Assembly: GCA_019748195.1 (NCBI GenBank)
Contig: JAIEPW010000015.1
Coordinates: forward strand, 62,001 to 126,000
Length of the DNA stretch: 64,000 bases
Reading direction: 5' to 3'
Source: Bryobacteraceae bacterium
GTDB taxonomy: Bacteria > Acidobacteriota > Terriglobia > Bryobacterales > Bryobacteraceae
The position numbers were made by a program, and so were the translations under genes. Below, in pieces: positions 1-64,000 of this stretch (positions are counted from its first letter, which is position 1; each line of letters begins with the position of its first letter). The notes below the pieces were generated by a model. It searched no databases and was not told the DNA's origin. It saw nothing but the letters and a program-made list of their open reading frames with translations.

Positions 1-1
1 T

Positions 2-610
2 CGCACGCGGCAGACCTTCGCCAATTCCGGGTCGGCGTCCGGCATCGGGGATGTCATCGTGCGCGCCAAGGGCAACCTGCTGCGGCGGGAGAACTTCGGG
101 ATCGCGGCCGGGCTCGACGTGCGGCTGCCCACCGGCGATCCATACGACTTCCTGGGATCGGGCGCGGTGGGATTGCGTCCCTTTGTCGCGGTTTCCGGCA
201 GGACCGGGCGGCTGGCGCCGCACGTCAATGTCGCATACCAGTGGAACGATTCGTCGGTGCTGGCGGGCGATGTCCGCACCGGACGCAAGGGACACTTGCC
301 CAACATTTTCCAGTGGACCGCCGGCGCGGACTACGGCATCACCCAGAGGCTGACGTTCGCCTTCGACGTGCTGGGACAGAGCTTCAATTCGCAGCGCGTG
401 GTCCGCACCCGTTTTCAGGCAGCCAACAATTCGCAATGGCCTCAGGTGGAGTTCCGCGACGGGACGATCAACCAGGTGAACGGGTCGGTGGGCATGAAGA
501 TCAACGCCTGGGACCGGTTGCTGGTGTCCTTCAACGTGCTGTTCCGCATGAACGACGCCGGCTTGCGCGCCGATGTGGTGCCGCTGATCGGGCTTTCCTA
601 CACATTCTGA
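2..610 (+). CDS. Outer-membrane beta-barrel protein, 5' truncated by window edge
   Basis: The frame is open from base 2, so the start lies outside the window; about 202 residues are visible. The visible part alternates short hydrophobic and polar stretches and ends in SYTF, an aromatic C-terminus typical of outer-membrane barrels. The run GIGDVIVRAKGNLL followed by a region with RLPTGD resembles the transporter/phenol MetA-pathway barrel family common in Acidobacteriota. It probably sits in the outer membrane; the substrate is unknown. It converges on the MaoC gene with no spacing. The barrel assignment is moderately sure, the exact family less so. Confidence 0.7.
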   Translation, partial: RTRQTFANSGSASGIGDVIVRAKGNLLRRENFGIAAGLDVRLPTGDPYDFLGSGAVGLRPFVAVSGRTGRLAPHVNVAYQWNDSSVLAGDVRTGRKGHLPNIFQWTAGADYGITQRLTFAFDVLGQSFNSQRVVRTRFQAANNSQWPQVEFRDGTINQVNGSVGMKINAWDRLLVSFNVLFRMNDAGLRADVVPLIGLSYTF

Positions 611-1078
611 TCATGCGGCGTACAGCCGCGTGACCCAGTCGGCGCCGAGGGCGGGCTTCCCGCCGCCCTCCACTTCGATCAGCACGCCCCAGGTGATCTC
701 CCACCCGCCCTCGATGTCGCGGATCTCTTTGGGCGTGTAACGGCCGCGCACCCGCGCTCCCGCCGGCACCGGCGCGGCGAATCGCAAGCGGTTGAAGCCG
801 TAATTCACGCCCATCCGGAAGTCTCCGTTCACCTTCAGCGCGCTGTTGCGCAGCGGGCTGATCAGCGATGCGGTGAGGAATCCATGCGCGATCGGCCCGC
901 GGAACGGCGATTCGCGGCGCGTGCGCTCGGTGTCCTCATGGATCCACTGCGGATCGCCGGTGAGCCGGGCGAAATCATCGATCATCCGCTGGGTGACGGT
1001 CAGCCATTCGCTTACCCCGGCCTCGGTGCGCAGCAGCGCGCGGAGCCCTTCGATGCCGTCGATGGAAGTCACGGGCAT
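611..1078 (-). CDS. MaoC-family dehydratase (hotdog fold)
   Basis: This 155-residue protein has a MaoC-like hotdog core: an acidic-histidine stretch (DPQWIHED) followed by PIAHGFLTASLI, which carries the hydratase Asp/His region of R-specific enoyl-CoA hydratases. Members hydrate or dehydrate acyl-CoA thioesters in the cytoplasm. The ATG at 1078 lies two bases after the stop of the DHDPS-family gene, so it is the last gene of a three-gene operon with a thiolase at its head. The frame extends upstream, but that part overlaps the neighbouring gene and has no hotdog similarity. Substrate is unknown. Confidence 0.85.
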   Translation of the reverse strand: MPVTSIDGIEGLRALLRTEAGVSEWLTVTQRMIDDFARLTGDPQWIHEDTERTRRESPFRGPIAHGFLTASLISPLRNSALKVNGDFRMGVNYGFNRLRFAAPVPAGARVRGRYTPKEIRDIEGGWEITWGVLIEVEGGGKPALGADWVTRLYAA

Positions 1079-1080
1079 CC

Positions 1081-1947
1081 TTACAGCAAGGCTCGCCAGC
1101 GCTCGGCCGCTTCTGCCTTCTGCGTGTCTTTGAGTCCCACCAGCGGCGGCCGGCATGGACTCTCCGGGATTCCGGAGAGCGAGACCGCGTACTTCCAGCC
1201 CGGCACCCAGTCGAAATCGCCGAGCGCGGCGTCGGCATCGTCCACTGCGCTCTGCGCGGCTTCCAGACCGGCGCCGCTCCGGAACGCATCGAAAACCGCG
1301 CGAGTCTGGCGCCGGAGTACGCTACCGTTGCCGGTGATGCAACCGGCGCCGCCGTTCGACAGATTCGCGGTCAGGCATTCCGCGAACCCTGCGTAAATGT
1401 CCAGATCCGGAAACTCCTTTACCAGCTCCGCATGTCCCTGCGGCGTGTTGTGCGAATCCTTGAGTCCCCGGAGATTCGGAAACTCGGCCAGGCGGCGGAT
1501 CAGTTCCACGCTGATCGGCGCCCCGCTCAAACGCGGGATGTGATACAGGTGCACCGGCAAGGGGGATGCATGCAAGATCGCCTCGTAGTAAACGGCGAGG
1601 CCCTCCAGCGGCGGATTGCGATAGAAGAACGGCGGAACCGCCAGCACGCTTTCCGCGCCAGATGAGGCCGCATGCTCCAGCAGCTCGAACGTATCCGGAA
1701 GGGACGGCGATCCGACGTGCGCCATCACCGACAGGCCGCCGCGATTCACCATGCAGGTCTCAAGAATCGCCTTGCGTTCGTCGGTGGAGAATGACGGGAA
1801 CTCGCCGGAAGTGCCGAGTACGAGAATACCCTCCACGCCGCCGTCCTCGAGGTAGCGCAGGTAGGCGGCCTGCCTTGCTTCATCGAACAGGCCTTGACCG
1901 TCGAGCATGGTCAGGGCCGCGACATAGAACTTGGGTTGCGGCTTCAC
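1081..1947 (-). CDS. Dihydrodipicolinate synthase (DapA/NAL) family aldolase
   Basis: A 288-residue protein of the class I pyruvate-aldolase family. Visible family features are GTSGEFPS (the position of the usual GTTGE), the Tyr of LYHIPRLSG and the Schiff-base Lys of GLKDSHN. The GTG start at 1947 overlaps the thiolase TGA by four bases (GTGA), which argues for translational coupling and for this start over a longer frame. Members either make dihydrodipicolinate or split 2-keto-3-deoxy or sialic-type acids. Linkage to a thiolase and a MaoC dehydratase, rather than to lysine genes, suggests a catabolic aldolase rather than DapA itself. Confidence 0.85.
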   Translation of the reverse strand: MKPQPKFYVAALTMLDGQGLFDEARQAAYLRYLEDGGVEGILVLGTSGEFPSFSTDERKAILETCMVNRGGLSVMAHVGSPSLPDTFELLEHAASSGAESVLAVPPFFYRNPPLEGLAVYYEAILHASPLPVHLYHIPRLSGAPISVELIRRLAEFPNLRGLKDSHNTPQGHAELVKEFPDLDIYAGFAECLTANLSNGGAGCITGNGSVLRRQTRAVFDAFRSGAGLEAAQSAVDDADAALGDFDWVPGWKYAVSLSGIPESPCRPPLVGLKDTQKAEAAERWRALL

Positions 1948-3098
1948 ACGCGCTCGATAATGGTGGCCGTGGCCATGCCGAAGCCGATACACATCGTCTG
2001 CAGTCCGTAGCGCCCGCCGGTGCGCTCCAGGATATTCACCAGCTTGGTCATCAGGATCGCGCCCGTCGCCCCCAGGGGATGACCGTGCGCGATCGCCCCG
2101 CCCTGAACGTTCAGCTTGTTCAGATCCGCGCCCAACTCCTTGGCCCACGCGAGCGGCACACTGGCGAACGCCTCATTCACCTCGAAGGCGTCGATGTCGC
2201 TCAACTCCAGCCCGGCTTTCTTCAGCACCGATCGCGTAGCGGGGATTGGACCCGAAAGCATCAGTTCGGGGTCGGAGCCGACGGCGACGCGAGCGACAAT
2301 CCGCGCCCGTTTCTTCAGCCCCAGCTCCAGCACCTTGCGATTCGAAGCCAGCAGAACCGCGCCGGCCCCATCGGAGATCTGCGAGGAGTTGCCCGCGGTG
2401 ACTACGCCGCCCGGCTTGAAGACCGTTTTCAGCGATGCCATCTTCGACATGTCCGGGTTGTCGCGCACGCCCTCATCCCGATCCAACGTCCGCGCGGAGC
2501 CGTTCGAACCCGCCGCAATGGCGAAAATCTCGTTCGCGGTCCAGCCATTGCGCTGGGCTTCGGCCGCCCGGCAATGGGAACGCGCGGAGAACTCGTCCAG
2601 CTCCGCTCGGGTCAGGTTCCACTTCTCCGCCATCATCTCAGCGGAAACACCCTGGTGCAGGAGCTGGAACGGAAACGCCGCGCGAAACTCATCGCTGAAA
2701 TTCGCGTCGGACCCGATGGCCACGCGGCTCATGGACTCCACGCCGCAGCCGATAGCGATGTCGATGTCGCCGGAAGCGATCGCCTGCGAGGCGAAGTGAA
2801 TCGCCTGCTGCCCGGAACCGCAGAAGCGGTTCAACTGCACGCCTGGAACATCAATCGGGAAGCCGGCCTTCAGCGCCGCCATTCGCGGCGGACACGCGCC
2901 CTGATCCCCCAGGGGCGTCACCACGCCTCCAATCACGTCCTCCACCATGCTCTTTTCCACGCCCGCACGCCGGACCAATTCCTCCAGCGTCATCGCCAAC
3001 AGATCGACGGGGTGGATGTTGTGCAGTGCGCCGTCTTCCTTGCCGCGGCCGACGGGCGTGCGCACCGCGTCCACGATGTAAACGTCATGAGCAGCCAT
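1944..3098 (-). CDS. Thiolase (acetyl-CoA C-acyltransferase family)
   Basis: A 384-residue thiolase close to the usual family length. The acyl-accepting Cys is C93 in RFCGSGQQ; the C-terminal half has the His motif GGAIAHGHPLGATG and the second Cys in CIGFGMATA, so the active site is complete. It would cleave or condense acyl-CoA in the cytoplasm. ATG at 3098 follows a GGAGGA ribosome site about ten bases away. It heads the thiolase-DHDPS-MaoC operon and is divergent from the methyltransferase at 3158, with only 59 bases between the two starts for both promoters. Confidence 0.93.
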   Translation of the reverse strand: MAAHDVYIVDAVRTPVGRGKEDGALHNIHPVDLLAMTLEELVRRAGVEKSMVEDVIGGVVTPLGDQGACPPRMAALKAGFPIDVPGVQLNRFCGSGQQAIHFASQAIASGDIDIAIGCGVESMSRVAIGSDANFSDEFRAAFPFQLLHQGVSAEMMAEKWNLTRAELDEFSARSHCRAAEAQRNGWTANEIFAIAAGSNGSARTLDRDEGVRDNPDMSKMASLKTVFKPGGVVTAGNSSQISDGAGAVLLASNRKVLELGLKKRARIVARVAVGSDPELMLSGPIPATRSVLKKAGLELSDIDAFEVNEAFASVPLAWAKELGADLNKLNVQGGAIAHGHPLGATGAILMTKLVNILERTGGRYGLQTMCIGFGMATATIIERV

Positions 3099-3157
3099 TC
3101 GTTCAGAGTCCTCCGGGGATTCGAAAACCCTTATTGTATCGTGCGAAAGTAGGTCCG

Positions 3158-3883
3158 ATGCAGGGTTACCGGGAGGATCTCGCGTTCATTCATGATGACG
3201 GTTTCATCGACTTCGCCAACCGGTCCGCTCCGGGGATTCTGGCGCTGCTGCGGCGGAATGGCGTCCGCTCAGGTCTCGTCGTGGATCTCGGCTGCGGCAG
3301 CGGCCGTTGGGCCGCAAGACTGCTGACGGAGGGCTACGACGTTGCCGGCATCGACCTTTCTCCCGCGATGATCGCACTGGCCCGGCGTCACGCGCCGCGG
3401 GCGGAGTTTCGCCGCGGCAGCCTGCTTTCCGCGCGACTGCCGGCCTGCGATGCGATTACGTCCCTGGGCGAATGCATCAACTTCGCGTTCCATCCGCGCG
3501 ATCGCCCCGAAGGTCTGCGCCGGTTCTTCGATCGCGTGTTCCAATCGCTTCGCCCGGGCGGCGTGTTCGTGCTCGACTTCGCCACTCCGGATCGCATACC
3601 GACGCACGTTACCAGAAACTGGTTCGAAGGCGCCGGCTGGGCGCTCCATGTGGAAGTATCCGGTGACCGGAAGGCTCGGGTCCTGCGACGGCGGATCGTG
3701 TCGTTTCGAAAAGCGGGATCCGGCTACCGGCGCAGCGAGGAGACGCACCGCTTGAATCTGTACACCGTGCCCGAGGTCGAAAAGATGCTGCGCTCGGCCG
3801 GCTTTCAACCCGAACGCCTCTCCGGATATGGACGATTCCGCCTGTACCCCGGAATGTCGGCGCTACTGGCGCGAAAGCCGTGA
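3158..3883 (+). CDS. Class I SAM-dependent methyltransferase
   Basis: A 241-residue Rossmann-fold methyltransferase. Motif I is VVDLGCGSGRWAARL, motif II is the GIDLSPAMI acidic loop, and a later SLRPGGVFVLDFATP is the usual post-I strand. Nothing indicates the methyl acceptor. ATG 3158 is preferred because the frame upstream runs into the divergent promoter and antisense of the thiolase. It converges on the PQQ-propeller gene with one base between the stops. Confidence 0.88.
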   Translation: MQGYREDLAFIHDDGFIDFANRSAPGILALLRRNGVRSGLVVDLGCGSGRWAARLLTEGYDVAGIDLSPAMIALARRHAPRAEFRRGSLLSARLPACDAITSLGECINFAFHPRDRPEGLRRFFDRVFQSLRPGGVFVLDFATPDRIPTHVTRNWFEGAGWALHVEVSGDRKARVLRRRIVSFRKAGSGYRRSEETHRLNLYTVPEVEKMLRSAGFQPERLSGYGRFRLYPGMSALLARKP

Positions 3884-3884
3884 G

Positions 3885-5300
3885 CTACTTGCCGAAACAG
3901 TACATGTGACCCTGCGTTCGCAGGTAGATCCGCCCTCCTGCGATTGCCGGCGTGGCCCAGATCTCTTCCTGAAGATCGTTCTGCGCGATCATCTCCCAAT
4001 CGCCGGCGGCCTTCACGACGCTGACCTTGCCCGCCTGGCTTGCGAAGAAGATTTTGTCGTCGGCCGCCACAGGAGAGGCATAGTACGGGTCGAGCGCGCC
4101 CGTCAGGCGGCCCTGTTTCACCATATCGCCGGTCTTGGCGTTCAACGAAGTGATGATGCCGCCCTCCTTCAGCAGGAACACGGTGTCCTTGTACAGGATC
4201 GGCGAGGGAATGTTGGGCAGCGACTTGGAGTAGCGCCAGCGCACCCCGCTCTCCGTACGATCGCCCTTAGCCTCCGCGGCGGACTTGGGCAGGCTGATCG
4301 CGTACATGCCGTTCTTCGCCTGATTCCGCAGGAACAGCACGTTCCATTCATCCTTATCGATGAAGCGGTCCTTGTTCAGGTCGAACAGGAACATCAGCTT
4401 GCGCATCTCCTCGTAAGGGATCTCCTTCTGCGCTAGCTTGCCGTCCTTGTCCAGATCGCTCTTCTCGGCAACCGCTTCCCAGGGGTCGATGTCCTTGGGC
4501 AGTCCGATGCCCGACATGTCCGCCATCCAGGAATGTACATAAACGTGATCGCCTTCGAGCACCGGCAACGATTTCGCCTGCCAGGCCATGCCGTTGATCC
4601 ACCACAGCTTCTCGCCCGTGGCCGCGGAAAGAGCCTGCAATTGGTAGGAGCCGAGCACCAGCAGTTGCGCCGGCTGCCCCTTGGGTTCCCACACGATGGG
4701 CGTGGAGAAGCCGTGCGTCACGTCCTTGCGCTCTTTCTTCCAGCGTACCTTGCCGTCGGCGGCGTTCACCGCGATCAGGAACGAATCGGTATCCTGATCC
4801 GCTTGCAGGATCACCAGGTCCTTATACAGGATGGGCGAAGCAGCCATCCCGTAGGGAGCCTTGTTGAAGGGACCCAGCGGCACGCGCCACCGCTCCTTGC
4901 CATCCTTGTCGTACGACACCAGGCCGAAGGTCTCGAAGAAAACGTACACGTTCTGCCCGTCGGTAACCGGGCTGGGCGATACGGGCGTGTTCACCCCGCG
5001 CACGATGCCGTCGGCGGGCGCGTCCACTTTCCACAGCAGCTTGCCGTCCTTACGGTCCAGGGCGAGCGTGAACAGCCTGGCTTTCTCGTGCGCGGTGAGG
5101 TAGAGGCGATCCTCGGTCAAAGCGGGTGACGAATAGCCGGGCGGGATCGGCGTTTTCCAGATCACGTTCTTGTCCGGCCCGAACTCAGCCGGCAGGTTGG
5201 CGGCGGTCGCGACGCCGGAGCCGTTGGGACCGCGGAAGCGGGTCCAGGTTTCGGCGGAAAGCAGCGTGACCGAAATCAGCAGCGAGAATAGCGGTTTCAT
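3885..5300 (-). CDS. Secreted PQQ-like beta-propeller protein with EF-hand insertion (paralogue 1)
   Basis: A 471-residue exported protein with a short signal peptide (MKPLFSLLISVTLLSA) followed by TRFRGPNGSG, the usual beginning of planctomycete/acidobacterial PQQ-propeller proteins. Repeated blades carry D-x-x-x-G-K-x-x-W signatures such as DGKLLWKV and DGKVRWKK. Between blades, at about residues 282-293 and 307-318, lie two EF-hand-like calcium loops (DLDKDGKLAQKE, DLNKDRFIDKDE). Enzymatic PQQ binding is not shown; it may be structural like BamB. Two paralogues occur at 6405 and 24260. ATG 5300 is chosen for the signal peptide; 13 bases separate it from the upstream gene's stop, so it may be co-transcribed with the HEPN pair. 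Confidence 0.88.
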   Translation of the reverse strand: MKPLFSLLISVTLLSAETWTRFRGPNGSGVATAANLPAEFGPDKNVIWKTPIPPGYSSPALTEDRLYLTAHEKARLFTLALDRKDGKLLWKVDAPADGIVRGVNTPVSPSPVTDGQNVYVFFETFGLVSYDKDGKERWRVPLGPFNKAPYGMAASPILYKDLVILQADQDTDSFLIAVNAADGKVRWKKERKDVTHGFSTPIVWEPKGQPAQLLVLGSYQLQALSAATGEKLWWINGMAWQAKSLPVLEGDHVYVHSWMADMSGIGLPKDIDPWEAVAEKSDLDKDGKLAQKEIPYEEMRKLMFLFDLNKDRFIDKDEWNVLFLRNQAKNGMYAISLPKSAAEAKGDRTESGVRWRYSKSLPNIPSPILYKDTVFLLKEGGIITSLNAKTGDMVKQGRLTGALDPYYASPVAADDKIFFASQAGKVSVVKAAGDWEMIAQNDLQEEIWATPAIAGGRIYLRTQGHMYCFGK

Positions 5301-5313
5301 GTGATTGCCTTTG

Positions 5314-5985
5314 TCAACTCGCGATCGGGAGGTCCACCCAATTGCTGCGAACCGCCCCGGCCACAATTCTCAGCCGATGAGGGCCGGCTTTCACCGCTTG
5401 TGGAATCCTCGCATTGATCTGATACAACCCTTGGTGGTGCGGCGCCAATCCCGCAAAATTGGGGGCGATGGCAATGCCGCCGATTTCCACGCGCGTCGGT
5501 GCCTGTACTCGGGACAGACCGTCCGGACCCTGAATCACCGAACCCAGACCGGTGGCGTAGATAAGAATGATCTCGCCCGGCTTCGCGGGATCGAGCTGCG
5601 TGATGGGACGGTAATCCGCATGGGTGATCGCCAGACCCTCCTCGGCTCCATTCCCGGTGAGCACGATTGCGGGCGCGGAAAGCGGGAAGGATCGGACGTT
5701 CGCCACCTCGGCGGCGACCTCCACAATGCGCGAGTAATGCGCCGGCTCCAGAATCTGAATCGTTTCCGTGGGCAGGTGCTTCAAATGCCCTTTCTTAAGG
5801 ACTTCCGCCAGCTTCGCGTACGCCGGCCGCACACCTTGGGTTCCCGCGTCTGTGCAAGCAAGCACGAGTTTCCAGGGCTCCGCATCCTCGGGGCGCACAT
5901 AAGCGGCGGCGCTGATGGGAATCCCCGCATGCTCCAATTCCGCGATGAGGGTTGCTGCTTCGTCTACCAATATTTTTTCAACCAC
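5314..5985 (-). CDS. HEPN-partner-like protein fused to half of a TIGR03437 domain
   Basis: A 223-residue protein with two unlike parts. Residues 1 to about 95 look cytoplasmic and resemble small proteins encoded beside HEPN genes (possible antitoxin or nucleotidyltransferase-like partner; weak recognition). From about residue 97 the sequence matches the second half of the Solibacter-type TIGR03437 domain (PAKPGEIILIYATGLG, then GLAPHHQGLYQINARIP), normally found at the C-terminus of large exported proteins. No signal peptide is visible. The GTG start lies inside the HEPN gene with a 22-base overlap. The join could be a true fusion or a recombination scar. The C-terminal assignment is firm, the N-terminal one is tentative. 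Confidence 0.7.
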   Translation of the reverse strand: MVEKILVDEAATLIAELEHAGIPISAAAYVRPEDAEPWKLVLACTDAGTQGVRPAYAKLAEVLKKGHLKHLPTETIQILEPAHYSRIVEVAAEVANVRSFPLSAPAIVLTGNGAEEGLAITHADYRPITQLDPAKPGEIILIYATGLGSVIQGPDGLSRVQAPTRVEIGGIAIAPNFAGLAPHHQGLYQINARIPQAVKAGPHRLRIVAGAVRSNWVDLPIAS

Positions 5986-6377
5986 GACAGAACTCCCGCA
6001 TGCGGATCATCGATCGCGTCGATCAGATCTCGAACTGCCTTCTCGGAAGAAGGAACATAGCGCGCCTCACCGGACCAGTCCTTAACGGTATTCCAGTTCG
6101 TTTGCAAACTGGCGCTCTCGCCGACGGCTGCCCGATACTCGTCATCCAATCTCGCCTTGCTCTTCAAGCGCTCCAAATCATGGTGGTAGAAGCTCTTCGT
6201 AGAGTCCTTCTCGGGATACGTCTCGGCTAATATGAGCCGCGCGATTCTCGCCTTCAGCGCGCATTCCACGGCGTAACCAGCCAGGTAATAGGCAGCGGAA
6301 TAACAACCGGCCTCCTGCAGCACACGCGCATCCCGAATTCGCTCCAAGGCAAGCACCTGAAAATCCGATCTAGTCAC
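5964..6377 (-). CDS. HEPN domain-containing protein
   Basis: A 137-residue all-helical protein with the HEPN core signature SAAYYLAGYAVECALKARIA. HEPN proteins usually pair with nucleotidyltransferase-like partners as toxin-antitoxin or RNase-linked modules. The classical R-x4-6-H RNase motif is not obvious here, though a YHHDLERL stretch is present, so RNase activity should not be assumed. It starts with GTG and overlaps the next gene by 22 bases. A TACGAT hexamer on the minus strand ten bases before the start could be its -10 element. The pair sits between two paralogous PQQ genes, which suggests insertion between duplicated genes. Confidence 0.8.
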   Translation of the reverse strand: MTRSDFQVLALERIRDARVLQEAGCYSAAYYLAGYAVECALKARIARLILAETYPEKDSTKSFYHHDLERLKSKARLDDEYRAAVGESASLQTNWNTVKDWSGEARYVPSSEKAVRDLIDAIDDPHAGVLSWLKKYW

Positions 6378-6404
6378 TTCACAATCAATCGTAACATCGG
6401 GATC

Positions 6405-7811
6405 TCACCGTTCCCCGATGCAGTACAAAGCCTGATTCGTCCGCACGTAAATCCGCCCATCCGCGATGGCCGGCGTGGCGTAAATGTCCTCGTCGAAGTT
6501 GTTCGCCGCCAGCAACTGCTGCTCCATGCCTGCTTTCAGCACCGCGATTACGCCTTTGGCGGAGGGGAAAAATACCTTGCCGTCCGCCGCCACGGGCGAC
6601 GCGTAGTAGTCGTCCGACGCGCCGCGGATGCGGTCCTGTTTCGCCGCCTGCCCCGTCTTCGGATCGAGCGTGGTCAGCACGCCTTTGTCGTTCAGCATGT
6701 ACAGCACGCCCTGGTACAGAACGGGAGAAGGAAGCTGCGGCGCGGAACGGTTGAACTTCCACTTCAAGCCGCTGGTCAGGTCGCCCTTGCCGCCGAGGGG
6801 GTAAGCGAACATCCCGTTCTCCGCCGCCATGCTGACCGCCCACTGCTTCCATTCCCTCTCGTTGACGCTGCCGTTCTCGTCCAGGTCGATGAACACCCAG
6901 TAGCGCTTGGTGCGCTGGTCCGGCGCTTCGTCCTTCTCCAGAAGGCCGTTCTTGTTAGCGTCCTGCGTCTTCAGCGTCTCCGCCCACGGCGTCACTGGAA
7001 CCTGGCGTCCTGGTTCGTTCTCCGGCGAGTTGTACCCGGCGATGTAGACCGTGTCCTTGTCGGCGACCGGGGTGCACTTCATTTCAGCGGGCAGGCCTCG
7101 TACCCACCACACCGCCTCGCCGTCCTTGGCCGAATAAACGTCCATCCGGAAGCTGGAAGGGGCGAGAATCTGCGTCGGCGAGTTTCCCTGCTTCAGGGTG
7201 ATCGGCGTCGAAGACCCGCTCAGCGCCTCCGGGCGCGGGCGCTTCCAGGCAGTCTTGCCGTCCTTCTGATTCAGCGCCAGGATGTAGGAGTCGCGGCTCT
7301 GGTCGATCACCAGAATTACCTTGTCTTCGGCCAGCACCGGAGACACCCCGATCCCGTAAACGTTGGAGAACGGCCCCAGCGGCGTTCGCCAGCGCTCGTT
7401 GCCGGACCAGTCGTACGCCAGCATTCCGTAATCCGGGAAGAAGACATACACGTTGCGTCCGTCGGCCACCGGTGTGGGCGAAGCCGGGTTGTTCAACTGA
7501 TGCAGTTTTTCCTTGCGATCGCGCGGCGCTTCCTTCTTCCACACCACCTTGCCGGTAGCGCGATCCAGCGCCAGTGTGTACAGCTTTTCGTCCTCGACGG
7601 CGGTCAGGAAGATGCGGTCCCGCGACACAATTGGCGACGAGTGTCCCGGAGGCACGGCTGTCTTCCAGATAACGTTCTTGTTCGGCCCGAACTCGGCCGG
7701 GATCGAGGCGGTTTCCGCGATGCCGGAACCGTTCGGACCACGGAAGCGATCCCAATCCGCGGCCATCAAGGCGGATGCCAGAAGCCAGACGAATGCGCGC
7801 ATGGAGAACAT
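6405..7811 (-). CDS. Secreted PQQ-like beta-propeller protein with EF-hand insertion (paralogue 2)
   Basis: A 468-residue paralogue of the protein ending at 3885, with the same order: signal peptide (MRAFVWLLASALMA), DRFRGPNGSG start, W-rich propeller blades (GKVVWKK, GKTAWKR), a mid-protein EF-hand pair (DANKNGLLEKDE and DLDENGSVNERE), then further blades ending in LYCIGER. Probably periplasmic or surface-exposed; catalytic role unproven. Two starts are possible, ATG 7811 and ATG 7802; the shorter gives the cleaner signal peptide. The 125-base gap to the next gene shows nothing recognisable. Confidence 0.87.
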   Translation of the reverse strand: MFSMRAFVWLLASALMAADWDRFRGPNGSGIAETASIPAEFGPNKNVIWKTAVPPGHSSPIVSRDRIFLTAVEDEKLYTLALDRATGKVVWKKEAPRDRKEKLHQLNNPASPTPVADGRNVYVFFPDYGMLAYDWSGNERWRTPLGPFSNVYGIGVSPVLAEDKVILVIDQSRDSYILALNQKDGKTAWKRPRPEALSGSSTPITLKQGNSPTQILAPSSFRMDVYSAKDGEAVWWVRGLPAEMKCTPVADKDTVYIAGYNSPENEPGRQVPVTPWAETLKTQDANKNGLLEKDEAPDQRTKRYWVFIDLDENGSVNEREWKQWAVSMAAENGMFAYPLGGKGDLTSGLKWKFNRSAPQLPSPVLYQGVLYMLNDKGVLTTLDPKTGQAAKQDRIRGASDDYYASPVAADGKVFFPSAKGVIAVLKAGMEQQLLAANNFDEDIYATPAIADGRIYVRTNQALYCIGER

Positions 7812-7936
7812 CGTTGCATAGACGGCGTCAAGGTCGCTTCGTTTTGCTGATTCGGGGCGCGACGTTCCTCACGAGCGCGTGGAAGCTTGGTTGCGTTCTT
7901 GGGGCGCTAGCAGCAAGGCTGACCTCATGATTGACT

Positions 7937-8365
7937 CTAGCGGTCCCCCAGAATCATGTACGTCACGATCGCCGTACCCACCATATTCCGCGCGCCATTG
8001 AACACCTCTACGTGCGACACGCTCAGCGTGGACCCCAGCCGCAGCACGCGCCCTCGCGCCTGGATCTTCCCCGAGGACACCGGCTTGAAGTAGTTGATCT
8101 TCAGCTCCACGGTCGTGATCCGCTTCAGCCCGCCCATCAGGTAGTTCGTGGAGAGCCCCGCGGCCGCGTCCACCAGGGTGGCCGCTACTCCTCCATGCAC
8201 CACGCTCGCGCCGTTCATCATGAAGTCGCGCACCGGACATTCGATGGTCACGCCATCGGCATGCGCACGCACAAACCGCATTTGCAGCATGGAGTTGAAC
8301 GGCATCTTCGGCAGCAGCTCCCGGATGAACCTGGCTGCCTGCCGGCGTTTCTCGAGTTCGGTCAC
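7937..8365 (-). CDS. PaaI-family hotdog thioesterase
   Basis: A 142-residue single-domain hotdog protein with the PaaI-type motif [20 protein letters not shown], followed by the [10 protein letters not shown] strand typical of the family. Members hydrolyse aryl- or acyl-CoA thioesters in the cytoplasm. It starts with GTG at 8365 and is divergent from the SDR gene at 8406. Substrate cannot be told from sequence. Confidence 0.88.
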
Positions 8366-8405
8366 GTTGAAATCGGGGAGTAGCTGGGATATCGTCTTAA
8401 GGACG

Positions 8406-9176
8406 ATGATAGTCCAGGATCAGGTGGTTGTGGTGACGGGCGCCGCCCACGGCATCGGCGAAGGCCTCGCGCGCAGATTTCACAAGGAGGGTGCGCGGGG
8501 GCTGGTGATCGCCGATATCGACGGTCCTGGAGTCCACAAGGTAGCCGCTGAGATCGGCGCGGTGCCGATGCAACTCGATGTCCGCAAGGAAGCTCAAATC
8601 CGGGAGTTGGTAGCGCTGGCGCGCGAGAAGTTCGGCGAGATCGACCTGTTTTGCTCCAACGCGGGCATCAGCATGCGCGGCGGCGAGGAAGTTTCCGACG
8701 ACGACTGGGCGCGAATCATGGATATCAACTTCTACGCCCATCTGTACGCCGCCCGCGCCGTGCTGCCGGAGTGGCGCAAGCGCCGCAAGGGATACTTTCT
8801 GAACACTGTGTCGGCAGCCGGCGTCCTGACCCAGATCGGATCCGCGCCCTATGCCGTAACCAAGCACGCCGCGCTCGCCTTCGCGGAATGGCTGTCGGCC
8901 TCGTACGGCGACGAGGGCATCGGCGTATCCGCGCTGTGTCCACAAGGCGTCCGCACCAACATGATCCTGGCCGAGCCCGGCCATTTCCTGCTGGAAGGGG
9001 CGAAAACGGTCGAAGAAGTCTGCGACGCTGTGATCGCCGGGTTGCGCGACGAAACGTTCCTGATCCTGCCGCATCCCGAAGTGGCCGAATACTTCCGCCG
9101 CAAGGCGGGAGACTACGATCGCTGGCTGCGCGGCATGCGCCGCTTAAAAGCAAAAGTCTTTTCCCAAGGAAGCTGA
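8406..9176 (+). CDS. Short-chain dehydrogenase/reductase
   Basis: A 256-residue classical SDR. The nucleotide-binding glycine motif is TGAAHGIG (residues 11-18), NAGIS is present, and the catalytic set is S136, Y149 and K153 (YAVTK). Asp after the second beta strand (VIADIDG) suggests NAD preference. ATG 8406 is chosen because it places the first beta strand directly after the start; the longer open frame upstream is antisense to the thioesterase. It is followed two bases later by a small hypothetical gene. Confidence 0.92.
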
Positions 9177-9178
9177 CC

Positions 9179-9481
9179 ATGAGCCTCATCACCGAACAAC
9201 CCATCTGGAACTTCGAGCAGGAGAACCCCGACCCGCGCAACGACGAGACCAGCTACAACCTGCGCGCGTATTTCGACCGCATGGACGATGCCAAGCTCCT
9301 CCAATACCAGCCGGAGTGGAGCGATGAGCAGGTGGTGGAATGGTGCGGCGATTTCACCGACGACGGCGGCCTGCTGATCGCCTGCTCCGAACGCGAGGTG
9401 GACGTTCACGAGTTCCGCCGCGTGCTGCATCAGTGCATTGAGTACCGGAATCGCGTGCGCCCGGCACTGCTCGGCGGATAG
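9179..9481 (+). CDS. Small hypothetical acidic protein
   Basis: A 100-residue soluble protein that I do not recognise. It is acidic, with many Trp and Tyr residues (QPIWNFEQENPDPRND near the start), no signal peptide and no membrane segment. An AAGGAAG ribosome site precedes ATG 9179, and the gene begins two bases after the SDR stop, so the two are probably co-transcribed. It converges on the DUF4159 gene. Confidence 0.75.
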   Translation: MSLITEQPIWNFEQENPDPRNDETSYNLRAYFDRMDDAKLLQYQPEWSDEQVVEWCGDFTDDGGLLIACSEREVDVHEFRRVLHQCIEYRNRVRPALLGG

Positions 9482-9494
9482 CTCCAATGAGCCC

Positions 9495-10304
9495 TTAGTG
9501 GCTCATCGCGTAGATCACGTAGTTCACGCCCATGCGATACGCCATGGAAGCGTACGCCTCCGGATAGTGCGCGTCGTCGGCGTACTCCCACGCATCCCCG
9601 AGATCCATGTTGAAACAGATCGCCACCTTCACGCGGCCTTTGTCGTCCACGATCGCCCGCCAGTGCGGGTCCACTCCGCCACGCTCCACCTGGTTTCCGT
9701 AGACGACGTTATATCCGGGAACCCGCACGCGCCGCGAGAGGTCGTACACGGTCTGGAACATGGGGTGGCTGTCCGGAATTTCGATCACGTCATGCCCGGG
9801 GAGAATACGCGACATACCGGCCATGAACTCCGCCCACTCGCGCTCGCCGTGGAAATCGTCCACCATCAGGAAGCCGCCGCGATCGAAGTACGTCTTCAAG
9901 CGCGCGATCTGCGGCTCGCTCAACACCCAGTCCGAAATCGACACCGCGTAAAGCCACGGCCACTCGTATATCTCATCGCTGTCGATATCCACGATGTGCT
10001 CCACCGAGCGCGTATCCACGCGCGTCAGGCGGCGCATGCCCTCGGCGAACAGGCGATCGGCGCGGTTGGCGTCGATGCCCCAGCGCTGGTAGAAGCCGCC
10101 GCGGCGGTAGGAACGGAAGCGCAGGCGGGCGAACGCGAATTCCTTTTCTTCCCAGGCGTCCGGCGGATCGTCCGCCGGCGTCTGCATCTCGTTCTCGTAT
10201 ACTGCCCAGCGGCGGCCGCCGGCTCGCGTCTGGGCCGCGCAAACCACTGCGATGCCCACCAGGAGCAGCCCCAGCCATACGACCCACAACCTGCCAGCGG
10301 GCAT
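9495..10304 (-). CDS. DUF4159 domain-containing exported protein
   Basis: A 269-residue protein with one N-terminal hydrophobic segment (about residues 6-24, likely signal peptide or anchor), followed by a DUF4159 domain: DVDSDEIYEWPWLYAVS-like region, GGFLMVDDFHGEREW and the C-terminal NMDLGDAWEYADD. The fold is glutamine-amidotransferase-like in related proteins, but the function is unknown. In other genomes the family is often near MoxR/DUF58 genes; none is here. A minus-strand TATCAT hexamer lies six bases before the ATG, suggesting a leaderless mRNA. Confidence 0.85.
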   Translation of the reverse strand: MPAGRLWVVWLGLLLVGIAVVCAAQTRAGGRRWAVYENEMQTPADDPPDAWEEKEFAFARLRFRSYRRGGFYQRWGIDANRADRLFAEGMRRLTRVDTRSVEHIVDIDSDEIYEWPWLYAVSISDWVLSEPQIARLKTYFDRGGFLMVDDFHGEREWAEFMAGMSRILPGHDVIEIPDSHPMFQTVYDLSRRVRVPGYNVVYGNQVERGGVDPHWRAIVDDKGRVKVAICFNMDLGDAWEYADDAHYPEAYASMAYRMGVNYVIYAMSH

Positions 10305-10310
10305 AGCTAG

Positions 10311-10316
10311 ATGATA
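10311..10316 (-). promoter_or_regulatory. -10-like hexamer for the DUF4159 gene
   Basis: On the minus strand TATCAT is followed by six bases (CTAGCT) and then the ATG at 10304. With usual -10 to start-site spacing, transcription would begin at or next to the ATG. No clear -35 is visible. Confidence 0.4.
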
Positions 10317-10337
10317 GCTCCGGCCGAGCGGAACGGT

Positions 10338-11963
10338 TTAAGCGGTCTCTACTCCCGCCACCTTCTCCAGCCCACGCTCGGCGATCTCCATCCGCCGGAT
10401 CTGATACTTCTGCACCTTCCCGCTCACCGTCATCGGAAACGCCTCAACGAACCGCACATACTGCGGGATCTTGAAGTGCGCGATCCGCCCTTTGCAGAAC
10501 TCCCGGATCTCGTCTTCGGTCGCGCTCTCGCCGGCTTTCAGCTTCACCCACGCCAGCACCGTCTCGCCTAGCTTCAGATCGGGGAGCCCCACCACCTGCA
10601 CGTCTGCCACCTTGGGATGCGTGTACAGAAACTCCTCCACCTCGCGCGGGTAGATGTTCTCGCCGCCGCGGATGATCATGTCGCGGGCGCGCCCGGTGAT
10701 CCGGAAGTAACCATCGGGCCGCATCGCAGCGAGATCGCCGGTGTGCAGCCAGCCCTCCGCGTCGATGGCGCGCGCAGTGCCTTCCGCGTCTCCGTCGTAG
10801 CCCGCCATCACCAGGTAGCCGCGTGTGCAGAGCTCGCCCTGCTCGCCTACCGGCGCCGTCCCGCCGCCGGCATTGACGATCTTCACCTCCGTCTCCGGCA
10901 TCGCGCGCCCCACCGTCGACACGCGGATGTCCAGCGGATCGTCCACGCCCGAAGCGGTGATCACCGGCGAGGCCTCCGTTTGCCCGTACATGATCGTCAT
11001 CTGCGGGCAATCCATATCCCGGATCACGCGCTTCATCACTTCAATCGGACAAGGCGAGCCCGCCATCACGCCCGTGCGCAGGCTGCGAAACTGGAACTCG
11101 CCGAACTGCGGATGCTCCAGCATGGCAATGAACATGGTGGGGACGCCGAAAATCGAAGTCGCGCGGTGCTCGTGAAGTGCCTGCAGCGTGGCCAGCGGAT
11201 CGAAGGACGGCGCGGGCAAGATCATGGCGGCGCCGCTCGTCGCCGAGGCCATGGTGCCGATCACGCAGCCGAAGCAGTGATACATGGGCACCGGAACCAC
11301 CATGCGGTCCTTTTCCGTGTACTTGAGGTTGCGCCCGATCAGATAGCCGTTGTTCACCAGGTTGCGATGCGTCAACAGCACGCCCTTGGGCGACCCGGTG
11401 GTTCCCGACGTGTATTGAATGTTCACCACCGCCTTGGGATCGCGGGGCGTCAGCCCGGGGTCCGCCTTCTGCGACAGGAACTTGCTCCACGACGGCTCTC
11501 CGAAGTAGACGGCGTGCTGGAGCGGCAGATCCTCCCCCGCGCGCGCTTCCTCCAGAATCGAGCTGTAATCGGACCGGGAGTCTTTGCGATTCAGGAAAAT
11601 CGCCTTCATGCGCGATTTGCGCAGGATAAAGCGCAGCTCGGCGGCGCGGTAGGCGGGATTCACGTTCACCAGCACGATGCCCGCTCGCGCGGCGGCATAC
11701 TGCAGCAGCACCCACTCGACACAATTGGTGGCCCAGACGCCGATCCGGTCGCCCGGTTTCAAACCGAGGCCGCGCAGCGACTGCGCCACGTGCCGGACCT
11801 CGCCCGCCAGTTCCTGCCAGGTGAGCCGGACGTTCTGATGCCGCACCACCAGCGCCAGGTTGGCCGCGAACTTCTTGGCCGTCGACTCCAACACCTGCGG
11901 GATGGTCTTCTCCAGCAGCGGCGCGGAAGGTCCCCGTGAATAGCTTTCGGCGTAAGAGGTCAT
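10338..11963 (-). CDS. Acyl-CoA synthetase (AMP-forming), FadD-like
   Basis: A 541-residue ANL-superfamily ligase. The P-loop YTSGTTGSPKG is at residues 184-194; MYGQTEASP, HTGDLAAMRPDGYF and GRARDMIIRGGENIYP follow in the expected order, and SGKVQKYQIR near the C-terminus holds the catalytic Lys. It activates a fatty or aromatic acid to acyl-CoA with ATP. It is a single gene, bounded upstream by a bidirectional-looking terminator. A minus-strand TAGAAT lies nine bases before the ATG. Chain-length preference is unknown. Confidence 0.93.
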   Translation of the reverse strand: MTSYAESYSRGPSAPLLEKTIPQVLESTAKKFAANLALVVRHQNVRLTWQELAGEVRHVAQSLRGLGLKPGDRIGVWATNCVEWVLLQYAAARAGIVLVNVNPAYRAAELRFILRKSRMKAIFLNRKDSRSDYSSILEEARAGEDLPLQHAVYFGEPSWSKFLSQKADPGLTPRDPKAVVNIQYTSGTTGSPKGVLLTHRNLVNNGYLIGRNLKYTEKDRMVVPVPMYHCFGCVIGTMASATSGAAMILPAPSFDPLATLQALHEHRATSIFGVPTMFIAMLEHPQFGEFQFRSLRTGVMAGSPCPIEVMKRVIRDMDCPQMTIMYGQTEASPVITASGVDDPLDIRVSTVGRAMPETEVKIVNAGGGTAPVGEQGELCTRGYLVMAGYDGDAEGTARAIDAEGWLHTGDLAAMRPDGYFRITGRARDMIIRGGENIYPREVEEFLYTHPKVADVQVVGLPDLKLGETVLAWVKLKAGESATEDEIREFCKGRIAHFKIPQYVRFVEAFPMTVSGKVQKYQIRRMEIAERGLEKVAGVETA

Positions 11964-12003
11964 GCGCAGCCGATTCTACCTGAATCCTGCACCCGGAAAA
12001 AGC

Positions 12004-12034
12004 AAAAAGCCGGACCCGAAGGCCCGGCTTTTTT
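12004..12034 (-). terminator. Rho-independent terminator downstream of the RRM gene
   Basis: GCCGGACC, a CGAA tetraloop and GGCCCGGC form a stem of seven pairs with one mismatch. It is flanked by an A-tract and a T-tract, so it could act in both directions. On the minus strand it follows the RRM gene and precedes the acyl-CoA synthetase start. Confidence 0.85.
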
Positions 12035-12052
12035 CGTTCATCCGAACAGTTC

Positions 12053-12403
12053 TTACCAGCGCGGCTCGCGACGGCCACGGCCGCCGCCGAAACCCCCGCC
12101 GCCACCGCCGCGGTTGCCCCCGCGGCCGCCGCCGAATCCACCGCCCCCGCCATTGGCAGGCTTCGGACGGGCTTCGTTGACGTTCATCGTGCGGCCGTTC
12201 AAGGTGTAACCGTTCAACGCTTCGATCGCGGCGTCCGCTTCCGCGTTCACCGGCATTTCGACAAACGCGAAACCGCGGCTTTGCCCGGTATCGCGATCCA
12301 TCACCACATGCACGCGCTCAACCGCGCCGTAGGACGAGAACAGGTTCATCAGATCCTGCTCCGACGTCTCATACTTCAAATTTCCAACGAAAATATTCTT
12401 CAA
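12053..12403 (-). CDS. RNA-binding protein with one RRM and a glycine-rich tail
   Basis: A 116-residue protein: one RRM with RNP2 (IFVGNL, residues 4-9) and RNP1 (RGFAFVEM, 43-50), then a Gly/Arg/Phe-rich tail of about 30 residues (GGGGGFGGGRGG type). This matches the bacterial cold-induced RRM proteins. It begins with TTG, preceded by an AGAGGATAGG ribosome site. A minus-strand TACAAT at 12530-12535 would give a leader of roughly 120 bases, which fits post-transcriptional control. It binds single-stranded RNA; targets are unknown. Confidence 0.92.
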   Translation of the reverse strand: MKNIFVGNLKYETSEQDLMNLFSSYGAVERVHVVMDRDTGQSRGFAFVEMPVNAEADAAIEALNGYTLNGRTMNVNEARPKPANGGGGGFGGGRGGNRGGGGGGFGGGRGRREPRW

Positions 12404-12529
12404 CTGCCTATCCTCTTGGTGGAGCCAATTTATCGAAAGCAGTCACCAACTCCAACACAGAGGATGGCGAAACGCGCTTCGGACAGCACCGGGGGAAACG
12501 AACGCCGCCGGGTACTCACACACATCCGA

Positions 12530-12535
12530 ATTGTA
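12530..12535 (-). promoter_or_regulatory. Possible -10 element of the RRM gene
   Basis: TACAAT on the minus strand, about 126 bases upstream of the TTG start. It implies a long untranslated leader. The -35 is not evident, so this is tentative. Confidence 0.3.
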
Positions 12536-12583
12536 TCATGGGCCGCGACGGCGTACCGTACCCTGAATCCGGGACCGCGGCAT

Positions 12584-13048
12584 TCACACCGCCGCCGCCA
12601 GCACTTCCGCCGGGCTGGGCTTACCGCGGCGCGCATAACGGACTTTGCCATCCGGCCCGATCAGATACACCGTCCGCTTCACCACCAGCCCCCGCGTGTG
12701 GTATAACTCCCCTACTTTCTGTCCCTTATCGACCAACAACGGAAATGGCAGGCGGCGGTTTCCGGCAAAGCGGCGGTGGCTTTCGGCCCCCTGCGCGTTG
12801 ACCCCATATACCACCGCATTACGCGTCCGAACCTGGTCCCAGGAATCGCGGAACTCGCACAGTTGCCGCGTGCAGACCGGAGTCTCGTCGCCGGGATAGA
12901 ACACCAGGATGACGTTACTGCCGCGCAGCTCCGACAGCCTCACGACTTGGCCCCGCTCGTCGGGGAGGGCGAAATCGGGAGCGTCGGCGCCCACCGGCAA
13001 GGGATCGGAGAAGAGCCAGGAAAGCATCGGCTTACCAGAATGCGGCAT
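12584..13048 (-). CDS. Peroxiredoxin, BCP/PrxQ type
   Basis: A 154-residue AhpC/TSA-family thioredoxin-fold protein. The peroxidatic Cys is C59 in YPGDETPVCTRQLC, and a second Cys five residues later (C64) is the PrxQ-type resolving Cys. It reduces hydroperoxides with thioredoxin as likely donor. ATG 13048 or ATG 13027 could start it; the family core begins near residue 18. The 180-base gap between this gene and the RRM start holds only the RRM leader. Confidence 0.92.
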   Translation of the reverse strand: MPHSGKPMLSWLFSDPLPVGADAPDFALPDERGQVVRLSELRGSNVILVFYPGDETPVCTRQLCEFRDSWDQVRTRNAVVYGVNAQGAESHRRFAGNRRLPFPLLVDKGQKVGELYHTRGLVVKRTVYLIGPDGKVRYARRGKPSPAEVLAAAV

Positions 13049-13127
13049 CCGCGCCCCTGCCGCAACTCTTTGTTTTCAGGGCCTTGCTGAAACCGCCGGA
13101 GAGCGGTAAGCGTCGCACAAGGGTTGC

Positions 13128-13133
13128 TATACT
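13128..13133 (+). promoter_or_regulatory. -10-like hexamer before the NHL/TIGR03437 gene
   Basis: TATACT, 23 bases before the ATG at 13157, giving a leader of roughly 17 bases. The intervening AGAGGA lies at the new 5' end and could contribute little as a ribosome site. No -35 is clear. Confidence 0.4.
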
Positions 13134-13156
13134 AGAGGATTCGCTCCACACTTATC

Positions 13157-15871
13157 ATGCGGCAGTACTTAGCTCTTAGTTTCGGCATCTCGGCGGGCCT
13201 TCTCTCCGCTCAGGAGTTCCGCACCGGCCAGGCGGCGCGGCTGGTCATCGGCCAGGAGACGTTCACCGCCCTGCGGCAGGGCGCTTCCCAATCGTTGGTC
13301 GGTGGCGTGGGCGGACTGGCGTTGGCCAACGACACGCTGTTTGTCACCGACGCCAATCGCATGGGCGCGGACCCGATCAACCAGCGCGTCCTGATCTTCC
13401 CCAACATCTCCAGGCAGTTCCCGGGCTTGCGCGAGTCTTATGGCGCGGACCGCAAATGCCAGGTTTGCGGCGGCGTCGCCGGCGTCGTGATCGGACAGCC
13501 GGACTTCACCAAACGCGATCCGGCACGCACCCGAACCGGCGTGCGCCTGCCCACGGCGGTGGCCACCGACGGCGCTATCCTGGCGATCGCCGACACGCAG
13601 AACAACCGCGTGCTGATCTGGAATTCCATCCCCACCGCCAACGGCGCCCCCGCCGACGTGGTGGTGGGCCAGACGGATTTCACCAGCTTCAAGCAGCCCA
13701 TAGTGGTCGATCAGACCAGCCTGCGCGGCCCGCAGGGCGTCTGGATCCAAGGCACGCGGCTGTTTGTCGCCGATACCCAGAACCACCGCGTGCTCATCTG
13801 GAACACCATTCCCACGCGTAATAACCAACCCGCCGACCTCGTAATCGGCCAGCCCAACTTCACCACCGCCTTCGAGCCTCCGGTGACCTTCACCGGCGTC
13901 ACCTCGGCCACCGCCGAGCGGCTTCTCGATCCCGTGTCCGTCACCAGCGACGGCACACGCTTGATCGTGACCGACCTCGGCCACAACCGCGTGGTGATCT
14001 GGGACTCCATTCCTAACGCCAACGGCGTCGCCGCCAACCGGGTCATCGGCCAGAAGGATTTCACCTCCGCCAGTTCCAACGCCTCACGCGATCTTTGCGA
14101 GTCCAATGGAACCGCCGATAACCAGCCCACCTACCCGCGCCGCTGCGCGGCAACATTGAACTTTCCACGCTATGCCCTCAGCGACGGCCGGCGCTTGTTC
14201 ATCGCCGACGGCGGCAACGACCGTATTCTGGTCTACAACGAAATTCCCACCCAGCCGGGCGCGCGCGCCGATGTCATCCTGGGGCAGCCCGACGAATTCA
14301 CGAACGTCGTCTCCGATCAGGGCGGGTTCTTCGAACCGCCTCCGGCGCAGGGCCGCCCGGACCAGATCCGCACCCCCGCTTCACTCGCCTGGGACGGCTC
14401 AACGCTGTTTGCAACCGATCCCTTCCAGCGCCGCGTGGTCGCGTTTTCGGTGAACGACGGCGAACTAAAGGCCGACAATATCCGCAACGCCGCTTCCCTG
14501 CGATACTACGCCAGCGGTTCCATCAGCTTCTCGGGCACCGTCAAGGAGAACGACGAAGCCACCATCAAGGTGGAAGACACCGAGTACAAGTACAAAATCG
14601 TCAAGGACGACAATTTCGAGAAGGTGATCCGCGCCTTCGTGTCGCTCATCAATGCGGGCGCCGGCGATGCGAACGTATTGGCCATCGCCAACATCCCGCT
14701 GCGCGCCATCCAGTTCAGCTCCCGCATTCCCGGCCCCGCGGGCAACGACATCGGGCTGACCGCCTCGGTTTCCACCGGCGCGGAAATCGTTCTTACCGTG
14801 AACACCCCGTTCCTCTCCGGCGGGCGCGAGCAACGCCCTTCCGCGCCCGGCGCGATCATCTCCATCTTCGGGGAGAACTTCACCAACCGGACCGAGAGCG
14901 TGTCCGTCGATGCCCCCACGTGGCCGTTATCGCTCGCCGGCGTCGAGGTGTACATGAACGGTTTCCGTCTGCCGCTGCAGTATGCCTCGCCCGGGCAGTT
15001 GAACGCCCAGCTCCTTTTCGATCAGACGGACATCACCAGCGCCAACCTCTACGTGCGGACCGTTCGTCCGGACGGCTCGGTCACCGTAACCAATCCGGTC
15101 GCCGTGCGGCTGGACCTGACCAACCCGGGCTTGTTCGCCGTGGGCGAACTCGATCCCCGGGCCGCGGTCGCCTTCCACGGCTCCAGTTTCGGCAACACCA
15201 CCGTTTCCGTCGACGGGACGGTCACTACCGGCAACACCGCCACCGTGCGTATCGAGGATCGCGATTACAGCTACACGGCGGTTGCCAATGACACGCTGAC
15301 CATCATCCGCGACAAGCTGGTGGAACTGATCAACGCCAATGCCGAGGAGAAGCTCACCGCCATCCCGTCCGGCCAGTTCACCCGAATCCTGCTGCGCGCC
15401 AAGGTGGCGGGCCCGGACGGCAATGGAATCGCCGTCGCCGTCTCCACAAGCGCCAACGCGAGCGTCGCCTTGTCGGTCACCAAAGCCACCACCTCCGGCG
15501 CCAACACCGAAGGCGCGCCCGTCACTGAGGAGAATCCCGCCGCGCCCGGCGAACTGATCGTTTTGTACGCCTCGGGACTCGGCCCGGTAAGCCCGCAGGC
15601 AGCCTTCGAGGCCGCGCTGGCGGGCGTCGCCTACAACGGCCCCCCGAATACCGCGGCGATCCCCGTCTCCGCGTTCGTGGGCGGCAACTCCGCAACGGTG
15701 CTGGGAGCAGGACTCAAGAAGGGCGCGATCGGGATTTATGAAGTGGTTCTGGAACTACCTTCGGCGCTCGAAACCAATCCGCTCACCGAAATCACGATCT
15801 CGCAGGAATTCAGCGTTTCCAACATCGTGCGCATCCCGGTGACGAAACCCGAGCCGCCGCCGGCTCCCTAA
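13157..15871 (+). CDS. Exported NHL-repeat protein with split TIGR03437 domain and two inserted domains
   Basis: A 904-residue protein with a signal peptide (cleavage likely after LLSA). Residues about 30-430 form six or so NHL-like repeats with the signature LFVADTQNHRVLIWN and ADVVVGQTDF. The rest is a TIGR03437-type tail (APGAIISIFGENF, then APGELIVLYASGLGPV) that is interrupted twice by a domain of about 90-100 residues, at roughly 459-555 and 685-775. The two copies align well (SGTVKENDEATIKVED against DGTVTTGNTATVRIED, each ending LINA). It is probably surface-located; ligand unknown. It ends in a Pro-rich tail and overlaps the convergent next gene by four bases. Confidence 0.88.
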   Translation: MRQYLALSFGISAGLLSAQEFRTGQAARLVIGQETFTALRQGASQSLVGGVGGLALANDTLFVTDANRMGADPINQRVLIFPNISRQFPGLRESYGADRKCQVCGGVAGVVIGQPDFTKRDPARTRTGVRLPTAVATDGAILAIADTQNNRVLIWNSIPTANGAPADVVVGQTDFTSFKQPIVVDQTSLRGPQGVWIQGTRLFVADTQNHRVLIWNTIPTRNNQPADLVIGQPNFTTAFEPPVTFTGVTSATAERLLDPVSVTSDGTRLIVTDLGHNRVVIWDSIPNANGVAANRVIGQKDFTSASSNASRDLCESNGTADNQPTYPRRCAATLNFPRYALSDGRRLFIADGGNDRILVYNEIPTQPGARADVILGQPDEFTNVVSDQGGFFEPPPAQGRPDQIRTPASLAWDGSTLFATDPFQRRVVAFSVNDGELKADNIRNAASLRYYASGSISFSGTVKENDEATIKVEDTEYKYKIVKDDNFEKVIRAFVSLINAGAGDANVLAIANIPLRAIQFSSRIPGPAGNDIGLTASVSTGAEIVLTVNTPFLSGGREQRPSAPGAIISIFGENFTNRTESVSVDAPTWPLSLAGVEVYMNGFRLPLQYASPGQLNAQLLFDQTDITSANLYVRTVRPDGSVTVTNPVAVRLDLTNPGLFAVGELDPRAAVAFHGSSFGNTTVSVDGTVTTGNTATVRIEDRDYSYTAVANDTLTIIRDKLVELINANAEEKLTAIPSGQFTRILLRAKVAGPDGNGIAVAVSTSANASVALSVTKATTSGANTEGAPVTEENPAAPGELIVLYASGLGPVSPQAAFEAALAGVAYNGPPNTAAIPVSAFVGGNSATVLGAGLKKGAIGIYEVVLELPSALETNPLTEITISQEFSVSNIVRIPVTKPEPPPAP

Positions 15872-16596
15872 CGCACGCCCGCGGGCCGCGGCTGCAGCCA
15901 CCACGGCGTTTCCAGGAACTTGCCGCCGTCCGGCATGTGGTTGTGGCCCACGGTGCGGTAATACGCCCAGAACGCCTGGCGCAGTTCCGGATCGTAAATC
16001 GCGAAAGCGCCAGCGGCCTCGTGCTCTTCGAGGAACTTGGTCATGGCGTGCAGCGGTTCCGGTCCCGCCTGTTGGAAGATCACCCGCCCCCCATACTGAC
16101 GGTACAGCGCACGATAGAACTTCCAGGGCGCAACCCACATCTCCGCCATGCGGCGATCGCCGCGCGGGTTCGATCCCCGCAAGGCCTGATCCGCGGAGGC
16201 GAGCACGCGGCGCTCCTCCTCCAGTTTGGCCCGCCGGTCCGGCGGCGCGGCGGCGATCAGATGCTCCAGTTCCTTCAGCCGGGCGGCATCGCGAACCCGC
16301 CGCTCCTGCTCCATGCGCACCGAGGCTTCCTGAAACGCCTGCAAGTCCTCATCGGTGGGCAAGCAGCCGTTGGCGCGGCAATACTCCTCGCGCAGGACGC
16401 CCCAGATCCTGCCGGCCAGCTTCGACGAGCGGTATTGCGCCACGCTCCGCCCCAGCGTGGCCGGATCCCGTTGGAACATCTCCAGCGTGCGCGGATCGGG
16501 ATCGAGTTCGGCCGGCAGGATCGCCGTGCCCCGGATCATGGCCACCGGCTGCTGCGCCAGCAGCACCGCGGGCGCCAGCAGAAAGAATACGCGCAT
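15868..16596 (-). CDS. Exported hypothetical protein
   Basis: A 242-residue protein with a short signal peptide (MRVFFLLAPAVLLAQQ). The mature part is rich in Arg and Glu and helical, with a central region likely to form coiled coil (RMEQERRVRDAARLKELEHL). I do not recognise the family; the architecture loosely recalls SurA-type chaperone N-domains but lacks a PPIase domain. A minus-strand AATAAT lies five bases before the ATG. It is divergent from the VWA gene. Confidence 0.75.
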   Translation of the reverse strand: MRVFFLLAPAVLLAQQPVAMIRGTAILPAELDPDPRTLEMFQRDPATLGRSVAQYRSSKLAGRIWGVLREEYCRANGCLPTDEDLQAFQEASVRMEQERRVRDAARLKELEHLIAAAPPDRRAKLEEERRVLASADQALRGSNPRGDRRMAEMWVAPWKFYRALYRQYGGRVIFQQAGPEPLHAMTKFLEEHEAAGAFAIYDPELRQAFWAYYRTVGHNHMPDGGKFLETPWWLQPRPAGVR

Positions 16597-16642
16597 GCCC
16601 CATTATTCGTCTTGCATCGCCGATTCCGGTAGGGAATAGGGA

Positions 16643-16648
16643 TATAAT
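16643..16648 (+). promoter_or_regulatory. TATAAT -10 element that decides the VWA gene start
   Basis: A perfect TATAAT ends only one base before an ATG at 16650. Transcription should begin near 16655, so that ATG would not be in the mRNA, and the ATG at 16665 becomes the likely start with a leader of about ten bases. Confidence 0.5.
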
Positions 16649-16664
16649 CATGCTGAGCAGCCTT

Positions 16665-17684
16665 ATGACCCGCCGGGATTTACTGTCTTCGCTTCTGGCA
16701 AGCCCGCTGCTTGCGCAACAACCCAGCCCCGCGGGCGCCCCGGCGCCTCAGCCAGCCCCCATCAAAGTGACGGTGAACGAAGTCATCGTTCCCATTACCG
16801 TCACTGATGACAAGGGCCGTTTCGTCTCCGATCTGGACGAAAAGGACTTTCAGGTCTTTGACGAGGGCAAGCTGCAGAGAATCAAGTACTTCTCCCGCGA
16901 TCGCGGCCAGCCGGTGGTGGTCGGATTTCTCATCGACAACTCCAACGCCAGCCGCCTGCACTGGAAGACGTACCAGGACGCCGCCATTGAGCTGGTTCTC
17001 ACGCTGCTTCCCGGCGAGCCCAAGTATGCGGGTTACCTGATCGCCTACTCGAACGAAGCCGAACTCCAGGTGAATACCACCACCGCCTCCGACAAGCTGG
17101 TGGAGAAACTGCGCAAGATGAAGCCGGGCGGGGGCGCTGCCCTTTTCGATGCCATCTACATGGCCTGCACCAGCCGCAACCTGGTGAAAGGCGAGCCCAT
17201 CGAGCCCCGGCGCATCATCGTGGTCGTCGGCGACGGTCACGACAACGCCAGCAAGAAGACGCTCGACGAAGTTCTGGAAATCGCCCAGCGGAACCTGGTG
17301 ACCATCTATGGCGTTTCCACGGTCGCGTTCGGCTTCACCAGCGAAGGTGACAAGAACCTCTCGCGGCTGTGCGAAGAAACCGGGGGTCGCGTCGAGTACC
17401 CGTTGCAGGGAGTCTACAAGGACGTCTCCGGATACCTGTCCAAGCCGAGCGACGAAGGCAATTACGCGCTGAAGGTCGGCACCGGAGGCTATGCTTCCGC
17501 GCTCGCCACCGGGATCTTCTCGGCCATCGCCAATGTCGCCGGCGAGGTCACGACGCAGTACATCGTGCGCTACGTTCCCGATGCCGTCGAGGACAATAAG
17601 TTGTTTCGCAATATCAATGTGAAGGTGGCGCTGCCAAACGTGAAGGTCCGCGCCCGCAAGGGTTATTACCCCGAAACTCCCTGA
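16665..17684 (+). CDS. VWFA-related acidobacterial domain protein
   Basis: About 339 residues with an N-terminal export signal (MTRRDLLSSLLASPLLAQQ; the RR pair is faintly Tat-like), a Pro/Ala-rich linker, a short beta domain (VPITVTDDKGRFVSDLDEKD) and a VWA domain. The metal-site strand is FLIDNSNAS and a later conserved region is RRIIVVVGDGHDNAS. This order is that of the TIGR03436 family, which is largely limited to Acidobacteriota. It probably acts outside the cytoplasm in protein binding. An upstream in-frame ATG at 16650 is less likely given the TATAAT at 16643. Confidence 0.9.
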   Translation: MTRRDLLSSLLASPLLAQQPSPAGAPAPQPAPIKVTVNEVIVPITVTDDKGRFVSDLDEKDFQVFDEGKLQRIKYFSRDRGQPVVVGFLIDNSNASRLHWKTYQDAAIELVLTLLPGEPKYAGYLIAYSNEAELQVNTTTASDKLVEKLRKMKPGGGAALFDAIYMACTSRNLVKGEPIEPRRIIVVVGDGHDNASKKTLDEVLEIAQRNLVTIYGVSTVAFGFTSEGDKNLSRLCEETGGRVEYPLQGVYKDVSGYLSKPSDEGNYALKVGTGGYASALATGIFSAIANVAGEVTTQYIVRYVPDAVEDNKLFRNINVKVALPNVKVRARKGYYPETP

Positions 17685-17706
17685 TCCGACACCCGATAAG
17701 GCTGAC

Positions 17707-18513
17707 ATGGACCCGATCCCCTTCCCGACGGCGCGCCCCGGAATGCTTTCGGTGCTGGAGGCGGATCTGCCGTCACGGGGCGCCGTGCCCATCGGCGTGC
17801 TGCTGGAAGATCCGGCCACGGACCGGCTGTATGTCCGCATGCGCCGCGACTTCGACCGGTGGGCGGCGCCTGAAGACGCCGAAGTGCTGGAACTGATGGC
17901 GGAAGGTCTCGAATCGGCGGCACGCGAGTGCGGCGCCTCGGCGCTGATCCACCGCTTTGAGGATGGCTGGTCCAACGCGCTCCGGATCCGCGATCGCGAG
18001 CCGGTCACCGTGCCTGGCTTTGAGCGCGGCGTGGAGCAACTCTACCGGCGCCATGTGCAAAGCGAGATCCGCCCCTACATCACCCACGTTCCGCGCTTCG
18101 GGCTGGCCGTGGCGGCGGGTTCGTTCCTGGACAACGGAGTGGTGGAGGGGCAGGAGCCGGAGTCCTGGGAAGAAGCCGACGGCCGCAAGCTGACCCCGCA
18201 ACACTTCGCCGCGCGCATCTCCGGCCGCTCCATGGAGCCCGTCATCCCGGACGGCAGCGTGTGCCTGTTCCGGTTCGGCGTGGCGGGCTCGCGTGACGGC
18301 CGCCTGGTGCTGGTGCAGGAAACCGCCCGGCAGGGCGAGGGCGCCTTCACGGTGAAACGCTACCGCAGCAGCAAGATACCGGGACCCGAGGGCGGCTGGT
18401 CGCATCAGATCATCCGCCTGGAGCCGCTGAATCCCGAGTTCGAGGCCTGGGAACTGCTCCCGGACGAAGACCGCTACCGGGTACTGGCGGAATTCCTCGA
18501 AGTTCTCTATTAA
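17707..18513 (+). CDS. S24/LexA-like peptidase-fold protein without a DNA-binding domain
   Basis: A 268-residue protein. The C-terminal half has the S24 fold: catalytic Ser in ISGRSMEPVIPDGS and the Lys in FTVKRYRSS about 50 residues on, so the Ser-Lys dyad is present. The first 120 residues contain a small alpha/beta region (LPSRGAVPIGVLLEDPATD) instead of a helix-turn-helix. No Ala-Gly cleavage site is obvious. It could be a stand-alone self-cleaving regulator or a protease. It lies 22 bases after the VWA gene and 43 before the HDOD gene. Confidence 0.8.
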   Translation: MDPIPFPTARPGMLSVLEADLPSRGAVPIGVLLEDPATDRLYVRMRRDFDRWAAPEDAEVLELMAEGLESAARECGASALIHRFEDGWSNALRIRDREPVTVPGFERGVEQLYRRHVQSEIRPYITHVPRFGLAVAAGSFLDNGVVEGQEPESWEEADGRKLTPQHFAARISGRSMEPVIPDGSVCLFRFGVAGSRDGRLVLVQETARQGEGAFTVKRYRSSKIPGPEGGWSHQIIRLEPLNPEFEAWELLPDEDRYRVLAEFLEVLY

Positions 18514-18556
18514 CCCGCCTCAAGACCGCGCGCCCCTCTCCGATAAGCCATAAACG

Positions 18557-19387
18557 GTGACTGACTTGAGACGCCTCGCCGGTTCGATGGAACGCCTGGA
18601 GCACCTGCCGCCCTTCCCGGAGGTGACGGTGGAATTGATGCGCCTGCTGGGGCGCGATTGCGCCGATTTCCGGAAAGTAGCGGGCCTCATCTCACAGGAC
18701 GCCGCGATGTCGGCCGAGGTCCTCCGCATGGCCAATTCCCCGCTCTACGCCGGCCGCAACGTCTCGAACGCGCTTACCGCCATCACCCTGATCGGCGTGG
18801 ACCGGCTGAGCTCGCTGGTCACCACGCTGAGCCTGCACAAGATGGTCGCGCCCGTCACGAAACTGCAAGGTTTCCGGCTGGCTTTCCGTCACAACCTGGC
18901 TTGCGCGCTGGTCTGCGAGCGGTTCGCCGACTCCCAGGGTCTCAGTCCGCAAACCGCCTACACCGCGGGCCTGCTGCATGACCTCGGCTCCCTGGCGATG
19001 CTGGTGCTCTTCCGCGAGGCCTACTCGAACGCCTTGCTCCGGGCGTCCTCGGCGCAGGAGTTCCTTGCCGCCGAACGCAAACAGTTCGGATTCACACATA
19101 CCCAGGCCGGATTCGCCCTGGTCCAGCTCTGGAAGCTGCCGGAGTTCCTGGAACTCGTCACATTGGATCACCACGACCCGGCGCCGGGCTCCGGCCTCAG
19201 CGGGCTGGTCCGGGTCGCCGTGTCCACCGTGGACGCTCTCGGCTTCGCTCCCTTCGGCTCCGCCGGACCGACCTTGGGATGCCCCTTCCTGCCCGGCGCA
19301 CCCCCGCAACTGGACCCCACCCAGCTCGAAATGGCCTTGACGGAGGGCGTGAACCGCCTGGAGCTCGAATTCGCCATGGCCGCCTAA
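18557..19387 (+). CDS. HDOD domain signalling protein
   Basis: A 276-residue single HDOD-domain protein (MERLEHLPPFPEVTVELMRL at the start, later TAGLLHDLGSLAML and LDHHDP). HDOD proteins are degenerate HD phosphohydrolase folds found in signalling and stress networks. It starts with GTG at 18557, 43 bases after the S24-like gene, so an operon is plausible. No receiver or GGDEF domain is attached, so its input is not evident. Confidence 0.88.
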   Translation: MTDLRRLAGSMERLEHLPPFPEVTVELMRLLGRDCADFRKVAGLISQDAAMSAEVLRMANSPLYAGRNVSNALTAITLIGVDRLSSLVTTLSLHKMVAPVTKLQGFRLAFRHNLACALVCERFADSQGLSPQTAYTAGLLHDLGSLAMLVLFREAYSNALLRASSAQEFLAAERKQFGFTHTQAGFALVQLWKLPEFLELVTLDHHDPAPGSGLSGLVRVAVSTVDALGFAPFGSAGPTLGCPFLPGAPPQLDPTQLEMALTEGVNRLELEFAMAA

Positions 19388-19392
19388 CCCGC

Positions 19393-19398
19393 TATAAT
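19393..19398 (+). promoter_or_regulatory. TATAAT -10 element of the MFS gene
   Basis: A perfect TATAAT followed by six bases and a GTG at 19405. This spacing places transcription initiation at the GTG itself and suggests a leaderless mRNA, favouring GTG 19405 over ATG 19435. Confidence 0.5.
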
Positions 19399-19404
19399 CT
19401 CTGG

Positions 19405-20676
19405 GTGCATCCCACCCAGGCGCCTTCGGGCCCGATGCATCCGGATCCGGCCCAGAGCCAGCCCGCCAGCACTTCCGGCACTCTGCAGGCGGCGGGCGCG
19501 CGAAAGGCACTCGCCGGGTTCCTGATCTCGGGCCTGCTGTTCGCCTTCGCCGGCGCCATCCTCCCCGCCTGGGAACATCACCTTACTTCTGAATACCTTA
19601 CCATCACCGGCTACTTCCTCAGCGCGATCGCCGGCGTGTTCCTCTCGGCGCTGCTGTCCCCCAGGCTGGTCCGCCGCCTCGGTTCCGGCGGGACCCTCGC
19701 CGCCGGATGCGGGCTGGCCGCCGCCGCCCTGCTCGGACTCGCGGCCGCCACCCCGCCGGCTCCCTCCTTTTGGCGGATGGCCGGCCTGGCGATCCTCTGC
19801 CTGGGCGCGGATATCCTGCACACCGCCATCTTCCATGCGATTACGCCCATCTACCGGCACGACCCCGCGGCCACCGTGAACCTGGCCGGAATCCTCTTCG
19901 GCGCGGGCTGCCTGATCGTCGCCGTGCTGATCGCCGGCACCTTCTACATCTACACGGTCCCCAGCATCCTGATTCTGCTGGCGGTAATCCCGGCGATGTT
20001 CGCCATTCACTTCGGCCGGAGCCGCTTCGAGAAGCGGCCGATACCCAGCTACCTGAGCCTGAAGCAGTTGCTGGGCGAGATCCGCTCCCCCGGCTCGGTT
20101 CTGCTCAGCATGTTGGTGTTCTTTCAATTTGGAAACGAGTGGTCGATCGCCGGATGGCTCCCGTTGTATCTGATCCAGCGCCTGGGCATGAGCCCGGCGT
20201 CGGCTTTGTGGATGCTCGCGCTGTACTTCGTGTCCCTCACCTTGGGACGCGTGATCGTGCAATCCCTGCTGCCGCGCTTCAGTCATAGCCGGTTGATGTG
20301 GGCCAGCATGGTCTCCGCGATGTTCGGCTGCACCATCCTGATTTCCACGTCGAGCCGCGTGGGCGCGGGAGTAGCGGTGGTCACGGTCGGGTTAGGCTTC
20401 GCGGCGATTTATCCCCTGCTGGTGGAGCGGATCGGGTACCGCTTCCCCAACTATCATCCAGGCTTCTATAACGATTCGGTATCGCTGGCGCTGATGGCGG
20501 GCTTGCTGGCTCCCGCGCTTCTGGGAGCGATCGCCTGGAAGTGGGGGCTGAAGTATACGATGCTGATCCCGCTGCTGGGGTCGATCGCCGTATTCGTGAT
20601 CGTGGGTCTGATCTGGGTGGAAGCGCGGCTTTCCGCGGGGGCGGAACGCGCCCGAAGCAAGCCCAGCCCCGAGTAG
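19405..20676 (+). CDS. Major facilitator superfamily transporter
   Basis: About 423 residues with some 12 predicted transmembrane helices, in two halves around a central loop (RSRFEKRPIPSYLSLKQL). The sequence resembles sugar-transporter-like MFS members (FucP/FPN-like shape), but substrate residues cannot be judged. The N-terminal cytoplasmic tail is Pro/Ser/Gln-rich. GTG 19405 is chosen from the -10 spacing; ATG 19435 would shorten it by ten residues without touching the membrane part. Confidence 0.85.
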   Translation: MHPTQAPSGPMHPDPAQSQPASTSGTLQAAGARKALAGFLISGLLFAFAGAILPAWEHHLTSEYLTITGYFLSAIAGVFLSALLSPRLVRRLGSGGTLAAGCGLAAAALLGLAAATPPAPSFWRMAGLAILCLGADILHTAIFHAITPIYRHDPAATVNLAGILFGAGCLIVAVLIAGTFYIYTVPSILILLAVIPAMFAIHFGRSRFEKRPIPSYLSLKQLLGEIRSPGSVLLSMLVFFQFGNEWSIAGWLPLYLIQRLGMSPASALWMLALYFVSLTLGRVIVQSLLPRFSHSRLMWASMVSAMFGCTILISTSSRVGAGVAVVTVGLGFAAIYPLLVERIGYRFPNYHPGFYNDSVSLALMAGLLAPALLGAIAWKWGLKYTMLIPLLGSIAVFVIVGLIWVEARLSAGAERARSKPSPE

Positions 20677-20695
20677 CCTGGCGAGCGTCCCCCCT

Positions 20696-21526
20696 TCAGT
20701 CGAACGCCATGCGGCGCAGCCGCGCGGTGTCCCACGAATTCAGCAGGGAATTCACATGTACGGGATCGCCGATGACGTGGATCACCAGCCCGTGGATCGC
20801 CAGCCGTGGCTTCCGCGGCTTTCCCGAATGGAACACGATCGTGGCGCCGTCCTCCCGGCGTGCGATGCCGGAGATTCCATCCGGCGGAGGCTCGTTTACC
20901 CCCACGGACACCTGAACCTGCAGCGATTGTTCGCGTTCTTCTTCCATCCGCGCCGTTTGCAGCCTCCGCACCTCGGCTCGAACGGATTCCTCGTGCTTGC
21001 GCTTCAGTTCATTGGCTTGAGCCGAGAACTCGCGCGCTTCGCGATTCAACTGCTCGGCTAGCGCCAGGTTATTGGCGGAAACGGCGCGGGGGACGCGGCG
21101 CAGCCGGTCGGCTGCCTGCGATTCCGCATCGCGGATGCGCTTTTGGACTTCCGGCGGAGGATTCTTCAACTCGCCGGCGCGGCGGGCGTTTTCGCCGGCG
21201 CGCTCCTGCCGTTGCTTTCCGCCCTCCTCCCAAAGGTAGACGGCCTGATAGTCGAAACGGAGCGGTCCGGAATCCACGCAACCGCTGGTGGGAATTCGGT
21301 CCGACGTCCGGTCTTCAAACCGCCAGCCGGACGGCGCGGCCGGCAGGGCCTGCCGCACGCCCTCCAGGGTGGCCGCAATGAATCTTTGCTCCGCCTCTGT
21401 AAACGGGCGGCGGATGCATTCGGCGGGGCCGGTGATGGCCGCGGCGGCCATAAGGAGTGCGGCTTTCAATCGCAGGGCTGTGATCTCCGCTACAAGACGC
21501 GTCAAAAAGGACGGCGGTTGGATCAT
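20696..21526 (-). CDS. Hypothetical exported protein with coiled coil
   Basis: A 276-residue protein that I cannot assign. It begins with a hydrophobic segment (LRLKAALLMAAAAITGPAEC), which may be a signal peptide with a lipobox-like Cys. The middle (about 110-200) is highly charged and helical, likely coiled coil (LNREAREFSAQANELKRKHE). The end is a compact beta region with HGLVIHVIGDPVHVNSLL. It is convergent with the MFS gene and divergent from the peroxidase gene. Confidence 0.7.
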   Translation of the reverse strand: MIQPPSFLTRLVAEITALRLKAALLMAAAAITGPAECIRRPFTEAEQRFIAATLEGVRQALPAAPSGWRFEDRTSDRIPTSGCVDSGPLRFDYQAVYLWEEGGKQRQERAGENARRAGELKNPPPEVQKRIRDAESQAADRLRRVPRAVSANNLALAEQLNREAREFSAQANELKRKHEESVRAEVRRLQTARMEEEREQSLQVQVSVGVNEPPPDGISGIARREDGATIVFHSGKPRKPRLAIHGLVIHVIGDPVHVNSLLNSWDTARLRRMAFD

Positions 21527-21555
21527 CGTCTCGCGTCTTGTCTAGACTGGAGGTT

Positions 21556-22596
21556 GTGAGTACCCCCGGAAGACTAACATTGGCGGTTTTGACCGCCTTC
21601 AGCGTCTCCCTGGCCGCGGATTGGAAATGGGACTTGCCGCGGGGCTTCGCGCCGCCTCCCGTGCCGGATGACAATCCGATGACAATCGCCAAGGTCGAAC
21701 TCGGCCGGCATCTTTTTTACGACCGCCGGATGTCCTCCAACGGCACCCAGAGCTGCGGCACGTGCCACGAACAACGGCTGGCGTTTTCCGACGGCTGGCC
21801 GCGCGGCATCGGATCGACGGGCGAGGTCCACCACCGCTCGAGCATGCCGCTGGCGAACGTAGCCTATCTGGCATCGCTCACCTGGGCCGATCCTGGCATG
21901 ACCCGCCTGGAAGCTCAGGCAGCCGTCCCGATGTTCGGCAACCAGCCGGTGGAACTCGGGCTGCAACAAAGAACCCCGCCCTTCGTCCGCGTGATCCGGG
22001 AAGATGCGCGATACCGCCGCCTGTTCCCCGCCGCGTTCCCGGGCGAAGCCGACCCGTTCCACTATGAAAACATTACGCGCGCGCTGGCGAGCTTCGAGCG
22101 GACCCTGATTTCCGGGCGCTCGGCCTATGACCGCTATCGCCAGGGCGAATCCCCCGCGCTCACGGAATCCGCCCGGCGCGGGGAGGCGCTCTTCAGTAGC
22201 AACCGGCTGAAGTGCGCGGCCTGCCACAACGGCATCCATTTCACCAACGGAGCGTTTGAGAACACCGGACTGTATGACGAATACCGGCCCGAGAACTCCG
22301 GGCTGAAGCGAATCACCGGCAAGGCGGAAGATGAGGGCCGCTTTCGCGTGCCCAGCCTGCGCAATGTGGCGCTCACCGCGCCGTACATGCACGACGGCAG
22401 CGTGAACACTCTGGACGAGGTTCTCGATCATTATCAGGCCGGAGGCCGCGCCGCGACTCACCGCAATAAGAACCCGCTGCTGACCGGATTCTCCCTAACG
22501 CGGGAGGAACGCCGCGACCTCATTGCGTTCTTGCGCAGCCTGACGGACCACGAGTTCGTAAGCGACCGGCGATTGGCGGACCCATGGGACAACTGA
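21556..22596 (+). CDS. Di-haem cytochrome c peroxidase (MauG/CcpA family)
   Basis: A 346-residue periplasmic protein with a signal peptide (LTLAVLTAFSVSLA) and two c-type haem motifs, CGTCH and CAACH. PSLRNVALTAPYMHDGS near the C-terminus carries the usual Met ligand region. Members reduce hydrogen peroxide or oxidise protein side chains with electrons from small cytochromes. GTG 21556 is the likely start although the GGAGG before it is only two bases away; a TTG at 21538 is an alternative. The gene overlaps the DacB-like gene by 13 bases. Confidence 0.92.
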   Translation: MSTPGRLTLAVLTAFSVSLAADWKWDLPRGFAPPPVPDDNPMTIAKVELGRHLFYDRRMSSNGTQSCGTCHEQRLAFSDGWPRGIGSTGEVHHRSSMPLANVAYLASLTWADPGMTRLEAQAAVPMFGNQPVELGLQQRTPPFVRVIREDARYRRLFPAAFPGEADPFHYENITRALASFERTLISGRSAYDRYRQGESPALTESARRGEALFSSNRLKCAACHNGIHFTNGAFENTGLYDEYRPENSGLKRITGKAEDEGRFRVPSLRNVALTAPYMHDGSVNTLDEVLDHYQAGGRAATHRNKNPLLTGFSLTREERRDLIAFLRSLTDHEFVSDRRLADPWDN

Positions 22597-24026
22597 AGCT
22601 GGGCCTCGCTGTAGCGATGCTTCTGGGCGCTTCGCCGCTGGACGAGCGCATCGCGCAAGCGATGGAGTCGCACAAGGGCTTGGCGCGAGCCACGTGGGGC
22701 ATGCACGTGATTTCGCTGGCTACCGGCGAAGTGGTGTACGCGTTCAACGAGGACAAGCTTTTCGTTCCCGCCTCCAACACGAAGCTGTACTCGACGGCGC
22801 TGGCGCTGGCCCGCCTCGGTCCGGATCACCGGTTCCATACGCGCGCGCGGGTGGCTGCGCCTCCCGACGGCGAGGGCCGCATCGCGGGGGACCTGATTCT
22901 CGAAGGCGGCGGCGATGCCACGCTCGGCGCGCGGGAGGTACCGTACCATCGCCAGTCCAAGCCCGGCGATCCGCTGCGCCAGATCCGCGAAATCGCCGAC
23001 TCGATTGTGGCCCGCGGAGTGAAGCGGATCGACGGGGACATCGTGGGCGACGACACGCGCTACATCCGGGAGCCGTATCCCGCGGGCTGGGCCAACGACG
23101 ACGCGCTTTGGGAATATGGCGCGCCCGTAAGCGCGCTGACGGTGAACGATAACGCCATCAAACTCCGCCTGACGCCCGGCGAGCCCGGCGAGCCCGCCGT
23201 CGTGGAGTTCGAGCCGGCGCTCGAGTTCTATTTTGTGGACAACCGCGTGGTGACCGTTCCGGTTGGACCCGCCGGCGTGGACATCGACCGCGAAACGGGA
23301 TCGCGGCAGATCCGGCTGACCGGCTCCCTGCGACAGGCGCGAACCGAACTGCTGGCGATCGACGATCCGGCGGAGTTCGCCGCGGTGGCCCTGTATCAGA
23401 TGCTGCAGGAGCGGGGCGTGACGATCCGAGGGCGCGCTGCCGGCCGGCATCGCTTTCCCGGCGAGGACCGGCCCGATCTGCCGGCGTACGTGCTCGCCGA
23501 GCGCGCGTCGCCGCCGTTGATCGAAACCCTGCGGGTGATCAACAAGGTGAGCCAGAATCTGCAGGCGGAACTGGTGCTGCGGGAGGTCGCGTTCGCGGCC
23601 CGGGGAACCGGATCGCGCGCCGACGGGCTGGAGGAGCTCAGGAAGTTTCTGGCGGAAATCGGGATCGCGGAGGATAGCTACCGTTTTCGCGATGCGTCCG
23701 GGTTGTCGCGGCTGACCCTGACCACGCCCGCCAACACCACCCGGCTGCTGGCTTACATGGCGCAAACCGTGCATCGCGAAGCTTGGGCCGGGACTCTGCC
23801 CGCCGCGGGCGAGGACGGCACGCTCGACAAGCGGTTCCGGGGCGTCCTTCCCGGACAGATCCGCGCCAAGACAGGAACCATGACCGGCGTGAACGCGCTC
23901 GGAGGATATGCCGAAAGCCCGCGTTACGGCCCCGTGGCTTTCTGCATCATGGTGAATAACAGCGCCGTGCGCAACGAGGAAGTGCGCCAGTTCATTGATA
24001 AGATCGGATTAGCGTTGCTGGAGTAA
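22584..24026 (+). CDS. dacB: D-alanyl-D-alanine carboxypeptidase/endopeptidase (PBP4 type)
   Basis: A 480-residue S13-family penicillin-binding protein. The three active-site motifs are present: S-x-x-K in ASNTKLYST, S-x-N in NKVSQNLQ, and KTG in RAKTGTMTGVNALGG. The large insertion between the first and second motifs is typical of PBP4. It trims or opens peptidoglycan cross-links in the periplasm. Its N-terminus has a weak export signal (LKLGLAVAMLLGASPL). It overlaps the peroxidase gene and is followed four bases later by a zinc-ribbon gene. Confidence 0.93.
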   Translation: MGQLKLGLAVAMLLGASPLDERIAQAMESHKGLARATWGMHVISLATGEVVYAFNEDKLFVPASNTKLYSTALALARLGPDHRFHTRARVAAPPDGEGRIAGDLILEGGGDATLGAREVPYHRQSKPGDPLRQIREIADSIVARGVKRIDGDIVGDDTRYIREPYPAGWANDDALWEYGAPVSALTVNDNAIKLRLTPGEPGEPAVVEFEPALEFYFVDNRVVTVPVGPAGVDIDRETGSRQIRLTGSLRQARTELLAIDDPAEFAAVALYQMLQERGVTIRGRAAGRHRFPGEDRPDLPAYVLAERASPPLIETLRVINKVSQNLQAELVLREVAFAARGTGSRADGLEELRKFLAEIGIAEDSYRFRDASGLSRLTLTTPANTTRLLAYMAQTVHREAWAGTLPAAGEDGTLDKRFRGVLPGQIRAKTGTMTGVNALGGYAESPRYGPVAFCIMVNNSAVRNEEVRQFIDKIGLALLE

Positions 24027-24030
24027 ACCG

Positions 24031-24258
24031 ATGCCCATATTTGAGTACACGTGCGAAGATTGCGGGACGAAGTTCGAGAAGCTGCTGCGCCGCGCCGGAG
24101 ACGATGTCACCTGCCCCTCCTGCGGGGAACAGCACTTGCGGACCGAGTTCTCGACGTTCGCGGCGCGCGCCAACGGCTCGCCCAAGAGCGCGCAGGAAAG
24201 CTTCCCGTCCTGTCCGGGCGGCATGTGCCAGACGCCCGGACTTTGCGGACGTAATTAG
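24031..24258 (+). CDS. FmdB-family zinc ribbon protein
   Basis: A 75-residue protein with the family start MPIFEYTCEDCG and a second CPSC pair, which together form one zinc ribbon. The Cys/Gly-rich tail (CPGGMCQTPGLCG) is common in the family. It is regarded as a putative regulator, but the role is not established. It is the last gene of the peroxidase-DacB operon and converges on the PQQ paralogue. Confidence 0.92.
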   Translation: MPIFEYTCEDCGTKFEKLLRRAGDDVTCPSCGEQHLRTEFSTFAARANGSPKSAQESFPSCPGGMCQTPGLCGRN

Positions 24259-24259
24259 C

Positions 24260-25645
24260 CTAACGCGAGCCGAAGCACCACAACCCGTTCTTGGTGCGGA
24301 TAAAGAGGCGGCCACCGGCGATCGCGGGCGAGGATTCCACTTCCTGGCCCAGGTCGTTTATGGCGGCGATCTCCCATTGCGGTCCGGCCTTCAGGACGAT
24401 CACCTTCCCGGCGCCGTTGACGAAGTAGACTTTGCCGTCTCCCGCCACCGGGGAAGCCAGGATCTCACCCAGCGCTTTCTCGGAGCGGCCGGCCTTCCAG
24501 ACCTTGCCCGATTCCGGATCCACGGAAACAATCACGCCATTCGTCTTCGGGAAGTACAGGACATCGCGGTACAGCACCGGCGTGGGCATGCCGCTGTAGT
24601 CCTTCTTGTTGTGCCAGAGAACGTGCGTCGCGGTGACGTCGCCGCGGCCGCCGAGGCGAACGGAGAGCGCTCCGTACCGGCCCAGCGCCCCCTTCATCTG
24701 GAAATCGAATTCCGGCTGCTCGATGAACCCGTTGCCGTCGTGATCGTAGGCGCCGAACATGTCGTGCAGTTCTTCCTTCTCCGGCAATTCCGAGCGTTTC
24801 AGCTTCCCGTCCTTGTCCCCATCCCATTTCAGCAGGTCCTTCCAGCCGGGACCTTCGGGCTGATCCATGCCCCACGTGCTGATCAGGACCGCATCTTTTC
24901 GGATCACCGGCGAAGCGATGGGGTAATAAGCCAGCCCGTCGACGAACCAGATGCGCTCGCCGCTCTTCAGCGAGTAAGCATCCAGGCGGTTCGGACCGAG
25001 CGCGATCACCTGCCCCGAGGCCTCATGCACCACCGGAGTCGAGTATCCGTCGTAGCGGATCTCCTTGCGGTCCGCGCGCCACAACTGCTTGCCCGTATTC
25101 CGGTCCACGGCGATCAAGAACGGCTTGGGCTTGGCGTCCACCTGCAGCAGCAGCTTGTCGCCGTGCAGAACCGGGGAAGCAGCCAGTCCGTAGAACGACT
25201 GGAAAGGACCCAGCGCCATGCGCCAGCGTTCGTTGCCGTCCGGACCATAGGAAATCAGCCCGGTCTCCGGGAAGAACACATAAACGTTCGACCCGTCGCT
25301 CACCGGCGAGGGCGTGGCCGGATCGTTTGCCTTGTAAATGGTCATCGGATGGGCTTTCGCGACTTCGCGGCGCCACAGAATCCTGCCGCTTTCCCGATCC
25401 AGGCTGAAGGTGATCAGTTTCCCCCCGTCGGACGCGGTGAGAAACACCCGGTCCCCGGTGACGATCGGCGAGGAATGGCTGAACGGCAGCGGCGTTTTCC
25501 AGATCAGGTTCCGGGACGGACCGAACTCCAGCGGCAGCGGCGCTTCCGCCGCGGTCCCATCGGCATTCGGACCGAGAAAGCGCGGCCAATCGGCCGCCGA
25601 CGTCACCGTAAACGAAACCGCGGCGAGCAGGACGAGGCGGGTCAT
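24260..25645 (-). CDS. Secreted PQQ-like beta-propeller protein with EF-hand insertion (paralogue 3)
   Basis: A 461-residue relative of the proteins at 3885 and 6405: signal peptide (MTRLVLLAAVSFTVTSAA), PRFLGPNADG start, propeller blades (GRILWRR, GKQLWRA), EF-hand-like loops mid-protein (DGDKDGKLKRSE and DHDGNGFIEQPE), and an end in LWCFGSR. ATG 25645 has a GGAGG site six bases upstream, which rules out the seven-residue longer frame. It is divergent from the quinohaemoprotein gene. Confidence 0.88.
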   Translation of the reverse strand: MTRLVLLAAVSFTVTSAADWPRFLGPNADGTAAEAPLPLEFGPSRNLIWKTPLPFSHSSPIVTGDRVFLTASDGGKLITFSLDRESGRILWRREVAKAHPMTIYKANDPATPSPVSDGSNVYVFFPETGLISYGPDGNERWRMALGPFQSFYGLAASPVLHGDKLLLQVDAKPKPFLIAVDRNTGKQLWRADRKEIRYDGYSTPVVHEASGQVIALGPNRLDAYSLKSGERIWFVDGLAYYPIASPVIRKDAVLISTWGMDQPEGPGWKDLLKWDGDKDGKLKRSELPEKEELHDMFGAYDHDGNGFIEQPEFDFQMKGALGRYGALSVRLGGRGDVTATHVLWHNKKDYSGMPTPVLYRDVLYFPKTNGVIVSVDPESGKVWKAGRSEKALGEILASPVAGDGKVYFVNGAGKVIVLKAGPQWEIAAINDLGQEVESSPAIAGGRLFIRTKNGLWCFGSR

Positions 25646-25758
25646 GGGAACCTCCACAAGCAACACTAGCAGGAACAGCGCGCGGGCGCGATTGTATGGT
25701 TTCGTAAGCAGCGAGCCCCTCCCGCCCTGCTGTACGATAACCCGCTAGAGGACCCAGT

Positions 25759-27561
25759 TTGATCCGCAATTCCCTGCTCGCGCTCTTCAGCTTTTCCACA
25801 CTTCTTGCGGCGCAACCGTCCGGGGAGAAACTGTTCGCCGAGCGCTGCGCCATTTGCCATAACGATTCGAATCCTCGCGCCGCCGGACTCGACACGTTGC
25901 GCGCAAAAAGCCCGGAGGCGATCCTTTCCGTACTCACCGTGGGAGTCATGCGGGTGCAAGGCGCCAAGCTCAGCGGCGTCGAACGCCGCCTGGTGGCGGA
26001 GTACATCAGCGGCAGGAAGATGGCCGGAGACGCCACCGGGACAAGCAAGGGCTTGTGCGCGTCGCGGCCGGCCTTCGCCGGCCCCGCGCAGGGTCCGGCG
26101 TGGAACGGCTGGGGCGCAACGCCCGCCAACACGAGGTTTCAACCGGCTGCCGCCGCCGGGCTCACCGCGGCCCAAGTCCCGGGCCTGAAGCTGAAGTGGG
26201 CTCTCGGCTTTCCCGACGCCACTTCCGCCTGGGCCTCGCCCACCGTCGCCGGAGGCCGCGTTTTCGTCGGCAGCCAGAACGGGACGGTCTACTCGCTGGA
26301 CGCCCGGACCGGCTGCATCTATTGGACCTTCAGCGCTTCCGGCGGCGTCCGTACCGCGATCTCCATCGCGCCGCGCAAGGGCCCGCGCAACGGACATACG
26401 ATCTTCTTCGGCGATACCACCGCCAACCTCTACGCGCTGGACGCCGTCACCGGGGAGCAGTTGTGGCGCCGCCAGTTGGAGGATCACCCGCTCGCGCGCA
26501 TCACCGGCGCGCCGGTGCTGTATCAGGATCGCCTTTATGTGCCGATGTCCTCGTACGAAGAGGCTCAGGGCGCCAGCCCCGACTATGAATGTTGCACCTT
26601 CCGCGGCAGCGTTTCCGCGGTCGACATCCACACCGGCAAGGTGATCTGGAAAACCTACACCATCGACGTGCTTCCCAAGCCCCGCGGCAAGAGTTCCGCG
26701 GGCAAGACGCTTTGGGGGCCCTCCGGCTCCGCCATCTGGTCCGCGCCCACAGTCGACGCCAGGCGCAAACGGATTTACGCCGCCACCGGGAACACGTACA
26801 GCGACCCCGAGCAGCCTTCCTCGGACGCCGTCATCGCGTTCGACATGGCCACCGGCAGGATCGAGTGGATGAAGCAGGTGACGCCCAAGGATGTTTACAT
26901 CACCGGTTGCCGGCCCGGATCGACCAATCCGAATTGCCCCGAGAACGGCGGGCCGGATCATGATTTCGGCAATTCGCCGATTCTGGCGAGCGTGGGCGGC
27001 AAGGACATCATCGTGATCGGACAGAAGTCCGGCGTCGGCTATGCCATGGATCCGGACAAGCAGGGCGAGATCCTGTGGCAATACCGCGCGGGCGAAGGCG
27101 GCGCCCTGGGCGGCATGGAATGGGGCTCGGCCGTGGATGCCGAGAACGCCTACTTCCCGGTGGCGGACATGGGCCGGCCCAAGCCGGGCGGCCTGCACGC
27201 GGTGAATCTCAAGACGGGCCAGCGGGTCTGGTACGCGCCGCCGCCTCCGCTGGCCTGCGGGCAAGCGGGTCGCGGCTGCAACGCAGCCCAATCCGCGGCG
27301 GTCACGGTGATCCCGGGCGTCGTTTTCTCCGGCTCGAACGACGGCGCGATTCGCGCCTACGCCACGCGCGACGGCGCGATCCTGTGGGAGTACAACACGA
27401 ACCGGGAGTTCGAAACGCTGAACGGCGTCCCGGCCAAGGGCGCCTCCATGCACGGCCCCGGACCGACCATCGCGGGCGGCATGATGTTTCTGAACTCGGG
27501 CTACGGCGGCTTCGGCGGACGCCCCGGTAACGTTCTGCTGGCTTTTGGAGTGGATGAATGA
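25759..27561 (+). CDS. Quinohaemoprotein resembling polyvinyl-alcohol dehydrogenase
   Basis: A 600-residue exported protein. A signal peptide is followed by a small cytochrome c domain with CAICH (C30-H34) and then an eight-bladed-type PQQ propeller. A vicinal Cys pair in DYECCTFRGS occurs where PVA dehydrogenases and related quinoproteins carry one. It would oxidise an alcohol in the periplasm and pass electrons through the fused haem. It begins with TTG (AGAGGA upstream) and overlaps the next gene by ATGA. The assignment to the family is firm; polymer substrate is an analogy only. Confidence 0.85.
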   Translation: MIRNSLLALFSFSTLLAAQPSGEKLFAERCAICHNDSNPRAAGLDTLRAKSPEAILSVLTVGVMRVQGAKLSGVERRLVAEYISGRKMAGDATGTSKGLCASRPAFAGPAQGPAWNGWGATPANTRFQPAAAAGLTAAQVPGLKLKWALGFPDATSAWASPTVAGGRVFVGSQNGTVYSLDARTGCIYWTFSASGGVRTAISIAPRKGPRNGHTIFFGDTTANLYALDAVTGEQLWRRQLEDHPLARITGAPVLYQDRLYVPMSSYEEAQGASPDYECCTFRGSVSAVDIHTGKVIWKTYTIDVLPKPRGKSSAGKTLWGPSGSAIWSAPTVDARRKRIYAATGNTYSDPEQPSSDAVIAFDMATGRIEWMKQVTPKDVYITGCRPGSTNPNCPENGGPDHDFGNSPILASVGGKDIIVIGQKSGVGYAMDPDKQGEILWQYRAGEGGALGGMEWGSAVDAENAYFPVADMGRPKPGGLHAVNLKTGQRVWYAPPPPLACGQAGRGCNAAQSAAVTVIPGVVFSGSNDGAIRAYATRDGAILWEYNTNREFETLNGVPAKGASMHGPGPTIAGGMMFLNSGYGGFGGRPGNVLLAFGVDE

Positions 27562-29480
27562 AACCAATGCCCCTGATTTCCGGGCTGCTGATTTTCGCCG
27601 CCGGCGCCGCCGTCGCGCAGATCGGCACCTCCATCCTCGACCAGCACCGCGAGGCTCTGCGTAAGCAGGCCACGGATCCGGAATGGGCCCGCAAGGGCGG
27701 CACTCAGCCGCAGGATTGGCCCTATCCGTTGCCGGACGGCGTCACCACCCGCCAGGTCACCTTTTATAGCGATGGCACGGCGTGCCATGCCAAGCTGTTC
27801 TTACCGAAGGGATTTCAGGTTTCGGGAAAGACGCCGGGCGTAGTGCTGGGGCACGGCTTCAACGCGATCTCCATCGGCATCGAAAAGTACGGCGCGCGCT
27901 TCGCCGATCGCGGCCTGGTCGCCATGGTGATCGACTACCGGACCTACGGCTTTTCCAGCGGACAGCCCCGCCTGCTCGAGCCCGATCCCTCGAACGACAG
28001 CAAGCCGGTGTGGGAGAAGGTGATGCGCGTGCAACTGAAGCGCACCCGGCTGCACCACGCCCGGCAGATCGAGGACTACCGCGCCGCCATCAGCTTCCTG
28101 CAGGGCGAGCCCGGCGTCGATCGCGACCGCATCGGGATCTGGGGATCGAGCAACTCCGGAGCCGAGGTGATCACCATCGCCGGACTCGACTCGCGAGTGA
28201 AGGCAGTGGTCGCGCAGGTGAGCGGAGTGGGCGGCCGCAACACCGCCGGACCCGCGCCGCTGCCGCCCAACCTGGCGCAGGACGCCATCCTGCGCGCGAC
28301 TACAGGCCAGGGAGGCGAGGCCGACGGCGGCTTCTCCTTCCGCACCAAAATCGATGTCGAGACGCAGCAGGCGGGCCGCGAGCATCGCCCCTGGGCCGCC
28401 CTGGAACGCATTCCGAAGACAACGGCGATCCTGTGGCTGCCCGCCGAGCAAGACGAACTGATCCCGCCCAAGGGCCCCAGCGGTCCCTTCGAGGCGCAAA
28501 AGGCCTTCCCCGGCATTGGACAGGTGGTGGAAGTGCCGGGAATCACGCATTTCCAGGCGTACTCCGGCGCTGCCTTCGAAGTGACCTCCCACCTTGCCGC
28601 GGATTGGTTCCTGAAGTATCTTCCGGCCGCCGCGCCGGCGCCGGATACGCCGCTGCCTAAGCCGGTCCCGGTTCGTTCCGCTCCGGCGATCTTGAACACC
28701 ATGCCCGCGAACGTGGAAATCAAGGAAATCCGCTACTTCAGCGAAGGCGTGGAATGCGCCGGCAAGCTCTATCTGCCACGTCCGCTGCCGGAGGGCAAGT
28801 CGCCGGCGGTGGTTCTCGCGCCCGGTTGGGGAGAAACCCAGGACGCGGTGGCGCGGGAGGCGGCGGAACTCGCCTCCGCCGGCGTGATCGCGCTGGCCAT
28901 CGATTATCGCGGCTGGGGCAAAAGCGGAGCTTACATCTATGTGAAGGAGCCCGTACGCCAGGATGACCGCTTCCGCTTCCTGCAGGTGACCGCGCCGGTC
29001 GAGCTGCGGCGCAAGCGGCTGCTGCCTCGCGATCAGGTGGACGACATTCGCAACGCGATCTCCTACCTGTCCGGGGAAGCCGGGGTGGATGCCTCGCGCA
29101 TTTCCGTGTGGGGCTTCGGCCTCTCCGCGGGACACGCATTCGCGGCCGCGGCCGTCGATGCGCGGGTGAAAGCGATCCTGGCGACTTCGCCCCTGATACC
29201 AGGCGCGGACGTGTCCGCCCAGGCGCAACGCCCCTCCGGACCGTTGGCCGAGGAGGCGATCCGCCTGGCGCGCACCGGGCGCGGCGCGGATTCCCAGGTC
29301 GCCCTGGCGGATTACTTCCCGTTCCATTCGCTTGCCCAGATCCCCGGCACTGTTGCCGTGTTGATTGGCGGCGAGGAGGCCGGCGTGCGCGCGGCAGTGC
29401 AACAGATGAAAGCGAAGTGCGAGGTTCGCCGCGCGTTCCGGGCGGCCGACGCCGCGGCTTGGCTGCGGGGTCCGAAATAG
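27558..29480 (+). CDS. Exported tandem alpha/beta hydrolase with a degenerate second domain
   Basis: A 640-residue protein with a signal peptide and two dienelactone-hydrolase-like domains of about 300 residues each. Domain 1 has a nucleophile elbow WGSSNSG (Ser198 in the aligned position) and a plausible catalytic His331 in GITHFQAY. Domain 2 aligns without gaps around its elbow but reads WGFGLSAG, putting Gly521 where the Ser should be, and no His is found where His331 aligns. Only domain 1 is thus likely active. It overlaps the quinohaemoprotein gene by ATGA, so the two products should act together in the periplasm. Confidence 0.85.
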   Translation: MKPMPLISGLLIFAAGAAVAQIGTSILDQHREALRKQATDPEWARKGGTQPQDWPYPLPDGVTTRQVTFYSDGTACHAKLFLPKGFQVSGKTPGVVLGHGFNAISIGIEKYGARFADRGLVAMVIDYRTYGFSSGQPRLLEPDPSNDSKPVWEKVMRVQLKRTRLHHARQIEDYRAAISFLQGEPGVDRDRIGIWGSSNSGAEVITIAGLDSRVKAVVAQVSGVGGRNTAGPAPLPPNLAQDAILRATTGQGGEADGGFSFRTKIDVETQQAGREHRPWAALERIPKTTAILWLPAEQDELIPPKGPSGPFEAQKAFPGIGQVVEVPGITHFQAYSGAAFEVTSHLAADWFLKYLPAAAPAPDTPLPKPVPVRSAPAILNTMPANVEIKEIRYFSEGVECAGKLYLPRPLPEGKSPAVVLAPGWGETQDAVAREAAELASAGVIALAIDYRGWGKSGAYIYVKEPVRQDDRFRFLQVTAPVELRRKRLLPRDQVDDIRNAISYLSGEAGVDASRISVWGFGLSAGHAFAAAAVDARVKAILATSPLIPGADVSAQAQRPSGPLAEEAIRLARTGRGADSQVALADYFPFHSLAQIPGTVAVLIGGEEAGVRAAVQQMKAKCEVRRAFRAADAAAWLRGPK

Positions 29481-29524
29481 CGAACCCCACTGCCCCCTAC
29501 CGCGTATCTGGTAGTGAGGCCCCG

Positions 29525-29737
29525 ATGTTCACCTTCCTGCTTTGGCTGCTTCTGCTGGTTGTGTGCTGGCCCCTCGCGCTGCTCGCGCTGGTGGTTTACC
29601 CCCTCGTGTGGCTGCTGTTGCTGCCCTTCCGCATCGTGGGGATCGCGGTGGGCGGCGTGCTCGAACTGGTGAAAGCCATCATTTTGCTGCCCGTTACGGT
29701 CATCAACGCTCTCAGCGGCCGCCGCCGTACGGCGTAA
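29525..29737 (+). CDS. Small membrane protein
   Basis: A 70-residue protein, mostly two hydrophobic segments (about residues 1-38, rich in Leu and Trp, and 40-58), with a basic end (SGRRRTA). I do not recognise a named family. ATG 29525 is chosen because it starts the hydrophobic segment; the longer frame upstream overlaps the hydrolase. It lies 44 bases after the hydrolase stop. Confidence 0.7.
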   Translation: MFTFLLWLLLLVVCWPLALLALVVYPLVWLLLLPFRIVGIAVGGVLELVKAIILLPVTVINALSGRRRTA

Positions 29738-29754
29738 TCGCGCATCGCCGCCGT

Positions 29755-29760
29755 TACACT
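29755..29760 (+). promoter_or_regulatory. -10-like hexamer of the esterase gene
   Basis: TACACT followed by six bases and the ATG at 29767. The spacing suggests a leaderless mRNA; no -35 is clear. Confidence 0.4.
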
Positions 29761-29766
29761 CGATAT

Positions 29767-31392
29767 ATGTCATCACTTCGAGCGGCGGCGCTAGCCGTGC
29801 TGGCTGCCTTGGGATCCGCCGCGCAAACGATTACGCCGGAACCCGTCGAATACGAGCTCCGGCACGGGACTCCCGGCCGGCACGCGATCCCGTTGCGGCC
29901 GGATCAGTTCGCCGCGATCGAGGTTCGCCAGACCAGCATCGCCGCGTTTGCCCGCGTTCTGGATCCAGACGGCAAGGAGGTGGGCGGAGGCGGCACCCCG
30001 CTGCCGCGGATGCCCTACGGTGTGGGCATCGCCGCGGAGCGCGCCGGCCATTACGTGGTGGAAATCGTCGCCGCCACACCCGGCGCGTCCGGGCGCTACT
30101 CCATCCGGCTGATCGAGGTCACTACCCGCGCGCAAGCGGCTGAACCCGCTCCCTTGTACGACCGCTTCCTCAGCCCCGCGATCCGCGCGCTTCGGCCCGG
30201 CAAGCTCCCCGAGTTCTGGAAGGAAGTGCAGCGCCGCGGATCGCCGCTGGTGGAAGCCGTCGACGGCGATCCTCAGCACGTCTACGTCACCTTCCTGTAC
30301 CGGCACACTCCCGGCACCGAGGACGTGATGGTGCAGTTGTTCCCGCTGAGCCTGGTGGATCGCGATGCCTGGCGGCTGAAGCGTTTCGGCGAAACCGACT
30401 TGTGGTACCGGACTATGCGGCTGGCCAGGGACGCCCGCTTCCAGTACCTGCTGGTGCGCAACCCGCTGCCCGCCACCGGCATCTACCAGTCTCCGCTGAG
30501 CGAAGCGCGGTCCATCCTGCGCGACCCACCGATGGCCGATCCGCTGAACCCGCGCAAGTACGGCGAAGCGAGCCTGCTGGAGTTGCCCGGCGCGCCTCCG
30601 CAGCCCTGGATCGCGGTACGCCCCGAAGTGCCGAAAGGCAAGGTGGAACGCTTTCCCATGCCGAGCAAGCACCTGGGGAACGAGCGCAGTATCGACGTCT
30701 ACACGCCCCCCACGCCCGCGCGCCACATGGAAGTGCTGATTGTGATGGACGGGCCGGCGTATCTGAACGCGGTGCCGACCCCGGTGATTCTTGACAACCT
30801 GATCCACGAAAAGAAGATCGCGCCCACCGTGGCGGTGTTCGTTCCCAACGTCTCCGCCGAGACCCGCTATCGCGAGCTGGGATGTTCGAAGGAGTTCGCC
30901 GAGTTCCTGCACGCGGAGCTGCTGCCTTGGGTGCGCAGCAGGTACGCGGTTTCCCGCGACGCTTCCGGGGTAACCATCGCGGGCTCCAGCCGCGCTGGCT
31001 TGATGGCGCTATGCGCGGGGCTTGCCCACCCGGAGTCGATCGGCAAGGTGATCTCGCAATCCGGCATCGTCTGGTGGGACCCGTCGATGAACTTCTTCCA
31101 GGACGAACCGGCGAAGTTCAAGACCGACCTCCGCGAACAGCCCAACTGGCTGGCTCGCCAGTTCCTGAGCCGCAAGAAGCTGCCGCTGCGCTTCCATCTG
31201 GACGCCGGAAGCTTCGAGGCGAACATCGCGGACATGGGCAACCGGTCGATTCTGGAATCGAACCGCCATTTGCGCGATGTCCTGCTGGCGAAGGGCTATC
31301 CGGTGCACTACCAGGAGTTCACCGGAGGGCACGATTACCTGAACTGGCGAGGCACGCTGGCGGACGCCCTGATTGCCCTAAGCGCGCCGTAA
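29767..31392 (+). CDS. Exported esterase with Fes-like alpha/beta hydrolase domain
   Basis: A 541-residue protein with a signal peptide (LAVLAALGSAAQ), an N-terminal beta-sandwich region (about 20-115, resembling pre-peptidase or CBM-like domains), a linker with an enterochelin-esterase-like N-domain (VYVTFLYRHTPGTEDV) and a C-terminal esterase-D-type hydrolase. The nucleophile is Ser408 in AGSSRAGLMA; the His is in GGHDYLNWR. The family hydrolyses siderophore or other ester bonds. No siderophore gene is nearby, so the substrate is open. Confidence 0.87.
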   Translation: MSSLRAAALAVLAALGSAAQTITPEPVEYELRHGTPGRHAIPLRPDQFAAIEVRQTSIAAFARVLDPDGKEVGGGGTPLPRMPYGVGIAAERAGHYVVEIVAATPGASGRYSIRLIEVTTRAQAAEPAPLYDRFLSPAIRALRPGKLPEFWKEVQRRGSPLVEAVDGDPQHVYVTFLYRHTPGTEDVMVQLFPLSLVDRDAWRLKRFGETDLWYRTMRLARDARFQYLLVRNPLPATGIYQSPLSEARSILRDPPMADPLNPRKYGEASLLELPGAPPQPWIAVRPEVPKGKVERFPMPSKHLGNERSIDVYTPPTPARHMEVLIVMDGPAYLNAVPTPVILDNLIHEKKIAPTVAVFVPNVSAETRYRELGCSKEFAEFLHAELLPWVRSRYAVSRDASGVTIAGSSRAGLMALCAGLAHPESIGKVISQSGIVWWDPSMNFFQDEPAKFKTDLREQPNWLARQFLSRKKLPLRFHLDAGSFEANIADMGNRSILESNRHLRDVLLAKGYPVHYQEFTGGHDYLNWRGTLADALIALSAP

Positions 31393-31458
31393 GCGGGCGA
31401 GGGTCAGACGCTCGCAGGCGCACCCGCCCTCCCCTCTTGCATATTCCCGCGGATGGAC

Positions 31459-31464
31459 TATACT
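31459..31464 (+). promoter_or_regulatory. -10 element of the ArsR operon
   Basis: TATACT, seven bases before the ATG at 31472, so transcription should start next to the ATG. It overlaps the left edge of the palindromic operator. Confidence 0.5.
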
Positions 31465-31481
31465 GAACCATATGGTTCAGT
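31462..31481. promoter_or_regulatory. Perfect 20-bp palindrome, probable ArsR operator
   Basis: ACTGAACCATATGGTTCAGT is a perfect inverted repeat with no spacer. It covers the end of the -10 element, the presumed transcription start and the first codons (ATG GTT CAG). A dimeric repressor bound here would block initiation; autoregulation by the ArsR protein encoded just downstream is the simplest reading. Confidence 0.65.
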
Positions 31482-31837
31482 GTCAGCCGGCCCGCCTGGA
31501 TGCCTCCTTCGCCGCCCTCTCCGATCCAACCCGGCGTGGCGTCCTGGAGCAGCTCGGGCGTGCGGACGCATCGATCACAGCCCTTGCCGAGACCTTCCAC
31601 ATGACGCTCACCGGCATGAAAAAACACGTAGGCGTCTTGGAACAGGCAGGGCTCGTCCGAACACAGAAGGTTGGGCGCGTGCGGACCTGCAAGCTCGGAC
31701 CCCGCGGACTGGAACAGGAGGCGGCATGGATCGAGAAATACCGCCAGCTCTGGGCCGAGCGGTTCGACCAGTTGGACATTGTTCTCGAGGAGTTGAAAGG
31801 AAAGGAGAAGGCAAATGGACGTAAGAAGAGAAAGTGA
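31472..31837 (+). CDS. ArsR-family winged-helix transcriptional regulator
   Basis: A 121-residue ArsR-type winged helix with ALSDPTRRGVLEQLG and the recognition helix region MTLTGMKKHVGVLEQAGLV. No metal-binding Cys pair (CVC) is seen; the only Cys residues are near the start and in RTCKLG, so it is not an arsenic sensor of the usual kind. This branch is commonly encoded with SRPBCC proteins, as here (23-base overlap). The ATG lies inside a palindromic operator. The C-terminus is Lys-rich. Confidence 0.92.
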   Translation: MVQCQPARLDASFAALSDPTRRGVLEQLGRADASITALAETFHMTLTGMKKHVGVLEQAGLVRTQKVGRVRTCKLGPRGLEQEAAWIEKYRQLWAERFDQLDIVLEELKGKEKANGRKKRK

Positions 31838-32324
31838 GGCCACCCCCACCAGGAACCCTCCGGTGGTGGAGCGGAAGTCCGAGTGCGAGCTCGTCGTCAC
31901 CCGTACCGTCGACGCTCCCGCGCACCTCGTGTTCGAGGCTTGGACCAGGGCTGAACTATTCAGGAGGTGGTGGGTGCCAAGATCGTTTGGGTTGAACCTG
32001 CTTTCCTGCGAAATGGATGCTCGCGCCGGCGGGCAGTATCGTTTGGTCTTCCGGCACGAGGATTCGACCATGGAGTTCTTCGGCACCTACCTCGAAGTGA
32101 CGCCGCATTCGCGCCTCGTTTGGACCAATGACGAGGGTGATCACGGCAAGACCGTCACCACGGTGACATTCGAAGAAAACGCGGGCAGGACTCTGCTGGT
32201 CGTGCACGATCGATATCCCTCGAAGGAAGCGGTGGATTTTGGATCGACGGGGGCGATGCCCGAGACCCTCGATCAACTCGACGAGCTTCTCGCGAGCCTG
32301 AGATCCGGTGCGGAGACGGCATGA
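31815..32324 (+). CDS. SRPBCC (AHSA1-type) lipid/ligand-binding protein
   Basis: A 169-residue START-like protein: RTVDAPAHLVFEAWTRAEL at the start of the fold, then RRWWVP and GGQYRLVF, GTYLEVTPHSRLVWTNDE, and a long C-terminal helix (ETLDQLDELLASL). The family forms a hydrophobic cavity that binds small ligands. It overlaps the ArsR gene by 23 bases, so both proteins are made together; a sensor or detoxification role with ArsR is commonly assumed but unproven. Confidence 0.92.
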   Translation: MDVRRESEATPTRNPPVVERKSECELVVTRTVDAPAHLVFEAWTRAELFRRWWVPRSFGLNLLSCEMDARAGGQYRLVFRHEDSTMEFFGTYLEVTPHSRLVWTNDEGDHGKTVTTVTFEENAGRTLLVVHDRYPSKEAVDFGSTGAMPETLDQLDELLASLRSGAETA

Positions 32325-32389
32325 CGCATTTGAAATGGTGAACGGCTTTCTCGACACTAGGCCAGAGCCGTGCTCAGGAGCGTCCCACA

Positions 32390-32938
32390 TTGCCGTCCAA
32401 GCAAGGAAAACACATTACCGCCGCGGACTCGACCAAGGCGGTCGACGAGTTCATGGCGCAACTTGATCACCCCGACAAGAGGGAAATCGAGTTGATCCGG
32501 AGGCTCATCCTGCAAGCACACCCCAGCGTTGCGGAAGGCATCAAGTGGAAGGATCCGAGCTTTCGCACCACCGAATCCTTTGCGACCATGCATCTTCGAT
32601 TAAAGCTTGGCTTCGGCGTCATTTTGCATGCGGGCGCCAAAGCTCGTGACGTCAGCATCTCGGTGACGGACGCTGGTCTGCGCAACTGGTTAGGCAAGGA
32701 TCGAGCCATGGTCGAGTTCTCAGACCCCCATGACATCGCGATCAGGAAGGCTGCGTTCACCGACGTGCTCCGGCAGTGGATTCGGCAGGTGGATTCAATT
32801 CCCGTTCCTGAACCGCAAGACGGCGGCGCTATGTGCCTTTCCATCGGTGCCTTTCCATCGGTGCCTTCCATCGGTGCCTGGTGGTGCCAGGCGAGCTTCC
32901 GGTGCCTGCCGGGCCCGAAGTCGGCTGGTTTCTTGTAA
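32390..32938 (+). CDS. DUF1801 protein with repeat-derived C-terminal tail
   Basis: A 182-residue protein from a TTG start (AGGAG site ten bases upstream). Residues 1 to about 148 are a DUF1801/YdhG-like domain (LIRRLILQAHPSVAEGIKWKDPSF). After PVPEPQDGG the frame runs into short direct repeats and translates as a low-complexity tail with Cys and Trp, unlike the family. The repeats therefore seem to have invaded the 3' end and replaced the original stop. It is the third gene of the ArsR operon. Function unknown. Confidence 0.8.
   Translation: MPSKQGKHITAADSTKAVDEFMAQLDHPDKREIELIRRLILQAHPSVAEGIKWKDPSFRTTESFATMHLRLKLGFGVILHAGAKARDVSISVTDAGLRNWLGKDRAMVEFSDPHDIAIRKAAFTDVLRQWIRQVDSIPVPEPQDGGAMCLSIGAFPSVPSIGAWWCQASFRCLPGPKSAGFL
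32841..32892. repeat. Direct repeats and half-palindrome at the 3' end of the DUF1801 gene
   Basis: CCATCGGTGCCTT begins at 32841 and again at 32855, and a variant CCATCGGTGCCTGG begins at 32868. The stretch 32868-32892 is a 25-base exact copy of 33184-33208 and contains most of an inverted repeat. Confidence 0.75.
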
Positions 32939-33183
32939 TTAGCCTCGCCTGATCCCTAATGGCAAAGCACCCCCAGTTCGTTTTTCCTCGGATTCCGAAC
33001 ACCGTTCCGCTGGAGCATTTTGCAGCAGTTTGGCCGTTATTTGGCCGCGATCCCCCGAAACTCGGCCGGTCTACGCCACCAGGGCCAGAAAGGGGGGCCA
33101 GTTGCTCCGGACGCACTTTCGCGTGGCCGCCAGTTTCCCGGTAACAGCATGTCGGGTAACCAGATAAGCTCCAATCTGCTCCA

Positions 33184-33211
33184 CCATCGGTGCCTGGTGG
33201 TGCCAGGCACC
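33184..33211. repeat. Palindromic repeat element (REP-like)
   Basis: GGTGCCTGG and CCAGGCACC form a perfect nine-base stem around a TGGTG loop at 33189-33211. With its CCATC flank it matches the copy at 32868. Short palindromes of this kind are often dispersed in Acidobacteriota genomes; transposase dependence is not shown here. Confidence 0.7.
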
Positions 33212-33431
33212 GTTCCCCGCGAGGTCAACCGAAGTCCCGCGTTTGCGCGCCAGGGCTTGATCTTCGCGAGCCTAAAGGCGGCACTGCGAGCTCCGTTAAA
33301 ATGAACCGGCGCATCTGGCGCGGAGGTAGGCGTCGACGCTAATCAAATGTGGCCCGCGAGCGCGGTCGCGGCTTCCAACTCGCCGGGACTGCAGAAACCA
33401 GGCGTCAGGCGCCCCATCCAGGACCGCGCAG

Positions 33432-33437
33432 TAGAAT
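33432..33437 (+). promoter_or_regulatory. -10-like hexamer of the esterase-like gene
   Basis: TAGAAT followed by six bases and ATG 33444, again implying a transcript that starts at the initiation codon. Confidence 0.4.
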
Positions 33438-33443
33438 GACCCC

Positions 33444-35030
33444 ATGCACCGACTCTGGATCGCCCTCCTCGCCGCGACCCTGCTCGCCCAATCCCCTGCT
33501 CCATCCCCGGACTGGACGAAGGTGGAAGGAAAAGTCCTGAAGTCCATTAACCCCGAGGACATGGGCGCGGTCGGCATCCTGGCCCTGGGTGTTTCGCAAG
33601 GCGCGAAAATGACTCCGGAGCAGCAGGCCCTCTACCGCGCCGCGACCCAGGCCTCCGGCAAGCGCGACTTCGATACCGCCTACCGCCTCATCGCCCGATT
33701 CCTGCTCTCGATGGGCGGCGTGCCGCTTTCCGAGCACACCGAGGTGGCATCCTCCTTCGACCTGACGCTGCCGCGCGTGATCGTCACCCCCGGCGAGCCG
33801 TTCGAAGCGCGGCTGGAGCCGCTGTTCGCACTTCCAGCGCCGCCCTCCGGAACCTATCGCGCGGAGCTGAGCCTGGCGCCGCGCGGCGGTAAGGCGAAGA
33901 CGCTCGGCACGGAATCCATAAAGCAATTCCACGCCGTTTCCCGTCCCATCGAGACCCGCAAGCTGAAGCCCGGCGGATGGGAGGTCCGCTACCGCCTGCT
34001 CTCACCACAGGGCGAGGTGCTGATCGACGCCGCGCGCGGTTTCGTCGTAGCCCACAAGGGCGCCGGCCGGATTTCCACGCTGAAGGCGCAACTGGATTCC
34101 CTGCGCGGAACCGCGGGCGCGGACCGGACCGCGCTCGAATCGCTCGAATGGCTGGTGGACCGCCTGAACGAGGCGTCCGGCAGCTACGCCGCCGACATGC
34201 TCACCCGCGGTCACCCGATGCTGCTGCGCGCCCTGGGGCCGCACCTGGGCGGGGTGCGCACCGCCGCGCCCGCCATCGAAACCCCCGCGGAACTGCGCAA
34301 TCTGCTGGTGGCGGAGAAGCTCGCCCGCGCGCTCAAGGAGGGCGAAAATCCCTGGAAGGCGCTCTCCGGCGACATGCTTCTTGCCTATCGCAGCGAGGTG
34401 GACCAAAAACTACAACCCTTCCGCCTCTTCGTCCCGGAGCCTTTCGATCCCGCCCGCAAATACCCCTTGATCGTCACCCTGCACGGCGCTTCCGGCAACG
34501 AGAACACGCAGTTCGACGCGTATCGCGACCCGCGAAGCGGCCTTAGCGTCGCCACCACGCAGGCCCAGAGCCGCGGCTACATCGTGGCTTCACCCAACGG
34601 ACGCGGTCCCTTCGGCGGGTATCGCGGCAACTCCGAAAAGGATGTCCTGGACGTGCTGGATCGCGTGCGCGCGGTGTATCCGATCGAGGATCGCCACACT
34701 TTCCTTATGGGCCATTCCATGGGCGCGGGCGGGACCTGGGCCATCGGCTTCAAGTACCCCGCGAAATGGGCGGCGCTGGCCCCGATCGCCGGCGCGATGA
34801 CCTCGGCGGAAGCGCTGAAAGCCGCGCCCGAAATGCCCGTCTTCTTCGCCCAGGGCGCCAGGGACACCATCGCGCAGCCCGCCGGCGCGCGGCGGCTGGC
34901 CGACGCCGCGAAACCAATTCTCAAGAATTTCGAGTACCGCGAGTACCCCGCCGGCGACCACGTCAGCATCATGGTGACCGCCGTCCCGGATGTGTACGAC
35001 TTCTTTGACCGCATCCGGAAATCGAAGTAA
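33444..35030 (+). CDS. Exported alpha/beta hydrolase (prolyl-oligopeptidase/PHB-depolymerase-like)
   Basis: A 528-residue protein with a signal peptide (MHRLWIALLAATLLAQ). The first 300 residues form a beta-rich and helical region of unknown type; the last 190 form an alpha/beta hydrolase with YPLIVTLHGASGNE (oxyanion strand), the nucleophile elbow GHSMGAGG and a late His in YPAGDHVSI. Similar to the S9-like/feruloyl-esterase-type hydrolases of soil Acidobacteriota. Periplasmic; substrate open. Confidence 0.87.
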   Translation: MHRLWIALLAATLLAQSPAPSPDWTKVEGKVLKSINPEDMGAVGILALGVSQGAKMTPEQQALYRAATQASGKRDFDTAYRLIARFLLSMGGVPLSEHTEVASSFDLTLPRVIVTPGEPFEARLEPLFALPAPPSGTYRAELSLAPRGGKAKTLGTESIKQFHAVSRPIETRKLKPGGWEVRYRLLSPQGEVLIDAARGFVVAHKGAGRISTLKAQLDSLRGTAGADRTALESLEWLVDRLNEASGSYAADMLTRGHPMLLRALGPHLGGVRTAAPAIETPAELRNLLVAEKLARALKEGENPWKALSGDMLLAYRSEVDQKLQPFRLFVPEPFDPARKYPLIVTLHGASGNENTQFDAYRDPRSGLSVATTQAQSRGYIVASPNGRGPFGGYRGNSEKDVLDVLDRVRAVYPIEDRHTFLMGHSMGAGGTWAIGFKYPAKWAALAPIAGAMTSAEALKAAPEMPVFFAQGARDTIAQPAGARRLADAAKPILKNFEYREYPAGDHVSIMVTAVPDVYDFFDRIRKSK

Positions 35031-35038
35031 AGCGGCGC

Positions 35039-35044
35039 TACACT
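35039..35044 (+). promoter_or_regulatory. -10-like hexamer of fabI
   Basis: TACACT, nine bases before ATG 35054, giving a predicted leader of only two or three bases. No -35 match seen. Confidence 0.35.
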
Positions 35045-35053
35045 ATTAGATTC

Positions 35054-35821
35054 ATGCCCAATCTGCTGGAAGGAAAAACAGCGGTAATCCTCGGGATCGC
35101 CAACAAGTGGAGCCTCGCCTACGCCATCGGGCAGGCGTTCCGGCGGGAGGGCGCGAACCTGCTGCTGACCTATCAGGGCGAGCGTCTGCGGAAGTCGGTG
35201 GAGGAACTCGGCGGCGAGCTCGGCGCGTCGAAGGTGTTCTCCTGCGATGTCACCCAGCCCGCCGATCTCGAACAGCTCACCGGCGTCTGCCGGGAAGCCG
35301 GCGGCGTCGATAGCGTGGTCCATTCCATCGCCTTCGCCAATCGCGAGGACCTGGCGCGACCGTTTGTCGAGACGTCGCGCGAAGGCTTCCTGACCGCCCA
35401 GGAGATCAGCGCGTTTTCCCTGGTCGCGGTGGCGCGAGCCTGCGCCCCGGCCATGACCCGCGGCGGCTCCATGATGACTTTGTCCTATCTGGGCGCGGTC
35501 CGCGTGATCCCGAACTACAACGTGATGGGCGTCGCCAAAGCCGCGCTGGAAGCCAGCGTCCGCTACCTCTCCAGCGATCTGGGGCCGCAAAACATCCGCG
35601 TGAACGCGATCTCCGCTGGACCCGTCAAGACCGCCGCCGCCCGCGGCATCAAGGATTTCTCCAAGGTGCTGGAGGGCGTTGCTTCCCATTCGCCCCTGCG
35701 CCGCAATACGGATCCGGCGGAAGTGGCCGATACCGCCGTGTTCCTCGCCAGCGAGCTCGGCCGGGGCGTCACGGGCAACGTCTTGTACGTCGACGCCGGA
35801 TTTCACATCATGGGTTTGTAG
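35054..35821 (+). CDS. fabI: Enoyl-[acyl-carrier-protein] reductase (NADH)
   Basis: A 255-residue FabI. The divergent glycine motif GIANKWSLAYAIG, the active-site pair Y145 and Y155, and K162 (Y-x6-K) are all present, as is the family end region NVLYVDAGFHIMG. It catalyses the last reduction of each fatty-acid elongation cycle in the cytoplasm and is the target of triclosan-type inhibitors. The next gene starts at the base after its stop, so the two are co-transcribed. Confidence 0.96.
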   Translation: MPNLLEGKTAVILGIANKWSLAYAIGQAFRREGANLLLTYQGERLRKSVEELGGELGASKVFSCDVTQPADLEQLTGVCREAGGVDSVVHSIAFANREDLARPFVETSREGFLTAQEISAFSLVAVARACAPAMTRGGSMMTLSYLGAVRVIPNYNVMGVAKAALEASVRYLSSDLGPQNIRVNAISAGPVKTAAARGIKDFSKVLEGVASHSPLRRNTDPAEVADTAVFLASELGRGVTGNVLYVDAGFHIMGL

Positions 35822-36547
35822 ATGTACTCCGCTGTTTCTCTCCTTCTGTTTGCCGCGGCTTCGTATCCGCCGCCCGAATTTCACACTCCCACGCCCTTGC
35901 CGGGCGGCGACATCCTGGTCGTCGGATTCATGCACGGCTGGGAGCGCGACTTCAACCCGGTCCGCGCCGTCTCCAAGGTCGCCGTCAACCTTCGCAACCG
36001 CGCTCTCCCCAAGGTTCACGTCGAGACTGCCGCGAATCGCAACCGCAAGCTGGTGCGCGAATTGATTCTCAAGTCACTGGACAGCGATGGCAGCGGCGCG
36101 GTAAATCCGGAGGAAGCCGGGCGGGCTCGGATCGTGATTTACGGGTTCAGCAAGGGCGGATCCGCCACCGTGCAATTGGCCCGCGAACTGCAAGCGCTCG
36201 GGATTCCAGTCCTGCTTACGGTGCAGGTGGATAGCTGGGGCCGCAAGGACTCGGTGATTCCGTCCAACGTGCAGCGCGCGGTTAACTTCTTTCAATCCTC
36301 CTGGCCGGTGCGCGGCGTGCAACGGATTCGCGCCGAAAATCCACGGAAAACCGAGATCCTGGGCAACCACAAGCTGTCCTATCGAAACTCGAGCATCGAA
36401 CTCCCGCCGGACCGCTACGACCACTGGCAGCGGCATTGGTACCGCCCTCACGCGACCATCGACGCCGACGCCGCGCTTTGGACCCGGATCGAAAACCTGA
36501 TCCTGGACACCGTTCGGCCGCTTTGTTGCCTTGCCAAGGCGGAGTGA
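35822..36547 (+). CDS. Lipase-like alpha/beta hydrolase, exported
   Basis: A 241-residue protein with a short hydrophobic start (MYSAVSLLLFAAAS), a nucleophile-like elbow YGFSKGGSA (G-F-S-K-G) and HGWERD early, which could be the oxyanion region. Between these lies DSDGSGAVNPEE, a good EF-hand loop, an unusual place for one. Several His residues near the end (DHWQRHWYRPH) could supply the catalytic His. ATG directly abuts the fabI stop. The hydrolase fold is probable; substrate unknown. Confidence 0.75.
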   Translation: MYSAVSLLLFAAASYPPPEFHTPTPLPGGDILVVGFMHGWERDFNPVRAVSKVAVNLRNRALPKVHVETAANRNRKLVRELILKSLDSDGSGAVNPEEAGRARIVIYGFSKGGSATVQLARELQALGIPVLLTVQVDSWGRKDSVIPSNVQRAVNFFQSSWPVRGVQRIRAENPRKTEILGNHKLSYRNSSIELPPDRYDHWQRHWYRPHATIDADAALWTRIENLILDTVRPLCCLAKAE

Positions 36548-36576
36548 TTCGATTTACATTGTTCCAGGAGAATACG

Positions 36577-37140
36577 ATGGCTTTCTGCCCAAACTGCGGT
36601 GCTCCGGTTCAGGGAAAATTCTGCGCGAAATGCGGCGCCACGATCGCCGCGGCGCCTCCGGGAGGCAATCCAGCGCCGCCACCTTCCGGCGGAAGCCAGT
36701 TCGGCCCCGCGCCGGGCACGTTTGACCGCGGCCCCGGCGACTTCGGCGGGCAGCAGGGTTACGCGCCGCCTCCCCCCCACTCCGCACCGGCGGGCGGGTT
36801 GCAGAACAATGTCGCCAACGCCCTTTGCTACCTGCTGGGCGTCATCACCGGGATCCTGTTCCTGGTGCTGGAACCGTACAGCAAGAACAAGCTGACCCGT
36901 TTCCATGCCTTCCAGGCGATCTTCTTCAGCGTCGGAATGGTGGTGCTGTCCATCGTCCTGACGGTGGTGGGCACCATCATCGCGATGGTACCGGTGGTCG
37001 GGTGGATGATTTCGCTGCTGCTCACCCTGGTCCTGTGGCTGGGGTCGATCTTCCTGTGGCTGTTCCTGATGTGGAAAGCCTACAACAACGAGAAATTCGT
37101 GCTGCCGATTGTCGGCCCCATCGCCGAAAAGCAGGCCTGA
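36577..37140 (+). CDS. Zinc-ribbon membrane protein (DUF4870-like)
   Basis: A 187-residue protein: N-terminal zinc ribbon (FCPNCGAPVQGKFCAKCG), a Pro/Gly-rich linker of about 50 residues, then three hydrophobic segments beginning NVANALCYLLGVITGILFLV, with PYSKNKLTRFHAFQA between the first two. That membrane part resembles the DUF4870/TIC20-like family. ATG 36577 follows a CCAGGAG site. Probably inner membrane with the ribbon in the cytoplasm; role unknown. Confidence 0.87.
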   Translation: MAFCPNCGAPVQGKFCAKCGATIAAAPPGGNPAPPPSGGSQFGPAPGTFDRGPGDFGGQQGYAPPPPHSAPAGGLQNNVANALCYLLGVITGILFLVLEPYSKNKLTRFHAFQAIFFSVGMVVLSIVLTVVGTIIAMVPVVGWMISLLLTLVLWLGSIFLWLFLMWKAYNNEKFVLPIVGPIAEKQA

Positions 37141-37177
37141 TCTGCATCCGCGCCGCCCCGGCCGGCGTCCAACACTC

Positions 37178-38194
37178 GTGATTCGCCACTGCCTTGTTCT
37201 GCTGGGGCTCGCGCTTCTGGTGCGCCAGCCCGCCCCGGCCCAGGCCCCCAAGGTCGGGATCATCAGCTTCTACGGCAACCGCAAGGTTTCCGAGAAGGAC
37301 TTGCGCCGCGCCATCGGGATCTCCGAGGGGATGCCGCTTACGATCGGAAAGGGCGCGATGGAAGACCAGATCGACAAAATGAAGGAGGTGGTGGACACGC
37401 AGGTCACTGTGGTGTGCTGCGCCGAAAGCCAACTGATCCTCTACGTGGGAATCGAGGAGCGCGGCGCGCCGCGCTTTGACTACCGCCCCAACCCCACCGG
37501 CGATATCCGCCTGCCGGCCGAGTTGGTCGACCTCTACGGCCAGGTGATGGCCGGGTACGAGCGAGCCGCGCGCTCCGGCTCCTCCGGCGAGGACCTGACC
37601 GCCGGGCATGCGCTGGCCGCCGACCCCGGCGTCCGCGCCGCGCAGCAGCGGATGCTTGCCTACTCCCGCGACACTCGCGACGTGATCCGTGAAGCGCTGA
37701 ATAGCTCCGCCGACCCGGAGCATCGCGCCATGGCCGCCTGGGCCATCGGCTACCTGGGCGATAAAGCGGAGGCGGCTCGCGAGCTTGCGCTAGCGGTGAA
37801 GGATGCCTACGCCCCGGTCCGCAACAACGCGATCCGCTCCCTGAACGCGATCGCGGTGTATAGCAAGCTGAATCCCCAGGCGGGCGTGCGCATCTCCGCC
37901 ACCTGGCTGGTGGAGATGCTGAACTCGCTGGTATGGACGGATCGCAACAAAGCCTCCCTGGCGCTGCTGCAGCTCAGCGAATCCCGCGAGCCGCTGCTCC
38001 TGGAGCAACTGCGCGAACGGGCGCTGCCCGCGCTGCTGGAAATGGCGAAGTGGAAACACTTGCCGCACGCACTCCCCGCTTACTTCCTGGTGGGTCGCCT
38101 GGCCGGTGTTCCCGAGCCTGAGATCGAGCGGAGCTGGGCGGAAGGTGATCGTGAGAAAACGCTGGCCGCCTGGATGAAAAAGAAGCGCTCCTAG
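37178..38194 (+). CDS. Exported protein with one POTRA-like domain and HEAT-like repeats
   Basis: A 338-residue protein starting with GTG at 37178, with a signal peptide (LVLLGLALLVRQPAPAQ). Residues about 28-105 resemble a single POTRA domain (ISFYGNRKVSEKDLRRAIGI), and about 165-330 are helical HEAT-like repeats (MAAWAIGYLGDKAEAARELA). No barrel follows, so it is not BamA/TamA; it may be a periplasmic adaptor. It overlaps the GDPD gene by four bases, tail to tail. Confidence 0.8.
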   Translation: MIRHCLVLLGLALLVRQPAPAQAPKVGIISFYGNRKVSEKDLRRAIGISEGMPLTIGKGAMEDQIDKMKEVVDTQVTVVCCAESQLILYVGIEERGAPRFDYRPNPTGDIRLPAELVDLYGQVMAGYERAARSGSSGEDLTAGHALAADPGVRAAQQRMLAYSRDTRDVIREALNSSADPEHRAMAAWAIGYLGDKAEAARELALAVKDAYAPVRNNAIRSLNAIAVYSKLNPQAGVRISATWLVEMLNSLVWTDRNKASLALLQLSESREPLLLEQLRERALPALLEMAKWKHLPHALPAYFLVGRLAGVPEPEIERSWAEGDREKTLAAWMKKKRS

Positions 38195-39015
38195 CGCAGG
38201 CCCTTGGCCTTCAGGTGCGCGATCAGCTCCGCCGGATCGTCGGTGATGATCGCATCCACGCCGGCGGCGATCAACTTGTCCCACTGCTCAGGCTTGTTGG
38301 CGGTCCACGGAACCACCGGAATGCCCGCGGCGTGAGCCTTCTCCACGCGTCCCTTGTTCACCAGTCGCCAAACCGGCGAGATCATGTCCGCTTCCGCTTC
38401 GCGCGTCAGCGCTACGAAATCCTTGGGCATACCCGCATACAGCGCCGCCCGCTTCACCTCCGGAGCCAGCTTGCGCATCGCTTTCAGCGTGCGGAAGTCG
38501 AACGATTGCAGGATCACGCGATTCTCCAGCTTGTGCTTACGGATCACTTCCAGCACCAGCCGCGCGAACTCCTCCGGCTCCGGCGATTCGCCCGCCTTGT
38601 CCGACATTTTGGTTTCGATGTTGAACCGGAAGGCGCCCTTCGGCGCCAGCGCGAACACTTCCTCTAACGTCGGCATGCGCGTTCCCGATACCGTTTTTTG
38701 CTTGGGGTAGCCGGGATTCCGCGCCGCCCCGCAATCCCACTCGCGGACCTCCGCCAGCGTCATCTGGCGGATTACGCCCTTTTCCTTCGGTCCGGTGCAA
38801 ATCGGCGCGTGCATCACCGGATCGTGCGACACCACGACTACGTTGTCGCGGGTCACCTGCATGTCCAGCTCGAGCACGTCGACCCCCGCCTCGATCGCGT
38901 ACTCGAACGCCGGCATCGTGTTCTCCGGCATCACGGCGCGGGCGCCGCGATGCCCGTGCACCTCTACCTTCGCGGACGCCGCCATCACGAACACCGCCAG
39001 AAGTAAGATTCTCAT
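38191..39015 (-). CDS. Glycerophosphodiester phosphodiesterase, exported
   Basis: A 274-residue protein with a signal peptide (MRILLLAVFVMAASA) and a GDPD barrel: HGHRGARAVMPENTMPAF (catalytic His, Arg, Glu, Asn), DVLELDMQVTRDN (metal Glu/Asp), SHDP (second His), and INIETK-like FNIETKM. It releases alcohols from glycerophosphodiesters in the periplasm. ATG 39015 is chosen for the signal peptide; a longer frame upstream has no family similarity. Confidence 0.93.
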   Translation of the reverse strand: MRILLLAVFVMAASAKVEVHGHRGARAVMPENTMPAFEYAIEAGVDVLELDMQVTRDNVVVVSHDPVMHAPICTGPKEKGVIRQMTLAEVREWDCGAARNPGYPKQKTVSGTRMPTLEEVFALAPKGAFRFNIETKMSDKAGESPEPEEFARLVLEVIRKHKLENRVILQSFDFRTLKAMRKLAPEVKRAALYAGMPKDFVALTREAEADMISPVWRLVNKGRVEKAHAAGIPVVPWTANKPEQWDKLIAAGVDAIITDDPAELIAHLKAKGLR

Positions 39016-39056
39016 TGGGTTTGATTCCAGATTAGCGCGCCCGCTTTTCGATCGGG

Positions 39057-41270
39057 TTACGCCTTCCGGACTTCGTTGCGCAACGCATCCACCACCTGAT
39101 CCCGCTTGCCCGCCTTTAACTCCTCTTCCAGGCGCCGCAAGGCCACCCCCACGACATCGCGGTGATGCAGCTTCGACCCCAGGCCGTCGGCCTCGCTCAA
39201 CTCCAGCCAGAGATCGTGGACGCGCTCCACATCCTCCGGCCACAGCCGCGGCGGATGGGGACCCAGGTTCACGAAGATGGACGCCCGGTCCGGCGCGATC
39301 ACCTCCAGGGAAAACGCATGCCTCGGCTCCGGCAGCCGCTCCCAGGCGAGCCCGATCCGCCTCGCCAGCTCCTCGGAGGACATCCTCGCCGACACCCCCG
39401 AGACCAGGCGCGATGCCTGCAGCCGGTTGGCCGCCAGCACCATCGCGTCGAACGGATTCACGCCCGGCACCACCAGCAGTTCCACCGGCTTGCCCTGCTT
39501 CTCGGCGAGCTCCACCACGTGGCTGAACAATTGCTTCTCGTAGTCGCTGAAAATCTGCGCCTTGGACAGATCGTATTCGCCGGCGCCGGCCGACACCTGC
39601 CGCACCGTCATCACCACGATGTCATGGCGGCGCAGGTTGGTTTTCTCCAGCACCTTCTTCAGGTGATCCATGCGGTTGTAGTCTCGGACCGCCACCAGCA
39701 CGCACCCCGGCCTCGCATTCACCGCCTCGCAATTGATCTGCTCCTCGTGCTCCAGGTTGAACTCCTCCAGACCTTTGGCGTTCAGCTTCCGCTCCCTGCG
39801 GTTCAGGTACTCGGAAACCAGGAACAGCGCGAACAGCAGGATCGTGAACGAGACCCCGTACATGGTCGCGATCTTCTTCGAAAACAGGTTGGCGACCGCC
39901 ACCAGGAACAGCACCAGTGTGATCAGACCCAGGCCGACGGGAATCTCCGTCTTGCCGATGCGGAAATTCAGCGGGACCTTGTATTCCTGGTCGTGCCGCT
40001 GGAACCGCAGCGCGAGTACGCCCAGCGCTTTCAGCGAAAAGCTCCATACCACGCCGAACGCGTAGGCCTCGCCCAGCAGGTAGACGTCGCCCCGGCTTCC
40101 GATGATGGTGGCCACCTGCGCGATGGTGATCATGTTGATGATCCGGTACGTGGTCCCGAAGCGCTTCTGCGGCTTGCGGAACCAGGACAGCAGTACGCCG
40201 TCTTCCGCCACGCGATTCAAAACCCCGTTGGCGCCGATCAGCGAGGTGTTCACCGCGCCCGACAGGATCAGCACGCCCACGATCACCACGAACACGTGAA
40301 ACGCCAGCCGCAGCACCTCCGGACCCACCAGGTTCATCGACAGGCCGCCGATCAGGTTGTCGTAATACTGCGGGCGCACGTTGTCCGGAATGATCATCAC
40401 CGCGAACAGCGAGATCAGGCCCGTGGACAGCAGCGCGTAGGTGCAAACGATCAGCCCCGTGATCTTCAGGTTCTTCAGTTTCGGATACGCGATCTCGCGG
40501 TACACCTGCGCCAGCGTTTCGAACCCGCTCATCGCCAGCAGGGAGTGGCCGAAGCCCACCAGCATGATCACGAACGGAAGCTGGATCCAGAACGTGCCGG
40601 TCAGCCAGCCTGTCGCGTCCTCCGTGAAGCGGATGTTTTCAGGCGTCGGCGCCGGCGGCAACTGCCCGCCTCGCAGCAGCAGCGTCAGCAGGCACCAGGC
40701 CACCAGCAGCACCACCATGATCGTGGTCACCTGCATGATCCGCAGCGCCTTGCCGCTCGATTCGTGGATGCCCTTGATGTTCATCCACCAGAAGTAGAGG
40801 GTAACGGCGACGCCGAAGAACACGGCGAAATCGTTCGGCTCCACCAGCGGCGGACGGTGCCCCAACTCAAGAATCTCGTTGATCAGCCGTCCGAGGTACT
40901 GACCGGCGCTGACCACGCTGATGGGCCCGGTCAGAATGTAATCCACCACCAGCGCGGACACGGACAGCTTGGCCATGTTGGGGCCGATGGAATCGCGCAC
41001 CACCACGTACACCCCGCCCCGCACGAACATCGAGGAGCTTTCGGTGTACACGGCGCGGATCGCGAAGCCGAAGAACATCACCGAGAGCACGAACCACGGC
41101 GCGGCTTCGCCGATCGCCTTCTCGGCAATGCCTCCAACATAGAACATGGTGGAGCCCAGATCGCTGAGAACGATCGCTGCTCCGCGCCAGAAACTGATGA
41201 AGGAGAGCGCTACTGTCGTCGCGACAACTACTTTCGGCGACGACAACTTACTAGATGATTCTTCTGACAT
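39057..41270 (-). CDS. APC-superfamily amino-acid permease with cytoplasmic C-terminal domain
   Basis: A 737-residue protein. The first 500 residues hold about 12 membrane helices of the APC type (GGVYVVVRDSIG, AMSGFETLAQVYREIAYP). The last 240 residues are cytoplasmic and contain a region resembling a universal-stress-protein fold (CVLVAVRDYNRMDHLKKVL and VELLVVPGVNPFD). That tail may sense nucleotide or control transport. The divergent CCA gene starts 42 bases upstream, so their promoters overlap. Confidence 0.88.
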   Translation of the reverse strand: MSEESSSKLSSPKVVVATTVALSFISFWRGAAIVLSDLGSTMFYVGGIAEKAIGEAAPWFVLSVMFFGFAIRAVYTESSSMFVRGGVYVVVRDSIGPNMAKLSVSALVVDYILTGPISVVSAGQYLGRLINEILELGHRPPLVEPNDFAVFFGVAVTLYFWWMNIKGIHESSGKALRIMQVTTIMVVLLVAWCLLTLLLRGGQLPPAPTPENIRFTEDATGWLTGTFWIQLPFVIMLVGFGHSLLAMSGFETLAQVYREIAYPKLKNLKITGLIVCTYALLSTGLISLFAVMIIPDNVRPQYYDNLIGGLSMNLVGPEVLRLAFHVFVVIVGVLILSGAVNTSLIGANGVLNRVAEDGVLLSWFRKPQKRFGTTYRIINMITIAQVATIIGSRGDVYLLGEAYAFGVVWSFSLKALGVLALRFQRHDQEYKVPLNFRIGKTEIPVGLGLITLVLFLVAVANLFSKKIATMYGVSFTILLFALFLVSEYLNRRERKLNAKGLEEFNLEHEEQINCEAVNARPGCVLVAVRDYNRMDHLKKVLEKTNLRRHDIVVMTVRQVSAGAGEYDLSKAQIFSDYEKQLFSHVVELAEKQGKPVELLVVPGVNPFDAMVLAANRLQASRLVSGVSARMSSEELARRIGLAWERLPEPRHAFSLEVIAPDRASIFVNLGPHPPRLWPEDVERVHDLWLELSEADGLGSKLHHRDVVGVALRRLEEELKAGKRDQVVDALRNEVRKA

Positions 41271-41312
41271 GGCATCCCACTCTGGGGTTCCAACCGACTA
41301 TTCTACGATCAA

Positions 41313-42638
41313 ATGGCCGATTCCCGCGCAGCGGAGCACGCGCGCAGCATCATCACAACCCTGCGCGAGGCCGGACATGCGGCTTTCCTGGTAGGCGGCT
41401 GCGTCCGCGACCTGGTGCTCGGCCGCGAGCCCTCCGATTACGATGTCGCCACCGCGGCCACCCCGGATCAGGTGCTCGCGCTGCTTCCGGGCGCGGTCCT
41501 GGTCGGCGCACATTTCGGGGTGGTCCTGGCGCCCTCCGCCACCGGAGAATCGGTGGAGGTCGCCACCTTCCGCAGCGATCACTCCTATCGCGACGGCCGC
41601 CATCCTTCCGCCGTTTCCTTCGAAACCGACCCGCGCCAGGATGTCCTGCGGCGCGACTTCACCATCAACGCGCTGCTGTTGGACCCCCAATCCGGCGAAG
41701 TGCTCGACTACACCGGCGGTCTGCGGGACCTGCGCGATGGAATCATCCGCGCCATCGGCGATCCCCGCAAGCGCTTCGAGGAAGATCACTTGCGCATGTT
41801 GCGCGCCGTGCGATTCGCCGCGCGCTTCGCGTACCGCATCGAGGACGCGACCTTCGCCGCCATCTCGGCGCTGCGGTCCCGCATCCACCGGATCTCCGCC
41901 GAGCGAATCCGTGAGGAACTCACCCGCATGCTCACCGAGGGGCGCCCCCGCCGCGCCTTCGAATTGCTGCACGACACCGGACTGCTTCAGGAACTTCTTC
42001 CCGAGATCGAAGCCATGCGCGGCGTCGAGCAGCCCCCCGAGTATCACCCCGAAGGCGACGTGTGGACCCATACCCTGCTGATGCTGGACGCGCTCGAACA
42101 TCCCTCGCCCGAGCTCGCCTGGGGCGCGCTCCTGCATGATTCCGGCAAGCCCCCAACGTTCCGGCGCGCCCCCGACCGCATCCGCTTCGACGGCCACGTG
42201 GAAGCGGGAGTCCGCGTCGCCCGCGGCATCCTTACCCGCCTGCGCTTCTCCCAGGAGCAGACCGATCGCGTCGAAGCGCTGGTCGCCAATCACATGCGCT
42301 TCATGGATGTCTCCCGCATGAAGGACAGCACGCTGAAGAAGTTCCTCCGCCTCCCCCATTTCGACGAACACCTGGCGCTGCACAAAGCCGATTGCCTCAG
42401 TTCGCATCGCGACCTCTCCTCCTACAACTTCGCCGTTGAGACGATTGCCCGGATGCCCCAGGAAGTCCTCCGGCCGCCTCGCCTGCTTTCCGGCGACGAT
42501 CTGATCGCGCTCGGCCTGGCGCCCGGACCCGCCTTCCGGCGGATCCTCGATGCCGTGGAGGACGCTCAGTTGGAAGGAACCATCGCGACTCGGGACGAGG
42601 CTCTCCGTCTGGCCCGAGCACTGCGTGAGATAGACTGA
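41313..42638 (+). CDS. cca: CCA tRNA nucleotidyltransferase / poly(A) polymerase family
   Basis: A 441-residue class II nucleotidyltransferase. The head has LVGGCVRDLVLGREPSDYDVAT with the metal-binding Asp pair, then RRDFTINALL and EDHLRMLRAVRFAARF (tRNA-binding neck). A C-terminal HD domain is present (WGALLHDSGKPPTF). It adds or repairs the 3' CCA of tRNA. Poly(A) polymerases of this family look alike, so A-only addition cannot be excluded. It is followed 11 bases later by the carboxylase gene. Confidence 0.92.
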   Translation: MADSRAAEHARSIITTLREAGHAAFLVGGCVRDLVLGREPSDYDVATAATPDQVLALLPGAVLVGAHFGVVLAPSATGESVEVATFRSDHSYRDGRHPSAVSFETDPRQDVLRRDFTINALLLDPQSGEVLDYTGGLRDLRDGIIRAIGDPRKRFEEDHLRMLRAVRFAARFAYRIEDATFAAISALRSRIHRISAERIREELTRMLTEGRPRRAFELLHDTGLLQELLPEIEAMRGVEQPPEYHPEGDVWTHTLLMLDALEHPSPELAWGALLHDSGKPPTFRRAPDRIRFDGHVEAGVRVARGILTRLRFSQEQTDRVEALVANHMRFMDVSRMKDSTLKKFLRLPHFDEHLALHKADCLSSHRDLSSYNFAVETIARMPQEVLRPPRLLSGDDLIALGLAPGPAFRRILDAVEDAQLEGTIATRDEALRLARALREID

Positions 42639-42649
42639 TTTTTCTCACC

Positions 42650-44209
42650 GTGAGCTGGCAAAAAGAAGTCGACGAAATCCGAAGACGCGCCGAACTCGCC
42701 CGCATGATGGGCGGCAAGGAGAATGTCGAGCGGCAGCACGCCGCCGGACGCCTCACCGTACGCGAGCGCATCGGCCGGCTGCTCGACCCCGGCTCGTTCC
42801 ACGAAACCGGAGCGCTCGCGGGCAAAGCCAGGTACGACGAACACGGCGACCTGATCTCGTTCACGCCTTCCAACTTCGTCATGGGCTCCGGCCGCATCGA
42901 CGGGCGGCGCGTCGTCGTCGGCGGAGATGATTTCACGGTTCGCGGCGGCGCGGCCGACGCCGTCGTCGGCGACAAGGCGGGCTACGGCGAGAAGCTCGCC
43001 CTGGGCCTGAAACTCCCCATGATCCGCCTGGTGGACGGCACCGGCGGAGGCGGCAGCGTCAAGACGCTGGAAATGATCGGACGCACTTACGTGCCCGCGA
43101 ACCCCTCCTGGGACAAGGTGGTGGAACTGCTCGGCGAGGTTCCGGTGGTCGCCGCCGCGCTCGGCCCCGTCGCGGGCCTCGGCGCGGTGCGCGTCGCCAC
43201 CTCCCACTTTTCACTGATGGTGCGCGGCGTCAGCCAGCTCTTCGTCGCCGGACCTCCCGTTGTCGAGCGCGGCGTCGGCGAGAAGGTCGACAAGGAACAG
43301 CTCGGCGGCTCGCACATCCACGCCCGCCTCTCCGGGGCCGTCGACAACGAAGTGGAAACCGAGGAAGAGGCGTTCGCGGCCATCCGCCGCTTCCTTTCCT
43401 ACATGCCGTCCAGCGTGTATGAAGCGCCTCCGGTGGTGGAGGCTTCCGACGCAGCGGATCGCCGCGAGGAAGACCTGCTGTCCGTCATTCCGCGCGACCG
43501 CCGCCGCTCTTACGACGTACGGAGAATCATCGCCATGGTTCTGGACCGCGGCAGCTTCTTCGAGATCGGCCCGTACTACGGACGGCCGCTCGTTACCGGC
43601 CTCGCCCGCCTGAACGGATATCCGGTGGGCGTGATGGCTAACGATCCCCGCCGCGGCGGCGGCGCCGTGGACGCACCCGCCGCCGAAAAAATGATCCGCT
43701 TCGTGGACCTCTGCGACACCTTCCACCTTCCCGTGGTCAACTTCGTGGATAACCCCGGCTTCCTCATCGGCACGGCCGCGGAGCGCGCGGGCACGGTCCG
43801 CGTCGGCGCCCGCGCGATGGTCGCCGTGTATCAAGCCACCGTGCCGTGGATCTCCATCCTCATTCGACGCTGCTTCGGCGTTGCCGGCGCGGCGCACGGT
43901 AACGCCCAGGGCCTGAACCTCCGTTACGCCTGGCCGTCCGGCGATTGGGGATCGCTGCCCATCGAAGGCGGCGTGCAGGCGGCTTATAAACGCGAGATCG
44001 CCGCCGCCCCCGATCCGGAAGCTCACCGCCGCGGGATCGAGGATCGCCTCCGCCAGTACATGTCGCCGTTCCGCACCGCTGAGTCGTTCGGAATCGAGGA
44101 GATCATCGACCCTCGCGACACCCGCCCGCTGTTGTGCGAGTGGATCGAAACCGCGTGGAAGCTGCTTCCGGCGCGCCTGGGCCCCGTGCGGCGCAGGACC
44201 AGATCCTGA
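42650..44209 (+). CDS. Acyl-CoA carboxylase carboxyltransferase (beta) subunit
   Basis: A 519-residue carboxyltransferase of the propionyl/methylcrotonyl-CoA carboxylase type: N-terminal crotonase-like half (GKENVERQHAAGRLTVRERI, GDDFTVRGGAADA) and C-terminal half (VDNPGFLIGTAAERAGTVR, then RCFGVAGAAHG). It transfers carboxyl from biotin to an acyl-CoA. No biotin carboxylase or BCCP gene lies alongside. GTG start at 42650. Substrate could be propionyl-CoA or another short acyl-CoA. Confidence 0.93.
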   Translation: MSWQKEVDEIRRRAELARMMGGKENVERQHAAGRLTVRERIGRLLDPGSFHETGALAGKARYDEHGDLISFTPSNFVMGSGRIDGRRVVVGGDDFTVRGGAADAVVGDKAGYGEKLALGLKLPMIRLVDGTGGGGSVKTLEMIGRTYVPANPSWDKVVELLGEVPVVAAALGPVAGLGAVRVATSHFSLMVRGVSQLFVAGPPVVERGVGEKVDKEQLGGSHIHARLSGAVDNEVETEEEAFAAIRRFLSYMPSSVYEAPPVVEASDAADRREEDLLSVIPRDRRRSYDVRRIIAMVLDRGSFFEIGPYYGRPLVTGLARLNGYPVGVMANDPRRGGGAVDAPAAEKMIRFVDLCDTFHLPVVNFVDNPGFLIGTAAERAGTVRVGARAMVAVYQATVPWISILIRRCFGVAGAAHGNAQGLNLRYAWPSGDWGSLPIEGGVQAAYKREIAAAPDPEAHRRGIEDRLRQYMSPFRTAESFGIEEIIDPRDTRPLLCEWIETAWKLLPARLGPVRRRTRS

Positions 44210-44590
44210 TCAGTCCGCGTCGCTCTCCCAGACCCGGAACACGTGCTGGTGCGCCTCCATGTCGATCCGCTTCCCCTGGAACCGCACGCCTTCCATTTCC
44301 AGCCGCATCTTCTGTTCCAGCGCGCTGCCGCCGCGCAGCTTGATCAGCCCGCCCGCGCCCACCACCCGCTGCCAGGGCAGGCGCTCGCCTTCCACGCGCA
44401 GGATGCGGACCACCTGCCGGTGGTAGAGCGGATAGCCCGCCGCCGCCGCCACCTGCGAGTACGTCGCCACGCGGCCCTTGGGAATCGATCGGATGGTCTT
44501 GCGGATCGCCCGGTCGCGCTCCTCGCTCGGGTCGCGCAGCCCCAGCAGCACGATGTCGCGCTGCCCTACCCGCTTGGGTTTCCGCTTCAT
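44210..44590 (-). CDS. Alkyltransferase-like protein (MGMT family, no active-site Cys)
   Basis: A 126-residue MGMT-fold protein. The usual PCHRV motif reads PWQRV with Trp73 in place of the methyl-accepting Cys, as in ATL proteins, while the DNA-binding helix region GRVATYSQVAAAAGYP and the Tyr-containing part are kept. ATL proteins bind O6-alkylguanine and hand it to nucleotide excision repair. ATG 44590 is in the 5' part of a longer frame that overlaps the reductase gene. It is probably co-transcribed with that reductase (14-base gap). Confidence 0.9.
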   Translation of the reverse strand: MKRKPKRVGQRDIVLLGLRDPSEERDRAIRKTIRSIPKGRVATYSQVAAAAGYPLYHRQVVRILRVEGERLPWQRVVGAGGLIKLRGGSALEQKMRLEMEGVRFQGKRIDMEAHQHVFRVWESDAD

Positions 44591-44604
44591 CGCCCCGAGG
44601 CTCG

Positions 44605-45633
44605 TCAGGCCTTCACCAGCATCTTGCCGGTGTTTGCCCCCCGCAGCAACTGGAGGAACGCCTTGGGCGTGTTCTCGAAGCCTTCCACAACCGTCTCCCG
44701 CCACTGGATCTTGCCTTCGCGCAGCCATCCCGCCAGCGCCTTCAGCCCTTCCGCGAAGCGCGGCGCGTAATCGGACACCAGCATCCCTTGCACCTTGGCG
44801 CGCGATACGATCAACTGCCCCAGGTTGCGAGGTCCCATCTCCACCTGCGTGTTGTTGTACTGCGAGATCTGGCCGCAGATGCAAACCCGCGCGTGAACGT
44901 TCAGCAACGGCCACAACCCGTCCGTGATCGGTCCGCCGACGTTGTCGAAGTAGCAGTCCACTCCGCCGGGACAGAGCTTCTGGAACTCCGCCCGGTAGTC
45001 AGTGACTTTCTTGTAGTTGAACGCCGCGTCAAAGCCGCATTCCTTCACCAGCCACTCGATCTTGTCATCCTCGCCTGCGACGCCCACCACGCGGCACCCC
45101 AATGCCTTCGCGATCTGCCCCACGATCGAGCCCACCGCGCCCGCCGCTCCGGACACCACCACCGTCTCGCCTGCTTTTGGGGCGCAGATGTCGATCAGGC
45201 CGAAGTACGCCGTCAAACCGGGCATGCCCAGCACGCCCAGCGCCGTCTGCACCGGCGCCAGCGAGGGATCGAGCTTGCGCGCCTGCTTGCCGTCCATCAC
45301 CGCGTACTCCTGCCAGCCCGAGTAGGCTTCCACGACATCGCCCGGCTGGAGCCCGTCGAACCTCGACTCGACCACCTCTCCCACAGCGCCGCCCACCATG
45401 GTCCCGCCGATCTCCACCGGCGCGGCGTACGACTTTATGCCGCTGATGCGGCCTCGCATATACGGGTCCACCGAGAGCCAGAGCGTCTTCAGCAGGATCT
45501 GGCCGGGTTGCAGGTCGGGCAGCGGCGCTTCTTCGAGGCGGAAATCCGATTCCTGGGGAAAGCCCACGGGCCGGGCCGCGAGCACGAAGCGCTTTGCGTT
45601 GGAAGGCTTTGTAATAGAAGCACTTGCTGACAT
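44605..45633 (-). CDS. NADP-dependent oxidoreductase, CurA/LTB4-dehydrogenase-like MDR
   Basis: A 342-residue medium-chain reductase lacking zinc ligands: DPYMRGRISG, then the Rossmann motif VVVSGAAGAVGSIVGQIA and YFDNVGG. The family reduces the C=C bond of 2-alkenals and prostaglandin-like enones with NADPH. ATG 45633 is chosen; a longer frame adds 17 residues of no similarity. A minus-strand GATAAT at 45677-45682 could be its -10. Confidence 0.92.
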   Translation of the reverse strand: MSASASITKPSNAKRFVLAARPVGFPQESDFRLEEAPLPDLQPGQILLKTLWLSVDPYMRGRISGIKSYAAPVEIGGTMVGGAVGEVVESRFDGLQPGDVVEAYSGWQEYAVMDGKQARKLDPSLAPVQTALGVLGMPGLTAYFGLIDICAPKAGETVVVSGAAGAVGSIVGQIAKALGCRVVGVAGEDDKIEWLVKECGFDAAFNYKKVTDYRAEFQKLCPGGVDCYFDNVGGPITDGLWPLLNVHARVCICGQISQYNNTQVEMGPRNLGQLIVSRAKVQGMLVSDYAPRFAEGLKALAGWLREGKIQWRETVVEGFENTPKAFLQLLRGANTGKMLVKA

Positions 45634-45998
45634 ATGTTTAGGACGGTACCCCTTGTCACCGTGGTTTGCAGCGACTATTATCACCTACAAAATGCCCGCT
45701 GGGACGTCCGGCTACGGATCTTCGGTCTCGCCACACGGCAAGACTCCGCGGCTTCACCGTCTGTCTCGAGCACAGCCGGTCCGGTAAAGATCTACGCCTA
45801 AGGCTGGTTGCGCGCCGGCGACTGAACCCGGTCACACGCGCATCGAAACTCGATTTCGCTTGCTCACAATGACTTGCCCGTTCCGGCTCCGGGACAGCCG
45901 CGCCCGCCGTGCTACAACGGTGTCCGAAGCGCGACGGGCTGGCCAGCCTGCTTCTTAAGCCGGGATCGATCCCGCAACAATTTTGCCTCCGTGCAGTG
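45634..45998. other. Gene-free gap
   Basis: About 365 bases without a convincing gene. Short frames here have no ribosome site or recognisable similarity. The left end carries the presumed promoter of the reductase, and the right end borders the terminator of the S41 gene. I could not fold any part into a tRNA. Confidence 0.55.
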
Positions 45999-46029
45999 AA
46001 AACGGGGTCCGGCGATTCGCCGGACCCCG
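45997..46029 (-). terminator. Rho-independent terminator of the S41 tandem
   Basis: CGGGGTCCGGCG and CGCCGGACCCCG form a perfect 12-base stem with a three-base loop. On the minus strand it is followed by TTTT. It lies about 32 bases after the stop of the S41 gene at 46062. Confidence 0.9.
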
Positions 46030-46061
46030 CTGTGAGCGCCGAAGTGTGTCTACCCGATCCT

Positions 46062-47771
46062 CTAGGGCAACAATCTTCGAATTTCCTCCAGCAGGCGATT
46101 CAAGTAGGGCCGCCCGCCGTTCATCAGATTTTCCCGCGTGTTCAGCTCCACCTCAATGGTGGGCCGGATTCCGATGTTCTCGTAGAACCGCGTCGCCGGG
46201 TAACCCGGCACGGATACGGCGTCGCGATGCACCAGAATCTGCACCGTGGAACGCACGATCGCTTCGCTCAGCCCCGGTCCGTTGAAATTGATGGTGCCGC
46301 CGCCAAGCCCCGCCGTGTGCCGGCCGAAAATGGGCCCGCGTCCCGCGTCGGCGAACATCGCCGCCATCAGATCCGCGGCCGAGAAGCTCATTTCATTCGT
46401 TAGCAGGATTACCGGCTTGGTGTAAGCGAAATCCAGATCGGGCGGCACATCGAGACTCGCGCTGCAGGTGGGGAACACGCCGGTGAACTCGCCCTTTTGG
46501 TAGGCTTCGCGCATCAGACCCTCGTAATGCTCGGCCAGGCGGATCTCCCAGGGCTCGCCCGAGGCGCGGTAGAACGCGCTGTTGCTCTCAAATGAGCGCA
46601 CCCAGCGCTGCGAGGGCTTGTACCAGCTATTCACGCCCCAGAACGGGCGGCGAGCCAGGCTCTGCATGTACAGTTCGGCCAGACAGCCGTTCCCGCCGCC
46701 GTTGTTCGTGATGTCGATCACCAGCGCGGACGTGGTCAGTTCCAACGCGTCGATCTCCGCCCAAAACTGCAAAACCGCGTTCGTGGCGCTGCGCGGCGTA
46801 AAGTTCGGGATCCGGAGGAAACCCACCGTCGCGCTGCCCACCGGGAAAGTCCCGGAAAGGAATTCATCGGTCGGCCGCCCGCCCAGCCGCGGCCGGAACC
46901 CCGGCGGAGGATCGAACACGGGCGTGAAGCGGCCTGTGCTGGTGATCATCTCCATCGCCGGCGACATCCGGAATTCAACACCGCTGCGCACTGCTTTTTG
47001 TTTCTCAGTCAGCGCATCCTCGGGAAACCCGGTTCGCTCGCCCGGATATGCCCCCCAGGGATTCAAAGGATCTTCCTGCCACATCTTCACCGCCGTGGAC
47101 CGGCTAATCGCGCTCCGCAGCCCGCCTGCTCGCCCGAGTTCCGTGATCGGAGTGCCGGACTTGATCCAGGGAACGTTGATGGTCGCCGTGGCGCCATCCG
47201 CCTTCCGGATCTCGATCTTTGCCGAATCGCCCACCCGGTGGGCCCACGGGATCGTCTGCTGCGTCCGGTTGAAGAGCAGATTGGCGGCGATGCGCCGGGT
47301 GGAGTCCACACTTCCCGCCGACGCGTACGGCTTCATCCGCTCCAGCCACTCCGCAATCGGGCGATCGTCCATCGACACCACTTCATCGCCGATCGCGATT
47401 CCGCGCAGATTCGCGCGAAGCGTATCCACCAGCACCTTGCCCTCGTACAGGTCCGCGTTGAAGCCGAGCGTCGCCGTGAAACTGGACTGCAGCAGGAAGT
47501 TGGCGTGCCCATCCTGCAGGCTGCCGACGTAGCGCACGCAGACATCCAGATATTCGATATCGTCCTTGGCGGCGCGCACCTGCTCCAGCCAGGGGCGCAG
47601 GTTCAGGGCGTCCACGCCCAGCAGTTCGTTCTTCCATTGCACGGGCGTGTAGTGCCGGGCGAACAGGTTTCCCAGCTCGATGAAGTCCGACACCCTCTGC
47701 TCCGGGGTCAGCTCCGCGAAGCTCATCGCCGTGAAGATCGTCAGCGTGGAAAGAATTTTCGTCGCATTCAT
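46062..47771 (-). CDS. Exported S41-family peptidase (tandem copy 1)
   Basis: A 569-residue protein with a signal peptide, an N-terminal helical region (TPEQRVSDFIELGNLFARHY), a D-G-H motif in LQDGHANFLL, a PDZ-like middle (IAIGDEVVSMDD) and the protease core ending with LVIDITNNGGG and TNEMSFSAAD (nucleophile Ser). The Lys of C-terminal-processing peptidases is absent (GRHTAGLGGG), so a tricorn-like Ser/His mechanism is more likely. The upstream copy's stop is 11 bases away. Confidence 0.88.
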   Translation of the reverse strand: MNATKILSTLTIFTAMSFAELTPEQRVSDFIELGNLFARHYTPVQWKNELLGVDALNLRPWLEQVRAAKDDIEYLDVCVRYVGSLQDGHANFLLQSSFTATLGFNADLYEGKVLVDTLRANLRGIAIGDEVVSMDDRPIAEWLERMKPYASAGSVDSTRRIAANLLFNRTQQTIPWAHRVGDSAKIEIRKADGATATINVPWIKSGTPITELGRAGGLRSAISRSTAVKMWQEDPLNPWGAYPGERTGFPEDALTEKQKAVRSGVEFRMSPAMEMITSTGRFTPVFDPPPGFRPRLGGRPTDEFLSGTFPVGSATVGFLRIPNFTPRSATNAVLQFWAEIDALELTTSALVIDITNNGGGNGCLAELYMQSLARRPFWGVNSWYKPSQRWVRSFESNSAFYRASGEPWEIRLAEHYEGLMREAYQKGEFTGVFPTCSASLDVPPDLDFAYTKPVILLTNEMSFSAADLMAAMFADAGRGPIFGRHTAGLGGGTINFNGPGLSEAIVRSTVQILVHRDAVSVPGYPATRFYENIGIRPTIEVELNTRENLMNGGRPYLNRLLEEIRRLLP

Positions 47772-47782
47772 GGTGGGTTCTC

Positions 47783-49513
47783 CTACTGGCGCGGCAGCAG
47801 CTTCTGGATCTCCTCGTTCAGGCGGACCAGGAACGGACGCCCGCGCTCCAGCAGGTTGGCCTCGGTCTGATACTCCACTTCGATATCCGGCCGGATTCCG
47901 ACGTTCTCATAGAAGCGTGACGGCGGGTAATCCGGCGTCACCACCATCCTTTCCCGCACCGCGATCGCCACCATGATCCGCACCTGAGCTTCCGTGAACT
48001 GGCCAGCGCCGAACGTGACGACGCTGCCGCCGAGCCCGGAGGTGCGCTGCCCGAAGATGGGACCCCGCTTCGCGTCCTGGAACAGCGCCGCGAACCGGTC
48101 CGCGGCGGAGAAGCTCAGCTCATTCGTCAGCAGCATCACCGGCTTGCGATAAATCAGGTCCGCGGGCAGCGCCGTTAAGGAAGCGCCGCACACCGGGAAC
48201 ACCCCCGCATATTCGCCCTGCTGATACGCGCTCCGCATGACGTTTTCGTAGATCTCGGTCACCAGCGGCTCCCAGCCCCGCGGGGCCGTCGCCCGGTAGA
48301 ACGCCGTGTTCTGCTCGAAATTGCGCACCCAGAATTGCGAGGCGCGGTACCACGCGGCCGCCGCCCAGAAGGGCGACGAGACAAGGTGTCCCACCAGCGA
48401 CTCCGCGTAACAGGGAGAGCCGCCGTTGTTGTTCATGATGTCGATCACCAGCGCCGACGTTGCATTCTGGAACTCCGAAATCTCCGCCCGGAACTGGTTG
48501 ATTGCCGTCGTGACGCTTGCCGGCGCGAACGTTCCGATCCGGATGAAGCCGATGGTGGCGTTGCCCACCGGGAATGTGCCGCTGAAAATGGCGTCGCTGG
48601 CGCTGGTTCCCCGGCGGATGCGGAATCCCGCGGGCGGGTCGAAAACGGGCGTCAGCCGCCCCGTGGCGGTGATTTCCGCCGCGTTCGCCTCCACGTCCTC
48701 CACGTATGCGAATCCCGTCGCGCGCTCTCGCTCCGAGAGGTCCGACGGGTCGCGAGGCAGCCTGGGGCCCGTGTACGCGCCCCACCGGTTTTCCGGATCT
48801 TCCGGACGCAGCGAGCCCGGGCGCTCCGCCGCCGCGCGGTTGATCGTCAGCGGCGAGGGAACGGTTCCCAGGGCGGTCAGCGGGGCGCCGAATTTCCTCC
48901 AGGGGATGTCGTACGTCGCCGTCTCCCCCGTGCTTCGCCGCCGGATCTGCACTCGCGCGGTGTCGCCGATCCGATGCGCGGAGGGCACCAGGAGCTGACT
49001 GCGGTTGATGCTGCGGTTCACGGCGATCCGGCGCGACGACGCCGGATTGCCTGATTGCGAGTACGGCAGAAACCGCTCGATGACCTGCGCCATCGGCACG
49101 TCGTCCACCGAAAGCAGCTCGTCGCCCACAGCCATCGGAAACCGCGTAGGCACGGCGGTCACCGCGTCGATCAGAACCTTGCCGTCGTACAAGTCGATCG
49201 TGAATCCCAGATTCGCGCTGAATCCGGAATTCACCAGGAAGTTCACGTGGCCGTCCTGGAACTGCCCGGCCCACTGCGCGCAAATATCCAGATACTCAAT
49301 GTCGTCCTTGGCCGCGCGGATGCGCGTCAGCCACGGCTCCAGGCGCTTGGGATCGACGCCGAATAACTCGCCTTTCCATTGCGCGCCCGAATAGTTGCGT
49401 TCAAACAGATTCGCCAACTGCGTGAAGTCGGCGATCCGCTGCGCCGTGGTCAGCTCCGCGTATGCGGCGCTCCCGGCCATCACGGTGAGTAAAAAAAGCC
49501 GCGGTATTCTCAC
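47783..49513 (-). CDS. Exported S41-family peptidase (tandem copy 2)
   Basis: A 576-residue paralogue of the neighbouring gene: signal peptide (RIPRLFLLTVMAGSAAYA), FQDGHVNFLV, PDZ-like MAVGDELLSVDD, core LVIDIMNNNGG and TNELSFSAAD, again with Leu rather than Lys after GQRTSG. GTG 49513 is set by a GGGAGG site five bases upstream; the longer open frame has no signal peptide in place. It ends 11 bases before copy 1 begins, so the two are one transcript. Confidence 0.88.
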   Translation of the reverse strand: MRIPRLFLLTVMAGSAAYAELTTAQRIADFTQLANLFERNYSGAQWKGELFGVDPKRLEPWLTRIRAAKDDIEYLDICAQWAGQFQDGHVNFLVNSGFSANLGFTIDLYDGKVLIDAVTAVPTRFPMAVGDELLSVDDVPMAQVIERFLPYSQSGNPASSRRIAVNRSINRSQLLVPSAHRIGDTARVQIRRRSTGETATYDIPWRKFGAPLTALGTVPSPLTINRAAAERPGSLRPEDPENRWGAYTGPRLPRDPSDLSERERATGFAYVEDVEANAAEITATGRLTPVFDPPAGFRIRRGTSASDAIFSGTFPVGNATIGFIRIGTFAPASVTTAINQFRAEISEFQNATSALVIDIMNNNGGSPCYAESLVGHLVSSPFWAAAAWYRASQFWVRNFEQNTAFYRATAPRGWEPLVTEIYENVMRSAYQQGEYAGVFPVCGASLTALPADLIYRKPVMLLTNELSFSAADRFAALFQDAKRGPIFGQRTSGLGGSVVTFGAGQFTEAQVRIMVAIAVRERMVVTPDYPPSRFYENVGIRPDIEVEYQTEANLLERGRPFLVRLNEEIQKLLPRQ

Positions 49514-49617
49514 ACTTGCCTCCCGCTGTTTATGAATTGCGAAAAACCAAAGCGGTATCATAACTGAATCACGGCGGCGCACAAGCCATTCCACCCCTTC
49601 CGGCGGTCGTTTGGCAT

Positions 49618-49652
49618 GAAAAAAGGGCGGCCGCGCCTCCGCGGACACCCTT
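49618..49652 (-). terminator. Probable terminator after S41 copy 3
   Basis: On the minus strand AAGGG-TGT-CCGC pairs with GCGG-CCG-CCCTT across a three-by-three internal loop and is followed by a run of six T. It lies 28 bases after the stop at 49680, separating copy 3 from copy 2. Confidence 0.65.
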
Positions 49653-49679
49653 ATGAGACAACATCGTTGCGATACCGGC

Positions 49680-51431
49680 TTACTGCGGCAGGATCTTGCG
49701 CATTTCCGCGATCCAGGCGGTAACGAAAGGCGTTCCCCCCGTCACCAGGTTTTCGCGGGTCATGATGTCCAGTTTCACGTCCGGCTGCACCCCGGCGTTC
49801 TCGACGAAGCGCGTCATGCCATGCTCCGGCGAGTTCACCGGACGCTCCCGCACCCACAGGGACCGGGTGATGCTCACGCTGGCTTCACTCATTCCCGTGG
49901 TCAGGAAGCTGTTCACGTTGCCTCCCAGTCCACCGGTGCGGAATCCGACGACCGGACCGCGGCGGGCGTCCTGGAACAGCGCGGGGAAGGAATCGCCCGC
50001 CGATACGCTGAACTCATTCGTCAGCATCATGATCGGCTTCGTGTACACGACGTCCTGCGGCAGCGCGGTGAGCGAGGAGGAACAGATGGGGAAGATGCCC
50101 ACCTCCTCACCCTTTTCGTACGCGGCCGACATCAGGTCGTCGTACAGCGCCAGCATCGTCCGCTCCCAGCCTTGCGACGGCGCGGTCGGAGCGTTCGCCC
50201 GTCTGTTCTCAAACGAGCTCCGCCACAACTGCGTCGGCTTCATCCAATACCCGACGCCCCAGAAGGGCTGCGGAATCAGGTAGCGCAGCAGCTCCTGTCC
50301 GTAGCAGAGGTTGCCGCCGGGATTGTGCATCACGTCGATCACCAGCCCGGAGGTCTGCTGCTGCATGTCGATGATCTCCTGCCGGAACTGCTGCAGCGCC
50401 ACCGCGGCGCTGCTGGGCGAAAACGACGGGATGCGAATCCAGCCCACCGTCTGGGTTCCCACCGGGAACGTGCCCGAAAGGAACAGATCGCCGGGACGCG
50501 CGCCCAGCCGGAGACGGAATCCCGGAGGCGGGTTATAAAGCGGCGTCAACTGGCCGAGCGCGGTTAACGCGATCTGCTCCGGCGCCAGCTCCCCGATCTG
50601 ATCCTGGCGAGCGGTACGCTCGGCTTCCGTCAGCGGGTCCGGCGCATACGGCGCGCGCTCTCCGGTCCAAACGCCCCAGGCTTGCGCCAGCTCGGCGTAA
50701 CGTTCCGAACGGTCGCGCACAAAGGAAACCGCCGACTTGCCGCGATTCGCCAGGCGGAATGGCCCGGTGGCGGGCGCCAGCGTGGTCACGGCGCGCCCCG
50801 TCTTCGACCACGGGATGTCATACGTGAACTCCTGCCCGTTCGGCTTGCGGATGACGACCTTGGCGGTCTCGTTCCTGGTCTGGTCCGGAGCCTGCGGAAT
50901 CACAGCCTGCGGGCGGAACGTGATGAAGTCGGCGGCGCGGCGCCGCGTCGCCCGGACATTCGCGCTCTCGCCATACTTCAGGAAGCGCTGGATCAGGCGC
51001 TCCACCGGGGCGTCGTCCACCGACACCACCTCATCGCCGATCGCGATCGGAAACCGGTCCCGCGGGAAGCGCGTCGAGATGAATTCGATCATTACTTTGT
51101 CGTCATAAAGATCCACGTCAAACAGCAGGTAAGCCTGGTAGGTGGACGTCATCGTATACGACAGGTGCCCGTCCTTCAGCGACGACAGGTACTCGATGCA
51201 GAGGTCGAAATACTCCAAATCGTTCTGAGTAGCCCGGATGCGGGTCAGCCACGGTCCGATATTCCTCAGGTCAAAGCCGAATTGCTCGATCTTCCAGTTC
51301 GCCGGCGTATAGTGCCGGACATAAAACTGAGACATGTTGGTGAAATCCGCGATTTTCTGGTCCGTGGTCATCTGGGCCAGGCCGCTTGCGGACAAAGCTG
51401 CCGCCATCACTAGTAGCCGAATTGCTTTCAC
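49680..51431 (-). CDS. Exported S41-family peptidase (tandem copy 3)
   Basis: A 583-residue paralogue: signal peptide (IRLLVMAAALSASGLAQ), LKDGHLSYTM, PDZ-like IAIGDEVVSVDD, LVIDVMHNPGG and TNEFSVSAGD, with GFRTGGLGGN where Lys is missing. GTG 51431 has a GGGAG site upstream. Sequence is more distant from the other two copies, and a terminator follows it, so it is probably an older duplicate with its own transcript. Confidence 0.88.
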   Translation of the reverse strand: MKAIRLLVMAAALSASGLAQMTTDQKIADFTNMSQFYVRHYTPANWKIEQFGFDLRNIGPWLTRIRATQNDLEYFDLCIEYLSSLKDGHLSYTMTSTYQAYLLFDVDLYDDKVMIEFISTRFPRDRFPIAIGDEVVSVDDAPVERLIQRFLKYGESANVRATRRRAADFITFRPQAVIPQAPDQTRNETAKVVIRKPNGQEFTYDIPWSKTGRAVTTLAPATGPFRLANRGKSAVSFVRDRSERYAELAQAWGVWTGERAPYAPDPLTEAERTARQDQIGELAPEQIALTALGQLTPLYNPPPGFRLRLGARPGDLFLSGTFPVGTQTVGWIRIPSFSPSSAAVALQQFRQEIIDMQQQTSGLVIDVMHNPGGNLCYGQELLRYLIPQPFWGVGYWMKPTQLWRSSFENRRANAPTAPSQGWERTMLALYDDLMSAAYEKGEEVGIFPICSSSLTALPQDVVYTKPIMMLTNEFSVSAGDSFPALFQDARRGPVVGFRTGGLGGNVNSFLTTGMSEASVSITRSLWVRERPVNSPEHGMTRFVENAGVQPDVKLDIMTRENLVTGGTPFVTAWIAEMRKILPQ

Positions 51432-51527
51432 AGTTGTGTGCTCCCTCTCGCGGACGGCCGTTTTTCTCCCCGGCTCGCCTCTGGGTAAGGCTATCACGGG
51501 CCGCGCGCACGCGGGGTGGGGCGAACG

Positions 51528-51704
51528 TCAGCGGCGGGCGGCAAGCGCCGCCATGACGCCGCCGAACATGGCCATCGCGGCCCCGCTGTAGAGATTCACG
51601 GGGGCCTGCGTGAGCGGCGCGGAATACCCTCCGGATATTCCGGCGGCCAGCAGCGCCGCACCCAGCAGAAGAAAGAAATAGCCGATCGCTTTCCGCAGAT
51701 CCAT
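51528..51704 (-). CDS. Small two-helix membrane protein
   Basis: A 58-residue protein with two hydrophobic segments (KAIGYFFLLLGAALLAAGIS and NLYSGAAMAMFGGVMAAL). It begins seven bases after the symporter stop, with no room for a separate promoter, so it is co-transcribed. I do not recognise a family; an accessory subunit of the symporter is possible but unproven. Confidence 0.65.
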   Translation of the reverse strand: MDLRKAIGYFFLLLGAALLAAGISGGYSAPLTQAPVNLYSGAAMAMFGGVMAALAARR

Positions 51705-51711
51705 AATCGAA

Positions 51712-53361
51712 TTACCAGAACAAAACATTCAGCGCCAGCAGCGCCGCCAGCACCACGACGGCCAGGCCCGACGGCCGCAGCCACCACGCGCTGTGCCCCG
51801 GCGGAAGCTTCGTCAGCCCGCGCACCAGCCCCGCCAGTTCTTCGTTGCTCCTGGGAGTGGTGGCCAGCGACACCGCGATGGTCACCACGAAGCACGTGGT
51901 CCAGGCCGCGATCGCGATCCAGAAATTCTGCGCCATGGTGGACAGGAACGTGGCGAGAGGCGCGATCCAGCCGCCCTTTCCTTCCGCGACGGTCAGCCCG
52001 TGGGTCAGCGCCGCCGCGAGTGTTCCCGAGGCTAGGCCGGTGAACGCGCCGTGACCTGTCGCGCGCCTCCAGAACATTCCCAGCAGGAAGGTCGCGAACA
52101 GCGGCGCGTTCACGAACCCGAACACCAGTTGCAGCAGGTCCATGATGTTGTTGTACAGGCTCGCCAGGTAGGCCGTCGCCACCGAGAGCGCGATTCCGAA
52201 CACCGTGGTCAGCCGGCCCACGCGCAGGTAATGCGCGTCCGGGGCGCCGGGCTTCAGGTGCGTCTGGTACAGATCGTAGGTGAACACGGTATTGAACGCC
52301 GTAACGTTGCCCGCCATGCCGGACATAAAGCTCGCCATCAAAGCCGTCAGGCCGACGCCCAGCATGCCGTTGGGATAGAACTGGGCCATCAGCGTGGTCA
52401 GCACCTGATCGTAATCCGGACCGCCGTCCGGCTTGGCCGGTATCGCGTATCCGGCGGCGAGCCTGGACAATGCCAGCGCCGCCATTCCCGGCACGATCAC
52501 GATGAAGGGCATGATCATCTTGGGAAACGCCGCCAGCACCGGCGTCCGCCGCGCGTCGTCCATGTTGCGCGCGGCCATGGCCCGCTGCACCACAAGGAAG
52601 TCCGTACACCAGTAACCGAAACTGAGCACGAAGCCGAGCCCGGCGACCAGGCCGAACAGTTCCACGCCCATCGGATTTCGCGCCGGCTCCTCCAGGTGCC
52701 TCCATGCCTGCGTCATGTTGAGCGGCAGGTTGGCGCGCATGCCTTCCCAGCCGCCGGCTTTCGTCACCGCCAGGATGGCCAGCGGCGCGAAGCCCGCCAG
52801 AATCAGAAAAAACTGCAGCACCTCGTTGTAGATCGCGCTGGTCAGCCCGCCCAGGTAGGTGTACACCAGCACGATGGCCGCGCTCAGCAGGATGGACGCG
52901 GTGAAGCTCCAGCCCAATACGAGCTGGAACAGCAGGCCGAGCGCGTACATCGAAATGCCGGATGAGAACACGGTCATCGCGGCGAAGGTCACCGCGTTCA
53001 GGGTGCGCGTCTTCTCGTCGAAGCGGAGCTTCAGGTACTCCGGGACGCTGCGGGCGCGGCTGCCGTAGTAAAACGGCATCATGAACACGCCCACGAAGAG
53101 CATCGCCGGGACCGCGCCAATCCAATAGAAGTGCGCGGTCATGATCCCGTACTTGGCGCCGGAGGCGCACATGCCCACCACTTCCTGCGCGCCCAGGTTC
53201 GCGGCCAGAAACGCGAGCGAGGTGATCCACACCGGGACGGAGCGGTGGGAGGTGAGGAAGTCCTCGCTGGAGGTCACGCTCTTGCGGACCAGCCAGCCGA
53301 TGCCGAGCACGAATCCGAAGTACAGGACCAGGATCGCGTAATCAATCCAGGCGAGAGTCAT
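51712..53361 (-). CDS. Sodium:solute symporter (SSS family)
   Basis: A 549-residue membrane protein with about 13-14 helices. Typical SSS features are FLTSHRSVPVWITSLAFLA near the start (TM1 region), YTYLGGLTSAIYNEVLQFF, and SFMSGMAGNVTAFNTVFTYDLY late. It couples sodium entry to uptake of a sugar, amino acid or carboxylate; the substrate cannot be told. It is followed by a small membrane gene. Confidence 0.92.
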   Translation of the reverse strand: MTLAWIDYAILVLYFGFVLGIGWLVRKSVTSSEDFLTSHRSVPVWITSLAFLAANLGAQEVVGMCASGAKYGIMTAHFYWIGAVPAMLFVGVFMMPFYYGSRARSVPEYLKLRFDEKTRTLNAVTFAAMTVFSSGISMYALGLLFQLVLGWSFTASILLSAAIVLVYTYLGGLTSAIYNEVLQFFLILAGFAPLAILAVTKAGGWEGMRANLPLNMTQAWRHLEEPARNPMGVELFGLVAGLGFVLSFGYWCTDFLVVQRAMAARNMDDARRTPVLAAFPKMIMPFIVIVPGMAALALSRLAAGYAIPAKPDGGPDYDQVLTTLMAQFYPNGMLGVGLTALMASFMSGMAGNVTAFNTVFTYDLYQTHLKPGAPDAHYLRVGRLTTVFGIALSVATAYLASLYNNIMDLLQLVFGFVNAPLFATFLLGMFWRRATGHGAFTGLASGTLAAALTHGLTVAEGKGGWIAPLATFLSTMAQNFWIAIAAWTTCFVVTIAVSLATTPRSNEELAGLVRGLTKLPPGHSAWWLRPSGLAVVVLAALLALNVLFW

Positions 53362-53388
53362 GATCTCGGCAAAGTCTAGCAGACATGC

Positions 53389-54261
53389 TTACCGTATGCC
53401 CTGCGTGGCCAGGAATTCGCTGATGGCGGCAAACGCCTGGACCATTTCCTCGCCACGGAACCCACCGTGACCGCCACCGCGCAGCGTCAGCAGCCGGTTC
53501 GGCACTTGAGCGGCATCCAACGCCCGGTGCAGCCGGGTGGCGTGCTCGTGCGGCACCACTCCGTCTTCATCACCATGAACCGTGAACACCGCGGGCAGCC
53601 CGGCGCGAACGTGCTCAAGCGGCGACATGCGCCGCGCCAATTCATCGGGCTTGGGGACGCCCTCCAGCCAGCGCATGGCAAACGGCCTGCGATTCGGGCC
53701 TTGAGTCAGGTCGCGCACGTCTGTGGCGCCGAACCAGTTCACGATCGCGGCCGCTCGGGGATCCTCGCCTTCCGGGCAATTGGCGTCGAACTCCGCGGCT
53801 TTCGTAAGGAAGCCGGTGACGAGCGCCAGATGGGATCCAGCGGAATCGCCGGTGATCACGATTTTGCTGGCATCGAGGCGGAACTTGGGGGCATTACGGA
53901 CCAGCCATTTCAGCGCGCAGCGGCAATCCTCGACAGCGGCGGGCGCCGCGCCGAGACGGTAGTTGATGTTCACGACTCCCCAGCCCTTGCGCAGGTAGGG
54001 AAGCAGCCGCAGCACGGCCGAGTTTTTGTCCCCTCCCGTCCACCCGCCGCCGTGGATGTACAACACCACCGGGGCGGGGACCGCGCCGGCCGGAGCTTGT
54101 GGCGCGAAGACATCGAGCTTGGACTCCTCGCCGGCCGCGCGGACGTACGGGATGCCAGGGGTGATGCTGTAGCGGGAGGCGAGTTCTTCCCAGGCGGGCG
54201 TCTGTCCCGGCAGGCTGCCGGTGAGCAGCAGCGGGATCAGGGCAAAGCCGATTCGTCGCAT
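53389..54261 (-). CDS. Exported alpha/beta hydrolase, BD-FAE/esterase type
   Basis: A 290-residue protein with a signal peptide (RIGFALIPLLLTGSLPGQ), oxyanion motif YIHGGGWTGGDK, nucleophile elbow ITGDSAGSHLAL, catalytic Asp in HGDEDGVVP and His in GGGHGGF. This is the BD-FAE/acetyl-esterase-like family that removes acyl groups from plant polymers. ATG 54261 fits the signal peptide; a longer frame starts at 54297. Confidence 0.9.
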   Translation of the reverse strand: MRRIGFALIPLLLTGSLPGQTPAWEELASRYSITPGIPYVRAAGEESKLDVFAPQAPAGAVPAPVVLYIHGGGWTGGDKNSAVLRLLPYLRKGWGVVNINYRLGAAPAAVEDCRCALKWLVRNAPKFRLDASKIVITGDSAGSHLALVTGFLTKAAEFDANCPEGEDPRAAAIVNWFGATDVRDLTQGPNRRPFAMRWLEGVPKPDELARRMSPLEHVRAGLPAVFTVHGDEDGVVPHEHATRLHRALDAAQVPNRLLTLRGGGHGGFRGEEMVQAFAAISEFLATQGIR

Positions 54262-54340
54262 GACCTCATCCAGACGCGGCTTGCCGCCGTTCGTCACGCG
54301 GCCTGTCCGATTTCGGGAACATCCGGCGAGGAACGGGCGT

Positions 54341-54346
54341 TATACT
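54341..54346 (+). promoter_or_regulatory. -10-like hexamer of the SPFH-aminopropyltransferase operon
   Basis: TATACT, about 29 bases before the ATG at 54376. A GGAGG occurs at 54356-54360, further from the ATG than usual. No clear -35. It is the only promoter-like element I see before the seven-gene cluster. Confidence 0.45.
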
Positions 54347-54375
54347 AGTCGAACCGGAGGCATTGCGCACGAATC

Positions 54376-55419
54376 ATGGCCATTCGCGACTTCCTGAAGA
54401 AGCAGTTTATTGACGTCATCCACTGGACGGAACCCGAAGACGGGATTCTGGCGTGGCGTTACCCCATGCAGGACATGGAGATACAGAACGGCGCAAAGCT
54501 CACGGTCCGCGAGTCTCAGATGGCCGCGTTCGTCAACGAAGGACGGATGGCGGATGTGTTCGGACCAGGGCTGTATACCCTGAACACGCAAACGCTGCCG
54601 CTGCTGACCAACCTGATGAACTGGGACAAGCTGTTTCAAAGCCCCTTCAAAAGCGACGTCTATTTCTTCTCCTCCCGCATCCAGACCAATCAGCGCTGGG
54701 GCACGGCGACGCCGATCACCATCCGCGACAAGGACTTCGGCATGGTCCGGCTGCGCGGCTACGGCATCTACTCCTGGCACGTCGCCGATCCGCGCGCCTT
54801 CCACACCAAGGTGAGCGGCACGCGTGACCTGTACCAGGTGGGCGACATCGAAGGGCAGTTGCGGAACACCATCATCGGGCGCATGTCCGACACCTTCGCC
54901 GAGAGCCGCGTTCCGTTCCTGGATATGGCGGCGAACCAGATCGAGCTGGCGCAGCAGATCGCGGAGCACCTGCGGCCGTCCTTCGCCGAGCTCGGGCTGG
55001 CGCTGGACACGTTCGTGGTGGAAAACCTGTCGCTCCCCGAAGAGCTGCAGAAGCTGCTCGATCAGCGCATCGGCATGAACATGATCGGGAACATGCAGCA
55101 GTACACGCAGTTCCAGGCGGCCCAGTCGCTGCCCATCGCGGCGGCGAACGAAGGCGGCGGCGCGGGCCTGGGCGCCGGACTCGGCGCGGGCATCGCGATG
55201 GGCCAGGCTATGGTCAACGCGATGCAGACCGGCATGCAGGGCGGCCAGCAGCCGCCGCAGCAGCCCCCGCCGGCGCCCCCGCAGGGCGGCGTTCCTCCCG
55301 TCGCCCCCGCGGGTGGCGCCCCGCAGGCCGCCGGCGAAACCAAGTTCTGCCATAATTGCGGGAACAAGATCGCGAGAGCGGCGAAGTTTTGCCCTGAGTG
55401 CGGTGCCGGACAGCAATAG
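54376..55419 (+). CDS. SPFH-domain protein with C-terminal zinc ribbon
   Basis: A 347-residue protein. Residues about 1-245 are an SPFH/band-7 domain of the YdjI or virion-core-protein type (DVIHWTEPEDGILAWRYP, GPGLYTLNT). Then come a Gly/Pro/Gln-rich linker (250-315) and a zinc ribbon (FCHNCGNKIARAAKFCPECG). No membrane segment is visible, so it probably coats a membrane. It leads a seven-gene operon; SPFH proteins form scaffolds, which fits a membrane-linked complex with the DUF350 and DUF4178 partners. Confidence 0.9.
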   Translation: MAIRDFLKKQFIDVIHWTEPEDGILAWRYPMQDMEIQNGAKLTVRESQMAAFVNEGRMADVFGPGLYTLNTQTLPLLTNLMNWDKLFQSPFKSDVYFFSSRIQTNQRWGTATPITIRDKDFGMVRLRGYGIYSWHVADPRAFHTKVSGTRDLYQVGDIEGQLRNTIIGRMSDTFAESRVPFLDMAANQIELAQQIAEHLRPSFAELGLALDTFVVENLSLPEELQKLLDQRIGMNMIGNMQQYTQFQAAQSLPIAAANEGGGAGLGAGLGAGIAMGQAMVNAMQTGMQGGQQPPQQPPPAPPQGGVPPVAPAGGAPQAAGETKFCHNCGNKIARAAKFCPECGAGQQ

Positions 55420-55783
55420 CGGGTTGCCACAGTTCGAGGGAAGCGGTTGCGAATGGGTCGTGGAGGCGCACGGCTGCGCGCCGGAGCGTCTCCGCGATGT
55501 GGCCGCCTTGCGCGCGCTCTTCGACCGCATCCTGCGGGAAATGAATCTCCGGGCCGTCGAGTGCCCCGCCTGGCACCAGTTCCCGGAAACCGGCGGTGTT
55601 ACCGGCGTGGCGTTACTGGCCGAATCCCACATCGCCTGCCATACTTTCCCCGAGTTCGGCACGCTGTGCCTGAACGTCTTTTGCTGCCGCGAGCGACCCG
55701 ATTGGGACTTCGAAGCGCGCCTTCGCGAGGCGTTCGCCGCGTCCCGCGTGTGCGTGCGGCGCATGGAAAGGCGCTACCGGTGA
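55403..55783 (+). CDS. speD: S-adenosylmethionine decarboxylase (prokaryotic short class)
   Basis: About 126 residues, like the short bacterial enzymes. The self-cleavage site E74-S75-H76 is in LLAESHIACHTFPE, where Ser becomes the pyruvoyl group; H80 and the Cys pair C94-C95 correspond to the processing His and catalytic Cys. It makes decarboxylated SAM, the aminopropyl donor used by the last gene of the operon. GTG 55403 overlaps the SPFH gene by 17 bases; TTG 55424 is an alternative start. No ornithine or arginine decarboxylase is nearby. Confidence 0.88.
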   Translation: MPDSNSGLPQFEGSGCEWVVEAHGCAPERLRDVAALRALFDRILREMNLRAVECPAWHQFPETGGVTGVALLAESHIACHTFPEFGTLCLNVFCCRERPDWDFEARLREAFAASRVCVRRMERRYR

Positions 55784-56418
55784 GCCGCCGGATTTCGAGC
55801 TGCCCCAACTGCGGCGCGCCGGTGAAGTTCGTCTGGAGCGGCGCCATCCAGACCACCTGCGAGTTCTGCAGCTCCATCCTGGTGCGCCACGATGAGGACC
55901 TCGCCAAGGTGGGCGAAGTGGCGGACCTGCCGGAGGACGCCTCGCCCATCCAGTTGCTGACCGAAGGCGTATATCGAGGCAAGTCCTTCCAGGTGATCGG
56001 CCGCATCATCTATCAATATGACCTCGGCTCCTGGAACGAGTGGCACCTGATCTTCAACGATTCCACCAGCGGATGGTTGAGCGATGCGCAACTCGAATAC
56101 GCGGTCTCGTTTCTGGTGCAACCCGCCAACCCGCTGCCTCCCCAGGAAAACACGGCGCCCGGCCGGTCCCTGACCTTCGGCCAGACCGAGTATCAGATCA
56201 CCTCCCGCACCACCGCCGTCTACAAAGGCGTCCAGGGCGAGCTCCCGTTCGAGTTCTGGGACAAAACCCGGATGCTGTTCGTCGACCTCCGTTCCGCCGA
56301 CGGCAAGTTCGGCACCATCGATTACAGCGAGGATGAGCCGCTGCTGTTCCTGGGCGAGCCGGTGGAGTTCGCATCCCTGAATCTGAAGAACCTGCGCCAG
56401 TTCGAGGGGTGGATGTGA
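55780..56418 (+). CDS. DUF4178 protein with zinc ribbon
   Basis: A 212-residue protein. It starts with a zinc ribbon (CPNCGAPVKFVW, CEFC), followed by a DUF4178 domain (GKSFQVIGRIIYQYDLGSWNEW, and a later LTFGQTEYQITSRTTAVYKG). No membrane segment. The GTG overlaps the speD stop by four bases. Function unknown; DUF4178 proteins recur next to aminopropyltransferase and DUF350 genes. Confidence 0.85.
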   Translation: MSRRISSCPNCGAPVKFVWSGAIQTTCEFCSSILVRHDEDLAKVGEVADLPEDASPIQLLTEGVYRGKSFQVIGRIIYQYDLGSWNEWHLIFNDSTSGWLSDAQLEYAVSFLVQPANPLPPQENTAPGRSLTFGQTEYQITSRTTAVYKGVQGELPFEFWDKTRMLFVDLRSADGKFGTIDYSEDEPLLFLGEPVEFASLNLKNLRQFEGWM

Positions 56419-57737
56419 GCACTCCCTACGTGCAGGCTCCCACGGTGAAGGTGAAGGCGCTGAATTGTCCGGGCTGCGGCGGCCGGGTGGAGATCCGCGG
56501 CTTCGCGCACACCCTCACCGTCGTCTGCCAGAACTGCCTGAGCACCCTGGACGCGAGCGACAAGACGCTGCGCCTGCTGCAGCGCGCCTACGGCAAGGAC
56601 AAACGCGACCCGCTGATCGCGCTGGGCAGCCGCGCCCGCTTTGAAAACACCGTGTTCGAGGCCATCGGCTACCAGGTGCGCGGCATCGAAGTGGAGGGCG
56701 TGCGCTACGAATGGGAGGAGTATGTCCTCTTCAATCCCTATCAGGGGTTCCGCTACCTGACCCACTATCGCGGTCATTGGAACTACGTCACGGCGGTGAG
56801 GAAGCTGCCCCGCCTTACCGCCGGCTCAAGACCCGAAGTCACTCTGGACGGCGTGAAGTACAAACACTTCCAGCACGCGACCTCGAATACGTACTACGTG
56901 GTGGGCGAGTTCCCCTGGCAGGCTCGCAAGGACGACCGGGTGGCTTACGACGACTACGTGTCGCCGCCGTTCGTGCTCTCCTCGGAGATCACTCCGCAGG
57001 AGGTCACCTGGTCGCAGGGCCGCTATATGACCGGCGCCGAGGTGTTCCAGGCGTTCGGGCGCAAGGACTCGGCCCCGCGCGCCGAAGGCGTATTCGCGAA
57101 TCAGCCGTCGCCTTTCGCCGGGCGCGTGAGGAGCATCTGGACGCTATATCTGATCCTGATCGCGATTACGATTACCGTCGCGCTGGTGCTCGGATCGTCG
57201 GGCAGGCAGGTTTTCGAATCGGCTTACTCCTACACCACTCCCGCGCGGGGCGAAACCAGCTTCGTGACGCCCGTGTTCGAGCTGAAGGGGAGCCGGCCGC
57301 TGGCGGCGGAAGTGAACATCCGGGCCGACGTCAGCAACAACTGGCTGTACCTGGGCATGGCGCTGATCAACGATCAGACCGGCGACGCCTACGACTTCGG
57401 CAAGGAAGTAAGCTACTACTTCGGCAGCGACAGCGACGGAAGCTGGAGCGAGGGCAGCCAATCGGAATCCGTGGACGTGCCGCGCGTGCCGCCGGGGCGC
57501 TATTACCTGCGGATCGAGCCCGACATGGAAGGCGGCAAGTCCGCCAGCGTGAACTACATCGTGCGCGTCAACTACGGGACCGTCTCCACCGGGCTCTTCT
57601 GGCTGACGGCTTTCCTGCTGCTGATTCCACCGGTGGTGTTCAGCATCCGGGCGGCGTCCTTCGAAAGCACGCGGTGGAGCGAGAGCGACCACGCTCCCAC
57701 CTCCAGCGACAGCGACGATTCAGGAGATGATGAATGA
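56415..57737 (+). CDS. Membrane-anchored DUF4178 protein with zinc ribbon
   Basis: A 440-residue protein: zinc ribbon (CPGCGGRVEIRG, CQNC), a DUF4178 domain (YQVRGIEVEGVRYEWEEYVL), a membrane helix at about 241-260, a beta-rich domain outside the membrane (about 265-390, with FDLKGSRPLAAEVNIRAD-like strands) and a second helix at about 394-412, then an acidic Ser/Asp tail. GTG 56415 overlaps the previous stop (GTGA); GTG 56409 is an alternative. Topology suggests the ribbon and DUF4178 inside and the beta domain in the periplasm. Confidence 0.83.
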   Translation: MSTPYVQAPTVKVKALNCPGCGGRVEIRGFAHTLTVVCQNCLSTLDASDKTLRLLQRAYGKDKRDPLIALGSRARFENTVFEAIGYQVRGIEVEGVRYEWEEYVLFNPYQGFRYLTHYRGHWNYVTAVRKLPRLTAGSRPEVTLDGVKYKHFQHATSNTYYVVGEFPWQARKDDRVAYDDYVSPPFVLSSEITPQEVTWSQGRYMTGAEVFQAFGRKDSAPRAEGVFANQPSPFAGRVRSIWTLYLILIAITITVALVLGSSGRQVFESAYSYTTPARGETSFVTPVFELKGSRPLAAEVNIRADVSNNWLYLGMALINDQTGDAYDFGKEVSYYFGSDSDGSWSEGSQSESVDVPRVPPGRYYLRIEPDMEGGKSASVNYIVRVNYGTVSTGLFWLTAFLLLIPPVVFSIRAASFESTRWSESDHAPTSSDSDDSGDDE

Positions 57738-57928
57738 GATTTCTGCGGCACCCCTTCTACCTGGCCTACGCTTCCATGCTTCTGGGAGGCGCATCGTACC
57801 TGGAGTACCGGGGCTGGAGCCTGGCCGACATCGACGAGGTAAAGAACGTGCCGCGGACTGTGCGCGACAACCCCGGCGCGTACCGCTCGCACTATCGCAA
57901 CTATTCGCGTTACTTGGGAGGCAAATAG
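57734..57928 (+). CDS. Small protein of unknown function in the aminopropyltransferase operon
   Basis: A 64-residue protein with one weakly hydrophobic stretch (LAYASMLLGGASYLE) and an Arg/Tyr-rich end (AYRSHYRNYSRYLGGK). I recognise no family. Its ATG overlaps the preceding stop (ATGA), so it is a bona fide member of the operon. The positive charge could suit membrane-surface or nucleic-acid contact, which is only inference. Confidence 0.75.
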   Translation: MRFLRHPFYLAYASMLLGGASYLEYRGWSLADIDEVKNVPRTVRDNPGAYRSHYRNYSRYLGGK

Positions 57929-57929
57929 C

Positions 57930-58142
57930 ATGGGAACGTTCCACTGGGAGAATCTCCTGGGCGCGGTGGTGTACTCGGCGCTGGGAGTGGTGATGCTGCT
58001 GATCGCCTGGATAGTGGTGGACAAGGCCACGCCCCGCGACCTGTGGCACCTGATCGCCGAGGAGAAGAACACGGCGGTGGCCATCGTCATCGGCGCGGTG
58101 CTGCTGGGCATCGCCATCATCATCGCCGCCGCGGTCCACTAG
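57930..58142 (+). CDS. DUF350 membrane protein
   Basis: A 70-residue two-helix membrane protein: first helix VVYSALGVVMLLIAWIVVD, a polar loop (KATPRDLWHLIAEEKNTA), second helix VAIVIGAVLLGIAIIIAAA. This is the DUF350/YjfL pattern in its single-repeat form. Starts one base after the small gene's stop. DUF350 proteins are linked by context to polyamine-type enzymes; no activity is shown. Confidence 0.9.
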   Translation: MGTFHWENLLGAVVYSALGVVMLLIAWIVVDKATPRDLWHLIAEEKNTAVAIVIGAVLLGIAIIIAAAVH

Positions 58143-58156
58143 CCGCGCAGGCCGGA

Positions 58157-59653
58157 ATGCAGTTTGTTCTTTTTCTATCGGTACTGCTGATCGCCGCCTG
58201 CGGGCTCATCTATGAGCTGATCGCGGGGACGATCGCCAGCTACCTGCTGGGCGACAGCGTGTTGCAGTTCTCCACCGTGATCGGGACGTACCTGTTCGCG
58301 ATGGGCGTGGGCAGCTATCTGTCGAAGTTTATCGGCCGCGGCCTGGTGTCGCGCTTCATCACCATCGAATTGATGGTGGGTCTGCTGGGCGGTTTCTCCT
58401 CCGGCATCCTGTTCCTGGCGTTTGCCTACACCACCGGATTCCGCCTGCTGTTGTACCTGCTGGTGTTCCTGATCGGCGTGCTGGTCGGTCTCGAGATCCC
58501 GCTGCTGATGCGAATCTTGAAGGAGCGGTTCGAGTTTCGCGACCTGGTGGCCAACGTCCTCACCTTCGACTACCTGGGGGCGCTGGGGGCGTCCCTGCTG
58601 TTTCCCATCCTGCTGGTGCCGCACCTGGGACTGGTCCGGTCCGCGATGCTGTTCGGCATCCTGAACGCGGCCGTCGCCCTGTGGTCCACCTACCTGTTCC
58701 GGGCGCAACTGGCGAGACCCATGTACCTGCGCGTCACCGCGATCCTGGTGCTGGTGATGCTGGCCGGCGGGATGGCCGCCGCGGACTGGATCACCGACAC
58801 GGCCGACGCCAACCTGTACGCCGACGAAGTGATCCTGGCGGTGAACACGCGCTACCAGCGAATCGTGCTGACCAAGTGGAAGGACGACCTGCGCCTGTTT
58901 CTCAGCTCCCATCTGCAGTTCAGCTCGCGCGATGAGTACCGGTATCATGAGGCGCTGGTGCATCCCGCGCTCGCGTCGCTGCCCGGCGCGCGGCGCGTGC
59001 TGGTGCTCGGCGGCGGCGACGGGCTGGCCGTGCGCGAGATCCTGAAGTATCCCGCCGTGGACCGGATCACCCTGGTGGACCTGGATCCGGAAATGACGCG
59101 CCTGTTCTCCACCCATCCGCTGTTGAAGCAGCTTAACGGCGGCGCCCTGCAGGCTCCGCGCGTGAAGGTGGTGAACGGCGACGCCTTCCCCTGGCTGGAG
59201 GAGAATTCCGATTCCTTTGACCTGATCGTGGTGGACTTTCCCGATCCGACGAACTTTTCGCTAGGCAAGTTGTACACCACGGCGTTTTACCGGCTGCTGA
59301 AGCGGCATGTTTCGCGGGGCGGGCTGGCGGTGGTCCAGGGCACTTCGCCCCTTTTCGCCCGGCAATCCTACTGGTGCATCGTGGAGACGCTGCGGCAAGC
59401 GGGATTCGAGACCGCGCCGTATCACGTGTACGTTCCGTCGTTCGGAGAGTGGGGCTTTGTGATCGCCGGGCACGGCAAGTATGAATTGCCGGACCGGCTG
59501 CCTTCCGGGCTGCGCTTTTTGTCGCGGGAAAACGTCGCCGGGCTGTTTCAGTTCCCCAACGACATGCTTCCGGTGAATGTCGAGCCCAACCGGCTGAACG
59601 ATCAGGTTCTGGTGCGGTATTACGAAAGCGAGTGGCGCGACATCGTGCGCTGA
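58157..59653 (+). CDS. Membrane-embedded aminopropyltransferase (spermidine-synthase-like)
   Basis: A 498-residue protein with about seven membrane helices in residues 1-210 and a spermidine-synthase-like domain from about 220. The donor-binding motif is VLVLGGGDGLAVREI (about 281-295), SRDEYRYHEALVHP is the conserved gate region (His for the usual Gln), and VVDFPDP carries D360 and D363 of the D-x-x-D-P active site. It should transfer aminopropyl from decarboxylated SAM to an amine at the membrane face. The acceptor is unknown. ATG 58157 starts the first helix. It converges on the kinase gene. Confidence 0.87.
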   Translation: MQFVLFLSVLLIAACGLIYELIAGTIASYLLGDSVLQFSTVIGTYLFAMGVGSYLSKFIGRGLVSRFITIELMVGLLGGFSSGILFLAFAYTTGFRLLLYLLVFLIGVLVGLEIPLLMRILKERFEFRDLVANVLTFDYLGALGASLLFPILLVPHLGLVRSAMLFGILNAAVALWSTYLFRAQLARPMYLRVTAILVLVMLAGGMAAADWITDTADANLYADEVILAVNTRYQRIVLTKWKDDLRLFLSSHLQFSSRDEYRYHEALVHPALASLPGARRVLVLGGGDGLAVREILKYPAVDRITLVDLDPEMTRLFSTHPLLKQLNGGALQAPRVKVVNGDAFPWLEENSDSFDLIVVDFPDPTNFSLGKLYTTAFYRLLKRHVSRGGLAVVQGTSPLFARQSYWCIVETLRQAGFETAPYHVYVPSFGEWGFVIAGHGKYELPDRLPSGLRFLSRENVAGLFQFPNDMLPVNVEPNRLNDQVLVRYYESEWRDIVR

Positions 59654-59655
59654 GG

Positions 59656-60822
59656 CTACACCAGCTTGGCGAGCCAAAGCACGAAGTACAGCACCAGGAA
59701 CAACACCAGCACCGCTCCCGCCGCCACCACCATCAGTCCGGTTTGAGTCTGCAGCGAAGAGGGCAGCACCCGGACCCAGCCCGGCATTCCCTCCGTGGAA
59801 ACGGCGGGCGCGGGGCGTGGAGGGGGCGCGGCCTGAGGGCGCGCGGCGGGTGTCTTCCCGGCCGGCGCGGATGGGGCGGCTTGCGCCGGGGACGCGGCTT
59901 TCGGCGCCGCCGCGGGCGGCGGACCCTGCTTCAAGGGCGGAGCCACCGGCTGCTGCGTCTGCGCCGGAGCCGGTGTCGCGTTCTCCGACGACCACTTCGG
60001 CGCGGGCATCGCCGGGTCCAGAAGGTGCTGCAGCGCCACCACCACTTCCGTCATGCTCTGCGGCCGCTGCGCCGTCTGCTTCGCCGTGCACCGGGTGATG
60101 AGGTCGAACACCGGCGGCGGCGCGTTCAGCGCCTTCACCGGCTCCAGGTTCAGCGGCTCATACAGAATCGCGTTGAAAATCCGCTCCACCGTCTCGCCGG
60201 CGATCGGCTTCACGCCGGTCAGCAGTTCATACAGCACCACTCCGAACGCATATACATCCACCAGCGGCGTGATCTGCTGTCCCAGCACCTGTTCCGGCGC
60301 CATGTAATACGGGGTTCCCAGCGTGAACCCCGCGCGCGTCAGCGACATCCCCTCGCTCTTGGCGATGCCGAAATCCATCAGCTTCACCTTGCCGGCGGCA
60401 TCGATATGGATGTTTTCCGGCTTGATGTCGCGATGGATGATTTTGCGGGCGTGAATGTATTCGAGCGCCTTGGCCACCTGCAGGGAAGCCTGCAGCTTGG
60501 CGGTCAGGTCGCCGGTGCGGGAGGCCTTGATGGCGGCGCGCAGACTCTCTCCGCGCAGGAACTCCATGACGATGAACGGCCGGCCGCTTTCCTCGCCGAA
60601 ATCGTAAACATTGATGATATTGTCGTGCTGGATATTGGACGCCATGCGCGCTTCCAGCAGGAAACGCGCCTTTGCTTCCTGATCGGTGACGCCCGCTTCG
60701 GTGAGAATCTTGAGCGCGACGGTGCGGCCGAGAACCGTATCCTTGGCGCGGTAGACATGGGACATGCCCCCGCCGAGGAACTCGAGCAATTCGTACTTAC
60801 CGATTCTGGCTGGAAGGTCCAT
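59656..60822 (-). CDS. Serine/threonine protein kinase, C-terminally membrane-anchored
   Basis: A 388-residue Hanks-type kinase: glycine loop LGGGMSHVYRA, VALKIL (ATP Lys), HRDIKPEN catalytic loop, MDFGIAK (DFG) and GTPYYMAPEQ. A Pro/Ala-rich linker of about 80 residues leads to one membrane helix at the very end (LMVVAAGAVLVLFLVLYFVL), with almost nothing outside. AAGGGG precedes the ATG. It lies 18 bases downstream of the TssM gene, which suggests PpkA-like control of secretion. Confidence 0.92.
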   Translation of the reverse strand: MDLPARIGKYELLEFLGGGMSHVYRAKDTVLGRTVALKILTEAGVTDQEAKARFLLEARMASNIQHDNIINVYDFGEESGRPFIVMEFLRGESLRAAIKASRTGDLTAKLQASLQVAKALEYIHARKIIHRDIKPENIHIDAAGKVKLMDFGIAKSEGMSLTRAGFTLGTPYYMAPEQVLGQQITPLVDVYAFGVVLYELLTGVKPIAGETVERIFNAILYEPLNLEPVKALNAPPPVFDLITRCTAKQTAQRPQSMTEVVVALQHLLDPAMPAPKWSSENATPAPAQTQQPVAPPLKQGPPPAAAPKAASPAQAAPSAPAGKTPAARPQAAPPPRPAPAVSTEGMPGWVRVLPSSLQTQTGLMVVAAGAVLVLFLVLYFVLWLAKLV

Positions 60823-60840
60823 GATCCCCTTTAATCAAGC

Positions 60841-63800
60841 TCACCGGGCGACATTCGGAACACACTTCAGTGTAGACAAAAACTCCTTGCTGAACACGAC
60901 GGGAGCCCCGCCGGCGTCGATGGTAAACACGTAAATCAGGGGCTTGCCCGCCACCATGGTGACTTGCCGCCCGGAGCGCGAGATCCACTCAAACGTGTTC
61001 GGACCGAGCGACCGGTCCGCCTCGGCGAAGAAACGGAATACGCTCCACGGGCCGTCGAACGTCTGCGGCTCCAGCGAGCCGCCGCCCACCGGCTTCAGGA
61101 TCAGCTTGAACGACGGCGATCCGGGGCCGGGCCACACGTACGCCTTGCTCTGCCCGCCCTTCAGACTGGCGGCCTCGCCGTTGACCCGGACTTCGAACGT
61201 CTCCAGGTTCTCCGCGGCTCTCGGCGACATTGCGTAGCGGAAATTCGGACCTTGGCCCTGCTCGTTGTACAGCGCGCGGGAGAACCGCATCATCTGCGAG
61301 AAGAAAGCGACGAAATTGGGCTGCATTTTGATCAGCGGGTCCGCGTTGGTGGTCTGGCATCCTTCCGGACCGCAATTCAAATGCTTCTTCAAGGCTTCCT
61401 CGTAGAACTTCCACAATCGCGCGTCCTTCGGGCGCAGAATGCTGCCCAGCTCATCGAGGGTCACCTCCTCCTTCGCGTCCGCGCTGAACGGGAACTTGCG
61501 CAGCAGCGGGGAGAACGCATTGCAGAAGCCCGCGCCGGCGGCGTTCAACTGCCCCGCTCCCAGGCCCTTCAGCAAGGCCTCGGCATAGGTGATCGGCTGC
61601 TCCAGCAGATCGCCGACGGTGCGCTCCAGGTGTGCTTCCTGGTCGATGGGGAAGGTGTTGCCCAGCATCTGCTTGGCCTGGCGCGCCGTGGTGGCTTGCT
61701 GCAGCGTGGCGGCCGCGACGTTCGGATCGGGCGGCGTCTGCTGCGATGCCTGATCCACGCCGCTCTGCAGCGCCATCAGGCTGTTGTTGTACGGCGTGTT
61801 TTCGCTCACGATGCACGCCATCTGCTGCTGCGGCGGCACCACTTTCTGCACTACCGCGAAGGCGGGCTGGACCCCCGGCAGGTCGATCGCGGTGTTGGTG
61901 GACGACCACCACATCAGGCACAGCAGCGGCGCCTGGGCCTCCGCCGAGGTCAACATGCTCAGCTTCTTGGCGGCGTCCTGCAGATTCTCATAGCGCTTCA
62001 CGGAACTCTTCTGCAGCACCTGCCGCCAGGTCAGGATGTAGTCCTTGGTGTACAGTTCCCACACGCCTTTTTCGAGGGCAGCCCGATCCGGCGCGGCCCC
62101 GCGCGGCGGACCCATCACCCACTGCTCGCCCGTCAGATCCTTCTTCTTGATCAGATCCTTCAGGAACGCATACCCGTCCTTGGTGTAGGCGTACTCCACC
62201 GGATGCGTGCTGACCACGACGTCGGCCGTGCCGGGGAACTTGGAGTTATATGTGACGCGCGGACCCTTCTTGGCGGCCTCCGAAAGCAGCGCGCGGTAGA
62301 AGGTCTGCACGCCGCCGAAACCCCACAAGTAGTTGCGGGCACGCTCCACGCCGGGCGCGTCGCTCTGATCCGAATACGGATTTCCGTTGGCGAGGTCCGA
62401 GGCGTAGAAGTCGAACTGGAGCTTGGCGAGATCCAGGCGCGCCTTGCCGATCTGCTCTTCCCGGCCCTGCGACCAGCGGTCCAGCAGCCGGCCGCCCAGG
62501 AACTGCGCCAGGCTGGCGTCCGATGTTCGCTTGTATTCCGACGTGGTCAGCAGGTAGGACTTCAGCGTGTCATAGCCATAGCCGAAATCGTCGGCCGGGC
62601 CGGGCGCCGCGGGAACATTGCCGAGGAACGCAAGAAGACCTGCCTGCGTGTTGCCGAACAGCGCCTGGCGGAACTTCTCGTAATAAATCCGCCGGACTTC
62701 CGGATACATGTCGCTGCCGCTGTACAGGCCGAAGCGCATTTTCATCGGCGCGCCGTTTTTCTCGTAGCCCGAAATCTCGGCCAGCGACTGCCGCAGCGTC
62801 TCCAACCGCCGCAAGTCGTCCTCGGAGGGGATCGCCTTGGCGTCGAGCTGCGTCTTGGGCATCGCCTGCGCGGCGTCGATCGCCGTCCGCTCCAGCTTGT
62901 TGTTGTTGTAGTAGGACAAGCCCAGCAGGCCGGAGTACAGGACCGCGAACAGGCTGAGCACGCCCAGCAGCACCCGCTGCCACAGGCTGACCTTGACGCT
63001 GGAGCCGGACGCGCTCATCGCGGCGCGGTCGGAGAACAGAATATCGGCGAAGAAGTGACCCAGGAACAGCCATTGCGGCACCTTGCGGCCGCCGCCCGCC
63101 ATGGCGCCGGAGGCCATCGCCTTGGCGCGCTGCTCCTGTTCCATGCCGACACGGAACATGCGCGTGGCGCCGCCCGCTTCCTGCAGGCTTTGCGACTTCT
63201 GCTGCTCGGCCGCGGCCACCGGCGCCTGATCGCTGATCACCACCGGGCGCACGCCGGAGAAGTAGAAACCGCGCAGAAAAGGGCTGGCGCGCAACTGGCT
63301 GGGACGCCCCACTTCCACCAGGAACGACACCAGGCTTTGCCGCAGCTTGCGGAACTCGCGCGGAAATTCGTACGCGCCGGGAATCTTGTCGGCTTCGGTT
63401 TCGCGCGGCAGGAAGAACAACCGCTTGTCGCAAAGCGAATAGATGATGTTGTTGAAGGCGTCCGAAAGACGGCGCGCTTCCTCCTCGCCGTAGACGCCGC
63501 CCGTCTCCTTGCGCATGGGCAGCGTGACGCCGAACACCTGGCCCGCTTCCTCCATGTTCAGCGTCTTCACGTACTCGGTGAAGAACGGCAGGCGGTCGCA
63601 GCGGGTGAACAGGACGTAGACCGGGAAGCTGATGCCCAGTTGCTGCGACACCTCGCCCAGCCGTTCCTGCAAATAGCGGGAAGCCTTGCCGATCGCCTCG
63701 GCGGCGTCCGGCTTGGTGAAGTTTTCGATATCGAAGCACAGCACCACGCCGCGCGGCGACTGGCCGCCGGAGCCCATGATCGACTTCAACTGGCCGGGCT

Positions 63801-64000
63801 GCAGCTTCTTCAGAAGCGCTTTCCAATTCGCGGGATCGCCCAGCACCTGCCCGCCCGCTTCCACGATTCCCATGCCGCGCGCGAACCAGATGTTGGCGAC
63901 CTTGGTGGGCGCAATCTGGCTGCCCTCGCCGTACACCTGCCCGGCGAGCAGCTCGGGCTCGACGCCGGAAGCCAGCACGCTGGAGGTCTTGGAGGTGCCG
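60841..64000 (-). CDS. tssM: Type VI secretion IcmF/TssM-like protein, 5' truncated by window edge
   Basis: At least 1053 residues are visible; the start lies beyond the right end. The reading frame at the window edge gives TSKTSSVLASG, which looks like the end of a P-loop. Then come VVLCFDIENFTKPDAAEAIG and VYVLFTRCDRLPFF (N-terminal IcmF NTPase-like region), a membrane helix near 62,930 (VLLGVLSLFAVLYSGLLGLS), and a long periplasmic part. TssM spans the inner membrane in the type VI membrane complex. The rest of the locus is not in the window, so a complete system cannot be claimed. Confidence 0.9.
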   Translation of the reverse strand, partial: GTSKTSSVLASGVEPELLAGQVYGEGSQIAPTKVANIWFARGMGIVEAGGQVLGDPANWKALLKKLQPGQLKSIMGSGGQSPRGVVLCFDIENFTKPDAAEAIGKASRYLQERLGEVSQQLGISFPVYVLFTRCDRLPFFTEYVKTLNMEEAGQVFGVTLPMRKETGGVYGEEEARRLSDAFNNIIYSLCDKRLFFLPRETEADKIPGAYEFPREFRKLRQSLVSFLVEVGRPSQLRASPFLRGFYFSGVRPVVISDQAPVAAAEQQKSQSLQEAGGATRMFRVGMEQEQRAKAMASGAMAGGGRKVPQWLFLGHFFADILFSDRAAMSASGSSVKVSLWQRVLLGVLSLFAVLYSGLLGLSYYNNNKLERTAIDAAQAMPKTQLDAKAIPSEDDLRRLETLRQSLAEISGYEKNGAPMKMRFGLYSGSDMYPEVRRIYYEKFRQALFGNTQAGLLAFLGNVPAAPGPADDFGYGYDTLKSYLLTTSEYKRTSDASLAQFLGGRLLDRWSQGREEQIGKARLDLAKLQFDFYASDLANGNPYSDQSDAPGVERARNYLWGFGGVQTFYRALLSEAAKKGPRVTYNSKFPGTADVVVSTHPVEYAYTKDGYAFLKDLIKKKDLTGEQWVMGPPRGAAPDRAALEKGVWELYTKDYILTWRQVLQKSSVKRYENLQDAAKKLSMLTSAEAQAPLLCLMWWSSTNTAIDLPGVQPAFAVVQKVVPPQQQMACIVSENTPYNNSLMALQSGVDQASQQTPPDPNVAAATLQQATTARQAKQMLGNTFPIDQEAHLERTVGDLLEQPITYAEALLKGLGAGQLNAAGAGFCNAFSPLLRKFPFSADAKEEVTLDELGSILRPKDARLWKFYEEALKKHLNCGPEGCQTTNADPLIKMQPNFVAFFSQMMRFSRALYNEQGQGPNFRYAMSPRAAENLETFEVRVNGEAASLKGGQSKAYVWPGPGSPSFKLILKPVGGGSLEPQTFDGPWSVFRFFAEADRSLGPNTFEWISRSGRQVTMVAGKPLIYVFTIDAGGAPVVFSKEFLSTLKCVPNVAR

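Follow-up and report, generated by a model that had tools for sequence, protein, structure and literature searches.

Positions 5,314 to 5,985 of the stretch of DNA analysed here (the window, 64,000 nucleotides of a contig of a Bryobacteraceae bacterium) hold a minus-strand gene whose product begins as the partner of an upstream HEPN protein and ends in part of TIGR03437, a domain typically carried by exported proteins, although that location is not part of the model itself. How did two such parts come to share one reading frame, and could the joined protein still serve the HEPN gene? The original prediction offered two answers, namely that a cytoplasmic antitoxin-like protein had captured a surface domain, or that the HEPN pair had landed in a gene of an exported protein and the frame had stayed open.

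The locus and its reading frames

The features concerned are the following.

5314..5985 (5985→5314), minus strand: fusion gene, 223 aa; a single open frame with a GTG start and no internal stop
5964..6377 (6377→5964), minus strand: HEPN-domain gene, 137 aa; GTG start; matches in Pfam, PHROGs and PADLOC, and invariant residues
5964..5985, minus strand: overlap of the HEPN 3′ end with the 5′ start of the fusion gene, 22 bases
5698..5985, minus strand: partner-family part, residues 1-96; profile match over residues 7-83, last beta-hairpin of the family missing
5680..5712, minus strand: junction or linker, residues 92-102; pLDDT below 50 in the predicted model
5317..5679, minus strand: IPT/TIG module, residues 103-223, corresponding to the second TIGR03437 repeat; TIGR03437 match and fold comparison of the predicted model
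5704..5706, minus strand: in-frame GTG codon 94, at which translation of a TIG-only product might begin; GGAGG (5718-5722) lies 11 nt ahead; from sequence only
6405..7811, minus strand: PQQ2, a PQQ-type beta-propeller protein with a signal-like N-terminus; Pfam PQQ_2, E 9.9e-30
3885..5300, minus strand: PQQ1, a PQQ-type beta-propeller protein with a signal-like N-terminus; Pfam PQQ_2, E 7.8e-26

The HEPN and fusion frames are both intact, and the pair is flanked by the paralogues PQQ1 and PQQ2, with 27 nt between the PQQ2 stop and the HEPN gene and 13 nt between the stop of the fusion gene and the PQQ1 start. As had been predicted, the fusion protein has no signal peptide: a hydrophobic N-terminal stretch is absent, the best 12-residue mean hydropathy being 1.25 versus 2.28 and 2.15 in the PQQ neighbours. 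The idea of a cytoplasmic partner protein carrying a module of exported proteins therefore stands insofar as one open frame without signal peptide encodes both, but the module is not the broken half that it had been taken for, as described below.

The fusion would be only formal if translation also started at GTG codon 94 and yielded a separate TIG protein of ~130 aa, for which the GGAGG ahead of this codon could serve. We consider such a second product very improbable, as this GGAGG lies rather far from the codon, a signal peptide would be missing from the product, and the sequence context of the main GTG start includes a better placed GGGAG, 7 nt ahead.

The HEPN gene and its two-gene cassette

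The window HEPN is matched by phrog_5737 of PHROGs over its full length (E 3.9e-31, model positions 1-138) and by PDC-M28A of PADLOC (E 4.5e-11), which is a candidate only; the library shows no cut-off, and component A matched without a second component being identified. It remains below the family cut-offs of Pfam PF05168 (E 0.0012, 19.4 bits versus 22) and TIGR04498 (18.3 versus 27 bits); the HEPN of a relative, L144, reaches 30.2 bits with PF05168 and lies above that cut-off. Across the window HEPN and 12 aligned relatives, E38 and K42 (E38-x3-K42), H66 and R106 are invariant. The classical Rx4-6H motif is not present, the invariant R106-Y107 being without an invariant H at that spacing. 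In section 6 of the HEPN survey, Ex3[KR] is given as common in HEPN domains, and the survey describes AbiV/AF0298-type HEPN as carrying an alternative conserved H that is N-terminal to an incomplete R motif (Anantharaman et al., 2013; PMC3710099). Because the invariant E38, K42, H66 and R106 fit the set described for that type, a metal-independent RNase site in the window HEPN is plausible. The window HEPN is thus like the AbiV/AF0298 type in being without Rx4-6H and in having Ex3K, the alternative H and the R, but it scores below the family cut-off and is paired with a partner gene in nearly all loci examined. In the literature searched we found no experiment showing HEPN toxicity or restraint of the HEPN by the partner, and in the open-licence literature no paper on phrog_5737, phrog_5760, PDC-M28, TIGR03437 or Soli_cterm.

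Scanned with the HEPN alignment, species-representative genomes yielded 395 relatives. The best 80 of these 395, which were kept for locus analysis (L125-L204), come from Acidobacteria, Planctomycetes, Cyanobacteria, Chloroflexi, Nitrospirae, Bacteroidetes and others, and from archaea as well. In 75 of the 80 loci a start codon for the downstream gene is available exactly 19 nt ahead of the HEPN stop codon, which gives the two genes an overlap of 22 bases, in a count that favoured a start at -19 wherever one was present with at least 60 codons. Within the window's own family the HEPN is present in 64 of 237 genomes, own genome included; only the best 30 matches came with loci, which gave 29 new ones (L205-L233), one of them (L211) being the window itself. 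Among the 28 others from these best 30 matches, 26 show the identical 22-base overlap and 27 have a partner of 123-129 aa, that of L215 being counted at 98 aa with a start codon further on. Over both locus sets, archaea included, the 22-base overlap is nearly fixed. Additionally, the HEPN was found in one phage record. Since it is scattered over many phyla and archaea, occurs in 64/237 family genomes and reaches a phage record, we regard the HEPN and its partner as a common, poorly described and apparently mobile two-gene unit. The partner protein of L205, in the window's family, is identical in sequence to that of L179, from ‘Bryobacterales bacterium isolate bog_159’.

Apart from the PurH part of one partner (L130), the partners scanned gave no Pfam or NCBIfam family above cut-off, and three partner proteins scanned against PADLOC gave no match at E 0.1. 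Among known families, the pair is close to phrog_5737 and phrog_5760, two PHROGs families of unknown function, the first matching the window HEPN and the second the canonical partners of two relatives (E 2e-5 and 1.1e-5); the fused partner of the window differs, having no phrog_5760 match at E 0.1, the end of the family fold lost and a TIG module added. The HEPN-MNT systems (type VII toxin-antitoxin) are alike in consisting of two adjacent genes, for a HEPN and a small alpha/beta partner, but here the HEPN gene comes first, the reverse of the HEPN-MNT order given in section 14 of PMC3710099. In a Foldseek search with the partner model, chains of HEPN-MNT entries, the subunit not being stated, took ranks 2, 3, 8, 12 and 36 (E 0.042-0.49; 7ae2_B at rank 2 with E 0.042), with no match at E 0.001, and the partner fold compares weakly with 2rff, a putative nucleotidyltransferase (Z 6.6), and with the MNT antitoxin 8xeo_B (Z 4.3). 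The nucleotidyltransferase motif, for which Polbeta rows have FGSAARGEMRPDSDID, is absent from the consensus of the 50-row partner alignment, and hhalign of the partner profile against 22 Polbeta-family rows returned a probability of 0.55%, that is, no profile similarity (of 26 rows, the 22 with FGS were kept, one of which, L240, is still shifted). For the view that the partner may be a degenerate MNT, the fold ranks are suggestive, but Z stays below 7 and profiles give no support.

The partner part and the TIG module

The original prediction that the first ~95 residues are the partner of the upstream HEPN, with a 22-base overlap, was upheld: bases 5964-5985 are shared, and against a profile from the partner genes of other loci the window partner part scores 45 bits over residues 7-83 (the E of 4e-15 refers to a set of only 8 sequences). 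The match stops at node 88 of 128, at residue 83. For the canonical partner of L144 (128 aa), the model from a 50-row alignment has pLDDT 90.7 and elements H8-22, E30-36, E41-47, H49-54, H56-69, E81-84, H89-97, E107-114 and E117-127, of which the last two strands are a conserved hairpin ending in (I)EDAYIYR, partners normally ending near residue 125. The partner part of the fusion model has H4-19, E24-30, E39-44, H45-50, H52-65, E76-79 and H81-94, the hairpin strands being absent, and this N-terminal part is to be read with caution as the alignment of the model places partner residues beyond ~65 wrongly. The terminal hairpin is reached by 115 of the 121 partners scored with the profile (117 distinct sequences, as four pairs are identical). 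The six that fall short are L168, L054, L217, L055, L056 and the window copy L211; L217, L055 and L056 have ordinary length and may merely align badly. Dropped from the set before scoring were L142, which runs off its contig, and L200, where no partner was found; also dropped were L047 and L049, which we treated as duplicates of L125 and L182, together with L058 and L061, and L041-L045 were not used as partners. Judged on the profile match and the predicted models, the terminal beta-hairpin of the family (~30 residues) is exchanged for another module in the window copy, and this loss of the partner's own C-terminal end is a point that the original prediction did not contain. In L181 (4396-4773 and following), a stop codon falls within the terminal hairpin of the partner and a YAYIYRVQ tail continues in the same frame, so that this is apparently a truncated copy.

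The window partner is also the most diverged of eight long partners compared (45 bits versus 53-96 for the other seven), and in the printed rows of the 121 partners only L055 and L056 score below it; in the alignment it has a 4-residue gap near its start and is without G14 and W33, which are nearly invariant in the family. This divergence counts against a working regulator and could mean decay, and losing two strands could ruin the partner fold. In the main rival to the explanation that we favour below, a possible but rather doubtful one, the locus would be a decay product: the partner, deprived of its C-terminus, would no longer function, the TIG part would be merely what lay in frame, and the HEPN would be tolerated as inactive or unexpressed. 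Such decay would agree with the diverged partner part, its missing hairpin and its lost conserved residues, with the broken HEPN copies in the window's own family (stop codons in G009, G386 and G506, two-frame splits in G468, G483, G484 and G527), and with a fusion that no relative examined shares. However, the HEPN of the window keeps every residue invariant in the 12 relatives, both frames are open, and the TIG part has retained its core, with a good fold predicted for it; moreover, if the HEPN is toxic, prior loss of its regulator would not have been tolerated.

Additions at the partner's C-terminus occur elsewhere. Beyond the profile match there are 120 aa in L192, 114 in L128 and 113 in L146 (all three from Planctomycetes), 131 in L147 (Microbispora), 173 in L054, 90 in L062 and 516 in L130; L056 has 42 aa past the match at ordinary length. 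In L130 (4396-6339, SAR202 MAG contig JASLRP010000558.1), the partner frame continues into an entire PurH (AICARFT/IMPCHase E 2.3e-114, MGS E 9.7e-21), although purH may in fact start at an internal GTG. The C-terminal parts of L128 and L147 gave no Pfam match at E 0.1 and that of L192 gave weak ones only. Since seven other partners extend 90-516 aa past the profile match, PurH in L130 included, the partner end appears to tolerate joining.

In the fusion protein, residues 103-221 score 86.3 bits against NCBIfam TIGR03437 (Soli_cterm; cut-off 29.05, E 2.5e-24) and cover positions 97-224 of the 225-position model, the first of its two repeats being absent. The match is well above chance, as a TIGR03437 search of 14 control genomes gave a match in none of them. 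The predicted beta-sandwich has pLDDT blocks of 90-98 from residue 121, and of 59-67 for residues 101-120. The module model superposes on residues 496-581 of the cyclodextrin glycosyltransferase 4cgt, which we take to be domain D (Z 12.0, rmsd 1.4 A, 82 aligned, 28% identity), and on the CAMTA1 TIG domain 2cxk_D (Z 10.3, covering 81 of 84 residues). By these fold comparisons, the fused TIGR03437 piece is a complete IPT/TIG fold in the predicted model, joined close to a natural boundary. The two halves of TIGR03437 are themselves homologous repeats (hhalign probability 97.6%, E 3.5e-12 for a single comparison, 123 columns; trimmed halves were used, as untrimmed first halves ran into the second repeat). 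‘Half of a TIGR03437 domain’, as first claimed, is thus right for the model, of which half is matched, but not for the fold, which is predicted to be a complete TIG and whose repeat also stands alone elsewhere.

At E <= 0.001 the genome of the window has 60 TIGR03437 places, 59 of them above the cut-off and most with both halves. The second repeat occurs alone in two proteins of contig C154 (open frames of 325 and 328 aa, with signal peptides by eye). The TIG module can therefore stand alone, since its predicted fold is complete and these two proteins have no first-repeat match. Among TIGR03437 and IPT/TIG proteins, the fusion is alike in having the whole second repeat with a TIG fold, and differs in having no first repeat and no signal peptide and in being attached to a HEPN-partner protein. 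TIGR03437, although named as one domain, accordingly consists of two TIG-like repeats, and the second can occur by itself. A recent duplication within the genome was considered as the source of the TIG part and ruled out: the nearest copy in the genome is 42-43% identical, and the best-scoring other copies are 35-45% identical. As minor observations, the two C154 proteins are adjacent (L014, 1-957 and 961-1944) and their N-terminal parts look alike by eye, and positions 13136-15868 of the window (plus strand) hold a 911-aa open frame with an NHL repeat (E 2.5e-8) and two TIGR03437 matches (model positions 11-132 and 88-224).

Origin and possible role of the fusion

Based on these findings, we propose, giving the proposal about an even chance, that in a mobile HEPN-partner cassette the hairpin of the partner was swapped, through accidental in-frame recombination, for a self-folding TIG cap, and that the partner still regulates an RNase-type HEPN. 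First, the horizontally spread cassette (HEPN and a ~128-aa partner, with the 22-base overlap) would have come to sit between two tandem PQQ genes. Accidental recombination would then have joined the partner gene in frame to the 3′ part of a TIGR03437 gene, exchanging the last beta-hairpin of ~30 residues for one whole TIG-fold repeat. In the resulting pair, by analogy with HEPN-MNT pairs, the HEPN would be an RNase-type effector with an alternative-histidine site, the N-terminal alpha/beta part of the partner would bind the HEPN and restrain or tune it, and the TIG module would be a self-folding C-terminal cap in the cytoplasm, passive, without export and probably without surface function. 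Accidental joining with a downstream frame would be the simplest account because other partners also carry C-terminal additions. A C-terminal swap that leaves the N-terminal part of the partner could be tolerated, because HEPN-MNT antitoxins vary in their C-terminal elements; the MNT of Legionella is without the alpha4 helix of other MNTs and still regulates its HEPN (PMC11586414).

The TIG module could instead have replaced the part that senses or locks the HEPN, and could bind a phage protein or a mislocalised envelope protein (or glycan) in the cytoplasm, thereby releasing or holding the RNase effector. We regard this as very improbable; were it true, the sensor of an abortive-infection-like pair would be a domain taken over from exported proteins. 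The locus resembles an isolated gene fusion more than it does a new system. As an evolutionary event the fusion is ordinary, and its interest comes mainly from the widespread, uncharacterised pair behind it: HEPN-partner pairs are common, occur in many phyla and archaea, nearly always overlap by 22 bases and have scarcely been described. The fusion also shows which portion of the partner can be lost or extended.

Neither a precursor, a sister copy nor an adjacent TIGR03437 gene was found in the genomes searched, which held no second one of the genus. With the partner part alone as query (E 0.01), 297 phylum genomes gave matches in 6, the window's own genome among them and the others weak; this search is insensitive, as the HEPN itself was found in 16 of the 297. 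The whole fusion protein, searched against 61 genomes, was matched among the matches listed on its TIG side only, bar a few that reach into the partner part. Three of these, starting at query residues 39, 68 and 73, were considered as a possible second fusion and rejected: they are TIG repeats in frames of 485-533 aa, and at these three places neither the partner nor the HEPN gives a match below E 0.8. The other matches reaching into the partner part start at residues 81-90. The second TIGR03437 repeat was found in the flanks of none of 126 other HEPN loci (flanks of 1.5 to 4 kb where the contig allows, several loci being the same place twice; frames of at least 40 codons, E <= 1e-4).

The other origin suggested at first, that the cassette inserted into a TIGR03437 gene resident between the PQQ genes, the 5′ part of which would then have been deleted, concerns the origin only and would fit either fate of the fusion. 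We hold it to be unlikely, and no positive evidence for the landing came to light. In its favour, the C-terminus of the TIG part looks native and lies 13 nt ahead of the PQQ1 start, an arrangement that would suit a resident gene of the operon, and TIGR03437 genes are abundant in this genome; against it, neither the first repeat nor an exported protein has left any 5′ remnant in the 27 nt between PQQ2 and the HEPN gene. By the same frame and E thresholds, only one of 58 PQQ-relative loci has a TIGR03437 match (L072), and that on the opposite strand (flanks up to 1.5 kb, at least three places being included twice). Seven tandem PQQ pairs in other genomes of the family are only 8-49 nt apart, although they are perhaps not orthologous to PQQ1 and PQQ2, and a plain PQQ tandem as the older state would fit. 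The closest PQQ relatives do not share the gene order of the window locus, and no empty site could be defined, PQQ1 and PQQ2 relatives being numerous paralogues of which the closest lie apart.

Composition also bears on insertion into a resident gene. GC3 is 0.65 in the HEPN gene, 0.69 in the partner part and 0.69 in the TIG part (whole block 1064 bp), versus 0.83-0.84 in the flanking PQQ genes. The TIG part is thus like the HEPN and partner parts and lies below all 19 other TIGR03437 stretches measured in the same genome (mean 0.81, sd 0.06, minimum 0.71), a contrast that is weak, as 11 of 100 comparison windows of long ORFs have GC3 as low as the block. The values mildly favour a block that may have arrived as a unit, or a shared relaxation, over insertion into a resident gene. 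A search for an insertion footprint gave one 7-bp direct match (5324 and 6396), with 0.6 expected by chance, which we do not take as a target duplication.

Two further observations concern composition and gene order. At 35314-36231 of the window (plus strand), a 306-codon open frame with no Pfam match at E 0.001 has GC3 0.47 versus ~0.8 around it, and is either a foreign gene or not a gene. In another genome of the family (L232; G013, contig C100), the HEPN gene lies on the opposite strand ~400 nt past a tandem PQQ pair, with the partner gene filling the gap, possibly by chance.
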